Shown here one piece after another: positions 1 to 49,630 of a DNA stretch of 49,630 nt. Under the pieces are notes generated by a model, which was not told the DNA's origin, did no database searches, and saw only the letters and a program-made list of their open reading frames with translations. The stretch spans positions 1-49,630 of the forward strand of contig JAFSNY010000061.1 in assembly GCA_017447305.1 (NCBI GenBank), read 5' to 3'. Made by a program: the position numbers and the translations under genes. The stretch comes from Bacilli bacterium (GTDB lineage: Bacteria > Bacillota_I > Bacilli_A > RFN20 > CAG-826). Positions within the stretch are counted from its first letter, which is position 1. The number at the start of each line of letters is the position of its first letter.

Positions 1-66
1 AAGATTAGCTAGACAACGGATAAATCTTCGGAACTTTTTGTTCCTAATAATTCTACGTATAGACAT
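1..66 (-). CDS. Partial gene, basic N-terminus of unknown protein
   Basis: An ATG at 64-66 on the minus strand is preceded by GGAG at a good distance (GGAGAAACAT then ATG) and opens a frame of 22 codons that runs off the left edge of the window. The visible peptide starts MSIRRIIRNKKF and is strongly basic; no family can be assigned from it. A TATACT -10 box (87-92) and a perfect dyad operator (96-119) lie just upstream, which supports this being a real, regulated gene start. Confidence 0.55.
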   Translation of the reverse strand, partial: MSIRRIIRNKKFRRFIRCLANL

Positions 67-86
67 ATGTTTCTCCTTATATCTAT

Positions 87-119
87 AGTATACTTTAGTT
101 TTCTATTTATAGAAAACTA
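87..119 (-). promoter_or_regulatory. Promoter with dyad operator for the left-edge gene
   Basis: The minus strand reads TATACT at 87-92. Between this -10 and the expected -35 position lies a perfect inverted repeat: arms TAGTTTTCTAT (96-106) and ATAGAAAACTA (109-119) separated by two bases. A repressor bound here would cover the promoter spacer. The core TTCTAT-NN-ATAGAA recurs at 12100-12117 and 19621-19638. Confidence 0.5.
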
Positions 120-172
120 TTTTCATGCGTCTGTGGAAAATTACTACAAATCTTTGACAGTTATTAACATAA

Positions 173-212
173 GAAAACCGGTTCTCTCTTAACTAGATCA
201 CCGGTCATTCTT
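173..212 (-). terminator. Intrinsic terminator of the minus-strand operon ending at 240
   Basis: ACCGGT at 177-182 pairs with ACCGGT at 200-205 and is flanked by further complementary A/T bases. On the minus strand the stem is followed by TTTTCTTAT. It lies about 30-60 bases past the stop codon at 240. Confidence 0.6.
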
Positions 213-239
213 ATGATTGGGGTCCGCTATTTCACATTT

Positions 240-497
240 TCATGCGTTTCGCCTAATTTTCCTCAGGAAATCTTCAAACTCTTCTATCGAGTTAAAGTCT
301 GGTTTTCTATAAATAAATGTAGTTGGAGATAAATAAATCATTCCATCAGGACCAAGACCCCAAGCAAAATGAAAGTCGGCAGCGCGATCAAACACTCCGT
401 TATCTTGAATGCCGTAGTCAAGACACAACCGTCTCATTCTTTCAAGTTCACCACTTCTTGTCATAATTAAATAAACTTTATCGATTTGTATACGCAT
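240..497 (-). CDS. Small hypothetical protein (85 aa)
   Basis: No family recognised. The protein is soluble, mixed charge, with an aromatic-rich middle (FHFAWGLGPDGMIYLSPTTF) and an acidic/amphipathic C-terminal helix (SIEEFEDFLRKIRRNA). I chose the ATG at 497 rather than the one at 503 because GAGG stands 8 bases before it but directly abuts the earlier ATG. It is the last gene of a minus-strand set with the PARG-like gene (538-1422) and the membrane protein (1425-2462); a terminator follows at 173-212. Function unknown. Confidence 0.6.
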   Translation of the reverse strand: MRIQIDKVYLIMTRSGELERMRRLCLDYGIQDNGVFDRAADFHFAWGLGPDGMIYLSPTTFIYRKPDFNSIEEFEDFLRKIRRNA

Positions 498-537
498 TAA
501 CATACCTCATTTTTTAATAATCCAATGGAGATACATA

Positions 538-1422
538 CTATTTTCCACTATTTAAGATAGATTCAAACACTCTATAATTTGTGTCATCTCTGCCACAGAA
601 AATAGCAAACTCAACTTTTTCAAAATAATACTTATTTAATAGATCTTTAAACACTTTCGCAACGATATGTGGGTCGTTATGGAACGCTCCACAACCAAAT
701 GCACCTAAGATTAAGACTTCCGCTCCTTTTGCTTGAGCGAGTTTAAATATTTTTTCAATTCTTTTTGTCAAAACTTCTTTTTCTTTTTCTTCAATCATCT
801 GAGAAGTATCAAACAGATGGGGAGCTGCTGAAACGATAACATCAACTTTGTGTCTTTCTTTTAACATTCTTGGCGCTTCATTATCATTCTTAAAGATAAC
901 AATGTCTGGGAGATAGATTAAATCATCCGTTCCCCAGCAATCAAGATCTCTGTGCTTGCTATGATATAGTGGCACATCTTTAAATAAGCAAGGGAATAAG
1001 GTTGATATGCGGCATAACGCTTCTTCTTGTGCGTTTGCGTGCCACGGATTTCCTCCTGGATGAGAACTACTAGCGAAATCTAAAACCGCAACCTTTTTAC
1101 CTTTATACTCATCCGCCATCGATGCTTCATAGCTTCTCTTTTTAGATACGATAATGTTACTGGTAGATTTATGATTAAAATCATAATCTATTTGTTCGTT
1201 TTCATAGATAATGCTTTGATTCTTAAGTGTCTCCTCGATAGAGTTGGACAACGCATCATCAAAAACACATTTACCATATGTATGGTTCATGACAAAATGA
1301 GTTAATCTCCCATAATTGCCTCTGATTTTTGATTCTTCTATAAGAAGATCTAGTTGTTGATGATATTCTTCATCAGAAAGCACTCCATCGATGAGAAACA
1401 GATTTTTATATTCGATATCCAT
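538..1422 (-). CDS. TIGR02452/DUF2263 family protein, microbial PARG-like macrodomain
   Basis: 294 aa, the usual size for TIGR02452 proteins. That family carries a C-terminal macrodomain related to poly(ADP-ribose) glycohydrolase, which removes ADP-ribose from proteins. The sequence shows VAVLDFASSSHPGG followed by the QEE motif (AQEEALCR) at about residues 115-137, matching the PARG signature of a glycine cluster followed by QEE. Later come an IVSAAPHLFD segment and a VLILGAFGCGAFHNDP segment near residues 200-250, typical of the macrodomain phosphate-binding loop. The glycine cluster reads GGN rather than the usual GGG, so the active-site loop is slightly unusual. It starts 2 nt after the membrane protein stop and shares its operon. 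Role in ADP-ribosylation reversal is inferred from the family; the target is unknown. Confidence 0.8.
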   Translation of the reverse strand: MDIEYKNLFLIDGVLSDEEYHQQLDLLIEESKIRGNYGRLTHFVMNHTYGKCVFDDALSNSIEETLKNQSIIYENEQIDYDFNHKSTSNIIVSKKRSYEASMADEYKGKKVAVLDFASSSHPGGNPWHANAQEEALCRISTLFPCLFKDVPLYHSKHRDLDCWGTDDLIYLPDIVIFKNDNEAPRMLKERHKVDVIVSAAPHLFDTSQMIEEKEKEVLTKRIEKIFKLAQAKGAEVLILGAFGCGAFHNDPHIVAKVFKDLLNKYYFEKVEFAIFCGRDDTNYRVFESILNSGK

Positions 1423-1424
1423 AA

Positions 1425-2462
1425 TTAGCCCCTTTCTTTATTTAAGAATAATCGATCAATTCCAGTATAGATGTAATAAGGTAAGGCGACAAATAAGACA
1501 ATAATATAATCAAGTAAGAAATAGGTAATGACGAACATGAAGTTCTCGTTTTCTTTTATCGCATTAACCATTCCCACTACTTCAAATGAGAATAAAGTAA
1601 TAATAATCAATGATAAAACAAACGATAAATCAATCTTTGGTAAGAATGAATTAAATATAATAATCGCGATAAACGCTAATAATAAGGCCATTCTAAGGAC
1701 TTTAAGGCCATCGTAGAAGGAATAATCACTACAAGCGAAATATCCTAAACGAATGATTGATACATAAGCAATAAAGTAATACACAAATCTAGATTTCACA
1801 ATAGTGAGAAAAGAGAAATACCTTGATTGAATATAATTTAGTTTATAAGCATTAATGATGTAAAAAACGAGGCTTAGAAGAGGAATAAAGTAAAATGGTA
1901 CATTTGGTAGGTAATTAGAAGAAAAGACGTAGAAATCCCCGATTATAAAGGAAAGAGTGATGATTATTATTCCGCTTATTAGTAGTAAGAAATAATCAAA
2001 ATTAATCACAAGGCGATATTCATCAATTAATCTATCTACGTGAATATTTTCCGCGGTGTTTCTTAAAGCAAAATACTCAATGACCGCAGATATTGATAAA
2101 AAGCCTATTCCTAAGATATCAAATTGAAAGAAGAAGGCTTTGTGAGCAAATTCATAATAAATATTAGAAAAGAATGGAATCACTAAAAGAATCAGATAAC
2201 AAACTTTAATAAAGAATGATGATCTTTTAAGTAAATAATTATTCTTGAAAAAGGATAATGTCGTTAAAGTTAGACAAGCCGCTCCAAAAAGATATGCAAT
2301 ATAGAAGAATGATGCCTTTATTCCTAAATTAAAGAAATGCTCTGCAACAACATATTCTTCACCTTCTTCTCCGGCCTTAACAAAAATAAGAAGGAAAATA
2401 AATATCAAAGAGATAAGTAAAAACCCTAATGAAAATAGATATAGTTTCTTTGATTTTTCCAT
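1425..2462 (-). CDS. Polytopic membrane protein, unknown function (345 aa)
   Basis: The protein has about nine to ten strongly hydrophobic segments separated by short polar loops, with a Lys-rich N-terminus (MEKSKKLYLF) and a basic tail. No transporter or enzyme motif is recognisable. I start it at the ATG at 2460-2462: an in-frame extension to 2543 would run through the intrinsic terminator of the upstream structured RNA (2502-2529). It is followed after 2 nt by the PARG-like gene, so the two are almost certainly co-transcribed. The large structured RNA ends 40 nt before its start, so read-through past that terminator could also supply transcript. Function unknown. Confidence 0.65.
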   Translation of the reverse strand: MEKSKKLYLFSLGFLLISLIFIFLLIFVKAGEEGEEYVVAEHFFNLGIKASFFYIAYLFGAACLTLTTLSFFKNNYLLKRSSFFIKVCYLILLVIPFFSNIYYEFAHKAFFFQFDILGIGFLSISAVIEYFALRNTAENIHVDRLIDEYRLVINFDYFLLLISGIIIITLSFIIGDFYVFSSNYLPNVPFYFIPLLSLVFYIINAYKLNYIQSRYFSFLTIVKSRFVYYFIAYVSIIRLGYFACSDYSFYDGLKVLRMALLLAFIAIIIFNSFLPKIDLSFVLSLIIITLFSFEVVGMVNAIKENENFMFVITYFLLDYIIVLFVALPYYIYTGIDRLFLNKERG

Positions 2463-2501
2463 AACACATCTATTATAGATGAATATACCTCTAAATAAGA
2501 T

Positions 2502-2529
2502 AAAAAAAAGTATCAGCTCACGCTGACAC
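2502..2529 (-). terminator. Intrinsic terminator of the 1.7-kb structured RNA
   Basis: On the minus strand GTGTCAGC pairs with GCTGATAC (one G-U pair) around a GTGA tetraloop, immediately followed by eight T residues (2502-2509). This fixes the strand of the non-coding RNA as minus. Confidence 0.88.
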
Positions 2530-2577
2530 GTAACCGTTGCCATGTGCAGGGGATTTCACCCTGCGCATTGGACCAAA

Positions 2578-2877
2578 AGTTAAGTTCCTTCGACTGGTGA
2601 TGCTTCTTGTTGACAACTCGTTTTGAACTGCTTAGCGAGTTGGTGGCCAGCTTCCCTTAGTTGTTAACTTCAGGGCTTTCATCCTCTTCGTCATGTCCGG
2701 TGCTGGGATTACTCTGTCAAACTTTAACACAGATGCCAGTGAGAGCAAGCTCTCAGGGAGGATCGTACCGATAATTACCACAGGGGTAATTCTTTGCTAG
2801 TGCAACCAGTTAATTGAAGCTCTTTAATCTTCCAAGATTCCATCAGCTGTTTAATGGAAATGGTTGGCTTACCTAGT
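2578..2877 (-). repeat. Structured-RNA unit 5 (type A)
   Basis: Closing helix CAACCA (2861-2866) with TGGTTG (2803-2808), hairpins AATTACC/GGTAATT and TGAGAGC/GCTCTCA, core TCTGT/ACAGA. Pseudoknot partners CGGT/ACCG and ATCCTC/GAGGAT. Type A hairpin CAACTCG/CGAGTTG with loop CTAAGCAGTTCAAAA. Confidence 0.8.
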
Positions 2878-3177
2878 CTTAAGTTCTTTAGACCATTTCT
2901 TCGCGGAATTTCCTTTAGCTGGGTTCTTCCGCTATCGCCACACGTTAGATTGAGTAATGTGGTTTAGGTTTTGCTATCTTGATTTGCAAGATGGCGTCTT
3001 TGCCTCTTCGTCTTGTGTCCGGCGGTGGGATTACGCTGTTAAACTCTAACTCAGCGACCACTGTAACAGGGAGGTGTGCCGTTTAGTTAATCCGAGGATT
3101 AACAAGCCTTTGCGATCATTAACCAGAACATTTAATTCTGGAAGCCTTACTATCAACGTCGTTTTAGCGGTGACCGT
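2878..3177 (-). repeat. Structured-RNA unit 4 (type B)
   Basis: Hairpins CCAGAA/TTCTGG, GTTAATCC/GGATTAAC and ATCTTG/CAAGAT, core CGCTG/CAGCG. Type B hairpin CCACA/TGTGG with loop TTACTCAATCTAACG, followed by a GCGGAA/TTCCGC stem. Its closing helix is the most degenerate of the five. Confidence 0.78.
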
Positions 3178-3492
3178 CTTTACTTGAAGGCTAAGTTTTA
3201 GTTCTCATTCACTTAACTTGGCTCTAACACCGGTTAAGCTTATTTCGCGTTTTGAGCTGACGTAGCGCGAAGGTGAGGGATGAGTAATTAGCTGACATCT
3301 TCCTCTTCGTTCCGTGTCGGGCGGTGGTCTGATGCTGTCAAACTCTAATTCAGCAGCCACTGTAGCAGGGAGGAATGCCCTGGCTAATCTCTTTTAAGGT
3401 TAGCCGCGCTAGAGCGATTATTAATCTAGAAGATTTAGGATCTAGAAGGCGCGTTATCAACTGATATACCTGCGCTAATCGACTTATCTAGT
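3178..3492 (-). repeat. Structured-RNA unit 3 (type A)
   Basis: Closing helix CGATTA (3476-3481) with TAATCG (3415-3420), outer CTAGA/TCTAG, hairpin with arms GGCTAA and TTAGCC, core TGCTG/CAGCA. Pseudoknot partners are GGGC (3377-3380) with GCCC (3319-3322), and TTCCTC (3370-3375) with GAGGAA (3300-3305). Type A hairpin TCGCG/CGCGA with loop CTACGTCAGCTCAAAA. Confidence 0.8.
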
Positions 3493-3810
3493 CTTAAGTT
3501 TTGTAAGCCGTTTCTTTTCAGGAGCTCGTCAGGGTTTAGCTGATGTCTTCTGATATCGTCACACGTTAGGTTGAGTAATGTGACTTAGGCTTGGCTCGAG
3601 GGATTGACCAGGAACTTATTTGCACCTCTTCGACATGTCCGGTGATGGGATTACGCTGTTAAACTCTAACTCAGCAACCATTCTAGGAGGGAGGTACGAC
3701 CGGAACTCGATATCTCTATCAAGTTGATGCCAGAGCAATCGTTGGTCTCTTCAGTTTAAGAAGGGAGGGCGGCCTATCAACGTTGGCTTGTCGCCGATTG
3801 GCTTATCTGG
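3493..3810 (-). repeat. Structured-RNA unit 2 (type B)
   Basis: Closing helix CAATCG (3795-3800) with CGATTG (3736-3741) and outer CCAGA/TCTGG, which replaces the CTAGA/TCTAG seen in unit 3. Pseudoknot partners are CGGT/ACCG and ACCTC/GAGGT. The 3' part has the type B hairpin GTCACA/TGTGAC with loop TTACTCAACCTAACG. Confidence 0.8.
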
Positions 3811-4140
3811 ACTCGACTCTATGACCTGCTCGCGGATTTTTTAAGGAAAGGGGGATCCGCTCTTCCCACGTTTTGAGCTGCTTTAGCGTGGGGATTGGTC
3901 GCGTCTCAAGTTATTGGCTTGAGATTGCCTGTTTGGCTCTTTTATCCTCTTCGTTTCGTGTCGGGCGATGGGCTTACGCTGTTAAGTCTGAACTCAGCGG
4001 CCACTAATGATTTCTCATCATTGAGGATCGTGCCTGTAATCACCGAAGTGATCCGTGCTAGTGCAATCGTTAGTCTAGGACTTTTAAGTCCTAGGTTACG
4101 TCCTATCAACTTGGTTTTAACGTCGATTGACTGACCTAGT
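3811..4140 (-). repeat. Structured-RNA unit 1 (type A)
   Basis: First unit in transcript order. Closing helix CAATCG (4124-4129) with CGATTG (4064-4069), hairpin CTAGGAC/GTCCTAG, hairpin ATCAC-ttcg-GTGAT, hairpin AATGAT/ATCATT, core CGCTG/CAGCG. Its 3' part holds the type A hairpin CCCACG/CGTGGG with loop CTAAAGCAGCTCAAAA. Confidence 0.8.
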
Positions 4141-4208
4141 CTTGAGTCTAATAAGTATCTATCAATACTTATTATCCCATCCAAGCGGTTGTCCGTTTGG
4201 ATTAGTAC

Positions 4209-4237
4209 ATTATCCCCTTATTGAAATATTATTACAA
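4209..4237 (-). promoter_or_regulatory. Sigma-A promoter of the structured RNA
   Basis: Minus strand: -35 TTGTAA (4232-4237), exactly 17 bases of spacer, -10 GATAAT (4209-4214). The predicted start lies at about 4202-4204, immediately before the first 10-bp hairpin of the RNA. Upstream (4238-4380) the DNA is almost pure A/T with repeated A- and T-tracts, as expected of a strong UP element. Confidence 0.72.
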
Positions 4238-4420
4238 GCATTTTTTAAAAATTTTTTTAACTTTTTTTATTTTTCTCGATTCAATCAAAGAATATTTTTT
4301 AAATTTTTTTTGAAAAAAAATAAATATTTATATAAAAAAACACAAAATTTTTAATTTTTTTGCGTTTTTTTCTCTATATATACGTATACGCTATGTATGC
4401 GTCCTACTTTCTTAAATAAT

Positions 4421-5179
4421 TTATAGTTTCCATTTATTTAAATACAAGTCTGGGTAATTAAAAACTTTTAAATAAATATCTTTGAAATCGATTAATAAAG
4501 AATAAACGGGTAATTTTCTAAATTCTTCTTTACCGATGAACTTTTTATATGTCGAACATAAGAAGTCAAAAATCTTGCAAGTATAAGAAATTAAGTTAAT
4601 CCAATATTCTTCTTTGTTTTCTTTTTCTTGTTCACTGGTAAACGGATGAGTTTCCACGCTTCCATACGCGGGAGGATTAAGAAGATCTTTTAATTCTGGA
4701 ATGAGTTCGTCTAATTTAGCTTGTTCCACGATTTGAGCGATACCGTATTTTCCATTAGCCCAATCTCTAATCCAACCATAATCAAAAAATTGATCGACTT
4801 TGCTTGTGATTCTACGATTGTCTCGATAAAGTTTTTTATCGATATCATCCATTTGAGAATATTTATATTTTTCACCAAGAAGTTTAATGTATTCGAGAAG
4901 CATTGTTCTATTATTAGATAGAACATAAGTCATCGCAACCTCTTCAATCGCGCTTTTAAGCATATAGGAAGCTTGGATATAGGAATCGCTTCTAAGAAGA
5001 TAGCAAGCCGCGTTAATCGTTTTATATGATTCAGCGATTAAATTATAAAATGGCCTTTTATCTTTACTTTCTTCAACACGGATATAGTAATCAAAAATGA
5101 TGAAAGGCATCTCAGAAGAAACTTCCGTGATGCAGTCACACATCTTATCTAATGACCTGATTAATTCTTTTCTATCCAT
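4421..5179 (-). CDS. Hypothetical alpha-helical protein (252 aa)
   Basis: A soluble, predominantly helical, acidic protein with no signal peptide. The stretch AESYKTINAACYLLRSDSYIQASYMLKSAIEEVAMTYVL (about residues 49-87, quoted here only in part: AESYKTINAACYLLRSDSYI) has the look of HEPN/DUF5677-type helical bundles, but I see no catalytic RxxxxH motif and would not assign it. It starts 3 nt after the PAP2 phosphatase stop and is the last gene of the RDD-PAP2-252 aa operon. No clear terminator follows; the AT-rich promoter region of the structured RNA lies directly downstream. Confidence 0.65.
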   Translation of the reverse strand: MDRKELIRSLDKMCDCITEVSSEMPFIIFDYYIRVEESKDKRPFYNLIAESYKTINAACYLLRSDSYIQASYMLKSAIEEVAMTYVLSNNRTMLLEYIKLLGEKYKYSQMDDIDKKLYRDNRRITSKVDQFFDYGWIRDWANGKYGIAQIVEQAKLDELIPELKDLLNPPAYGSVETHPFTSEQEKENKEEYWINLISYTCKIFDFLCSTYKKFIGKEEFRKLPVYSLLIDFKDIYLKVFNYPDLYLNKWKL

Positions 5180-5182
5180 GTT

Positions 5183-6109
5183 TTATTCGTTAATAATTTC
5201 TTCTTTAGTGATTAGTTCACCATCTTGGTGAAGGACTGTTAAATTAATTAAAACTTCATTGGCGATAAGAGCGAACAATGCGGTGAGAATCGCACCCATC
5301 GAAACATCACTTAAAAAATGCGCGCCGACTAAGATTCTAGTGAAGCAAATAAGAATCGACCACGCCACTCCAGAACAGAATAATGGGAGAGAAATCTTTT
5401 CATATTTCTCATCGATATAAGGAAGAAGCAAAGCAAAGAGAATTGAACAGAGGGACGCTCCTGCATGGCCACTTGGGAATGATTTAAATTCTTCTTTAGA
5501 TAAGTTTAATTCACTCATTAAGAATTTATAATTCTTACATCTTTCCCACCAACTATGGAAATAAAGACGTTCATCATTAACACCAACAATCGATCTAAAT
5601 CTTGGACGATGGAAGATGTTCTTTAAGAGGGTTACTCCTGGCACTAAAGCAAAGAACATCGCAACTGCAATAATCGCTAAGACCAACCATAAATATGGTC
5701 GATTTGATTTCTTTATTAAATAGTATCCGAGGAATTCAACACCGCACATAATTGGAAGAGCAATGAGATAACCAATCCATACTTTTCCAGTGTTAAATCC
5801 ATTAGGGCCAAAGAATTCTCTACCTGAGAAGTAAGTAGATAATCCAAGACCTGCTACCGCACAGATGAAGAGAATAACTTTATATGGAGTTTTATATCCT
5901 CTTGTTAACGCTAAGGCGATACAACCGCCACCTAAGAAGGCAAACATCATATAGCCTGGAATTGTGCCAATCGTTGACATGATAATACCAAAGGTATTAT
6001 TCGCACTGAAGATTGATTCACTTAACTGTAAATCAACAAATGATCCGAGAATAAATGTTGCAACAAAGATTCCTAGGACGATATAAAATGGGATTCTTAA
6101 TGATTTCAT
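5183..6109 (-). CDS. PAP2 superfamily membrane phosphatase
   Basis: 308 aa with about seven to eight membrane segments. The three phosphatase motifs are present: a K-x6-RP-like motif in LLKNIFHRPRFR (about residues 158-169), PSGH (SFPSGHAGAS, about 213-222) and R-x5-H-x3-D (TRILVGAHFLSD, about 260-271). Such enzymes hydrolyse lipid phosphates such as phosphatidate or undecaprenyl diphosphate at the outer membrane face. The N-terminal half carries extra hydrophobic helices before the catalytic core. AGGAG stands 10 bases before the ATG. It lies 32 nt downstream of the RDD gene and 3 nt upstream of the 252-aa gene; a TATAAT-like sequence in the 32-nt gap might give a second promoter. Substrate not determinable. 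Confidence 0.88.
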   Translation of the reverse strand: MKSLRIPFYIVLGIFVATFILGSFVDLQLSESIFSANNTFGIIMSTIGTIPGYMMFAFLGGGCIALALTRGYKTPYKVILFICAVAGLGLSTYFSGREFFGPNGFNTGKVWIGYLIALPIMCGVEFLGYYLIKKSNRPYLWLVLAIIAVAMFFALVPGVTLLKNIFHRPRFRSIVGVNDERLYFHSWWERCKNYKFLMSELNLSKEEFKSFPSGHAGASLCSILFALLLPYIDEKYEKISLPLFCSGVAWSILICFTRILVGAHFLSDVSMGAILTALFALIANEVLINLTVLHQDGELITKEEIINE

Positions 6110-6141
6110 ATAATTAAAATCTCCTAAACAATGTAATTATA

Positions 6142-7278
6142 CTATAAGTCGGTCTTCTCTTCTTCTGATGAAGATGTTTCTTCATCATTTTCGAAAGATA
6201 CATCAGCTTCTTCTTGATATTCTTCGCTGTTTCTGACTTCTTCTTCAACCTTTTTCATGTTGATATCTTCCACAACAACAGTTCTAGATAATAAGTCGTG
6301 AAGCGCACTTTTACGCTTGGTGAACGCCATTAAGACGATTGAGCCAACCAATAACACTGCGGTAACGATAACTTTTACTAAATAAATAGGAACAAGATAA
6401 TAGAAGACAGGCATGAGTAAGAAGAAGATGCCACGTGGTAATATTTGCCATTTCTTAACAAATTCACCACTCTTCATATCAACGAGAGATAACTTGAATA
6501 ATAATTTACCAAGACTCTTACCATTTCTCATGAATAGAGGTAAGAGATAATAGATAACAATGACAAAGAACATTCTTGATAAGAATGTGATGAGGTTATT
6601 AGCGTTTTCAATAGTGTTCGTTGATGCGACTAAGAATTTTTGTGCATACAACACATCAATGGATTTTTTATAAGCATTATAAACAAATGTCTCCATTTCA
6701 GAACTTGGTTTAACAATGTTTTCTGAAGATTCTTCACTTGTTGGAGCAAAGATGTATTTAGGATTAACAACACCAACTTTGGAATAATCGATTTCGTCCC
6801 CGTTCTTTTGATAGACGAAATAATCTACTTCTGCAGTTTCTCCTGGTTTAGGAAGTTTTAAGACATTTTCGTTAAACCACTGAACAGTGTAGTAGTCTTT
6901 TTGTAAGATTCCATCTTTGATGACGAGATTATAATCTTCACTTCCAACCTGTCCTTCTGGGATCTTAGTTGTGTCATTAGTGAGATAAACGGTATAGAAA
7001 TATGATAACGATGAGAGGATATTATATTCCCCTTGCTCATTCGTGTTGAAATATTCATCAGTTGTGTAAGCGGAATAAGATGATCCGCTTTTCTTTGCTA
7101 AATGGGATGATTCAACGTGTAATTCTTGTAACGCGACATTTTCTTTTAAAACTGGAGAATTATCTAAAGCGATACGATAAATGATAAAAGAAGCAAGGAT
7201 GCTTCCGAAGATAACGAGAGATAAATCAATCGCTGCAGCGACAATACGGGTAAAGATTGAGGCATTAGGTTTATGCAT
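6142..7278 (-). CDS. RDD family membrane protein with large external insert
   Basis: 378 aa from the ATG at 7276-7278, chosen because AGGAGG lies 7 bases before it; a longer in-frame start at 7320 has no such site. The N-terminus has the RDD signature R...A...ID (TRIVAAAIDLSLVIFG). A polar stretch of roughly 170 residues then separates helix 1 from the next helices, after which SLGKLLFKLSLVDMKSGE gives the second conserved RDD region. The C-terminus is a highly acidic Glu/Ser tail. RDD proteins are mostly uncharacterised membrane proteins, some linked to ion exchange. It heads the operon with PAP2 phosphatase and is divergent from the S41 peptidase gene. Confidence 0.82.
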   Translation of the reverse strand: MHKPNASIFTRIVAAAIDLSLVIFGSILASFIIYRIALDNSPVLKENVALQELHVESSHLAKKSGSSYSAYTTDEYFNTNEQGEYNILSSLSYFYTVYLTNDTTKIPEGQVGSEDYNLVIKDGILQKDYYTVQWFNENVLKLPKPGETAEVDYFVYQKNGDEIDYSKVGVVNPKYIFAPTSEESSENIVKPSSEMETFVYNAYKKSIDVLYAQKFLVASTNTIENANNLITFLSRMFFVIVIYYLLPLFMRNGKSLGKLLFKLSLVDMKSGEFVKKWQILPRGIFFLLMPVFYYLVPIYLVKVIVTAVLLVGSIVLMAFTKRKSALHDLLSRTVVVEDINMKKVEEEVRNSEEYQEEADVSFENDEETSSSEEEKTDL

Positions 7279-7371
7279 GCTAGAACCTCCTATCAAGGGA
7301 TTTCTCCAAATATAATACACGAAATGTTTATATTTGTGTTAGCATATCATTGATAAATAGGAGAGATGTTT

Positions 7372-9156
7372 ATGAATAGAATTATTAAATCAATCACGTT
7401 GTTTCTGACTGTCACTCTTTTATCTTCTTGCATCTATAACGGCAACAAAAGAGTGATATTAGAAGAAGAGACTGTCACACTTTATTCCTTTGTGAATCCT
7501 CAAAACGAAAGCAAAATATTAGGTGATTACGCTATTAATGAAATAAAAGTTACACACATTGAAGATCAAGACTATATGCCTTATGTTAATCTTGAAACAT
7601 TCTCTTCTTTATTTGATAGCATTCTTAGAAAAGGATACAAAAGCGTTATTGCCAGAACCAGTGATACATGGACAATAAGAGATAATAACAATAAAGGCAT
7701 CTTCCGTCTCTTCCTTGATTATTATGGAAAATATGTTACATATAGCGGCGATGCAAGTAGCGCTTTTATATCTACTGATGATTATTCAAATGCATCGCTA
7801 TATCTTGGAGTAAGAATGAGTCAATCAGTTCTTATTTATCCAGGAGAGGAAATAGTCACTCTTTCATATTCTGATAGCGGATACAATACCTACACGATTA
7901 ATAACATAACTTATATTCCACTTTCCTTAATGGACACAATCTTTTCATCATTAAGTGGATTCCATGTTTTCTATAACTATAAAGATATCTATCTTTATGG
8001 AGATGAAGAATGGCTATGGAATAAGAATTATTATTCTGATGTTTCATTAACAAGTGAAGTCGGTCCAAAAGCGGACATGAAAGATGTTATCAATAATGAG
8101 CTTCATCGAGTCATGCCTTTATATTTAAGAGAAGAAAGACTTCATAACATTTATTTCGCTTTTGATAATCTCTACGGATTAAAACAAACAAGAAACATCT
8201 CTTCAATGAAACAATATATCATCGATAAAGGCTATGATAAGGGAATGCTTAGTGAAAACAACGATGTGAGAAATGAAGCAACACATAAATTCTTCGCTGA
8301 ACTTGATGATGGTCACACTAGATTAACCGAGCACGTTAACACTAAAGATTTATGGGGAAACCAAGATGATAATTATCCGTATTTTGGACAATTGTGGCTG
8401 GATCGTATCGCTTTAAGAGCTAACTTAATTAGTCAAAGAAATGCTTTATACTCTAGCAAAGGATCATCTGTTGGTAAGGTTATTTATTCAAACGATGACT
8501 CAACCGCATTCATTTCCTTTGATGGTTTTTCAGTTTGCTATGATGCTTTAGACAGTCAAAGAAATATCAAAGATGAAGTCTATACAGAAGATACATTCTT
8601 CTTCCTTGCTAAATCTTTAGAAGAAATTAAAAATAGCGGTAAAAATGTTCAAAATGTCATCTTAGATATCGCTTGTAATGGAGGCGGTATTATCGGTGTT
8701 TTGATGAAACTTGTGACACTTTTATCTAAAGATAACAATTCATCCACAATGATGTATCGCGACGATATCGGCGCCCTCCTTCTTTATAGAACCTTAGTGG
8801 ATTCCAATTTAGATGGAAGATATGACGAAGATGATGTGTATGGTGATGATTTTAACTTCTACATCTTACAAAGTGAATTCTCTTTCTCTTGTGGAAACGC
8901 CTTCCCGTTTTTCCTCGAAAAGAATAATCTTGCAACAATGATTGGTCAAAAGTCTGGCGGAGGAGAATGTTCGGTAGTTACGAACACGCTTCCAAGCGGA
9001 GAATCATATCGTCACTCCTCAAAAACTCATATCGTTTGGTATGAGGGCATGACGATTCAGGGAGACGAAGCAGGAGTAACTCCAACATATGAAGTTGAAT
9101 ATAATGACTTCTATGATTTAGAGAAGCTTGTTACCGCCATAAATCAATCAATCTAA
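7372..9156 (+). CDS. S41 family (C-terminal processing-like) peptidase lipoprotein
   Basis: 594 aa beginning at the second ATG (7372); GGAGAG ends 6 bases before it, whereas the first ATG (7366) abuts the ribosome site. A lipobox LLSSC follows a short signal peptide, so the protein is anchored outside the membrane. The first half is lineage-specific and resembles copper-amine-oxidase-like N-terminal folds only vaguely. The second half is S41: DDGHTRL (about residue 311), VILDIACNGGG (about 430-440, the LDLRxNxGG-like strand), then FSFSCGN (about 502-508) with the probable nucleophile serine, and a GGGE loop. It probably cleaves exported proteins. Single gene, ended by the bidirectional hairpin at 9190-9224. 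Confidence 0.82.
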   Translation: MNRIIKSITLFLTVTLLSSCIYNGNKRVILEEETVTLYSFVNPQNESKILGDYAINEIKVTHIEDQDYMPYVNLETFSSLFDSILRKGYKSVIARTSDTWTIRDNNNKGIFRLFLDYYGKYVTYSGDASSAFISTDDYSNASLYLGVRMSQSVLIYPGEEIVTLSYSDSGYNTYTINNITYIPLSLMDTIFSSLSGFHVFYNYKDIYLYGDEEWLWNKNYYSDVSLTSEVGPKADMKDVINNELHRVMPLYLREERLHNIYFAFDNLYGLKQTRNISSMKQYIIDKGYDKGMLSENNDVRNEATHKFFAELDDGHTRLTEHVNTKDLWGNQDDNYPYFGQLWLDRIALRANLISQRNALYSSKGSSVGKVIYSNDDSTAFISFDGFSVCYDALDSQRNIKDEVYTEDTFFFLAKSLEEIKNSGKNVQNVILDIACNGGGIIGVLMKLVTLLSKDNNSSTMMYRDDIGALLLYRTLVDSNLDGRYDEDDVYGDDFNFYILQSEFSFSCGNAFPFFLEKNNLATMIGQKSGGGECSVVTNTLPSGESYRHSSKTHIVWYEGMTIQGDEAGVTPTYEVEYNDFYDLEKLVTAINQSI

Positions 9157-9189
9157 TGGAGATACATATAAATTTTCCGAAATAATAAC

Positions 9190-9224
9190 AAAATGGATCC
9201 GCTTATGAAACGGACCCATTTTTT
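9190..9224. terminator. Bidirectional intrinsic terminator between convergent genes
   Basis: AAATGG-A-TCCG pairs with CGGA-C-CCATTT around a short loop, with T residues after it on the plus strand and A/T-rich sequence on the other side. It serves the S41 gene (plus) and the carbohydrate-binding lipoprotein gene (minus). Confidence 0.8.
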
Positions 9225-9241
9225 ATTACTTTTCTTGATAA

Positions 9242-11956
9242 TTATTTAAGTGTTGCACTTCCTAACGAACTATAAACCACGCATCCATTTGTGGAGTATT
9301 TAAGCGTTGTGGTAAACGATTCAGAAGAGAAGCTAACTGTACGACTTCCAGCAGACACTGTCGAACTAGAACATAAAGTCTTAGTGACTGAGGAAGATGG
9401 GATTTGTTCAATACCACCAAAAACAATTAATGTTCCACTGGTGATTTTGACAGTGCTATCGGTATCTAGTGCAGCAGCGCCGAAGTTATTACCACTAGCG
9501 TTACCTGGTCCTTTAATAATGACAACACCACCACTTTGGGTATATGTACCATTAGAATCGATGCCATCGGTGTCACCGCTTGATGGAACCATGACATCTA
9601 AATATCCACCAGTAACAATAATTGCAGGAGTGGATTTACCTGAACAGGCATTAATTCCATCATCTGTGCCAACAACATATGTTTCTCCACCACTAATAGT
9701 GATGACGTTACCTTCAAGACCTTCATAGGCAGAAGAAATGTTGATGGTTCCACCACTGATTTCTAAATTATAATCCGCATGGATTGCGTCATCGGCAGCG
9801 TAAAGTTCATATGTTCCACCACTAATGTAGACATTTCCAAGTGGGGTTGTTCCATTTTCTAAGCTTCCATCATTATTAGCGTGGATTGCATCATCATAGG
9901 CTTTAATATCAAACGTTCCACTCTTAAGGTAGATTTCATTTTCCGCTTTGATACTTTTCGCAGAGATATCTGCTCCATTAGAGGAGGCTTGATAATTACT
10001 CCAACTTCCAAAGCTAATCTTTCCGCTTCTAATATAAGAGACCATAATCGTGTCATATTCAGTATTAAAAGCTTTAAGATCACTAACTGCTTCATAAGAT
10101 GAGGTTGAGAATGATGTAACATCACTTCCACTAAAGCGATAAAGGGTGAAGTTAATTGCTGATTCTGGTTTTTCTATTTCATAGATATAGTAAGTGGATC
10201 CACCACCAGGTCCTCCACCTGGTCCACCACCTTGTTGAGTTTGAGAAGTTTTGAATGCTGCTTTATACCATTCACCATTGATGTATGCGGCGTACGTGTA
10301 ACTACCATTTGAATATAAGGCTGAATTCATCTTGATGTAGAAGGTTGATTCGCTTGTATCGATGGTTTCACCTTCATAGGATGAATATTCATTGGTTCTA
10401 CTTGTGTAGGTAATTGGATCGCTTTCTTCAAAGACAACATCATGAGATGCAGCGATAGAATCTCCCCATGAATTAATTGTGATTGTTCCACCATTGATGG
10501 TGATATCACCTCTTTGATTACCTTTTGAGGAAATATCGCTATTTTCCGTACGAATTCCATCTCCACCACAGGAGATATTGATTGTGCCAGAAGAGATAGT
10601 GACACTATCATTTCCTTTGATACCATGATGAGGAGCGTTGATGTTAATTGTTGCTTTTTGAATCTTAACATCATCTTTACCATGGATACCATTACAGTAA
10701 CCAGCATTAATATTTAATGTTCCAGTGCTCTTGATTTTTAAATCTCCATCTGCGACATAGATAGCTCCTTTGCCTTGAGTGTCATCATCTTCTTCATAGA
10801 CACTCCTAGTGTCATTGATGTAGTTGATGGTATTTTTCTTAACTGAGAGTTCAATTTTATCAGCGCTTGCAACATAAATTGGTGAATTCTCATCATTTTC
10901 AAGAGTAACACCACATAATTCTACGATGATTGCTTCATCGGGAGCGTTAACATAAACTTGTTTGTAGTTTTTCTTAATAGCGAACGTATATTCATCTTCT
11001 ATTTCATCATATTCACCTTTGGATAATGTATCTTCGGTGATTAAATAGATATTTTCATCATCTATGTCTGGATTATAATCATCTTCATTTGGTTTTTCTG
11101 AAACAGAGAAAACACATGATGCTTTAAATCCACCATCCTCTGTCTCAGCGGTAATGGTCGCTACACCTTCTTGAAGACCACTGACAATGCCATTTTCAAC
11201 ACTTGCGATTTCATCAAGCGTTGAACTCCAAGTGATGTTTTGATTTGTCGCATTATATGGTTCAATTGAAGCGGTAAGACTTAATGTATCACCAATGTAA
11301 AGTGATGCGGTTTCATAATTAAGTGATATTCCAGTAACAGGAATAGCTTTATCAGAAACATTTACTTCACATGTCGCGGCGAATTCTCCTTCAACTGTTG
11401 TAACAGTAATAATGGCGTCTCCAATAGAAACACCTGTGACTTTTCCTTCACTATTAACAACTGCGACATCACTATCAGATGAACTCCATTTAACGCTAGC
11501 GTTATTCGCGGTGCTTGGTAACACTGTCGCAATCAATGTAACTGATTCATTGATTGCAAGATTAAGTGAGGTTTGATTAAGCTTTACACCTGTGACCGCG
11601 CCATTATCAACTGATTCGCCCTCTTCATCAGATTCTTCGATAGGAGTTGTTTCTTCTTCGCTTGATTCTTCAACTGGAATTGATTCTTCTTCACTTGAAA
11701 GGACACTTTCTTCTTCAGAAACTGGTTCTATGCTTTCTTCTTCACTCTCGATAACGCTTTCTTTTTCAGAATCTAGGATGCTTTCTTCTAAAGAAGATTC
11801 TTCAACAGGAACACTTTCTTCACTACTTGTAAGAGACTCGACTGATTCAATACTTGATTCACTTGGTCTTGGTTCTTTATTGTTACAAGAAACAAGAGAA
11901 AGAGACAACAAGAGAGTTGTTCCTAATATAATGTGATTAATAGATTTCTTTTTCAT
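9242..11956 (-). CDS. Cthe_2159-type carbohydrate-binding lipoprotein with two Ig-like domains
   Basis: 904 aa. A signal peptide ends in the lipobox LSLVSC. Residues about 28-115 are a Ser/Glu-rich linker (repeats such as SSEEESIPVEES). Two Big_2 immunoglobulin-like domains follow at about 118-200 and 205-290 (GVKLNQTSLNLAINESVTL and GISLNYETASLYIGDTLSL). The rest is a right-handed beta-helix of the Cthe_2159/DUF4353 carbohydrate-binding family, with many turns of the form ISGGTxxI and DDAIHA (for example TYELYAADDAIHADYNLEI), interrupted by a GGPGGGPGGG loop at about 580. In the founding family member the fold binds cellulose and pectin; here the ligand is unknown. A segment of its linker DNA is almost identical to that of the GH32 gene at 42056-45892. 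A GGGGG sequence lies about 12 bases before the ATG. Confidence 0.85.
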   Translation of the reverse strand: MKKKSINHIILGTTLLLSLSLVSCNNKEPRPSESSIESVESLTSSEESVPVEESSLEESILDSEKESVIESEEESIEPVSEEESVLSSEEESIPVEESSEEETTPIEESDEEGESVDNGAVTGVKLNQTSLNLAINESVTLIATVLPSTANNASVKWSSSDSDVAVVNSEGKVTGVSIGDAIITVTTVEGEFAATCEVNVSDKAIPVTGISLNYETASLYIGDTLSLTASIEPYNATNQNITWSSTLDEIASVENGIVSGLQEGVATITAETEDGGFKASCVFSVSEKPNEDDYNPDIDDENIYLITEDTLSKGEYDEIEDEYTFAIKKNYKQVYVNAPDEAIIVELCGVTLENDENSPIYVASADKIELSVKKNTINYINDTRSVYEEDDDTQGKGAIYVADGDLKIKSTGTLNINAGYCNGIHGKDDVKIQKATININAPHHGIKGNDSVTISSGTINISCGGDGIRTENSDISSKGNQRGDITINGGTITINSWGDSIAASHDVVFEESDPITYTSRTNEYSSYEGETIDTSESTFYIKMNSALYSNGSYTYAAYINGEWYKAAFKTSQTQQGGGPGGGPGGGSTYYIYEIEKPESAINFTLYRFSGSDVTSFSTSSYEAVSDLKAFNTEYDTIMVSYIRSGKISFGSWSNYQASSNGADISAKSIKAENEIYLKSGTFDIKAYDDAIHANNDGSLENGTTPLGNVYISGGTYELYAADDAIHADYNLEISGGTINISSAYEGLEGNVITISGGETYVVGTDDGINACSGKSTPAIIVTGGYLDVMVPSSGDTDGIDSNGTYTQSGGVVIIKGPGNASGNNFGAAALDTDSTVKITSGTLIVFGGIEQIPSSSVTKTLCSSSTVSAGSRTVSFSSESFTTTLKYSTNGCVVYSSLGSATLK
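11630..11742 (-). repeat. Dispersed linker repeat, copy 1
   Basis: About 113 bases encoding part of the Ser/Glu linker; it matches 42242-42354 with only two mismatches by eye, far closer than the other Ser/Glu linkers in the window. See the matching entry and finding. Confidence 0.75.
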
Positions 11957-12099
11957 GGGTCTATATCCCCCTTCTATAGTAAGAGAAAATAATTATTTGT
12001 TTTCTCTTTCCTATACTATGACATAAAAACATTTTTCTCATAAGTAATTTTTAATATGTAGCAGCATTAATAAAATGGAGTGAGTGTTTTTTCCATATT

Positions 12100-12117
12100 T
12101 ATTCTATAAATAGAATA
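12100..12117. promoter_or_regulatory. Palindromic operator candidate
   Basis: TATTCTAT-AA-ATAGAATA, a perfect 8-bp dyad with a two-base centre, located in the divergent region between the carbohydrate-binding lipoprotein and the diguanylate cyclase, 35 bases before the TATAAT of the latter. It shares the TTCTAT-NN-ATAGAA core with 96-119 and 19621-19638. Confidence 0.45.
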
Positions 12118-12151
12118 GAAAAATGGGATTTAATTTGATAATTATATGTAG

Positions 12152-12282
12152 TATAATTCAGTTAAATTCGGCAAACCCGAAGTAATTCGGCGACGCAAAG
12201 CTAGAGGGTCCAAGTAATTGGATAGCCAGTTGCACTTATCTTTTATTTCGGTGCTGCGTCGTGTCGTATTGCATCATTTTTT
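12152..12282 (+). promoter_or_regulatory. Promoter -10 and c-di-GMP-I (GEMM) riboswitch with terminator
   Basis: A TATAAT box (12152-12157) precedes a leader with the GEMM-I landmarks: GGCAAACC, a P2 stem CGAA-GTAA-TTCG whose GNRA-type loop docks in P3, the invariant GACGCAAAGC (12192-12201), and the P3 hairpin TCCAA-GTAA-TTGGA. The expression platform can form GGTGC (12250-12254) with GCATC (12271-12275) followed by T6 (12277-12282), and TGCGTC (12255-12260) can instead pair with the aptamer GACGCA (12192-12197). That gives mutually exclusive folds for c-di-GMP sensing. It controls the diguanylate cyclase directly downstream. Whether the ligand turns expression on or off cannot be told by eye. 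Confidence 0.88.
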
Positions 12283-12290
12283 ATTCTTAT

Positions 12291-13781
12291 ATGGAAGAAA
12301 AAGTTAATAACAAGAAAAGAAAGCTAAGTTTCAACATCGAATTTAAAGCAACTCTCATCATTATCGTTTTAGCGTTATTGATTGTTTTCACTTCGATGAT
12401 TTATTTCTCTATTACCGAGAAGAGAGAAAACGAAAGTAGATATAAGAATCTCGCAAATAACTTATCTAGTACGGTTTCAGAAGTTGTTAATGTTCCAGAT
12501 TATATCGAATTAAGAGATAAGGTTCTTGATATATACGAACAACAAGAAAAGAAACCAACCAGTGAAGAATGGGGAAGCCCTGATTGGAACGAATATACAT
12601 CTAAATTCGCTGAGATTTATGAAGATCCAGTTTTCATTAGAACTAGAGATTTCTTAAGAAAACTTGTCGACGCTAATCCGAATAACGATGTTAATTGTTT
12701 TTATTTAATATATGTCGATGTCGCTCGTGAATTATGCGTCTATATCGTCGACAGCGCGCCTGATGAAGAGGCATGTCCGCCTGGATGTATTGATACATTC
12801 TCTGACGTTAATAAACCAGTATTAGAAGATCCAGAATATGGTTTCCCTGCTTACACTAATAATAGTGCGGAATACGGATGGTTAGTTACCGCAGGATTTG
12901 CTATTCATAATGGTAATGAAGTTGTGGGCTATGCGGTTGTTGATATTTCGATGGCGGCCATTAACGCTAAACACCTAAATAACATTGCAACATTATTCCT
13001 CTTCTTATTCCTCTCAGTTGTTGCGGTTTGTATTATTGGTATTATCATTGTTCATCTTGTTTTCGGAAACCCAGTTAGAAAACTTAAAAGAGTCGCGGAA
13101 TCATATGATAAAGATGATCCAGAAACCACTCATAGAAACTTCGTTAATCTAAACATGAACACTCATGATGAAGTCAGCGATTTAGCAGAATCAATGAAGA
13201 AGATGGAATCTGATGTTTATAACCAGATCAATCAACTTATTTTGATGAACAAAGAATTAGAAGAATCACAAAGAGAAGCACGTGAAATGACCGCTTTAGC
13301 GAACAAAGATGGTTTAACAGGCGTGCAAAATAAGATTGCTTATAACAGAGAAGAAGCAAGAATCAACGCTTTAATCAAAGAAGGACAAATGGAGCCTTTC
13401 GGAGTCGCGATGATTGACCTTAACTATTTAAAGAACACGAATGACGAATTCGGACATGATGCGGGTGATGATGCATTAATTAAACTCGCTCACCTTATCT
13501 GTATCGTCTTCGCTCACTCCCCAGTTTATCGTATCGGAGGAGATGAATTCGTTGTTATCTTAACCAAGCATGATTTTAATCATCGTAAGTCATTAATTAA
13601 GAGCTTTAACATCAAGAATAAACAATTAATGGATGATGACAATTTACCAGATGCAGAGAGAATCTCCGCGGCAATAGGGTACGCGATATTCAACCCAAAA
13701 GAAGATACATCAGTCGAAGACGTCTTTAAACGCGCGGATAAATTCATGTATGAAAGAAAGCGCAAAATGAAAGGCGAATAG
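12291..13781 (+). CDS. Membrane-bound diguanylate cyclase (GGDEF)
   Basis: 496 aa from the ATG at 12291. A longer frame with GTG at 12261 would overlap the riboswitch terminator and is less likely. The layout is a short cytoplasmic N-terminus, a transmembrane helix (about residues 20-42), an extracellular sensor of roughly 190 residues of Cache-like size, a second helix (about 232-256), a HAMP-like linker and coiled coil, and a C-terminal GGDEF domain. The catalytic RIGGDEF (about 414-420) and the metal/nucleotide segment IDLNYLKNTNDEFGHDAGDD are intact, so it should make c-di-GMP from two GTP. The RxxD inhibitory site that normally stands five residues before GGDEF is absent (sequence HSPVY there), so product inhibition at that site is not expected. 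There is no clear Shine-Dalgarno between the terminator and the ATG. Confidence 0.9.
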   Translation: MEEKVNNKKRKLSFNIEFKATLIIIVLALLIVFTSMIYFSITEKRENESRYKNLANNLSSTVSEVVNVPDYIELRDKVLDIYEQQEKKPTSEEWGSPDWNEYTSKFAEIYEDPVFIRTRDFLRKLVDANPNNDVNCFYLIYVDVARELCVYIVDSAPDEEACPPGCIDTFSDVNKPVLEDPEYGFPAYTNNSAEYGWLVTAGFAIHNGNEVVGYAVVDISMAAINAKHLNNIATLFLFLFLSVVAVCIIGIIIVHLVFGNPVRKLKRVAESYDKDDPETTHRNFVNLNMNTHDEVSDLAESMKKMESDVYNQINQLILMNKELEESQREAREMTALANKDGLTGVQNKIAYNREEARINALIKEGQMEPFGVAMIDLNYLKNTNDEFGHDAGDDALIKLAHLICIVFAHSPVYRIGGDEFVVILTKHDFNHRKSLIKSFNIKNKQLMDDDNLPDAERISAAIGYAIFNPKEDTSVEDVFKRADKFMYERKRKMKGE

Positions 13782-13797
13782 ATTAATCAAGCATATC

Positions 13798-13837
13798 AAA
13801 AAAGCCCATTAACTATATGTTATCGGGCTTCTTTTTT
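13798..13837. terminator. Bidirectional terminator between GGDEF gene and DUF4886 gene
   Basis: AAAGCCC pairs with GGGCTT, with an inner TAAC/GTTA extension, followed by CTTTTTT on the plus strand and by TTTTTTG on the minus strand. Confidence 0.82.
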
Positions 13838-13861
13838 ATCCTTTGGATATTTTTATTATTA

Positions 13862-16800
13862 TTAATAGAATGAAACGTGTCCTAAATAGACATAGGTTGT
13901 TTCAGCACTAGTACTTTGGAAGAAGAATGAAACGTTATAAATTGTTCCAACATCCATTCCAAGTTTAATATTCCTCCATTGATTTGAACCAAGGCTATCT
14001 TTTTCATAAATCATTGAATATGATCCGCTTGGAATCGCATGATCTCCAGATATAGAAGAGGCAGTTTTATAAACATAGATTCTAAATAAATTGTAGACGC
14101 TCTCTCCGTTAGGATTAAATAACCAAATGGATATTCCTTTCGGAGTAAATCCTGATCCGCCATTAAAGTCTTCTTTTAAAGTGAATCTGGTTTGTCTATA
14201 TGAATTATTGGCAATTCTTAATCCCATAGAATAGTCATTATCTAAGCGATGGGTCGAATCTGCGGTGGTCCAATCTCCACTTCCAGAGTTAGCTACCCAA
14301 CTTCCCGACATATACCATCTTTGCCACACTAATTGTGATGCAGCATTGGTGGAATAATTACAACGATCATGCCACGACTCAGAACAAGTAATTGAACCAT
14401 TATTTGTTGTAAGAGCGGATGCAGAACCACTAATCGCAACATTAGAAATTGTTCCAGCATCACGATTTACAGTTCCTGTTAATGTTCCATAATCATATGT
14501 TGATATAGTGCCAGTGGTTTCAATTGATAAAGCACCTGTACTTTTGTTAAAACTATAACTGGTTGCACCAATATCTGAACCATTAGCTTCTACTTTGACA
14601 TGTTCAGTATCATCACCACTTAATGTAATTAAGATTGGGATAGAATCTTTTCCTAAGAGTGATGCGGCCGCACTATTTAAATTAGCGTATCCAATCGCAG
14701 TCATTGTCACCATATCTTCTTGAGGGAGATAAATATCATCAGTGTTTGGAACATAGATTCTTAAATGTTCCATAAATGAAATATAGTTTTGACCGACATA
14801 AGAGCTAGATGTTGAAGAAACATTGAATGTTCTTCTCCTAAATCCACTCCAGAAGGATGAATTTAAGACTGATAATGTTGAGGTGATATTACCTGGACGA
14901 GGAGAGTATGTTCCATGGTCTCCCCAGCAATCACTTCTCCATTGATATCCTGAATCGACAATGATGACTGTGTTTTCTGGTAAATCACCATTCGCGGAAT
15001 AAAATGGTCTAGTGCACATGAATTTTTTCGCTGTATCATCGACATAACTATTAGTTAATTCATAGTATGAATCGCATTTATAGAATCCAGTAATTGGATC
15101 AAGATGTAATCTATCAAATGAATCAATATTTAATGAACTAGATTTGAACAACACCTTATCAGCGTCATATTTATCGTTTGCGCCTTTGACTTTTAATTCA
15201 CCAATACTGGCGTTAGGAACGTAAATATGGAAGTTATCGAATATTTGATCATATTGACCTAAAAGTGTCGTCTTTCCAGCTTTAAAGATATTAAATGCAC
15301 GATATAAATATCCATCAAAGAAGTCCTCATCAACAACGATGAGATTTTGATATGTTTCAGGCGCGCGATTTGCTTGTTGCGCATCACTTACCCAATATTC
15401 AGGTCTGACACCAAAACCTTCAGGAATGACCGCTAATGAGCCAAGAGGAAGCGTTTCTTCAGTGAATCTCTTTGTGGATGTATATAAATTAGATGTTCCA
15501 CTGACATTGGAGTTTCTCTTGTTATAGTTACTTCCATCTGAACTATTCCAATATGAACATCCGACTAGTTCAGCATCTATTTCTGTATAAGCAGATAAGT
15601 CATACGCCCCAATATCTAGTGAGGTATAGACACTATTGCTTACTGCTTTAGGAGTTTGATAAGCATTTCTAATTGCTTCTTTAGCCACAAGTTTAAATGA
15701 TGCATTTGCCTCAGGTGGTAAATAAGAACAATCACTGATATCTAAATCAATATCAAAGACATTAGAAACAAAGTTTAACGCTAATAAATAACGTCCATGA
15801 ACACTAGACATATGTTTTCCATCTCTAGTGAATGTATCTTTCATATAGGAAGTTCTAAGATTTTGCACTGCTGTCCCAGCAGGAATTAACATATCGAATA
15901 ATCCTAAAGGTTCAACTTGAGTGTCATAACAATCAATAATCGCATCAAACATCGCATCTTGGTCATTACCAAAATAGGAGAAATAATCGTAATAGTCATG
16001 ATAATCATGATCATACGCCCATGTTTGATACCAATAGAATTTAGGTGATGACCCAACGATATCTCTAACACCATCAACCAAATTCTCTAAATTAGCATAT
16101 GTCGTGCTTCTTCCAATTTCTGCAGATGCTTGTTGGAAGGTAATGACATCCCATGTACGAGAATTAATAATTTGTGATAAAGTCATGTTGTCGTTATATA
16201 CCCATGATCCACCATTCATGCTGCGCATAGAGTAAGATGCGTTGTTTTCATTAAGATTCGTGTAATGGGTATTAATCGTACATCCAGCGATATATGCATC
16301 ATAAATATTTAAGTTGATACCATAAGAAGCGGCCACTCTTGCGGAATAAAACACTGTATCATCTGCGAAGGAGTTACCAATCATTAAAACGTTATAATTA
16401 GTTTTAGAATAACCAGAGTCATTACACGAATAATTAATGGTTAAATTATTAATATTCACGTTCACGTTATTATCATTCTTAATATAAAAATAAGCGGGAT
16501 ACTCATCATTAAATACATAATTCACGTTAGGAGATAGTGTCTTTTTATGCGTATAAATGATCTCTTCATTATCAAGGGAAAAGCCATAATGTAAAGAGAG
16601 GGGGTAGCCACTATCAGAGGTGAATTGAATTGAAGTAATTCCGCTTATTTTATTGTTATTTCCATAAGCGTTAACTGGGTTATAGAAATATCCGTTTGGA
16701 AGGACAGTCTGCCATCCCAAGTTATAAGCAATGACATTAGAGGCTTTAATATCTAATAAATTTCCGCTAGCGGTAGAAACAGAGGATAACGTTTCACCTT

Positions 16801-16969
16801 CATATGATGAAACTGCATCACTAATTTCTTGACCATCAAAATTTAGAGAATAATTGTCTCCTCTTGTTTCAAAAAACTTATTAGAGATCCCTTTATTAGA
16901 AAGAACCACAATTGTTCCAAATAGGACTATTGATGAAGTAATGGATAAAAACGAAAGTCTCTTTTTCAT
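13862..16969 (-). CDS. Large secreted DUF4886 (SGNH-hydrolase-like) protein
   Basis: 1035 aa. An N-terminal hydrophobic segment (about residues 6-26) acts as signal peptide or anchor. Residues about 190-400 are DUF4886, an SGNH/GDSL-like fold: VLMIGNSFADD carries the GNS block with the probable nucleophile Ser, DVITFQQAS the second block, and TRDGKHMS the D-x-x-H pair. Members are presumed carbohydrate esterases; the substrate is unproven. After it come two related segments (about 530-615 and 675-755) each ending in a shared HIYVPN/RIYVPN strand. The C-terminal module of about 200 aa contains YMSGSW and is also found in the neighbouring gene product. No sortase motif or C-terminal anchor is visible. 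A GC-rich palindrome lies in the 61-nt gap to the upstream gene, with which it may be co-transcribed. Confidence 0.75.
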   Translation of the reverse strand: MKKRLSFLSITSSIVLFGTIVVLSNKGISNKFFETRGDNYSLNFDGQEISDAVSSYEGETLSSVSTASGNLLDIKASNVIAYNLGWQTVLPNGYFYNPVNAYGNNNKISGITSIQFTSDSGYPLSLHYGFSLDNEEIIYTHKKTLSPNVNYVFNDEYPAYFYIKNDNNVNVNINNLTINYSCNDSGYSKTNYNVLMIGNSFADDTVFYSARVAASYGINLNIYDAYIAGCTINTHYTNLNENNASYSMRSMNGGSWVYNDNMTLSQIINSRTWDVITFQQASAEIGRSTTYANLENLVDGVRDIVGSSPKFYWYQTWAYDHDYHDYYDYFSYFGNDQDAMFDAIIDCYDTQVEPLGLFDMLIPAGTAVQNLRTSYMKDTFTRDGKHMSSVHGRYLLALNFVSNVFDIDLDISDCSYLPPEANASFKLVAKEAIRNAYQTPKAVSNSVYTSLDIGAYDLSAYTEIDAELVGCSYWNSSDGSNYNKRNSNVSGTSNLYTSTKRFTEETLPLGSLAVIPEGFGVRPEYWVSDAQQANRAPETYQNLIVVDEDFFDGYLYRAFNIFKAGKTTLLGQYDQIFDNFHIYVPNASIGELKVKGANDKYDADKVLFKSSSLNIDSFDRLHLDPITGFYKCDSYYELTNSYVDDTAKKFMCTRPFYSANGDLPENTVIIVDSGYQWRSDCWGDHGTYSPRPGNITSTLSVLNSSFWSGFRRRTFNVSSTSSSYVGQNYISFMEHLRIYVPNTDDIYLPQEDMVTMTAIGYANLNSAAASLLGKDSIPILITLSGDDTEHVKVEANGSDIGATSYSFNKSTGALSIETTGTISTYDYGTLTGTVNRDAGTISNVAISGSASALTTNNGSITCSESWHDRCNYSTNAASQLVWQRWYMSGSWVANSGSGDWTTADSTHRLDNDYSMGLRIANNSYRQTRFTLKEDFNGGSGFTPKGISIWLFNPNGESVYNLFRIYVYKTASSISGDHAIPSGSYSMIYEKDSLGSNQWRNIKLGMDVGTIYNVSFFFQSTSAETTYVYLGHVSFY

Positions 16970-16980
16970 ATTAATTACTT

Positions 16981-17006
16981 AATAGGGGCCCCTATTAAGA
17001 GGCCCC
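16981..17006. other. GC-rich palindrome between two surface-protein genes
   Basis: AATAGGGGCCCCTATT (16981-16996) is a perfect 16-bp palindrome. A further GGCCCC (17001-17006) lets the minus-strand transcript form GGGGCC/GGCCCC as an alternative stem. No T-run follows on the minus strand, so it is a processing, stability or attenuation hairpin rather than a standard terminator. Confidence 0.5.
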
Positions 17007-17030
17007 GTACCTTTCACAAAAAATATTTTA

Positions 17031-18792
17031 TTAGAAGAGTGCAATATTATCAAATGATAGATATACGCCCGTGTTGTTAAAGTCCGCAATTTGGAAGTTA
17101 TAAATTGCAGCGGATGTGAATCCCATAGCAACATACGTCCATTGACCCGCAACAGCGGTTACAGAACCTGTTTCAAAGTTGCTACCAAAGCTGCTAGCTT
17201 TATAACCCCACATTCTTAAGGTTATATCGCTTCCAGATGGATTATAGACCCAGAATTGGACATTAGCGACAGTCTTGGCTGGTGAGAAGTCAGAGTTGAA
17301 GTTAAGGGCAACAGCGCCGCCACTATAGCCTCTACGTTTGACAGAACCAGTACCGGAAACATATTCGGTTGTATTACTGGTGATTCTATCAGCGTTACTA
17401 CTATCTACTTGCCAGCTACCTGACATATAGCGACGTTTGAATAATGATTGAAGCGAAGAAGTATTTCCATCACAATCATAATAATTCGCTGTACGTGTCG
17501 CAGTGATAGAACCATTGTTACTAACGTAGGATTTAATACTACCACTACAAGAAATACCAGTTAATCTATCATTTTCGACATCATATGTACCTGTGATATT
17601 GCCATATGACATACTGCTAAAACTACCTGTTGTAGTAATAGTGAATGCGTGAGTTGATCCATTATATGAAACACCTGTAGCAACAGCATCAGAGTTAGCT
17701 AATCTAACAGCAATAAGCCCATTGGCTTGTGTACCAAAGGCGATAGCGATTGTATAGGAATTACTACTTACATTAGCACTGCCGAAGAATGTTCCTTCTG
17801 GGTAATCAACTACTGGATCAGTAACGGTGACAGTACATGTGTCAGTGTATCCACCATCAACGGTTGTAACAGTAATTGTAGCAACACCAGCAGCAACTGC
17901 GGTGACAGTACCATTACTAACTGAGGCGACAGAATTATTACTTGATGTCCAGTTGACGGCTTTGTTTGTTGCGTCATTAGGAGCAACAGTGGCGGTTAAA
18001 TTACCTGTTCCGCCAGTGGTTAATTCTAATGAACTACTTGAGAGAGTAACTCCAGTAACGGCGACTGGAGCAACATATTCTGCATATGGTGAAGCAGTAT
18101 AGATTTGAATGTCATCGATTGGGACATATTGTGTTGATCCACTCTTTTGTTGAGCGTAGAAACCAAATCCAAGATATTCTCTACCTGGAGTTAAATCGAA
18201 TTCGAAATGTTGCCATGTGCTACCAGCGGAAACAGTATAATCAAATGTCTCTCTAACTGTTGTTTGATTTGATGGTGTTAATGGAGTCGCATAGTAAACA
18301 TATGCTTTCATTGTGGTGTCGTTTGCGTGATCAGCATTAAATGAAGTGTTTGTATACGCACCTCTAGCCCAGAATGAAAATTTAGCGCCTTTTCCAATAA
18401 TAGAACGCACTCCATAAAGTGAGTTCATGGAAATGTAACGCATTGACATATTGTTTGAGAATTTGAATATACCACCCTTTGAGCCATTATGGCCTTTATT
18501 TGAAGTGTAGGTAGAATTGTCAGTTGAGGTCATGACTGGCCAGCCAGAACCGCCAATTTCACCGCTGCTGCTACCAGTGTAGTAATCAGCATAGTAGTTA
18601 GCTCTTAAGCCACTTGTGGTGTATTTAGCTTCGGCGGAAACATAACCTGTTCCTGTAGCTGTGTATGACTCGAAATCTTCGACGTTGTAAACGCGGTCGA
18701 AATCGATTTCTGGGATCCCCGCGTGAGTTTTACTGGCATATTCTAATTCACAGCAATCATTAGAAATGTCTAAAATATAGGACCCCCCCCCC
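17031..18792 (-). CDS. C-terminal part of a frame-split secreted protein (Big_2 + YMSGSW module)
   Basis: This is the downstream part of one gene that starts at 19518. The frame is intact from the G10 tract (18783-18792) onward, reading GGGSYILDISNDCC. Nucleotides upstream of the tract in this frame give an out-of-frame, unrelated peptide, so the apparent ATG at 18875 is not a true start. Visible parts: a jelly-roll/CBM-like domain of about 200 aa ending in VPIDDIQIYTASP, a Big_2 Ig-like domain (GVTLSSSSLELTTGG to TVTVTD), and a C-terminal module with NNGSIT, KRRYMSGSW and FDNIALF shared with the neighbouring 1035-aa protein. No enzyme motif is seen. Likely a carbohydrate- or matrix-binding secreted protein. 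With nine or twelve G residues the fused product would be about 828 aa. Confidence 0.7.
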
Positions 18793-19518
18793 GAACGTGC
18801 ATTCTGCTCGGGAGTCGTTGACCATAGCGATTGTGCCTGAATATGATGAGTTTGAAGCCTTATCAAGGGATTCAATTGTTACATCACCATCATCGATGGT
18901 CATTTTCCAAGTGTAGGAATCATTTCCTACGCCTGTATAGACACCATTGAGGTTATTGACACTAGAACCACTATCACATGTACATGTTAATTCGATAGAA
19001 GTAATTGTTGCGCCTCCATCTAAAGCGGTTAATTCAAAGTATTTTGCGTAATCTAAGCTTGTTTTTGTTCCACTAACAAGTGTTTTGCTTTTTCCTAAAA
19101 CAACGCCTTTATCAGAACGATATGGTGCGGTTCTAATAGCAACGCTTCCACTTGAAGTAGTGACTTTGATTGCGCTAATACCTTTAATTTGTCTACCTTC
19201 TTCTGCTCCATCTTGGAAGTTGAAGATCTTTCCCCTCGGTGCGAGTTGGACGAATGCGCCAGCAGCAGTCTTAGCGTTAACAAATCCTAATTCAACAGTG
19301 TTACCATTTGTTGTTGTAACAGAGCCATTAACATTGTTTTGATAATCCGATGTTAATGTTCCAGGTGTTTGACTTGAATCGAGTAATAAGTTTGGACTTT
19401 CTGTACCGATAGTCAAAATTGGACTGATTGAATGATTGGAAGAATGAACGCCAATGACTCCGATTGCGATAGCGCAGATCGTTGTAGTAATAAACAAATA
19501 AGCATTTTTCTTAGTCAT
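18760..19518 (-). CDS. N-terminal part of the same frame-split secreted protein
   Basis: 252 aa as sequenced. It begins MTKKNAYLFITTT with a signal-peptide/anchor helix to about residue 24 and continues with a beta-rich domain. It reads through the G10 tract as AECTFGGGVLYFRHF and stops at 18760, only 7 codons after the tract. Removing one G puts it in frame with the long downstream frame (GGG then SYILDISND). The start has AAGGAG 8 bases upstream. Upstream elements on the minus strand: a possible -35 TTGTGA with ATATAA 17 bases later, and a dyad at 19621-19638. Either the gene is phase-OFF here or the tract length is an error. Confidence 0.7.
   Translation of the reverse strand: MTKKNAYLFITTTICAIAIGVIGVHSSNHSISPILTIGTESPNLLLDSSQTPGTLTSDYQNNVNGSVTTTNGNTVELGFVNAKTAAGAFVQLAPRGKIFNFQDGAEEGRQIKGISAIKVTTSSGSVAIRTAPYRSDKGVVLGKSKTLVSGTKTSLDYAKYFELTALDGGATITSIELTCTCDSGSSVNNLNGVYTGVGNDSYTWKMTIDDGDVTIESLDKASNSSYSGTIAMVNDSRAECTFGGGVLYFRHF
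18783..18792. repeat. Homopolymer G10 (minus strand) inside a coding region
   Basis: Ten consecutive C on the plus strand in otherwise AT-rich DNA, exactly at the point where two long minus-strand frames of one gene fall out of register. Slippage to 9 or 12 restores one frame; 10 and 11 truncate the product. Confidence 0.85.
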
Positions 19519-19620
19519 TACATTTATCTCCTTTTTTGTTGTTTACTAGTTTATATAATAAAAGGAGGTTCAGTCACAAAAATTTAGTAAACTTATTTTC
19601 TTTTTTATAAACATAAATTA

Positions 19621-19638
19621 TGTTCTATTAATAGAACA
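19621..19638. promoter_or_regulatory. Palindromic operator candidate
   Basis: TGTTCTATTAATAGAACA is a perfect 18-bp palindrome upstream of the frame-split surface gene (start 19518). It has the same TTCTAT-NN-ATAGAA core as 96-119 and 12100-12117. It lies about 45-50 bases upstream of the likely -35 region, a position more typical of an activator. Confidence 0.45.
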
Positions 19639-19668
19639 AAAAGAGTGAAATTTTTCATTATTTCACTC
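19638..19668 (-). terminator. Intrinsic terminator of the RsbW-like gene
   Basis: GAGTGAAA (19643-19650) pairs with TTTCACTC (19661-19668). On the minus strand the stem is followed by TTTTTG. It lies about 80 bases after the stop codon at 19747. Confidence 0.7.
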
Positions 19669-19746
19669 AAATATTTTTGTAAACTTTTTTAGAATTTAGT
19701 TAACTTTTCTTCTTTGTTTATTTTTAAACTTGGTTGAAAAATGTGG

Positions 19747-20163
19747 TCAGATATTCTTTTTAATCGTGAGAATATTTTGGTCGTTTTCTCTATGATAAGA
19801 TACTTCATCCATCGTCTTTTTAACGATAAATAGTCCTAGTCCGCCGATTCTTCTTTCTTCAGCAGCGGCGTTTATATCTGGTTCTTCAATGTTAAGCGGA
19901 TCAAAGGGCTTTCCACTATCGATGACTGAGATAGTGATGAAATGTGGATCGTCGTTTATTTCGTATCTAATTTCCACTTCTCCATCATCGCTTTCATAAG
20001 CATATGAAACGACATTAGTGATAATTTCATCTAGCGCCAAACGGATTTGATAGCAAACCTTTGGTGAAACATCGATTTCTTCTAACGCTTCAATGACTGG
20101 ATCTATTGCTAGTTCGATATTATCAACCGTGGCTTTAACTTTATAAGATTCACGTCTATTCAT
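19747..20163 (-). CDS. RsbW-like serine kinase / anti-sigma factor (GHKL ATPase)
   Basis: 138 aa, the standard size of a HATPase_c_2 single-domain protein. Motifs: N-box DEIITNVVSYAY (about residues 46-57), G1 box DSGKPFDP (about 85-92), G2 box GGLGLFIVK (about 107-115). Such proteins bind ATP, phosphorylate a STAS-domain antagonist on Ser, and hold a sigma factor or other target when the antagonist is phosphorylated. A matching STAS gene lies 2.7 kb away at 22816 on the other strand. No sigma factor gene is adjacent, so the final target is not visible. A TATAAT (20188-20193, minus) precedes it. Confidence 0.85.
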   Translation of the reverse strand: MNRRESYKVKATVDNIELAIDPVIEALEEIDVSPKVCYQIRLALDEIITNVVSYAYESDDGEVEIRYEINDDPHFITISVIDSGKPFDPLNIEEPDINAAAEERRIGGLGLFIVKKTMDEVSYHRENDQNILTIKKNI

Positions 20164-20273
20164 AATTATCTTTGTGTTGATAGATTAATTATACAACTTA
20201 GTTCTCATCTAATGTAGATGATTTGTGTTTAAAGAAAATGGGTTTTATAAAGAAAAATATAGTTCTCCTATGA

Positions 20274-20909
20274 TTATAAGCCAGTGTAGTGACTCACTAT
20301 CACCCAGACAGCTAGTAAGATAAGGATAATTCCACCAATAATTCCAGATATCTCGTATTTTCCTTTTAATAACTTAACGACTTGTTTGCCTAAAAGAAGA
20401 CCCACTAGAGATAGTCCAAAGGTAATAATCAAGATAATAGAAACATGTAACCAAACGGTTGATGTAGTTGATAACCCAGCGTGTAACGCTACGCCGGCGG
20501 CTAAAGCGTCAATTGCAGTAAGTATCGAGTAGAGAAAAACGTTCTTGTACGAGAATGTTTTTTCTTCCTTTTCTTCTTCTGACTTTTTAAGTTCGATAAT
20601 CGATTCAATAAGCATTTTTCCACCAACAAGAAGAAGGAGACCAAAAGCTAACCATACGACGACAAGCGCTGTAATATTCCCGGCCTTTTCTCCAGCAATT
20701 TCACCCGCAACTACTTCCGCTATTTCAACAAGCCAGAAGCCGATAAGTGGCATTAAGGCTTGCATAAATCCAAATAAGAACGCAATGAAAAACATTCTCT
20801 TTTTATTGATGTCTTTCATTGTTAATCCATCAACCAGAGCGACAGAAAAAGCATCCATGGATAAACCAATTCCTAGAAAGATAATTTGAATTAGTATTTC
20901 AAATGTCAT
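20274..20909 (-). CDS. mntP: Manganese efflux pump, MntP family
   Basis: 211 aa with six hydrophobic helices arranged as two related halves. The family's two acidic motifs are both present: GLSMDAFSVA in helix 1 (about residues 15-24) and LTAIDALAAGVA in helix 4 (about 134-145). A charged cytoplasmic loop (KKSEEEKEEK) lies between the halves. MntP exports Mn2+ to prevent toxicity. It overlaps the upstream SDR gene by 4 nt (ATGA type), so it is co-transcribed with it and with the YwaF-like gene rather than having its own Mn riboswitch. A weak CATCTA/TAGATG hairpin follows, with no T-run. Confidence 0.9.
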   Translation of the reverse strand: MTFEILIQIIFLGIGLSMDAFSVALVDGLTMKDINKKRMFFIAFLFGFMQALMPLIGFWLVEIAEVVAGEIAGEKAGNITALVVVWLAFGLLLLVGGKMLIESIIELKKSEEEKEEKTFSYKNVFLYSILTAIDALAAGVALHAGLSTTSTVWLHVSIILIITFGLSLVGLLLGKQVVKLLKGKYEISGIIGGIILILLAVWVIVSHYTGL

Positions 20910-21910
20910 TTATTCTTCTCCAGCCATTTAATCGTATCGATCATTGTTTCTTCGATAGATATCGTTTTATATCCTAGTTCTTCTTTGGCTTTTTGAGAAG
21001 AATAATTTGAATTTTGCATTAAACAGTCCATGGAGAACCCTGTAAATAATGGCGTTTTATGATGAATTCTTGCGTGCAATTCTATGAACGGAGCCATCAA
21101 CTTAATGAGGATATGCGCTACTTTTCTCTTAATTGGCTTTTTATTTGATACTTTTGCAGCGAGCTTAATTAACTCCTCAACAGAAATGTAATGACCAGTT
21201 AATAAATATGATTCTCCCTTAACTCCTTTATCTAAAGTTTTTAATATTCCTTTTGCAACATCTCTAGCATCAACAATGTCATATCCACCTTTAGTTATCG
21301 CTGGTAGTTTGTTATTCAAGAACTTCTTGATCGCGAGATTAATCGGAGAGGTGAACGGATCGTTTGGCCCCATCAAAGCGCTTGGTAAAACAATCGAGGC
21401 ATCAATGTTGTATTTTGTAATTGCATCTAACACTATTTGGTTCGCGAGGACTTTGCTTTTGGAGTACACTCCATCAACTTTATTAACATCATATTCATCT
21501 GGTTCATAAATGATATCGTTTCCTTTTCTTTTAGGAATTGAATCAACGCTTGATACATAGACGATTTTCTTAAATCCTTTGTCCACTACTGAATTGATGA
21601 CGTTTCTTGTTCCTTCGACATTGATATCCATCGTTAATGGATCGTTTTTCCTATATACAGATATTTTCCCTGCTGCGTGAATTAAATATTTGTCACCACT
21701 AGCTGTTATTGATAAAAAAGCATCAACATCATCTTTGTTGAGAATGTTACCTCTAACAAGGGTGATATTTTTATGTCCCTCATAGAATTCTAGGCTTTTT
21801 TCATTAGGTAAAACAAAACCTATGATACACACATCTTTTTCTTTTAAAAGTTCAATGGTGATATTTCTACCTAAGAACCCTGATATTCCAGTTATATAAT
21901 ATGTTTTCAT
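20906..21910 (-). CDS. NAD(P)-dependent extended SDR (epimerase/dehydratase family)
   Basis: 334 aa. The Rossmann nucleotide motif TGISGFLG is at residues about 7-14, and the catalytic YSKSK (Y-x3-K) at about 150-154. VSSVDS supplies the active-site Ser upstream. Length and motif spacing fit the extended SDR class, near dihydroflavonol reductase/3-beta-hydroxysteroid dehydrogenase-like members. Substrate cannot be assigned. It overlaps mntP by 4 nt and touches the membrane protein gene upstream at 21910 (1-nt overlap), so the three genes are translationally coupled. Confidence 0.85.
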   Translation of the reverse strand: MKTYYITGISGFLGRNITIELLKEKDVCIIGFVLPNEKSLEFYEGHKNITLVRGNILNKDDVDAFLSITASGDKYLIHAAGKISVYRKNDPLTMDINVEGTRNVINSVVDKGFKKIVYVSSVDSIPKRKGNDIIYEPDEYDVNKVDGVYSKSKVLANQIVLDAITKYNIDASIVLPSALMGPNDPFTSPINLAIKKFLNNKLPAITKGGYDIVDARDVAKGILKTLDKGVKGESYLLTGHYISVEELIKLAAKVSNKKPIKRKVAHILIKLMAPFIELHARIHHKTPLFTGFSMDCLMQNSNYSSQKAKEELGYKTISIEETMIDTIKWLEKNK

Positions 21911-22704
21911 TATTCGATTTCTTTATTTGTTTGCTTCTCATGAATTAAATGTTTAATTCCCACGATGAGGAAATGGGTGGCAAAAGCGGTGATGACATAA
22001 CAAGAGACAACAATAAGTGTCCACACGAGATGATGGACATTTTCAGAGATGAACTTAAACGCTGGGAAGCGATGTCCATCATAAAAGAAGAAATAATCGC
22101 ATCCAAATATCGCATCAAACGTCCAGATGAACACTGATAATATTCCGAATAATGATAATCCGTATTTCCAATCGTTCTTTTGAATATCGTAATAGTTAGT
22201 TACCACCATGATAAGCGGGACGATAACGATGATTCCATGATATGTGAGGATTTGCACTCCGTCGAATGATAAAGCGGAATATCCAGAAGATGGACATCCG
22301 ACAAATAAAGTGATAAATCCCATAATCATATTAACGACAACAAGGAAGTTGCTTGTCGCTAGTTTGATAACTTTATTATTTGAGAATATGGCGAATGGAA
22401 ATAAATAGAAGAACATCAAGCAACTATGAAGTGGGAGATGTGAATCTAACTTAAATGGATTGTTAGTGGGATTCATTCCACACATGACATACGTCCAGAT
22501 ATAATATGTGGTTTCTAGAGTTACTCCTATCGCCCAAAGGATAATAAGAACTTTCTTTACTATGCTTTTATCTTTTTTTCTTAGGAGAATAGAAAGAAAA
22601 ACACCTATTCCAAGGATAATAAAAATAAATAATAGGTGATCCCACTGAAAAGCGTATGAGTTTAAACCTCGATTCAGCCAGTCTTTGCTAGTAAAAAATT
22701 CCAT
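21910..22704 (-). CDS. YwaF / TIGR02206 family integral membrane protein
   Basis: 264 aa with about seven hydrophobic helices. SHLPLHSCLMFFYLFPFAIF (about residues 88-107) matches the LPLHLC-type motif characteristic of the YwaF/TIGR02206 family, whose function is unknown. The Lys/Glu-rich C-terminus is cytoplasmic. It is the first gene of the YwaF-SDR-mntP unit. On the minus strand TATAAT (22713-22718) lies just before the ATG, with a weak TTATAA 17 bases further up. Its promoter is divergent from that of the STAS operon. Confidence 0.8.
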   Translation of the reverse strand: MEFFTSKDWLNRGLNSYAFQWDHLLFIFIILGIGVFLSILLRKKDKSIVKKVLIILWAIGVTLETTYYIWTYVMCGMNPTNNPFKLDSHLPLHSCLMFFYLFPFAIFSNNKVIKLATSNFLVVVNMIMGFITLFVGCPSSGYSALSFDGVQILTYHGIIVIVPLIMVVTNYYDIQKNDWKYGLSLFGILSVFIWTFDAIFGCDYFFFYDGHRFPAFKFISENVHHLVWTLIVVSCYVITAFATHFLIVGIKHLIHEKQTNKEIE

Positions 22705-22747
22705 CGCTAATAATTATATCTCGATGATTAATTATTTATAATAATTT

Positions 22748-22776
22748 TTGACATATTCGCGTTTGCGTGATGTAAT
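22748..22776 (+). promoter_or_regulatory. Sigma-A promoter of the STAS-NRPS-esterase operon
   Basis: Perfect -35 TTGACA (22748-22753), a 17-base spacer and -10 TGTAAT (22771-22776), 39 bases before the STAS start codon. A housekeeping promoter means the operon is not obviously under an alternative sigma factor. Confidence 0.82.
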
Positions 22777-22815
22777 AAAAGTATTAAATTTGTTAGGTAA
22801 TGTGAGGTAATAATA

Positions 22816-23112
22816 ATGAAAGTAACATTTACACAAACAGGTTCAGAACTTTTAGTTGCCATCGAAGGCAGCATCAACACCATGTCCGCTCCCGAACTCG
22901 ATAAGGAAGTTTCAGGAAAACTTGATGGAATTACATCTTTGATTTTAGATTTCAAAAATGTTGATTACATCTCTTCTGCAGGACTCCGTGTTTTATTAGC
23001 CCTTTATAAAGCTATGTCCGCTAAAGGTGGTCTTATTCTCCGCAATGTCTGTCAAGATGTCATGGATGTCTTTACGATGACAGGATTTGATAACTTCTTA
23101 ACTATCGAATAA
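22816..23112 (+). CDS. STAS-domain anti-sigma factor antagonist (SpoIIAA/RsbV-like)
   Basis: 98 aa, the full length of a single STAS domain. It has the central LILDFKNVDYISSAGLRVLL segment (about residues 43-62), whose SSAGL loop contains the Ser phosphorylated by RsbW/SpoIIAB-type kinases. GAGGT lies 9 bases before the ATG. It is followed after 13 nt by the NRPS gene, so it is the first gene of a three-gene operon. The RsbW-like kinase at 19747-20163 is the obvious partner. No PP2C phosphatase is visible in the window. Confidence 0.9.
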   Translation: MKVTFTQTGSELLVAIEGSINTMSAPELDKEVSGKLDGITSLILDFKNVDYISSAGLRVLLALYKAMSAKGGLILRNVCQDVMDVFTMTGFDNFLTIE

Positions 23113-23125
23113 GTAGGAGAGAAAC

Positions 23126-26113
23126 ATGTATATTATTGAACAACTCGCGAAATTTACCGCGGAATCGCCTAACAATGCGATTTTATTTGATGAAGCACAT
23201 AATAAAGGTATTACATACGCTCAATTAGATGATTTATCTGGTCGTATCTATGCCTATTTAAAAAGTAAAAATATCGGCAAAGAAGACTTTGTCTTAATTA
23301 ATCTCCCTCGTGGAGTTATGCCAATTATCACGATGATTGGTGTTTGGAAAAGTGGCGCAGCTTGGGCGTTAGTCGAAGATACATACGCTCCTGAACGTAT
23401 CGCTTATATCCGTGAAGACTGTGGCTGTAAATTAGAGATTTCTTCCGCTAACTGGGAAGAGATTATGAAAATCGAACCACTATCCGGTTTTGTTACTCCT
23501 GATCCACATGATGCAGCTTATGCTATTTATACATCTGGAACAACAGGCAATCCAAAAGGTGTTCTCCATGAATATGGAAACTTAGAAAGAGCTATCGATT
23601 CTATTAGAATTAACGGAAAGACTCCTTTTGATGGAAAAGATCGTTTAGCTTTACTTGCACCACTTAACTTCGTTGCTTCCGTTATTGTTATCTTAAAAGC
23701 CTTAAGTGTTCATAACGGAAAAACATTCGTTGTTAGCTATGCAACCATTAAGAATCCGATGGCGTTAAAACTCTTCTTCTTTGAGAAACGTATCTCCATC
23801 ACCTTCTTAACCCCATCCTATGTTAGGATGCTTGGAAATACGACTGGTCCATTCCTTAGAATGTTATTCGTCGGAAGCGAACCTGCAAACAACGTCTATA
23901 ACAAGAACCTAGAATTAATTAACATTTATGCTTGTTCCGAAAGCGGATTCGCTGTCGGTGTTTTCTTAATTGATAAATCATATGAAGTATGTCCAATTGG
24001 AAAACCAGAAGTTGATACGAAAATCGTTCTCATCGACGAAGATGGAAACGAAGCAAAAGAAGGCGAAATCGGTGAACTTTGTTTTGAAAACCCATATGTT
24101 AGAGGTTATATAAATCTCCCAGAAGAAAGCAAAAAAGCTTTCGTTAATGGTTTATATCATTCTGGTGACTTAGCAAGAAAAGATGAAAATGGTAACTATG
24201 TCTTACTAGGTCGTTCAGGTGACATGATTAAAATCAATGGTAACCGCATTGAACCAGCGGAAATTGAAGCCGCAGTTAAACAGGCCTTAAAAGTCAAATG
24301 GGCTGCCGCGCGTGGCTTTGAAGAAAACGGTAAGAGCTACTTATGCGCTTATTATTTGGAAGATGTCAAATTCGATCCTAATGAAATTAGAAAAGAATTA
24401 ATGAAGAGACTTCCATATTATATGATTCCAGCCTTCTTCATGAAGATTGATTCCGTCCCATTAAAGGCTAATGGCAAATTTGATAGAAAAGCTTTACCAA
24501 AACCAGATGCAGAAAACTTTAGAACCGAATATGTCGCACCTAGAAACGAGATTGAAGAGAAACTTTGTAAAGCGATGGCGATGGTTTTAAAAGTTGAAAG
24601 AATTGGTATTCACGATGATTTCTATGAATTAGGTGGAGACTCCCTTGGTTCTATTCAAGTCATCGTTAACGCTGATCTTCCAGGATTAGCGGCAAGCGAG
24701 ATCTTCCGTGGTCGCACACCAGAAAAGATTGCGGAATTATATGAAGAAAACCACGCGAATGATGATGGTGAATCTCCAGAAAGCAAGAATGCGGCGAGTA
24801 TGAAGGTCGATCACCCATTAACCGTCGAACAACTTTACATGGTCGATTATCAACTATATACACCTAAATCCACGATGTATAACTTATTCTCCATGTTAAA
24901 GATTGATAAAGAAATGTTTGAGATGGAGAAGCTCGCAAGTACGATGATGACTGTTATTCGTAACCATCCAGCGTTATTAACAACCTTCCACTTCAATGAT
25001 GATGGAGAAATTATTCAACGTTACACTCCTGAGGTATTAGAAGATATTCATGTTGAAAAAGTCAGTGAATTTGAATTTGAAGTATTAAAAGATAATCTCG
25101 TCATGCCGTTTAAGATTATCGGAGGAAGACTTTATCGCTGCCGTGTCTTTGAAACAGAAAAAGCGGGATATGTCTTCTTTGATGTCCACCACACCATCTT
25201 TGATGGAACATCATTAAAGGTCTTCATGAACAATGTTGGTAAGACCTATATGGGTATGATGCCAGATCCAGACTTCTATTACTATATGCTCGCGCAAAGA
25301 GAAGAAGCTGTGAAGACTGACTTCTATGAAGAATCAAGGAAGTACTTTGAAGATTTATATGACAATGTCGAATGGTCAAGCTATCCAACCGTCAACCATC
25401 AATCACGCGAAAATGAATTAGGTGAATTATTCGTTCCACTTGGAATCGAACAAGCCCAGATGAATGCGATGGAAAGACAATATCGTATCAGCCGTAATGA
25501 ATTCTTTATCGCTGTAGCAGTGTTAGCGATCTCCATCTATAACAAGAAAAACGATATTAAGATTTCTTGGATTTATAACGGACGTGAAGATTTACAAATG
25601 ATGTCCACTGTCGGTTTATTATTCCGTGACTTACCAATTGGTATTCGCTTGAAAGATAAAGACACTATTCGTGATATCTTCGCCGAAATCCATAACCAAG
25701 TCCAAGGTGGCATTAAACATAGCTGCTATGCCTATGTTGACAAACATAACCAAGTTGGAAGCGGCGAATCAGCCTATCTCCTCTATCAACAAGACATCCG
25801 TGATATGGGCGGCGCGCAAGGAATGAATATTGAGGCAATCGATATTCGTCAAAACCAAGCCGCATCACAAACAATACTTGATATGGAAATCCTTGATGGT
25901 AGTGAAGGCTTAATGTTAATGATTGACTACGCAGCGAGCCGTTATAAACAAGAAAGTATGGAAAACTTCCGTAACCTCTTTGTTATGACCGCACAAGCGC
26001 TTGTCACTCACAATTCACAAAAGGATGTCACTGTCCGTGAATTAAGACAAAAACTTACCGATAAAACTAATTTCTTCGCCAAGATTATTGGTATCTTCAG
26101 AAGGAAAAAATAA
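23126..26113 (+). CDS. Three-domain nonribosomal peptide synthetase-like protein (A-PCP-C)
   Basis: 995 aa. The adenylation domain occupies about residues 1-460: YTSGTTGNPKGV (about 134-145), GRSGDMIKINGNRIEP (A8, about 363-378) and KANGKFDRKALP (A10 lysine, about 447-458). A carrier domain follows with FYELGGDSLGS (phosphopantetheine Ser at about 505). The condensation domain (about 550-990) has HHTIFDG (about 688-694), an intact HHxxxDG catalytic motif. There is no thioesterase domain. In the A4 region the sequence reads APLNFVASV where DltA-like enzymes have APFSFDLSV, so the Asp that anchors an alpha-amino group is replaced by Val. The substrate may therefore not be an ordinary amino acid (inference). 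GGAG lies before the ATG. It overlaps the esterase start by one base. Confidence 0.9.
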   Translation: MYIIEQLAKFTAESPNNAILFDEAHNKGITYAQLDDLSGRIYAYLKSKNIGKEDFVLINLPRGVMPIITMIGVWKSGAAWALVEDTYAPERIAYIREDCGCKLEISSANWEEIMKIEPLSGFVTPDPHDAAYAIYTSGTTGNPKGVLHEYGNLERAIDSIRINGKTPFDGKDRLALLAPLNFVASVIVILKALSVHNGKTFVVSYATIKNPMALKLFFFEKRISITFLTPSYVRMLGNTTGPFLRMLFVGSEPANNVYNKNLELINIYACSESGFAVGVFLIDKSYEVCPIGKPEVDTKIVLIDEDGNEAKEGEIGELCFENPYVRGYINLPEESKKAFVNGLYHSGDLARKDENGNYVLLGRSGDMIKINGNRIEPAEIEAAVKQALKVKWAAARGFEENGKSYLCAYYLEDVKFDPNEIRKELMKRLPYYMIPAFFMKIDSVPLKANGKFDRKALPKPDAENFRTEYVAPRNEIEEKLCKAMAMVLKVERIGIHDDFYELGGDSLGSIQVIVNADLPGLAASEIFRGRTPEKIAELYEENHANDDGESPESKNAASMKVDHPLTVEQLYMVDYQLYTPKSTMYNLFSMLKIDKEMFEMEKLASTMMTVIRNHPALLTTFHFNDDGEIIQRYTPEVLEDIHVEKVSEFEFEVLKDNLVMPFKIIGGRLYRCRVFETEKAGYVFFDVHHTIFDGTSLKVFMNNVGKTYMGMMPDPDFYYYMLAQREEAVKTDFYEESRKYFEDLYDNVEWSSYPTVNHQSRENELGELFVPLGIEQAQMNAMERQYRISRNEFFIAVAVLAISIYNKKNDIKISWIYNGREDLQMMSTVGLLFRDLPIGIRLKDKDTIRDIFAEIHNQVQGGIKHSCYAYVDKHNQVGSGESAYLLYQQDIRDMGGAQGMNIEAIDIRQNQAASQTILDMEILDGSEGLMLMIDYAASRYKQESMENFRNLFVMTAQALVTHNSQKDVTVRELRQKLTDKTNFFAKIIGIFRRKK

Positions 26114-27792
26114 TGAGTAAAGAAGCCGATAAAAAAATCGCTTTGGAAAAAGAAAGAGTCCAGGCTCTTTTTGGAGAGAATAAAGAACTTAAAAAGAACC
26201 CTGATGAATCTCATTCTGTCAAATGTCTTAATGGGGTATTTATCCCAAAGATAGAAGGGAATGTACGTATTTTTAGAGGTATTCCTTTTGCCTTACCTCC
26301 AATTAAGGAAAGAAGATGGAAAAGAGCATTATCTATTCCTAAGAGCGATAAGATTTTTGAGGCTTACTATAACGGGAAATCCGCGATTCAAACGATTATC
26401 GATTCCGAACGTTCATCATATTACCCACAAAGTGAAGATTGTCTATATTTAAACGTTTGGGTTAACGATGAATGTAAAGATAAAAATAAACCCATCATGG
26501 TCTTTATTCATGGTGGTTCATATGGTTGGGGAGGCACCGCTGACCCACTTTATGATGGATTAAATTTCATTAAACTTCACCCTGAGGTTATCTTAATCAC
26601 AATCGCCTATAGAATAGGTATCTTTGGCTTTGTTGATTTAAGTTACCTTAAGGGTGGGGAAGAATATGAAGATGCGCCCAACCTTGGTTTATTAGATCAA
26701 ATAGAAGCATTACGTTGGATTAAGAATAACGGAGAATCCTTTGGAGGAGACATTAATAATGTAACTATCTTTGGTGAATCCGCGGGAGGAGGATCTGTTT
26801 CTTTACTTCCACTTATTGAAGAAGCAAAGGGATTATTCCACCGCGTCATCGCTGAAAGTGGCTCTGTTGCGTTAACATATTCTAAAGAAGAATGTAAATC
26901 ATTCACCGATAAACTCATTAAAGAAGCTAAAACTGATTCTATGTCTGAATTAATGAAATTAAGCACGGAAGATATCATTAAATTAAATGAGAAATTAAAT
27001 GAATCAAATAACTTCCCAATGAGAGATGGTAAATTAATACCTTTAGACCCATACCAACCATATAGGGATGGAGAGGCTAAAGATATCGATATGATTATCG
27101 GAACAAACGCGAATGAGATGAATTATTGGATTGGTGAACTAGGTGGTTTATTTAATTACAGTGTTGGTATCCCAATCAAATATAAAGAAGATATTAAACA
27201 CCTTAATAATGAAGACCTTGAACTTGTTAAAACATTCATGAAGAAGATTAAAGGTAATAAAGTTCAAAGAATCAGTGAATTCTATAATGAAATCATGTTC
27301 CGCTTACCAGCGATATCTCAAGCTGAAGGACATTCTTCAAATAAAGGTAATGTCTATATGTATTATTGGAAAGAAGAATCCAAGATTCCTCTTTATAAAG
27401 CATGTCATGCGGTAGAACTAGCGTATGTCTTCTATAATATTGAAGATACGATTTACACTGGTGAAAAAGCGGATGAACCACTAGCGAGACTTGCTTCCAA
27501 TATGTGGGTGAATTTCGCAAAAACAGGTAATCCATCCACTGATGAAGTTACATGGAATAAATACGATATTAAAGAAAGAAAAACCATGACCTTCAAGAAG
27601 GATGATGTCAAAGAAGAATTAGATCCATTAGAGAAACAAAGAGAATTATTATTCCCAGTTCTTAAATATATGATTAATCCTGGATACGCAGATGTGAATC
27701 TAGATTTATCCGTCTTATCAAAAACAGCGTCTGTGATAAACGCTGCTTTGAGTTGTATCTCCACTTTAGTGTCAGAAAAGATTATTAAATAA
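26113..27792 (+). CDS. Type B carboxylesterase (alpha/beta hydrolase, COesterase family)
   Basis: 559 aa, full length for the family. The oxyanion-hole segment VFIHGGSYGWGG is at about residues 134-145, and the nucleophile elbow FGESAGGGS at about 219-227 with Ser near 223. ACHAVELAYVF (about 435-445) carries the probable catalytic His. No signal peptide: the N-terminus is charged (MSKEADKKIALEKE). Its ATG overlaps the NRPS stop (TAATG). The C-terminal 30 residues are hydrophobic/amphipathic (SVINAALSCISTLVSEKII). Given the NRPS has no thioesterase, a role in releasing or trimming its product is a reasonable but untested idea. It converges with the fructokinase gene, with only 2 nt between the stops. 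Confidence 0.88.
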   Translation: MSKEADKKIALEKERVQALFGENKELKKNPDESHSVKCLNGVFIPKIEGNVRIFRGIPFALPPIKERRWKRALSIPKSDKIFEAYYNGKSAIQTIIDSERSSYYPQSEDCLYLNVWVNDECKDKNKPIMVFIHGGSYGWGGTADPLYDGLNFIKLHPEVILITIAYRIGIFGFVDLSYLKGGEEYEDAPNLGLLDQIEALRWIKNNGESFGGDINNVTIFGESAGGGSVSLLPLIEEAKGLFHRVIAESGSVALTYSKEECKSFTDKLIKEAKTDSMSELMKLSTEDIIKLNEKLNESNNFPMRDGKLIPLDPYQPYRDGEAKDIDMIIGTNANEMNYWIGELGGLFNYSVGIPIKYKEDIKHLNNEDLELVKTFMKKIKGNKVQRISEFYNEIMFRLPAISQAEGHSSNKGNVYMYYWKEESKIPLYKACHAVELAYVFYNIEDTIYTGEKADEPLARLASNMWVNFAKTGNPSTDEVTWNKYDIKERKTMTFKKDDVKEELDPLEKQRELLFPVLKYMINPGYADVNLDLSVLSKTASVINAALSCISTLVSEKIIK

Positions 27793-27794
27793 TT

Positions 27795-28724
27795 CTATTC
27801 ATCAAAGGATGATAGGAATTTATCTATTTCATATTCAGTAGGTGCGACATGAATCGCGCCTTTTTTAAGTGTGGCAAGTCCACCTGCAACATTCGCTCTT
27901 AAAAGTAGATGTTTAATATGTTCATCATCTTTTAACGCAAATGGGTCTTCGGATAATAACGATAAGATATAGGAATAGAAAGCATCTCCTGCTCCTGTCG
28001 TATCGATAGGCTTAACTGGATATGTCTTTGCTTTAACGATATGACCATCCTTATAATACATTGAACCTTCTTTTCCTAAAGAGACAATCGCGATTTGATC
28101 TTTATTCACTAAAGACTTTAAAGCGGACACTACATCAGTGGTCCCCATCAGTAATTCAATGTCTTCTAAAGAAAACTTAATGATGTCCACCATCTTTAAA
28201 GCGTCAATAAAGGTCTTTTTAGCCACTTCAGGAGACTTAAAGATATCAGAACGATAATTTATATCAAATGATATTTTCGCCTTAGAGGAGGTCTTTATTT
28301 GTTTGATTATTTCATTAAAGAATTTCACGCCTCTTTCATGAGAAAGCATTAATGAACCAAGATGGACGATATCGTTATCTTTAATGAGACTTATATCAAT
28401 ATCTTCTACATCTAGACAATAGTCCGCACCTAATTCTCTATCAAACTTAAATGATCTTTCGCCATCTTTTAATGTCACAATCGCTTTCGTGGTGTGTCTA
28501 TCCTTTAATACTTTGATGTTGGAATATACAAATGGTTTCTGTGAAGCGAAAGACAATAGTGTCATGCCATAATCATCTTCCCCAATCGCACCAAAGAAGG
28601 AAACATCTCTAGTGTATTGCAAAGCATTACACGCAAAATTAAAAGGCGCTCCACCGGGATGAACTTCTTGATGTTCTCCGTCATCAAATATATCGACTAA
28701 GATTTCTCCAATAGAAAATAGCAT
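27795..28724 (-). CDS. PfkB-family carbohydrate kinase, probable fructokinase
   Basis: 309 aa. The N-terminal GGAPFNFACNA (about residues 24-34) and the C-terminal DTTGAGDAFYSY (about 243-254, the anion hole and catalytic Asp) are the two PfkB signatures. The GGAPxNxA form is typical of ScrK-like fructokinases. It would convert fructose released by the cytoplasmic GH32 enzyme to fructose 6-phosphate. It is placed directly after the fructan locus but is separated from the surface-protein gene by an intrinsic terminator (28752-28776). No copy of the LacI-type operator is seen in front of it, so it may rely on read-through. Confidence 0.85.
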   Translation of the reverse strand: MLFSIGEILVDIFDDGEHQEVHPGGAPFNFACNALQYTRDVSFFGAIGEDDYGMTLLSFASQKPFVYSNIKVLKDRHTTKAIVTLKDGERSFKFDRELGADYCLDVEDIDISLIKDNDIVHLGSLMLSHERGVKFFNEIIKQIKTSSKAKISFDINYRSDIFKSPEVAKKTFIDALKMVDIIKFSLEDIELLMGTTDVVSALKSLVNKDQIAIVSLGKEGSMYYKDGHIVKAKTYPVKPIDTTGAGDAFYSYILSLLSEDPFALKDDEHIKHLLLRANVAGGLATLKKGAIHVAPTEYEIDKFLSSFDE

Positions 28725-28751
28725 AATAAATTCCTTTCTTTTATTAATCTA

Positions 28752-28776
28752 AAAAGCCGAGGTTGAACTCGGCTAT
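28752..28776 (-). terminator. Intrinsic terminator after the surface-protein gene
   Basis: On the minus strand AGCCGAG pairs with CTCGGCT and is followed by TTTTT. It lies between the surface protein stop (28784) and the fructokinase start (28724). Confidence 0.85.
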
Positions 28777-28783
28777 TTCTTAA

Positions 28784-30694
28784 TTAGATGTTTTCTTTTC
28801 TCTTCTTGTTGAAGATGAAGAGTGATGTGGCAACGAGAGTTAAGAACACGGAGACGGAAACAATGATAACAACTTGAGCGTCAACGTTGTTATTGATTAA
28901 GTTCACTAATCCGTTGCTATATGTGGTAACACTAATACCATTTTCGCTTGCAATATAAGCAATGCTTCTTCCAATGTTGTATGTGTCATCGAAAGAGTAG
29001 ATTGTTGGTTCAACTGTATCCCAGCTACCAGCCCCAATTCTTTCGAAGTCGTCTGATTCACAAACGATTTGTTTAGCACCAGTTGATAAATCAGCGTAAG
29101 CTTCAATGACGCCTTTAACGCCATCATCGGTTAATTTGCTGCAGTAATTTGTTCCTTGGTTGTCGCCTCTGACTTCATCAAGGTAACTCTTCCAAACATT
29201 GTAAGCACTTAACTTATCTGATGTATCTTCGTGGTTAAGAATTTCGTTATCATTAGCTGTGTTAACAGCGTTTCCAGCATTATAGATAACACCATATGGG
29301 TTTGTTTCATTATTTTTGTTTTTAGAGTTGATGTAGATATCTTTACAAACTGGATAGTATGTTCCGCTAGTATTTGTTTGAGTTGCGTATTCAATGAAGA
29401 ATCCATCGAAAGAAGTTGATAATGCATCAAAATACGCTGCGGACCAACCTGATGTATCATAGTCACAGATAGCGAGTTGAATCTTTTTACCAACATATTC
29501 TTCTAAGTTAATAACGTGCCAGACCATTGTGCATGTATTGAATCCACTTGTTGCAATGTTTGTATTAGAACCATCGCTGTTAAAAGCTTTGTTATCAACC
29601 CAAGCTAAGTCAGCGGCTTGAGAATCAGTATTTTGAACGGTAGCGTCAATAACATGAAGTGATGCCTTACCAGCCATCTTAATGCAGACAACTCCTGCTT
29701 CTCCTAAAACGAATGGACGAGAAATGAATCTGTATCTAAGTGCATCAGAAGCAACGAAACCAGCATCAACTGAACCTTCATACCATCCTCTGAAGAAACT
29801 TCCTTCATTATTGAATGGCATATTAGTTGTGTCTTCTGGACGATAGTCATCAGATCCAATTGCTTTATCAAAGTGCATAGTATTATCGTAGTTGTTGTTG
29901 AAGAAATTCCAGTCAAAATACCAGTGATTCATGAAATCAGAATTGGAATTGAACATATCATCAACCCTAGCGACTGTTCTGAAGAACACTGTTCTTTGTG
30001 CTTCATTAGTCCAGTAGCTATTAAAAATTTCTTTTCTCTTATTGATTTCCCATTCACGACTATCGTTTGATAAATGATTAAGGAAATATCTCATTGCATC
30101 GCTAGTTGATTCTTCGGTTTGATTAACGTGAAGATAACCAAAGTTGGCCAAACCATAACCATCTCCAAGACAATTGTCGACGATATCAACACTCATATCA
30201 AAGTCATCACAAAGTGCTTTTAATGCCGCGTATTGTTCATCAGGAATCTTGAAATAACGCAATGTCATTGGATTTTCAACGAAAGTGTTGTTATAAAAAT
30301 CGGAAGAATAAGCACCATAATGGAATACTAAATGAACTGGATCATCATGCTCATAATTCCTTGCGCCACCGAGTTGGAAATAAACAAATTGTGTGCTTTG
30401 TTTCCAGGTGCGAGAAGTTAATGTGCCCTTCCAATCGCCTTTACTTTCGCCAGAATAGAATGTATCTAGAGCTTCGAATGAATAACCTTGTCCCCAGAAT
30501 GTTGCATTGCTTGCCTTAAAATCTCCTGCATCATCTGTCCAATTGGTGAAGAACGATGATTCCATTGGAATATATGTTTCTGGATCATCAGCTTTAGCAA
30601 TCTTTCTGTCTTTGTTAAGGTTCGCGCCAACAAGTACTCCGCCTAAGAGACCAAACGCTAATCCTAGAGAAACTATTTTCACTATTTTTTTCAT
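28784..30694 (-). CDS. Surface protein of unknown function, fructan-regulon member
   Basis: 636 aa. A signal peptide (MKKIVKIVSLGLAFGLLGGVLVGANL) is followed by a long Trp/Tyr/Asp-rich extracellular region, beta-rich in character (WYFDWNFFNNNYDNTMHFD is one stretch). The C-terminus is a membrane anchor: VVIIVSVSVFLTLVATSLFIF followed by NKKRKE. No glycosidase motif is recognised. Near residues 320-440 the pattern FVLGEAGVVCIKMAGKA ... FNTCTMVWHVINLEEYVGKKIQLAICD resembles the lipoprotein repeats of the 32102-34708 gene (a GxGxxxxKxxG strand, then a YxVxLxEFxGxxIxxxIxD strand). It is therefore probably a related glycan-binding module. It has its own promoter with the same 16-bp operator as the transporter operon. 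AGGAGG lies 10 bases before the ATG. Confidence 0.7.
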   Translation of the reverse strand: MKKIVKIVSLGLAFGLLGGVLVGANLNKDRKIAKADDPETYIPMESSFFTNWTDDAGDFKASNATFWGQGYSFEALDTFYSGESKGDWKGTLTSRTWKQSTQFVYFQLGGARNYEHDDPVHLVFHYGAYSSDFYNNTFVENPMTLRYFKIPDEQYAALKALCDDFDMSVDIVDNCLGDGYGLANFGYLHVNQTEESTSDAMRYFLNHLSNDSREWEINKRKEIFNSYWTNEAQRTVFFRTVARVDDMFNSNSDFMNHWYFDWNFFNNNYDNTMHFDKAIGSDDYRPEDTTNMPFNNEGSFFRGWYEGSVDAGFVASDALRYRFISRPFVLGEAGVVCIKMAGKASLHVIDATVQNTDSQAADLAWVDNKAFNSDGSNTNIATSGFNTCTMVWHVINLEEYVGKKIQLAICDYDTSGWSAAYFDALSTSFDGFFIEYATQTNTSGTYYPVCKDIYINSKNKNNETNPYGVIYNAGNAVNTANDNEILNHEDTSDKLSAYNVWKSYLDEVRGDNQGTNYCSKLTDDGVKGVIEAYADLSTGAKQIVCESDDFERIGAGSWDTVEPTIYSFDDTYNIGRSIAYIASENGISVTTYSNGLVNLINNNVDAQVVIIVSVSVFLTLVATSLFIFNKKRKENI

Positions 30695-30708
30695 GAGATT
30701 ACCTCCTT

Positions 30709-30733
30709 ATGGAAACGTTTCCATTACATTGTA
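30709..30733 (-). promoter_or_regulatory. LacI-family operator and -10 box of the surface-protein gene
   Basis: ATGGAAACGTTTCCAT (30709-30724) is a perfect 16-bp palindrome with the AACGTT core typical of LacI-family sites. It immediately follows the minus-strand -10 TACAAT (30728-30733), so a bound repressor would block the transcription start. An identical 16-mer is at 47236-47251. Confidence 0.82.
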
Positions 30734-30758
30734 TCACTAAATGTTATAAAAATAAATA

Positions 30759-32102
30759 TTATTTATAAATCGTTATATTGCTTTCATTTGATGAGATATT
30801 TAGTTCAAAAATATCGCTATTTTCTTTTGGATAAATGACATTACTCATAGTAATACCATTAACAAATATCTCGACTGAGTATTTATCTAAAACAAAATAA
30901 ATTGTCGTTTTATCTTTTTTAAGATATGGCATTTTCCTCATTCCGTTTAATGAGTATTCATCCTTCTCATCCCCTGTAATCTTTTCTCCAGATTTGCTTC
31001 TATCGAAATAGAATGTGTCATCTTTAAGGTAGAATCTAGTTTCTTCATCGTCACCTTTTCTTAATTTCACATCAAGGGATTTGAGGTCTTTTACTTCTAA
31101 TTTGATAACACCCACACTCATACAAGTGGAATACTTATCTTTAACTGGTGCTTTTTCTTTAAGTTCACCATAGATGATTGGAGTTTGGAGTAACATATTA
31201 TCCACGACTTCTACTTTTCTAGGAACGGTTAACATTCCTGCGAATCCATATTTAGAACTTGGATTATTTCTTCCCCACATATTCATCCATGCGAATAATA
31301 TGTGATCTTCATCCATTATTTGAGCAGCGTAGAAATCAAATCCATAATCTAATAATGTTTTCTCGCAATTAGGGATGAATTTGTATTTATCATCCAGTTT
31401 ACCGATCTCATATTCACAAGAATGGATATTTAAACAATGTTCGCTTTCACTTGGGAAATCTTGTTCAGAATAAAGAATGAGATTTAAATCTTCATGATAA
31501 TCGATACATTCAAGCATCTTTCCTTCACTGTTATGGGTGAGGACATCATTAACAAATTCCCATTTCTTTAAGTATTTGGATTTGAATAACACAATTGATC
31601 CACCACCAGAGACTTTTCTTGTCACCGCGAAAATGTAATAGAAACCATCTTTGAAGATTAATTTAGGATCTCTAAAATCACATTTCTTATAATCACTAGG
31701 TAAATCATCACCAGTGATAATCGCTCCATGTTTTTTAAAGTGAATACCATCTTTACTAGAAGCTAGACACTGTATTTGTCTAACATCTTCTGGGTTTTCG
31801 TTATTGATGAATCCCGTGTAAGCGACATATAAAACACCGTCTTTAACAAGAGATGAGCCAGAAAAGCATCCATCTTTATCAAATTCATCTCCAGGTGTTA
31901 AAGCATTCGGAAGATATTTAAATGTCTTCAAATCATCACTTACAACATGACCCCAATGCATTGGGCCCCATTCACATGAATAAGGATGGTATTGATAAAA
32001 GACATGGTATTGGTTTTTAAATTTCACCACTCCATTTGGATCATTTATCCATCCCTTTTCACCAGTGATGTGAAAAATAGGTTTATGTATGTTATTTGCC
32101 AT
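30759..32102 (-). CDS. Cytoplasmic GH32 fructosidase (levanase / sucrose-6-phosphate hydrolase type)
   Basis: 447 aa from the ATG at 32100-32102, which overlaps the preceding stop (TAATG) and has GGAG upstream; a longer frame from 32129 lies inside the previous gene. The GH32 motifs are complete: WINDPNG (about residues 18-24, nucleophile Asp), FRDPK (about 141-145, transition-state Asp) and the acid/base Glu in LECID (about 196-200). A beta-sandwich C-terminal domain follows. There is no signal peptide, so it acts inside the cell on imported fructo-oligosaccharides or sucrose (phosphate), giving fructose. It is the last gene of the long ABC-GH32 operon; only a weak AT hairpin follows. Confidence 0.92.
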   Translation of the reverse strand: MANNIHKPIFHITGEKGWINDPNGVVKFKNQYHVFYQYHPYSCEWGPMHWGHVVSDDLKTFKYLPNALTPGDEFDKDGCFSGSSLVKDGVLYVAYTGFINNENPEDVRQIQCLASSKDGIHFKKHGAIITGDDLPSDYKKCDFRDPKLIFKDGFYYIFAVTRKVSGGGSIVLFKSKYLKKWEFVNDVLTHNSEGKMLECIDYHEDLNLILYSEQDFPSESEHCLNIHSCEYEIGKLDDKYKFIPNCEKTLLDYGFDFYAAQIMDEDHILFAWMNMWGRNNPSSKYGFAGMLTVPRKVEVVDNMLLQTPIIYGELKEKAPVKDKYSTCMSVGVIKLEVKDLKSLDVKLRKGDDEETRFYLKDDTFYFDRSKSGEKITGDEKDEYSLNGMRKMPYLKKDKTTIYFVLDKYSVEIFVNGITMSNVIYPKENSDIFELNISSNESNITIYK

Positions 32103-34708
32103 TAAAATTGCTCCGCTAAGGTGTAGCAAGATGGGATATTAGCTTCTGATTCATAGTAGGTAATGAAATCATCAACAAATAATAATCCCCAATCGTCGAC
32201 CGCGTTATCAACGATTCTAATCTTGATTTCTCTTCCAATGAATTCGGATAAGTCGACTTTATATTCCGCCATATTAGCAGCGTATATTCCATCTTCGCCT
32301 AAATCCTTTGGATATCCGAGATAATAATATTTTTTGTTAATTTCTTTGAATTTTTGGTTATAGGTAGAAGTCAATACTTCTTCAGTGGAAGCATCGATAA
32401 ATTCGATATGACATAAGTCTTTATTTTTACCGCCACCTAAACGATAGGTGATAAATCCAGAACCACCAACAGTGAAAGCTGAGGAAGTTAATGTTCCAGT
32501 ATTTGCTTCATCGCTATTCCAACCAGAAAGGAAGAATGATCCGGCTTTATTGAATAAGTAGACTTCATACCACCATGTATATTCTGAGCTGATTCCCATG
32601 ATAGGCGCGCTATCATTAGATGCTTCCCATCCTGCTAAGGTACCAGTTTCAAATGTTCCATTAGGAACTTGATAAACGGATGCTTCTTCTTGATAAGCTA
32701 GGGTATTTGGATTATATAAAGCGGCTTCGTTAATCGCATCTTCGTTTTCATAATATGTGATGAAACTATCAACACAGATTAATCCCCAGTTAGATGTTGC
32801 ATTATCGACCACTCTAATCTTGACTTCTCTTCCCATTAAGGAAGTTAAATCAGCTTTATAGAAAATCATGTCCATTAAGTGTGAACCATATCCGATTTTT
32901 TCAGTTCCTAAGTCATTGAACATGAAGTTTGTAAATCTTAATAATTCATCTTCCGTTTGAGCGTCTATAACAGAAACATAACACTTAAGAGGATCTCTAC
33001 CACCAGACATTCTAAATGTCATCCAGCCAATACCTCCCACTGTGAAGGCTGAGGAAGTGATATATCCGGTCTTGCCTTCATCACTTTCTCCGGAGAAGAG
33101 ATATGTTCCGCGTTTATTGAATGTTAAGGCTGGATCATCCCACCAATAACTCTTAGATGTAACAGCACCAATACGTTCAGCGTTACTAGTCCAGCTCTTG
33201 GTCCAATAAGATAAATCACCAGTTTCAAATGTTCCGTTTTTAACTTGGAATTCATTATCTGGTTCCATTTCATAGGAAAGATGGACATCAATACGATAAT
33301 ATTCTTTATCTTCCCAATAAGGCGTGGATGTGTAATATGTTTCAAAACTATCGAAGGTCATACAACCTAAATCATCACTAGATGTATTTTCATCGATGAT
33401 TTCAAAATATAAATCCTCTCCAACAAATTCATTTAAATCAACATAGTATTGGACCATGTTTAATAAATGCATCTTCATTGGCACAAATGGGAATTGTTCA
33501 TTTTTATATTGGACGTTACTAAATCTTGTGATTTCAAGTGGAGAACCACCATTAACGTCCATAATTTTAATATATGTAAGGTTTTGATCAGCGCATCCAC
33601 CAAGCTTGAAGGAAATATATCCTTTTCCGCCTAATTTAAACACTGAGGAGCGTAAAACACCAACACCACTTGGATTATAATAACCATAATGGTAATCACC
33701 ATCTCTGTTATAGGTGATGTATTCGTTCCACCATCCTTTTTCCGCATTAACTCCATCATGGGAGAAGGCATCACCACTAACGATGGTCCATCCACCTAAG
33801 GAGCCAATTTCGAAATCAGGATTCTTAATATGATATTCATCAATCGCTTCAACATCAGTGACATATTGTCTGGTTTTGACATAATACGCACCTTCATGTT
33901 GAGGTTCAGCGTCACCAATACGAATATCATCGACACTTAAATATCCATAGTAGACATCTTTATCATTATCAACGATACGGATATAGCATTCTTCATTCGC
34001 GTAGTCGCTTAAATCGATGAAGTATTCACAGAAGTTATCAGTGTGATAAACACCATTCTTATATTTGTTAGGATCAACATAGTCTTCTTGGTGCTCTAAG
34101 AAATATTCATTTGTTTGATAAGCAATCATCTTATCATTACTCGCGAGATAGACAGCAAAGAAACATAATTCTTGAATATTCTTACGTTCAGCGTTGACAG
34201 CTTTGCCTTTTTTAAGCGCACCACCAGCGAGTTTAACGGTCATATAACCATACTCACCAATGTTAAAGTTACTACTTCTAATCGCACCTGTACGTCCAAC
34301 ATGGTATGACAAATCAAAACCTTGTCCGGATAAATACCAGTTACCAGTTTTATCAATGTTTAGCGCATTGTGATTGATATCATCTTTAAAAGTGAATGTG
34401 CTTCTAGAAGACACAGAATCATCAGTGTATGCATCACCATATTCAATTGTCCATCCTGAAAGATTAGATGTCTCAAATCCACCGTTTAGGACATATTCTG
34501 GAGCGGTTTGCTGAGGATTATCCTTATTAGTTGTTTGTGAAGTTTCTTTTTCTTCCGAAGATTCTTCAGTAGGAATAGAAGATAGTTCAATAGAAGCAGA
34601 TTCTTCTTCGTGAGGTAATTTCACTGATGGAGTGGAAGGAGTTCCCTTACAGCCAATAGTAGGTAGGACCATTAAGGCCACGAGTAATCGTTTAATATTT
34701 TTATTCAT
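32102..34708 (-). CDS. Lipoprotein with four tandem glycan-binding-like repeats
   Basis: 868 aa from the ATG at 34706-34708, which has AAGGAGG 8 bases upstream; an earlier ATG at 34732 lies within the preceding gene. Lipobox TIGC. After a short Ser/Glu linker come four copies of a domain of about 190-200 aa, starting near residues 74, 293, 491 and 679. Each begins NGxFETGxLxGW, contains a GxGxxTxRLGGG strand, and ends YxVDLSxFIGRExKIRIVDNA...VDDFITYYES. No catalytic motif is seen. The arrangement (beta-sandwich, aromatic residues, next to GH32 enzymes) suggests a polyvalent fructan-binding lipoprotein. That role is inferred from context and is not a known family assignment of mine. Confidence 0.78.
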   Translation of the reverse strand: MNKNIKRLLVALMVLPTIGCKGTPSTPSVKLPHEEESASIELSSIPTEESSEEKETSQTTNKDNPQQTAPEYVLNGGFETSNLSGWTIEYGDAYTDDSVSSRSTFTFKDDINHNALNIDKTGNWYLSGQGFDLSYHVGRTGAIRSSNFNIGEYGYMTVKLAGGALKKGKAVNAERKNIQELCFFAVYLASNDKMIAYQTNEYFLEHQEDYVDPNKYKNGVYHTDNFCEYFIDLSDYANEECYIRIVDNDKDVYYGYLSVDDIRIGDAEPQHEGAYYVKTRQYVTDVEAIDEYHIKNPDFEIGSLGGWTIVSGDAFSHDGVNAEKGWWNEYITYNRDGDYHYGYYNPSGVGVLRSSVFKLGGKGYISFKLGGCADQNLTYIKIMDVNGGSPLEITRFSNVQYKNEQFPFVPMKMHLLNMVQYYVDLNEFVGEDLYFEIIDENTSSDDLGCMTFDSFETYYTSTPYWEDKEYYRIDVHLSYEMEPDNEFQVKNGTFETGDLSYWTKSWTSNAERIGAVTSKSYWWDDPALTFNKRGTYLFSGESDEGKTGYITSSAFTVGGIGWMTFRMSGGRDPLKCYVSVIDAQTEDELLRFTNFMFNDLGTEKIGYGSHLMDMIFYKADLTSLMGREVKIRVVDNATSNWGLICVDSFITYYENEDAINEAALYNPNTLAYQEEASVYQVPNGTFETGTLAGWEASNDSAPIMGISSEYTWWYEVYLFNKAGSFFLSGWNSDEANTGTLTSSAFTVGGSGFITYRLGGGKNKDLCHIEFIDASTEEVLTSTYNQKFKEINKKYYYLGYPKDLGEDGIYAANMAEYKVDLSEFIGREIKIRIVDNAVDDWGLLFVDDFITYYESEANIPSCYTLAEQF

Positions 34709-34721
34709 CTTAGTCGCCTCC

Positions 34722-37568
34722 TTAATTTCCAAAGTCTTTTAAGTTACCCATGTTGTCATAATAGGCTGGCTCTACCTCATCAGAGAAGCAGCCCTTCATC
34801 TGGGTTATTTTGAAGTTTGTGAACATGATTCCACTATTATTGTCAAAGAGTGAAATATAGTCGGAATCACCATATTTTGGATATATACGTGTTGTGATAG
34901 TCGCGATGTCATTGATGTATATCTCTAACTGCGACCTATCAACATAAATTGTAACATCATATGTCTTTCCATACATTGGGACAACCCATGTATCGGATTT
35001 ATCAACGTAATCTAATAATGTTGAAAGTGTTCTATCGACATAGATTCCATTATTTGAGAATCTAATTGCACTTCTTTCAGTGCCCATATAGTTTTCAGTT
35101 GGATTGTATCTAACGTAGATACCACCACTATATTCAGCAGCAGTTGGTGCAAGAGTAAAGGAAGCTTTAATTTCATACATATCGCTTCTAACTTCACTCA
35201 TTTGTTCTTTGAGTTCGTCGGCGGAAATCGCAGGTCCACTATATTCAAAGAGTGTTTCTTTATATAAAGTTGTGACTGCGCTGACAGGTCTTCTAATAAC
35301 ATCGACTCCGTTATCTGCTAAGAAGATTTCAACTGGCATCGCGAGGTTATGAGCCCAACCAGCGATCTTATTTTGGTCAGTTCCTGCGGATTTACCTTGA
35401 GCGAGAGAAATGATAACACTATGACCATCTTCGTAATTGGTAATACCGCTTTCTCTTTCTTCATCAGTGATATAGCAGAAACCTGTTTGACCAGTATAAA
35501 TACCTTTACCATGGTCAAATAATCTTGGTTTTGGATCATCAGGAATAAATCTACATGCGACTTTGTCGAATGTACCAATCCAGTAATACGTATCAACAAC
35601 ATATCCAGAGACAGTGTATTGAGGGGAATCCATGAAAATATATTTAGTTAGTGAACCATCTTCTGTAGAAATTGGAAGCATGATGCAGCATTCCCAGTGT
35701 TTGCCTTGTTCTGGGTAATCAGCGTAGCTAACTTCGAATGTGAAACCTTTATATTCCCAGTTTCTCATATCGGTTGATCTAAACATGTTGGTAGAACCAC
35801 CATGACTTGTATCCCAGTCATCCGCGACAGATGTGGACACCATCATGTAATAATATGGAGCGTCATACCAAACGAACGGATCTCTAAATTCTTCAATCTT
35901 ACCTTGTGACCAGTCACTTGGTTGAACGAGTGTATTAACTTCTTCAACTTTCCAATCGGTTAAATATGGATCAGTTGGATCAACTGGGTGAGCATAGCAC
36001 ACACTTTGGTGAGAGAATCTTGATGTTTCAACATAGTCTGCATAGTTTGTACCTGCGGTAATAGTCAACCAAGGCACTCCATCTGGACCGATAACAGAGC
36101 CACCAGTCCAGGCACCTTCAGGACAGGCTGGATTTTGTGGGGCAACTGCGTCTTTAACATAATGCCAATGAATCATATCGGTTGAGCAAATATGCGCCCA
36201 TCTGATTTGAGACCAATATGGCCCAATTGGGTTATGTTGATAGAAGACATGGAACATACCCTTATAGTAAATTGGAGCGTGAGGTTCATTCATCCAGACA
36301 GCTGGTGGAATGCCGTGATATTGAGGTCTATAACGGTCTCCACTATAAACACTGGAATCAAGTTGGACTTCACTAAATGGAAGTTCTGGAGGGTTATCTC
36401 CATCAGAGTATTTATGGAATAAGAATCTTAAATCTTTTGGACTTAATACATCGTGATAAATCTCCACTTCATCCACCAAAGCGGATGGAGATTGTCTAGC
36501 GATACCAAATTCATAGATTGGGGAACAATAATAACCAAAGTAAAGTGGTTGATCGCTTTCAATAATTTCAGTATCTACTAAATCAGGAATAATTGCTTCG
36601 TAGCAAACTTTTCCATTGAAAGATAAGCAAATATAGCCTGTTTCGCCATCGAATGTCGCCGCGATATGTGACCATTCATAAAGAGGAAGGGTATTCATTG
36701 GATCATAGAAACCGACAAAGAAATCATTGCCTGTGTCATTGCTATGGAGATTCATTTGTAAACCCCATAAGCCAAGTCTTCCATATCCAAATAGGAAGCC
36801 TTCTTCATTTTCCATATGTCCCCAGTTAAATAATGAGGTCATTCTTGGATGTCCCGCCGCGCATGTTTCATTACCATAACGGTTAAGGTTTTCAAAACCA
36901 CGTGGAGCAACCCATGTTGAGAAGGTAATCTTGTTTAATGGAGCGTCATAATCTGCAATACGGATTTTCGTGGAGAAGCCATCCATATAAAGAGATTTAT
37001 TATTAACACCTTGTTTTAATAAAGGATCATTTGGTTTTTTGAATAAGATATCAGCGTTTTCTTTATTAAAGACATAATCAATATGATATTTGCTTCCAGA
37101 AGCATTATCTAATGTGTATCCATTAGAGGTGGATTCAAATGAGAATGATAAAACTGGGTCGAAGAAGTCTCCTTCTTCACTTGTATTTTCACTGAAGATC
37201 ATGCTTTCTTCTTCAGAAGTGACAACGCTTTCTTCTTCACTAATTAGTTCACTCTCAATTTCAGACATGGGAGTGCTTTCTTCTTCGCTTTCTGACTCAC
37301 TATAAGCTTCGCTGAATTCAGAAATGATATCTTCACTGAGAACTTCACTATATTCACTGAAAAGATCACTTGATTCAATTGATGAAGACTCTTCGGAAAT
37401 AGGTTCTTCAGATGGAATTTCTGATTCCATGACTGAACTACTTTCAGAAGTTGGAATACTTTCTTCACTTACGGAAGATGAACTATCCTTTTTAGCCCCA
37501 CCACAGGCAGTTAAGAGTGATGTAATGATAAAAAGGAGGGAAAACGAGATGTTTTTGGAATTTTTCAT
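34722..37568 (-). CDS. LamG-GH32 lipoprotein (extracellular fructanase-like)
   Basis: 948 aa. Lipobox LLTAC, a Ser/Glu-rich linker (about residues 30-140), and a LamG/concanavalin-like domain (about 145-385, with KITFSTWVAPRG and YEWSHIAATFDGETGYI). The GH32 five-blade propeller starts near 410, followed by a C-terminal beta-sandwich. FRDPF (about 561-565) and the acid/base Glu in HWECC (about 624-628) are conserved. The first motif reads WMNEPHAP (about 424-431) instead of WMNDPNG, i.e. Glu in the position of the nucleophile Asp, so specificity or even activity may differ from classical levanases. It is anchored outside the cell, between the permease genes and the four-repeat lipoprotein in the same operon. 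Confidence 0.88.
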   Translation of the reverse strand: MKNSKNISFSLLFIITSLLTACGGAKKDSSSSVSEESIPTSESSSVMESEIPSEEPISEESSSIESSDLFSEYSEVLSEDIISEFSEAYSESESEEESTPMSEIESELISEEESVVTSEEESMIFSENTSEEGDFFDPVLSFSFESTSNGYTLDNASGSKYHIDYVFNKENADILFKKPNDPLLKQGVNNKSLYMDGFSTKIRIADYDAPLNKITFSTWVAPRGFENLNRYGNETCAAGHPRMTSLFNWGHMENEEGFLFGYGRLGLWGLQMNLHSNDTGNDFFVGFYDPMNTLPLYEWSHIAATFDGETGYICLSFNGKVCYEAIIPDLVDTEIIESDQPLYFGYYCSPIYEFGIARQSPSALVDEVEIYHDVLSPKDLRFLFHKYSDGDNPPELPFSEVQLDSSVYSGDRYRPQYHGIPPAVWMNEPHAPIYYKGMFHVFYQHNPIGPYWSQIRWAHICSTDMIHWHYVKDAVAPQNPACPEGAWTGGSVIGPDGVPWLTITAGTNYADYVETSRFSHQSVCYAHPVDPTDPYLTDWKVEEVNTLVQPSDWSQGKIEEFRDPFVWYDAPYYYMMVSTSVADDWDTSHGGSTNMFRSTDMRNWEYKGFTFEVSYADYPEQGKHWECCIMLPISTEDGSLTKYIFMDSPQYTVSGYVVDTYYWIGTFDKVACRFIPDDPKPRLFDHGKGIYTGQTGFCYITDEERESGITNYEDGHSVIISLAQGKSAGTDQNKIAGWAHNLAMPVEIFLADNGVDVIRRPVSAVTTLYKETLFEYSGPAISADELKEQMSEVRSDMYEIKASFTLAPTAAEYSGGIYVRYNPTENYMGTERSAIRFSNNGIYVDRTLSTLLDYVDKSDTWVVPMYGKTYDVTIYVDRSQLEIYINDIATITTRIYPKYGDSDYISLFDNNSGIMFTNFKITQMKGCFSDEVEPAYYDNMGNLKDFGN

Positions 37569-37583
37569 GCTGATAAATCTCCT

Positions 37584-38504
37584 TTACATTTTTAATCCTG
37601 CTGTGCCAAAACCTTTGACAATGTATTTTTGTGCAGCGGCATAAAGAATAAAGATTGGTAATGATGTAATAACTAATGAGGCCATGACCTGACCACTGGT
37701 GATTTCTTCAATCGATTGAATAGATGTTAAAGCAGCTTGGATTGGATATAACGGCCACGAGTCATCACCTCTATTTGGTAAGACCATCGTCGGCCAGATG
37801 TAGTCGTTCCAAACACCAATGAAGGTAAAAACCGCAGTGGTCGCAACAATTGGTTTAGATAATGGGAGAATCAAATCAAAGAAGACTCTCACTCTACTAG
37901 AACCATCAATATGCATCGCTTCTTCATATTCTTTTGGGATTGAAGAGAAAAATTGTGTAAACAAGAAAATATTAAAGACGGAAATAACGCTTGGGAGAAT
38001 AACCGCTAAAACGGAGAGGTTTTTCTTTAATCCCAAGATGTTTTTCGCAATGGAATATAAAGGAATAATACTTGTTTCAATAGGAACAACGATTAAGAAA
38101 AGGATGATAAAATTAAAGAATCCTTTCGCTGGGAAATCAAACTTCGCAAGGACATATCCCGCTAATCCATTAACGATGACATTAAAAACAATAACAATTG
38201 CCGCGTAAATAAGGCTGTTTATCGCATATTTCCAGATGTTATATTCGCCAAAGACCACTCCATAGTTATCAAAGAAGTGACCAATATTGGAGAAATCAGG
38301 AATAAACATCATGACTGTACCACTAGCGAAAGCGATTTGTTCTTCTGTTTTCGTTGAGGTGGAGAACATGTATAAAAGAGGAAGAATAAAGAATAATGAC
38401 AACGTGATACCGACAATGTAATAGATTGTCGCTCCCGCGATCTTCTTCTTACTCTTTCTAGCAGGAACAAAATTAGGTTCTAAAGTACGATAATCTTTTT
38501 TCAT
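37584..38504 (-). CDS. Carbohydrate ABC transporter permease (MalG-like)
   Basis: 306 aa starting at the ATG at 38502-38504 that overlaps the preceding permease stop (TAATG); the longer frame to 38588 is inside that gene. Six transmembrane helices. The EAA cytoplasmic loop is EYEEAMHIDGSSRVRVFFDLILPL, of which EEAMHIDGSSRVRVFF is the ATPase-contact core. The C-terminal end AAAQKYIVKGFGTAGLKM (short form IVKGFGTAGLKM) is typical of CUT1-family MalG/LacG permeases, whose last residues read GAVKG. It pairs with the MalF-like gene and the MsmK/UgpC ATPase to import oligosaccharides, here most likely fructo-oligosaccharides. Confidence 0.92.
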   Translation of the reverse strand: MKKDYRTLEPNFVPARKSKKKIAGATIYYIVGITLSLFFILPLLYMFSTSTKTEEQIAFASGTVMMFIPDFSNIGHFFDNYGVVFGEYNIWKYAINSLIYAAIVIVFNVIVNGLAGYVLAKFDFPAKGFFNFIILFLIVVPIETSIIPLYSIAKNILGLKKNLSVLAVILPSVISVFNIFLFTQFFSSIPKEYEEAMHIDGSSRVRVFFDLILPLSKPIVATTAVFTFIGVWNDYIWPTMVLPNRGDDSWPLYPIQAALTSIQSIEEITSGQVMASLVITSLPIFILYAAAQKYIVKGFGTAGLKM

Positions 38505-39481
38505 TATTTCTTCTTCTCCCCTAATAATTTTCTCTGTAAGAAGGTAATTGAACCGATAACGATGGTTAAGACAAGTGCGACCGCACATGAATATCCAACA
38601 TGTCGATAAGTGAAACCTTGTTGATACATGTAATAACTTAAGGTCATACTTCTATCTTGATAGCCGGTTAATAACATTGGTTGGATTAACACTCTACATG
38701 CGCCGATAAAGACAGTGATTAAGATATAAAGCATGGTTGGTCTAAGTCCCGGAACAGTGACGGTGAAGAATTTTCTAAATGGTCCTGCGCCATCAATTGA
38801 CGCTGCTTCATATAAATCTTTTCTAATGTTTCCTAACGCGGAAAGGAAGATGAGCATTTGATAGCCACATCCTTGCCATGCGGAAATGATGACCATCCAT
38901 AAGATAACAGTGTTCTTATTTCCTAAGAAGTCCTGCGCAGGAATACCAAAGTTCTTGAGAATAGAGTTCATAATACCCGCTGGGTTAGGTGATAAGATAA
39001 CCAGCCATAAGAATGCGGTGACGCTTAACGAAACTGCAACAGGTGCGAAGAAACATACTTTAAAGATAGTAGTTCCTCTTCTTTTGTTATTGCAGAATAA
39101 CGCAAGTAATAACGCCATTGTAATTTGAAGTGGGACAACTAATACTACGAATAACGCAGTATTTCTGAATGATAAGAAGATTTCTCCTTGATTAGCAAAT
39201 TCTTTAAATAACATTCTGAAATTATCAAACCAAACGAATTTAATATCATTTGGACTTAATAAGTCATAGTCAGTAAAGGCATAACCAAAAGAGAAGATAA
39301 TTGGAAGAACAACGAAGAAAAAGGCTAAAACAACCGCAGGGATGAGTAAAAGTAACGCCACGATAACTTCATTCTTGTGGTATTTCCTATTACTATTCTT
39401 TCTTCTGTTATAATCAATCGCGAAAAATACCGCGAAGATCAAGAAGAAGACGATAAAGATTATTAATGCTGCTATAGCCAT
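38504..39481 (-). CDS. Carbohydrate ABC transporter permease (MalF-like)
   Basis: 325 aa. It has an extra N-terminal hydrophobic helix (MAIAALIIFIVFFLIFAVFF) before a basic loop, then six helices of the CUT1 permease core. The EAA loop DLYEAASIDGAGPFRKFF is intact. It is first of the permease pair; its stop overlaps the MalG-like start and it lies 12 nt after the binding-protein gene, so the three are translationally grouped. Confidence 0.92.
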   Translation of the reverse strand: MAIAALIIFIVFFLIFAVFFAIDYNRRKNSNRKYHKNEVIVALLLLIPAVVLAFFFVVLPIIFSFGYAFTDYDLLSPNDIKFVWFDNFRMLFKEFANQGEIFLSFRNTALFVVLVVPLQITMALLLALFCNNKRRGTTIFKVCFFAPVAVSLSVTAFLWLVILSPNPAGIMNSILKNFGIPAQDFLGNKNTVILWMVIISAWQGCGYQMLIFLSALGNIRKDLYEAASIDGAGPFRKFFTVTVPGLRPTMLYILITVFIGACRVLIQPMLLTGYQDRSMTLSYYMYQQGFTYRHVGYSCAVALVLTIVIGSITFLQRKLLGEKKK

Positions 39482-39493
39482 ATTTGTCCTTCT

Positions 39494-41065
39494 TTATATG
39501 TTGTTGATTTTGATTTTATCGAGGTTATCTTGTAAGACTCTTGCCTTGTTATCGACTAATGTTGAGATATCATTTTCATCTCTCATCGCACTAATAACTT
39601 GTGAGAAAGCACTAGAGAACTGTGGATATCCGACAGTTTCAGGACGAGCAATACTAGTCTTAATTAATTGTTGAAGCATAACGTCTTCTGGAGAATTAGC
39701 TTGATAATTAGTTTCAACACGTTTGTTAGCAGGAATCATACCTGTCGCATCAGTGACTGTCTTGGAAGAGTCTTTGTTTGTTAAATATTTAAGTAAGGCG
39801 ACAACCGCTCTCTTGTCTTTTCTACCATTGTTACCGATAGCATAAGACCAAGAACCATTCGCGCTAGCGGATTTGACATCTTTTGGATACGGGAGAAGTC
39901 CCCATGAATCTCTATTTGGGAATGTGGTTGGGAATTTGTTATCTAATTCAGGAGTGGTCCAACCACTAGAAAGATACATACCAACTTTACCAGTATGGAA
40001 ATCGGTCGCACCGATACCATAACTTGTGTAACCAGCTTTCACTAAATCTTTTAAGAATTGGAATCCTCTCTTACTAGCATCACTATTGAAATAACCAATA
40101 GCAGTTTTTCCTGTTGTATCAACAAATGATCCACCAGAAGCATAAATGAACGGATATAACAAATAGGTAGCGGTTTCATCCTTAGTTGCATCAAGTCTCA
40201 TGTCAACAGGGGTGATGCTTTTGGCTAATAACTTCGCACATGCATCTTTGAATTCACCATATGTCCATGGATTATCAACGGTAACATTAGAAACATCGAT
40301 GCCTGCTGTAGCAAATAAGTTTTTGTTGTAATAGAAGCCTGCACTACTTTCTTGGATTGGAATACCAAAGAGTTTTCCTTGATATGTATTTAAAGTGATA
40401 AAAGCTTTCTTTTCATTTTCGGTAAATGATGAAGAAATGTCATATAAATATCCAGAGTTAGCATACGCAGCACAGTTAGGAGCATCGAATGTGATAATGT
40501 CAGGTAATGTTCCTTCTTGCATATCAGTAGCGAGTTGTCTTTCGTAAGCAGAATCGCCCGCGGTTCTAGCAACATAACTGGCTGTGACTTTAATTTTGAA
40601 TTTCGCGTATTCTTTATTGAAAGCATCGATAACTTTCTTATACGCCATACCTTCGGTGGACTGAGAATCAACATGGAATCTAATCGTTAGTTTCGCGGAA
40701 GGTAAGTCTTCTTCGGTAGATTCTTCAGGAGGAAGAGTCTCTTCTTCTTCGCTAACTGGCTCTTCTTCGGAGATGGGCGCTTCTTCGGAAGTAGGAGCTT
40801 CTTCACTTGATTCCTCAGCAGGAACGCTTTCTTCTATAGGAACACTCTCTTCATGCGAATGAGGTGTTGGGGTGCTTTCTTCTGTTGGAACGCTTTCTTC
40901 TTCAGAAATAGGTGCTGGAACACTTTCCTCGGATACTGGAGTAGGAACGCTTTCTTCAGAAACTGGCGCACTTGAAGATTCTTCGTGTGATGTATTTCCA
41001 CCACCAGCGCACGCAGTAACAAGAAGCGTACTAGCCATAACTAATGCCAATAGAGTTTTTTTCAT
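39494..41065 (-). CDS. Sugar ABC transporter substrate-binding lipoprotein with long Ser/Glu/Pro linker
   Basis: 523 aa. Lipobox LVTAC followed by a linker of about 100 residues made of EESVP/SEE/EEAP repeats, then a family 1 extracellular solute-binding fold (KLTIRFHVDSQSTEGMAYKK onward; ITFDAPNCAAYANSGYLYDI; GIPIQESSAGFYYNKNLFATAGID; WSYAIGNNGR). The linker is far longer than the few residues normally between lipid anchor and SBP, so the binding domain may reach outward through the wall. It directly precedes the two permeases. Ligand likely a fructan oligosaccharide from context. Confidence 0.9.
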   Translation of the reverse strand: MKKTLLALVMASTLLVTACAGGGNTSHEESSSAPVSEESVPTPVSEESVPAPISEEESVPTEESTPTPHSHEESVPIEESVPAEESSEEAPTSEEAPISEEEPVSEEEETLPPEESTEEDLPSAKLTIRFHVDSQSTEGMAYKKVIDAFNKEYAKFKIKVTASYVARTAGDSAYERQLATDMQEGTLPDIITFDAPNCAAYANSGYLYDISSSFTENEKKAFITLNTYQGKLFGIPIQESSAGFYYNKNLFATAGIDVSNVTVDNPWTYGEFKDACAKLLAKSITPVDMRLDATKDETATYLLYPFIYASGGSFVDTTGKTAIGYFNSDASKRGFQFLKDLVKAGYTSYGIGATDFHTGKVGMYLSSGWTTPELDNKFPTTFPNRDSWGLLPYPKDVKSASANGSWSYAIGNNGRKDKRAVVALLKYLTNKDSSKTVTDATGMIPANKRVETNYQANSPEDVMLQQLIKTSIARPETVGYPQFSSAFSQVISAMRDENDISTLVDNKARVLQDNLDKIKINNI

Positions 41066-41077
41066 ATTGAATACCTC

Positions 41078-42052
41078 CTAATAGGTTGTCGTGCCTTTAA
41101 CGAATTGGCAGTCAAAGACACTAAGTTTATCTACGTTATTTTCGTTATTAATTAATTTGATCAATGATTCCACACACTTACTCGCCATTAGATCAATTGG
41201 TTGTTGAAGTGTGGTGGTTTTTGAGTACCCATTATTTGCGAATTCACCATCATAAGATAAGACTTGAACATCTTCTGGAACTTTGATGTTTTTATTTCTT
41301 AATTCATTAAGGAGAATGTGCGCTAAAGTACAGTTAGAGACGAAGACGCTATCGAAGTTTGGATAATGACGTAATAACTTATCGATTAAGACTTTTTCTT
41401 CTCCGTGGTCCACTATTTCATTAATAACAAGTGGCTCTAAATTATTTTCTTTCATCATGTCTAAGTAAGCTTTTTCTCTAAAAGATACTTCACTGACAGA
41501 TGATGGTTTACTTCCTAAGTAAGCAATCTTTTTCGCGCCTTTATCGAGTAAGTATTCGATACCTTGCTTTGTTGCCTCATAGTTATTTGATGTAACAATT
41601 GGGATACTACTTCCTAAGTGACGATCGATAGAGACGATCGCAAGGTTTTCAAATTCTTTTTCTTCGTGTTCATAATGGGTAACAAAGATGGCTCCATCAG
41701 CTTCGTTTTGAGCGATTCGATTAAGAATCTCTCTTTCTTTTTCTATACGATGCTGCGATGTCGCAACTAGAAGAGAATAATGATGTTTATCAGCTTCCAG
41801 TTCTAATTTCGCAATTAAGGATGCAAAGAATGGGTGATCGATAACTGGGACTACCACAGCGATAACGTTACTGCGGTTTTGTGATAGTTTTTTACCAATG
41901 ACATTAGGAACGTAATTAAGTTCTTCGATAGCGGACTTTACTTTCTTTCTCGTTTTTTCACTAACCTTCGGGTCGTTGTTCAAAACACGAGAGACAGTGC
42001 CTATCCCTACTCCACTTCTTTTCGCGACGTCTTTAATGGTTGTTGATCTCAT
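41078..42052 (-). CDS. LacI-family transcriptional regulator of the fructan locus
   Basis: 324 aa. An N-terminal helix-turn-helix TTIKDVAKRSGVGIGTVSRVLN (core IKDVAKRSGVGIGTVSRVLN, residues about 5-24) and hinge KKVKSAIEELNYVPN are followed by a periplasmic-binding-protein-like effector domain (IAVVVPVIDHPFFASL, AIVSIDRHLG). It is encoded inside the operon between the large GH32 gene (3-nt gap) and the sugar-binding protein. Two identical 16-bp palindromes of LacI type stand in front of this operon and of the surface-protein gene, so it probably represses both, relieved by a fructan-derived sugar. Effector identity is inference. Confidence 0.92.
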   Translation of the reverse strand: MRSTTIKDVAKRSGVGIGTVSRVLNNDPKVSEKTRKKVKSAIEELNYVPNVIGKKLSQNRSNVIAVVVPVIDHPFFASLIAKLELEADKHHYSLLVATSQHRIEKEREILNRIAQNEADGAIFVTHYEHEEKEFENLAIVSIDRHLGSSIPIVTSNNYEATKQGIEYLLDKGAKKIAYLGSKPSSVSEVSFREKAYLDMMKENNLEPLVINEIVDHGEEKVLIDKLLRHYPNFDSVFVSNCTLAHILLNELRNKNIKVPEDVQVLSYDGEFANNGYSKTTTLQQPIDLMASKCVESLIKLINNENNVDKLSVFDCQFVKGTTTY

Positions 42053-42055
42053 ATA

Positions 42056-45000
42056 TTATTTAACTTTCTTTTTCTTAACTAAGATGATAACAATCGCGGC
42101 TAAACACGCAGTGACAACGACAGAACCCGCGACGATTAAAACGATGGTAAGTGGGCTAAGTCCAGCTTTACCTGGTTGGACTTCTTCAGATGAAGTTGTT
42201 TCTTCACTAGATTCTTCTTCTGGAATGCTTTCTTCAATAGAAGATTCTTCGATAGGAGTTGTTTCTTCTTCGCTTGATTCTTCAACTGGAATTGATTCTT
42301 CTTCACTTGGAAGGACACTTTCTTCTTCAGAAACTGGTTCTAAGCTTTCTTCTTCGGAAGGAATGACACTCTCTTCTTCGCTAGCGATAATGCTTTCTTC
42401 TTCAGAAGCAGAGACACTTTCTTCGCTTGATTCAGATAATTCTTCACTAGTTTCTTCTGAACCATCTATTTTGGATAAGACTGTTACTTTGAAGGTGATT
42501 GTGCCATTAACTCTAACTTCATTATCTCCGACAAGGAAACAATCTCTATCAATAGTTAATGTGTAATCCTTAAGTGAGTATTCAGATGGATCTAAAACTT
42601 CTCCATTAACTTCAACTGTGCCGATAACGATGCTTCCAACATAAACGACAACATCGAATTCGCTTTCAGCGACGACATCTTCGATTGTTTGAGTGACATT
42701 CATATCGACAACAACAGAGATTTCAAATGTATAAGAAGAGGTAACCACTCTAAATCTGTATGTGCCATTTTCTAATAATTTGAAATATTCTTCATCGATA
42801 TATAAGTTATCTTCATCTTGATAATAGAAATCAGGAGAAAGAAGAACATTTCCGATTGTAATATTAGTTACTGATGAAACGTATGAACTATGATTGATGA
42901 TGATTGCTAAATCACCTTCTTCATAATCATAATTTTCTTTAACGATAGAAAGGGATCTAAACTGCGCTCTAGCAGAGAAGACATTTAATCCAAAGTGACC
43001 GGATAATGGTTCGGTGTTTGGAAGCAATGTGTTGATTGCGTTTGTTCCGTTAATCATAACGATGACGTTTCTATCAATAGCTTTAACGGATAAGGTGATA
43101 TTTGTTGGTGAAACTTCGATAGTTGAACTTCTTGCGAGTTCACCATTTCTTGACCATAATTTAACGACATGTTCATTGGTGTCATAGTTAGCGACAAGAT
43201 AAGATGACATATCACTAGCGGCTCTGAAGACGAGAGAGGCTGCGACACCACTTAAGATGTCAAATTGACCAGTGAAGGTGAAATCAGTGCCTACTTCTTC
43301 ACTTAAGATAAAGGCATTACCAGATGATATTTCACCAATCATCGTATCAGACGCCATCAGCCAACTACCAGAGATGATGTTTTCTTCATCGAAGGTAAAT
43401 TCTGAATCAAAATGAGAATCATAGACGGTGACATTGATAGTTCTAATTTGATCACCAACACTGACTCTAAATGATGCATTTCCTTCTTTAAGAGCGGTTA
43501 AATTAATACCTTCATCACTTGTAACATAAGAAACGACATCATCATTATCTAAGACTTCCCAGTTAAGTGGTAAGTTACCAGAGAACCAGCAAGTAACAAA
43601 TTTGCTTTGGGAGAATGTTGTGCCTAATTCAACATTGCTGCTAGAAACATATAAGACACCTTCTTCAGGAGCGGTATTCTTACGATAGACAGATTCAACT
43701 TGGTTAATGGTTAAATAATCAACATAAGCGTCTTCCGCTTTAAAATAGGCACCTGTGGAATAAATAGATGCAGTAATAACGAAATAGAAGCTAATAGAAT
43801 AATCTTCACAGAATACTTCTAGTCCACCATTATCACTAAGGACATAGAATGTTTTAACATCACTATCTCCTAAGATATGAGATGAATATCTCGCATGCCA
43901 GTCGACATTAGTGTTAATGCCTTTATCATTAAGATATGTTCTATCAACATAATATCCATCGGTCTTATTCCAACCAAATTGCATATATTCATCATTTCCA
44001 ACATCAACGCGGAAAAGGATAGAAGAATCATTATGTGTTTCAATAGATGCTTCTAATTCAAAGACATGAGTGTGCACTCCACTTAGTGGATTATCGCTTT
44101 CAGAAGTAAAGTCTTCTCCAGCGATATCGATAATATTAACTTTATCTAAATTAGTGTTATCAACAGTGATAGGCTTTTGAGTAAGTCTTAAACCTTCAGT
44201 GGTTGTTTTTAATCCATATTCAACAGGGATGGTGAATCCACCATTCCATCTTCCTCTTAGATTTGCGTATTCTCCTGGTCCAGTGCAATAAGAGGCATTA
44301 AGGTCTCCTGAGAACCAGTTAAGAACGATATCCTTACCATTAAATTCACTAGCAGGATCATTGATATAGAAGCTTTGGGAAGCATAGGTATCTGGTCCAA
44401 AGTCTAATGGTTTAAGAGGAACAGTGTCCGCGGTGTAATCGTATAAGTTATAGCCTTCTTCATCGACGAAGTTGACTCTATTTTTGACACTGTCATAGGA
44501 AAGTGTTCCTAATATATATGTACGTGATTTATTTGTAAGATAAGCGTGAATGTTATCATCTTCATCAGTTAAATAACCAATACCAATACATTCTGGTCTT
44601 GGGAATTCAAAGTTTCCAGAATAAGTCCAGTTAAGTAAGTTGGAGGATGTTAAGAACCACCCCATACTCTTATCCATACTACTTAAGGTCATGACCCATC
44701 TTGTCACTTTACCTGTTCCATCTTTTTCAAGTGGGACAACTTTAGGATCACGCCAGTCAATTCTTTGATTTTCAAATTCTTGAACAGTGTAATAAGTATT
44801 ATGCCAAATCGTGTAATTTGATTTGGTCCATGTTAATCCTTCATCATCGGAATAGATAATGCATTGATCTTGGTATCTACCTTCTCTAGTGTAGATCGCT
44901 AATAAACCGTTACCATTACCATTTGGGAACCAGCTTAATGCGTCGATATCATCACTCATTCCTTTATAGTAACTAATCGCACATCCTGACCACATATATC

Positions 45001-45892
45001 CGTTATTTACGGCTTCTTCACCAGGTCCCAAAATATCAATTCTTGTATCTGGGAATAAACAGATAGGTAAGAATTCAAAATGAATTAAATCTTTACTTCT
45101 TGCGTGTCCCCAGTACATATCACCCCAATATAAGCCAAATGGGTTGGTTTGATAGAAGACATGATAATAACCATTGTAATAACATAAAGCGTTAGGGTCA
45201 TTGGTCCACTTCGCGAATGGTTGGAGATGATATTGGTTACGATATTGTTCGGAGAAATATGAATAATCAGATCTACCGATTTCAACATTTTTAAAATAGA
45301 TATCTCCATGGAAACAGTTCATTCCTAGGTATCCACCTTCATAGGAGTATGATTTACCTAGGTTATTTAAATCGATTTTTGTATCAATTCCAAATCTCTT
45401 AATTCCTTCAACAAAGAACTCAGCGTATGCGTGTTCATCTTCAACAGTAAGAATAACTTTAAGATTAACGTTTTCAATTTCTCTTACTTTTGGCTCCACC
45501 ATCGAACGTTCTTCCGAAGTCATCTTGTTATTACCAATAAAGTCCGCGACATAAAGTTCATCAACGTTGTAGCCACCAATACCATTAGCGGCAAAATGCA
45601 ACAATTTAACATGGTTTTCATTGCGGTCCATGTTAATAACGAAATAGTGATCGTTTTCTTGACTACCAAAACATAATCCACCAGCGTTTCCATCATTGAA
45701 ATGTAAATCAGCGGTAAAGACAAAGCTTTCATCAGCAGCGTACTGTTTATCTAATAAAGCAAAAGAATCACCTTCACTAATTAAAGATGGTCCATCAACT
45801 GCTTTAGCGGCTTCGATATTATGGTTTGGTCTTGCGGCGAACGCTGCAGCAATGACTAAAGCAGGAACAAAGATGTTGATAATTTTCTTCAT
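42056..45892 (-). CDS. Large membrane-anchored GH32 fructanase with accessory domains
   Basis: 1278 aa. Signal peptide (MKKIINIFVPALVIAAAFAA). An N-terminal DUF1080/concanavalin-like domain (about residues 45-205). GH32 catalytic domain from about 215: WTNDPNALC (about 227-235, nucleophile Asp), WRDPK (about 379-383) and the acid/base Glu in PECIGIGYL (about 430-438). A GH32C sandwich ends near 735. Then an Ig-like segment (about 750-830), a second concanavalin-like domain (about 840-1000), Ig-like strands to 1180, a Ser/Glu linker (about 1185-1240), a transmembrane helix (SPLTIVLIVAGSVVVTACLA onward) and a KKKK tail. It should degrade fructan at the cell surface. It lies 2 nt after the ATPase gene and 3 nt before lacI. 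It shares a near-identical linker DNA segment with the 9242-11956 gene. Confidence 0.9.
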   Translation of the reverse strand: MKKIINIFVPALVIAAAFAARPNHNIEAAKAVDGPSLISEGDSFALLDKQYAADESFVFTADLHFNDGNAGGLCFGSQENDHYFVINMDRNENHVKLLHFAANGIGGYNVDELYVADFIGNNKMTSEERSMVEPKVREIENVNLKVILTVEDEHAYAEFFVEGIKRFGIDTKIDLNNLGKSYSYEGGYLGMNCFHGDIYFKNVEIGRSDYSYFSEQYRNQYHLQPFAKWTNDPNALCYYNGYYHVFYQTNPFGLYWGDMYWGHARSKDLIHFEFLPICLFPDTRIDILGPGEEAVNNGYMWSGCAISYYKGMSDDIDALSWFPNGNGNGLLAIYTREGRYQDQCIIYSDDEGLTWTKSNYTIWHNTYYTVQEFENQRIDWRDPKVVPLEKDGTGKVTRWVMTLSSMDKSMGWFLTSSNLLNWTYSGNFEFPRPECIGIGYLTDEDDNIHAYLTNKSRTYILGTLSYDSVKNRVNFVDEEGYNLYDYTADTVPLKPLDFGPDTYASQSFYINDPASEFNGKDIVLNWFSGDLNASYCTGPGEYANLRGRWNGGFTIPVEYGLKTTTEGLRLTQKPITVDNTNLDKVNIIDIAGEDFTSESDNPLSGVHTHVFELEASIETHNDSSILFRVDVGNDEYMQFGWNKTDGYYVDRTYLNDKGINTNVDWHARYSSHILGDSDVKTFYVLSDNGGLEVFCEDYSISFYFVITASIYSTGAYFKAEDAYVDYLTINQVESVYRKNTAPEEGVLYVSSSNVELGTTFSQSKFVTCWFSGNLPLNWEVLDNDDVVSYVTSDEGINLTALKEGNASFRVSVGDQIRTINVTVYDSHFDSEFTFDEENIISGSWLMASDTMIGEISSGNAFILSEEVGTDFTFTGQFDILSGVAASLVFRAASDMSSYLVANYDTNEHVVKLWSRNGELARSSTIEVSPTNITLSVKAIDRNVIVMINGTNAINTLLPNTEPLSGHFGLNVFSARAQFRSLSIVKENYDYEEGDLAIIINHSSYVSSVTNITIGNVLLSPDFYYQDEDNLYIDEEYFKLLENGTYRFRVVTSSYTFEISVVVDMNVTQTIEDVVAESEFDVVVYVGSIVIGTVEVNGEVLDPSEYSLKDYTLTIDRDCFLVGDNEVRVNGTITFKVTVLSKIDGSEETSEELSESSEESVSASEEESIIASEEESVIPSEEESLEPVSEEESVLPSEEESIPVEESSEEETTPIEESSIEESIPEEESSEETTSSEEVQPGKAGLSPLTIVLIVAGSVVVTACLAAIVIILVKKKKVK
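42242..42354 (-). repeat. Dispersed linker repeat, copy 2
   Basis: About 113 bases in the Ser/Glu linker of the GH32 gene, matching 11630-11742 in the same orientation with two mismatches by eye. Confidence 0.75.
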
Positions 45893-45894
45893 GA

Positions 45895-47211
45895 TTATTC
45901 TCCCTCTGATAGGTAGATAGTTTCTTCGTTTTCTTTATCAAAAAGATGAATAGCGGTGGCATTAAAGCTAACAGAAACCTTATCTCCTGGTTTTAATTCA
46001 GTTCGATCTTGAATGCTAATATTAAATTCATCAGTAGAATCATCTAATTTACAAATGATATTTGTGGTGTTTCCAAGCATTTCTGCAAACACTACTTGAG
46101 CGTCTATTCCGCCCTTCTTATTATTAAGAGAAATATTTTCTCCTCTGATACCGAGAATGACTTCTTTTTCTTCTCCAGTGATATATTCATCTTTAATCTT
46201 TCTTAATTCATCTAACTTAAATGAGATTTCTTTGTTGTTAGGTAAAGTAATATGGACGTCTTTTGCGCCCGCTTTTAACTTAACATTAAAGAAATTCATT
46301 TGAGGGGTGCCAATAAATCCTGCGACAAACTTATTCAAAGGTTTATCGTAGATGACACTAGGCGCGCCTACTTGTTGAATAACTCCATCTTTCATAACAA
46401 CGATCTTTTCACCCATTGTCATCGCTTCGATTTGGTCATGGGTAACATAGACGAATGTTGTTTTAACCGTTCTATGGAGTTTTACTATCTCACTTCTCAT
46501 TGACGCTCTTAATTTGGCGTCTAAGTTTGATAATGGTTCATCGAGTAAGAAGACTTTTGGTTCTCTCACTAATGCTCTTCCTAAAGCGACACGTTGTCTT
46601 TGACCACCACTCATGTCACTTGGTTTTCTATCTAAAAGATGTTTGATATCAAGTATTTCCGCGGCTTTTTGAATCTTCTCATCTATTTCCGCTTTTGTGT
46701 AATGGACTAAGACTGTCTTTTCTTTACTAGGATTATTCTTTAAAGATTCTATTTCTTCATCAATTCTTTTAAGTTCTTCATCATCCTTAGTTTCTTTTCT
46801 TTTTTGTTTTAAAGCTTTAATTGCGTCTTTATCAACAACACGGAGAGTTTTAGATACTTTTCTAAGTTTAAGTCCGTACGCCATATTTCCATAACTGGTC
46901 ATATGAGGGTATAAGGCATAGTTTTGGAAAACCATCGCGATATTTCTTTTTGAAGCATCAACGTTATTAGACAAAACATCATCAATATAAAGTTCTCCAC
47001 CAGAGATATCTTCTAGTCCTGCGATCATCCTTAATGTGGTGGATTTACCACATCCAGAAGGACCGACTAAAACAACAAACTCACCATCTTTGATTTCGAG
47101 ATTAAAGTCTCTAACAGCAAATGGAGAGATGTTTTTCTCTTCTTCTTTCTTTCTCTCTTTAGCGGTGTGAGGATATTCCTTAAAAATGTGTCTAAGCGAA
47201 ATTGAGGCCAT
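45895..47211 (-). CDS. ABC transporter ATP-binding protein, MsmK/UgpC type, with helical insert
   Basis: 438 aa, about 65 longer than usual for MsmK/UgpC. Walker A GPSGCGKST (50-58), Q-loop MVFQNYALYPHMT, signature MSGGQRQRVALGRAL (about 200-214), Walker B VFLLDEPLSNLD, then a C-terminal TOBE/MOP-like regulatory domain. The extra length comes from a Lys/Glu-rich insert of about 50-55 residues between LKLRKV and KAEIDEKIQKAAEIL in the helical subdomain (KALKQKRKETKDDEELKR is part of it), plus about 15 residues after strand 1. It energises the permease pair. First gene of the operon: GGAGG lies 9 bases before the ATG and the LacI-type operator is 25 bases upstream. Confidence 0.92.
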   Translation of the reverse strand: MASISLRHIFKEYPHTAKERKKEEEKNISPFAVRDFNLEIKDGEFVVLVGPSGCGKSTTLRMIAGLEDISGGELYIDDVLSNNVDASKRNIAMVFQNYALYPHMTSYGNMAYGLKLRKVSKTLRVVDKDAIKALKQKRKETKDDEELKRIDEEIESLKNNPSKEKTVLVHYTKAEIDEKIQKAAEILDIKHLLDRKPSDMSGGQRQRVALGRALVREPKVFLLDEPLSNLDAKLRASMRSEIVKLHRTVKTTFVYVTHDQIEAMTMGEKIVVMKDGVIQQVGAPSVIYDKPLNKFVAGFIGTPQMNFFNVKLKAGAKDVHITLPNNKEISFKLDELRKIKDEYITGEEKEVILGIRGENISLNNKKGGIDAQVVFAEMLGNTTNIICKLDDSTDEFNISIQDRTELKPGDKVSVSFNATAIHLFDKENEETIYLSEGE

Positions 47212-47235
47212 ACTTCATTACCTCCATATTATGTT

Positions 47236-47251
47236 ATGGAAACGTTTCCAT
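47236..47251. promoter_or_regulatory. LacI-family operator of the fructan ABC-GH32 operon
   Basis: ATGGAAACGTTTCCAT, a perfect 16-bp palindrome identical to 30709-30724, 25-40 bases before the ATPase start codon. I cannot place the promoter boxes with confidence. CATAAT lies just downstream of the palindrome on the minus strand and TAAATT just upstream. Confidence 0.8.
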
Positions 47252-47330
47252 TTTTAATTTAAAACACGATTAAAAATAAATCAACAAAAAATATTTCAGT
47301 ATTGTATTTATTGGTAAATAAAAGATATAT

Positions 47331-47624
47331 TTAGCAAAATGGGGTATATGTAAAGTCTCTACTTATATCTCTATCTTGGCTAGCTTTTTCTTTATCAAGC
47401 GAACCAATATAATCTAAATCGATATCGACGCTTAACCTCACTAGATTGGTATACATCAAATTAATAGCGGTACCACCTTTAAGAACAAGTTTGTCCCCAT
47501 ATGGATCTAGTTCAGTGGATATAAATTTAAGAACGTCTAAAAGCCTAACTACTTTTTCAAGATTGTTTTGAATGAAATTGTTATCTTTGTTTAACGTTTC
47601 AATGTATTTTCTAGAATAATTCAT
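47331..47624 (-). pseudogene. Truncated AbiEii-type nucleotidyltransferase toxin
   Basis: 97 aa. LVLKGGTAINL (about residues 46-56) and RLSVDIDLDYIG (about 64-75) are the first two motifs of AbiEii toxins, which transfer nucleotides to tRNA or other targets in type IV toxin-antitoxin systems. Full-length members have about 250-300 aa with further catalytic Lys/Asp motifs; here the frame ends soon after the second motif (SRDFTYTPFC). The remaining 80 bases before the fructan operator show no continuation, so the 3' part is deleted rather than frameshifted. It overlaps the antitoxin gene by 14 nt. AAAGGAG lies before the ATG. Probably inactive. Confidence 0.75.
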
Positions 47625-48345
47625 CTGGCATACTCCTTTCTAATGGCACCATTAATTTCCACTTAAGTACTAATTTAGAGTGGCCAACTTTTGATTCAAA
47701 ATAATTAATCTTATTGCCAATCTTAGATAAGCATAATTTATAAAACGATTCTGGTATTTCTTCACCAAAATGTTTATCAAATAAGTATCCAACTTTCTGA
47801 TATAAGAATGATTTATCATAATGCTTCAAAAGCATTTCTATCTTATCTAGGTTAAGTCTACGACAATTACTAAGAGCGTATTCTATTTCTTCGAGACCAC
47901 CCGCAAGAGAAGGAGAATCTATCGAATCCACTATTGCGCGTTCTAAAGAAACAACGCAAACATCTTCTTCTTTTATATGGTCAAGTATTTCTAAATCATA
48001 TCCACTCTTTTTTGAATGATATATCACGTCTTCAAAAACCACATCATCAACATAAACATGAGTTAAATAAGTGAAATAGGAAACAAAAGATTGATTAGCT
48101 AAACCATAGTATTCTAGAGCCTCATGATATGAAAAATAAGCATCTTCAAATAGATGGCTTGCTATTTGGAATTTTGTTGCAAAGATATTTCCAGTAGATG
48201 GATTTACTAGTGCATATAATCCTCTTTTTATTTGTCTTATCTCTCCACGCTTTGAGGCGCGATCCACAAAAGCATAAAAGGCTGATACATTTGGATAAAA
48301 TTCCTTTATGTCTTCATATTTAAAGATTATTGGAAGAGTTTTCAT
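47611..48345 (-). CDS. AbiEi-family antitoxin / transcriptional regulator (type IV TA system)
   Basis: 244 aa from the ATG at 48343-48345; an in-frame TTG at 48363 is a weaker alternative. The N-terminal winged helix (FYAFVDRASKRGEIRQIKRGLYAL) is followed by the AbiEi C-terminal domain: SYHEALEYYGLANQSF and CVVSLERAIVDSIDSPSLAGGLEEIEYAL (core RAIVDSIDSPSLAGGLEEI). AbiEi represses its own promoter and counters AbiEii. The antitoxin is complete although its toxin gene next door is cut short. No clear Shine-Dalgarno. Confidence 0.85.
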   Translation of the reverse strand: MKTLPIIFKYEDIKEFYPNVSAFYAFVDRASKRGEIRQIKRGLYALVNPSTGNIFATKFQIASHLFEDAYFSYHEALEYYGLANQSFVSYFTYLTHVYVDDVVFEDVIYHSKKSGYDLEILDHIKEEDVCVVSLERAIVDSIDSPSLAGGLEEIEYALSNCRRLNLDKIEMLLKHYDKSFLYQKVGYLFDKHFGEEIPESFYKLCLSKIGNKINYFESKVGHSKLVLKWKLMVPLERSMPDELF

Positions 48346-48503
48346 ACCATAATTTAAGCACAACTAAACACATATGTAAAGTTTTACTTGTAAGTTGGTA
48401 TATTTTTATATTTGGCCGAAAATTAGGAATTTTTTAAGCAAAACAGCTCAATAGTTCCCTCATTCTTATAGGTTATGCCTATAAAAGGAGTTCCTTATAG
48501 AGC

Positions 48504-48740
48504 CTAAAAACAATAAGAGTACACGGTACAGGTTGGATATTCATAACTACTGCCACGGTGATTATCAACATCGATATCACTTACATTAGTAACCTTTTCA
48601 TATAAGCCTGAGTAATATGCGACAGATGAAGCATCAGCTTCTTTAAATGATTTTTTGTTGTTAAGAATGATTGATGTCATACCTATTCCAAGTGCGGCAC
48701 TCATTAAGGATATGATTAGAGTGTTATGAATCTTTTTCAT
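48504..48740 (-). CDS. Small exported or membrane-anchored protein (78 aa)
   Basis: Begins MKKIHNTLIISLMSAALGIG with one hydrophobic helix (about residues 7-27), so it is exported or membrane-bound. The remaining 50 residues are polar and end YPTCTVYSYCF with two Cys. I start at 48738-48740, where AAGGTG lies 8 bases upstream; another in-frame ATG is 9 bases earlier. The abrupt end may mean a C-terminally truncated larger surface protein. Downstream (48421-48500) are small AT hairpins (TATAGG/CCTATA) and two AGTTCC direct repeats. No family recognised. Confidence 0.5.
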   Translation of the reverse strand: MKKIHNTLIISLMSAALGIGMTSIILNNKKSFKEADASSVAYYSGLYEKVTNVSDIDVDNHRGSSYEYPTCTVYSYCF

Positions 48741-48865
48741 AGGTAGCACCTTCTTGCCTCAATTTTCCAAAAATTAAAATGTATCCATATATCTTTGTAT
48801 ATTTATAAAAGTATCTCTTATTTCTAAGATACATATATTAAGATAATAGATGAGGAACCATTATT

Positions 48866-49318
48866 ATGTCTGGAAAAAATATATATTTTGCTAGCCCAAT
48901 GTTTATGCAAGCAGAGAAAGAATATAATCTTAAAATCGTCCATATCTTAGAAGAATATGGATATCATGTCTTCTTACCTCAAAGAGATGGAATAGAAGGC
49001 GCTAAACTAATTGGTAAAAGCGAACAAGAACTTGTTGATATCATCTTCCCATTAGATATTAAAGAAGTTAATAAGTGTGATATCTTCTTTATGAATATCG
49101 ACGGAAGGGTTCCTGATGAAGGAGCGTGTATCGAACTCGGGATGGCGTATATCCAAGGTAAACGTTGTTATGGGTTTAAAACAGACACCCGTTCCTTAGA
49201 ACATAGTCTAGACCTTAATCCAATGATTACAGGTTGTATGATCAAGATATTTAAAAACTTTGATGGTGATGAACTAATCAAAGAAATTAGAGAATATCTT
49301 AATCATCACGAATTATAA
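48866..49318 (+). CDS. Nucleoside 2-deoxyribosyltransferase
   Basis: 150 aa, the normal length. IYFASPMF at the N-terminus, FLPQRDG (about residues 37-43) and the segment CDIFFMNIDGRVPDEGACIELGMAYIQGKRCYGF (core DGRVPDEGACIELGMA, about 80-95) match the family, including the catalytic Glu in the DEGxxxELG motif. The enzyme swaps bases between 2'-deoxynucleosides (or hydrolyses DNPs in related members) in nucleoside salvage. Free-standing gene; GAGGAACC lies before the ATG, and AGATAAT at 48841 could be its -10. Confidence 0.88.
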   Translation: MSGKNIYFASPMFMQAEKEYNLKIVHILEEYGYHVFLPQRDGIEGAKLIGKSEQELVDIIFPLDIKEVNKCDIFFMNIDGRVPDEGACIELGMAYIQGKRCYGFKTDTRSLEHSLDLNPMITGCMIKIFKNFDGDELIKEIREYLNHHEL

Positions 49319-49354
49319 ATATTGTTATGTATAAATCACTCATATTTCCAATTA

Positions 49355-49494
49355 AGTAATGAAGGAAACAATGCGATATTAAATGACTTCTCCGCGGCGG
49401 TTGATGGACCTTTGGTGGAGAACACTTATACACAAATACAGTTGTTGTAGAAGGCTATGTAGTTGGATTAAAACTTGATATCAATAGTCTGTAA
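49355..49494 (+). pseudogene. Possible decayed gene remnant
   Basis: Open translation from 49355 gives SNEGNNAILNDFSAAVDGPL and on to VENTYT. A frame change then leads to TVVVEGYVVGLKLDINSL ending at a stop (49492-49494). Both pieces look like real protein but have no start codon and lie in different frames. This suggests the end of a broken exported-protein gene. Weak evidence. Confidence 0.25.
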
Positions 49495-49566
49495 GCGTAA
49501 ATAAATACCATTCTTCATAGAATATGCCGATTTTGCGATGATTTTCGCATAAGGAGGCATATTTTT

Positions 49567-49630
49567 ATGACCAAAGAAGAAAAAGAAGTTTTATATCAGC
49601 ATTATCTTGAAAGTGGATTATCACCCAAAG
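49567..49630 (+). CDS. Partial gene cut by the window end
   Basis: ATG at 49567 with AAGGAGG about 9 bases upstream, then 21 open codons to the window end (MTKEEKEVLYQHYLESGLSP). The pattern YxxxLxSGLSPK is reminiscent of helix-turn-helix starts of some transposase accessory proteins. Too short to assign. Confidence 0.5.
   Translation, partial: MTKEEKEVLYQHYLESGLSPK

Follow-up and report, generated by a model that had tools for sequence, protein, structure and literature searches.

Near one end of the window (the whole 49,630-nt stretch of DNA analyzed here, from a Bacilli bacterium), about 1.7 kb carries no credible protein gene. A sequence-only reading had proposed that the minus strand of this interval specifies a large, stand-alone structured RNA of five tandem units, its class not recognized, which might fold into a ring or cage or display five binding sites for one partner. 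What is this RNA, how is it built, and what might it do?

Gene limits and the conserved core

No ORF longer than 80 aa was found wholly within 2540-4200, and a protein-coding origin was rejected on this ground; the predicted promoter and terminator are present where the sequence-only reading had placed them. The minus strand from 4203 to 2502 is a noncoding RNA gene of about 1.7 kb, with five tandem units and its own promoter and terminator.

2502..4203, minus strand: whole noncoding RNA gene, five units; 5′ end placed from the promoter
4209..4237, minus strand: sigma-70-type promoter, TTGTAA-17-GATAAT, of a form that recurs at most homologous arrays
4241..4258, minus strand: A-tract (UP-like) element AAAAAAATTTTTAAAAAA, immediately 5′ of the -35 element; pattern unique in the genome
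4179..4202, minus strand: 5′ terminal hairpin, helix 1 of the covariation structure
2502..2529, minus strand: intrinsic terminator, hairpin plus T8

Most homologous arrays have the same arrangement: a TTGNNN element, a spacer of 17-18 nt, a -10-like hexamer (e.g., CATACT), and an A-tract directly upstream. A search with the combined promoter and A-tract pattern gave one match in the 1.59-Mb genome, at the array. Of 41 arrays, 38 carry a T-run after the conserved CGGTT tail; in a few arrays, the promoter or terminator is missed by such simple patterns. The promoter type suggests strong constitutive expression. The G+C content of the RNA gene is 41-50%, as compared to about 29-36% for neighboring genes. 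The RNA is sometimes co-oriented with the next gene, which would suit a cis-regulatory leader. However, its own terminator comes first, and no downstream gene is common across genera, so cis-regulation of a neighbor was rejected. A degenerate repeat-protein gene would likewise conflict with the missing ORF and with paired bases that covary. Either origin is very improbable.

The RNA is not without a known relative. A search of Rfam shows that RF02946 (cow-rumen-1, 61 nt) matches all five units at 66.4-78.7 bits (E 1e-13 to 4e-17), in each case over the full 61-nt model and above the gathering cut-off of 53.4. The cores are spaced by 323, 321, 299, and 322 nt.

3946..4007, minus strand: RF02946 core of unit 1, 66.4 bits
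3625..3684, minus strand: RF02946 core of unit 2, 75.4 bits
3302..3363, minus strand: RF02946 core of unit 3, 71.9 bits
3003..3064, minus strand: RF02946 core of unit 4, 78.7 bits
2683..2742, minus strand: RF02946 core of unit 5, 73.5 bits

No other Rfam family matches within 2300-4500 at E up to 1. The description of the class as not recognized therefore falls: An existing family, of Rfam type sRNA gene, accounts for 61 nt of every unit, an outcome that answers in part to what the sequence-only reading had itself listed as counting against its proposal. The scan covers the core of each unit but leaves the whole RNA undescribed. The Rfam model pairs only the P4/P5 hairpin and contains no pseudoknots, whereas the genes found here span about 1.05-1.7 kb in three or five modules, and the three-module RNA has about 250 proposed pairs. 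The model is too short to contain helices P2 and P3 or a long-range pseudoknot, and its inner 3-bp helix uses bases that covariation assigns to that pseudoknot. Only this 61-base core is catalogued in Rfam; the original description of cow-rumen-1, reportedly by Weinberg et al. in 2017, may already note tandem occurrence.

Module anatomy and pseudoknots

The structure was derived from alignment A1, which comprises 30 nonredundant three-unit RNAs. A 248-pair structure was written from RNAalifold, a covariation scan, and inspection, and 86.6% of cells are paired over these pairs. Changes on both sides are seen in 173 of 248 pairs, as compared to 118 in shuffled alignments and 66-81 in slid versions, although helices were found and counted on one alignment, so that these counts lean toward the structure. 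The covariation score is 0.365, versus 0.165 for shuffles and at most 0.096 for slid versions; the covariation scan itself supplied the long-range pairs that enter the count, so the comparison is not a blind test, and the slid and shuffled controls take its place. Covariation, on which the sequence-only reading had staked its proposal, is very strong and exceeds both controls. Its central claim of a large, structured, stand-alone RNA of tandem units is supported by this massive covariation, and the RNA as a whole is absent from Rfam.

Each unit consists of a branched P1 arm, helices P2 and P3, the cow-rumen-1 hairpin (P4/P5), linker hairpins, and a pseudoknot. P2 is mostly CGGY/RCCG in classes 2 and 3 (defined below), GGG/CCC in class 1, and UGGY/RCCA in most single-unit RNAs. 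P3 is CCUC/GAGG and crosses P2; the crossing helices around each core are 96.2% paired. In the pseudoknot, a hairpin loop (GARYUU) pairs with a hexamer located 120-220 nt downstream, just 5′ of the P1 helix of the next unit, and the acceptor for the last unit lies in the 3′ tail. All five loops in the window have a partner, and the first has changed letters on both sides (GACUU/GAGUC).

3984..3989, minus strand: pseudoknot 1 loop AGACUU, pairing as GACUU with GAGUC
3815..3819, minus strand: pseudoknot 1 acceptor GAGUC
3661..3666, minus strand: pseudoknot 2 loop GAGUUU
3496..3501, minus strand: pseudoknot 2 acceptor AAACUU
3340..3345, minus strand: pseudoknot 3 loop GAGUUU
3193..3198, minus strand: pseudoknot 3 acceptor AAACUU
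3041..3046, minus strand: pseudoknot 4 loop GAGUUU
2881..2886, minus strand: pseudoknot 4 acceptor GAACUU
2719..2724, minus strand: pseudoknot 5 loop AAGUUU
2582..2587, minus strand: pseudoknot 5 acceptor GAACUU, in the 3′ tail

In the three-unit alignment, the pseudoknot helices (15, 29, and 44) are 99.4, 98.3, and 96.7% paired, with compensatory changes. Taken alone, the pseudoknots are 98.1% paired with eight pairs changed on both sides, as compared to 7.8-60.9% paired in slid versions. A fully complementary 6-mer occurs in the acceptor window for 114 of 130 loops, versus 17% with shuffled windows; a looser test, which accepted five of six complementary bases, has a high chance rate and was excluded as evidence. 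The hexamers are A/U-rich and alike between units, such that register swapping is possible. The last unit finds its acceptor in its own 3′ domain, and single-unit RNAs carry an acceptor of their own; we therefore read the pseudoknot as closing each module. Because the acceptor abuts the next P1 helix, the pseudoknot probably also stacks modules on each other.

Unit classes, unit numbers, and genomic setting

The five units are not equivalent. Across genera, there are three ancient, position-specific unit classes that have been kept distinct. Classes 2 and 3 form separate clades in a 131-unit tree, with SH-aLRT values of 99 and 100; when the 117 units from three-unit arrays are classified segment by segment, 115-116 are placed correctly. 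Assigned by the unit tree and by segment classification (unit 3 by the latter), the units in the window are as follows.

3815..4178, minus strand: unit 1, class 1, up to its pseudoknot acceptor
3496..3814, minus strand: unit 2, divergent, class 1/2-like, grouping with unit 2 of G217
3193..3495, minus strand: unit 3, a chimera with a class-1 body and a 5′ flank of class-3 type
2881..3192, minus strand: unit 4, class 2
2582..2880, minus strand: unit 5, class 3, with the 3′ domain

The standard form has three units and a length of about 1.05-1.1 kb, as seen in 39 complete arrays (not cut by a contig end). Five units occur in three genomes: G000 and G212 (contig C53) have complete arrays, and G016 has at least five units, the first lying at a contig end. 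No complete two- or four-unit array was found among arrays uncut by contig ends. The five tandem minus-strand units of the sequence-only reading are thus real but exceptional. Its picture of a pentamer of equal protomers is not supported, given the prevalence of three-unit arrays, the distinct unit classes, and a unit order, 1-2-(3/1 chimera)-2-3, that looks like a product of recombination.

In each of the three five-unit arrays, unit 3 joins a class-3 5′ flank to a class-1 body, although the flank assignment in G016 is weak (0.56 versus 0.51). Such a chimera is what unequal crossover would leave, and crossover would explain the odd unit numbers. Judged from unit order, the five-unit form looks like the product of unequal crossover of two three-unit genes, joining units 1-2 of one to units 1-2-3 of the other. 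The linker types alternate as L1-L2-L1-L2-L1′, in accord with the crossover order.

3865..3893, minus strand: linker hairpin L1 after unit 1
3558..3584, minus strand: linker hairpin L2 after unit 2
3244..3271, minus strand: linker hairpin L1 after unit 3
2938..2962, minus strand: linker hairpin L2 after unit 4
2614..2642, minus strand: L1-like hairpin of the 3′ domain after unit 5

Two or three copies of the RNA gene are present in some genomes (G182, G212, and G218). In G212 and G218, two arrays lie close together in the same orientation, affording a substrate for unequal crossover. A single-unit sibling of the RNA, roughly 300 nt long and built on the same core, occurs in five genomes; the siblings inspected have a matching acceptor (e.g., GGACUU with GAGUCC in G043 and in contig C34 of G218).

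L042, 8178-8240, minus strand: single-unit sibling
L112, 7277-7337, plus strand: single-unit sibling
L128, 3728-3788, minus strand: single-unit sibling
L129, 98-160, minus strand: single-unit sibling
L130, 1674-1735, minus strand: single-unit sibling

These counts bear on whether the RNA could be a sponge or decoy, in which each unit sequesters one molecule of a regulator, as in CsrB/C or 6S, and the number of units tunes capacity. A core repeated one, three, or five times with conserved segments (GGACAYGA and CGAAGAGG) would fit, as would the multiple gene copies. However, a decoy role leaves the three distinct classes unexplained, a multihelix fold of roughly 300 nt per unit far exceeds the need of a decoy site, and only odd unit numbers are seen. 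We consider a decoy quite unlikely.

Among the genomes sampled, the RNA was seen in one family only. RF02946 is present in 44 of 224 genomes of the host family, and our own 94-nt model (R1) finds the same 44 genomes. R1 has no match in genomes of other families of the order, and samples of the class and phylum added no genome outside the host family. Named records with the conserved class-3 pattern are, by their titles, mostly metagenome-assembled genomes of Bacilli/Erysipelotrichaceae from the rumen or other ruminant sources. Records of Akkermansia, Kiritimatiellae, and Pelomonas (L054, L057, and L068) also matched the pattern but contain no RF02946 match, and were dropped as chance matches or not this RNA.

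Gene order around the array is conserved within a genus, and no neighbor gene shared across genera was found. The neighbors looked at are ordinary genes or genes without a family, and a common neighbor gene as partner was rejected. No copy of the RNA was found in G208, a relative of another RNA-bearing genus; the genes flanking the site are collinear with those of G209 and G214, but nothing of the transcription unit lies between them. This clean absence at a syntenic site indicates that the unit is independent and dispensable, and that it comes and goes as a whole. Such patchy, all-or-none distribution, together with a large conserved fold containing pseudoknots, might suggest a catalytic RNA or the remnant of a self-splicing or mobile element. 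Against this, no Rfam ribozyme or intron matches the RNA, no conserved ORF accompanies it, it has its own promoter and terminator, and synteny is kept within the genus, making such an origin improbable. A phage or plasmid origin was rejected, as phage, plasmid, and viral-contig records gave no match. In the flanking sequence covered, 2 of 41 loci have a tRNA, at a distance of about 5 kb, and the other 39 have none.

Several other features were noted around these loci. In G023 (L162, after the c14 gene, reverse complement), what appears by eye to be a resolvase-like gene occupies the locus at which relatives have the RNA, and this position may thus be a hot spot of variation. A conserved intergenic stretch (GTCAGAGGTGGAGAACCAGTG...CTCTGGCTGAC, then a T-run) lies at about 1600-1720 of L161 and also upstream of the array in L125; it is about 92% identical between the relatives, has no Rfam match, and may be another small RNA. 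The siblings in G043, G136, and G218 are followed by a convergent small gene (containing NNHPAYIVDEEGNVFVFHRVTHSKTSGGKKNW; read in its 3′ part only in G136) with no Pfam match. In the window, a microbial-type PARG gene (538-1422, minus strand) lies near the 3′ side of the array. Farther away, a c-di-GMP-I riboswitch (RF01051, 52.5 bits; 12160-12237, plus strand) directly precedes a GGDEF diguanylate cyclase gene (12261-13781, plus strand), an arrangement in which product feedback is possible.

Proposed role and comparison with known large RNAs

Comparison among relatives establishes a conserved structured RNA gene with defined limits, module anatomy, and class identity, and with gain and loss of modules. 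We somewhat favor a chromosomal, stand-alone, trans-acting giant modular RNA that, by analogy, would serve as a multidomain scaffold. Each module comprises a P1 arm, P2 and P3 crossing around the P4/P5 hairpin, linkers, and a loop tied to a downstream site that abuts P1 of the next module. The standard molecule has three nonequivalent modules (1-2-3) and a closing 3′ domain, and the five-module form probably arose by unequal recombination of two three-module genes (2 + 3 modules). The modules may together form a single rigid chain that offers a partner, be it a protein or an RNA, several surfaces for docking within a discrete particle of ribonucleoprotein or of RNA. As the sequence-only reading had suggested, the chain could also display five sites that bind one partner. 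More tentatively, the molecule could be a single-chain RNA particle that evolves like a repeat protein, with head-to-tail domains closed by pseudoknots and two domains added at a time, from three to five alongside single-domain siblings, by recombination of neighboring genes, yielding a scaffold of gut bacteria. We know of no comparable RNA repeat architecture in any described bacterial RNA class.

A different way to build a particle would be an RNA-only homo-oligomer, in which several copies form a hollow cage and the repeats represent protomers that have become fused. Cages of this kind are known for ROOL and GOLLD (PMC12286853), and the RNA here is likewise large, ornate, and intergenic, lacks an obvious protein partner, and repeats a module that grows in odd numbers by recombination. 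However, none of the Rfam models for ROOL, GOLLD, and OLE matches it at E up to 1, and the missing phage, plasmid, and viral matches and the scarcity of nearby tRNAs also argue against a cage. In addition, the loop contact repeated in every unit finds its partner within the same chain, where the last loop pairs with the 3′ tail; as a hairpin also caps the 5′ unit, no free sticky end is seen. With its loops satisfied within the chain, a pentameric ring or cage is not indicated, and we regard a cage as unlikely.

The analysis turns a 61-nt Rfam motif into part of an RNA that, once ribosomal RNA and introns are set aside, ranks among the largest structured RNAs of bacteria, and covariation supports the map of its modules, crossing helices, and pseudoknots. 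The natural series of one, three, and five units, together with the chimeric crossover unit, makes growth of a giant RNA by domain duplication directly testable, including whether unit number sets particle size or the number of partners, and provides defined constructs for cryo-EM beside OLE, ROOL, and GOLLD. An RNA of this size that grows in odd numbers of units is a strong candidate for a large-RNA machine of a new kind.

Among known RNAs, ROOL is also a large, ornate, stand-alone bacterial RNA with an unknown function, and it is likewise known from the rumen. In the ROOL that was studied, 659 nt long, eight identical chains build a cage; the class occurs in phages and prophages, often near tRNA islands (PMC12286853). 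The RNA here, in contrast, has no sequence match to ROOL and is not on phage, plasmid, or viral records. GOLLD, another giant structured RNA of unknown function, is phage-linked and tRNA-associated, with a 3′ region that is conserved and a 5′ region that varies (PMC12286853); it shares giant size and structure with the RNA here but no Rfam match. OLE is about 600 nt and works with known proteins (PMC9723947, PMC11332333). Like OLE, the RNA here is a large, lineage-restricted Gram-positive RNA, but it has no match to the OLE covariance model. To our knowledge, OLE has no tandem modules. CsrB/CsrC and 6S-type decoys have short repeated sites or a single fold, whereas the RNA here has large, nonequivalent domains, with a repeated core in units of three diverged classes; even so, an RNA that carries its binding unit several times over would work on the same principle.
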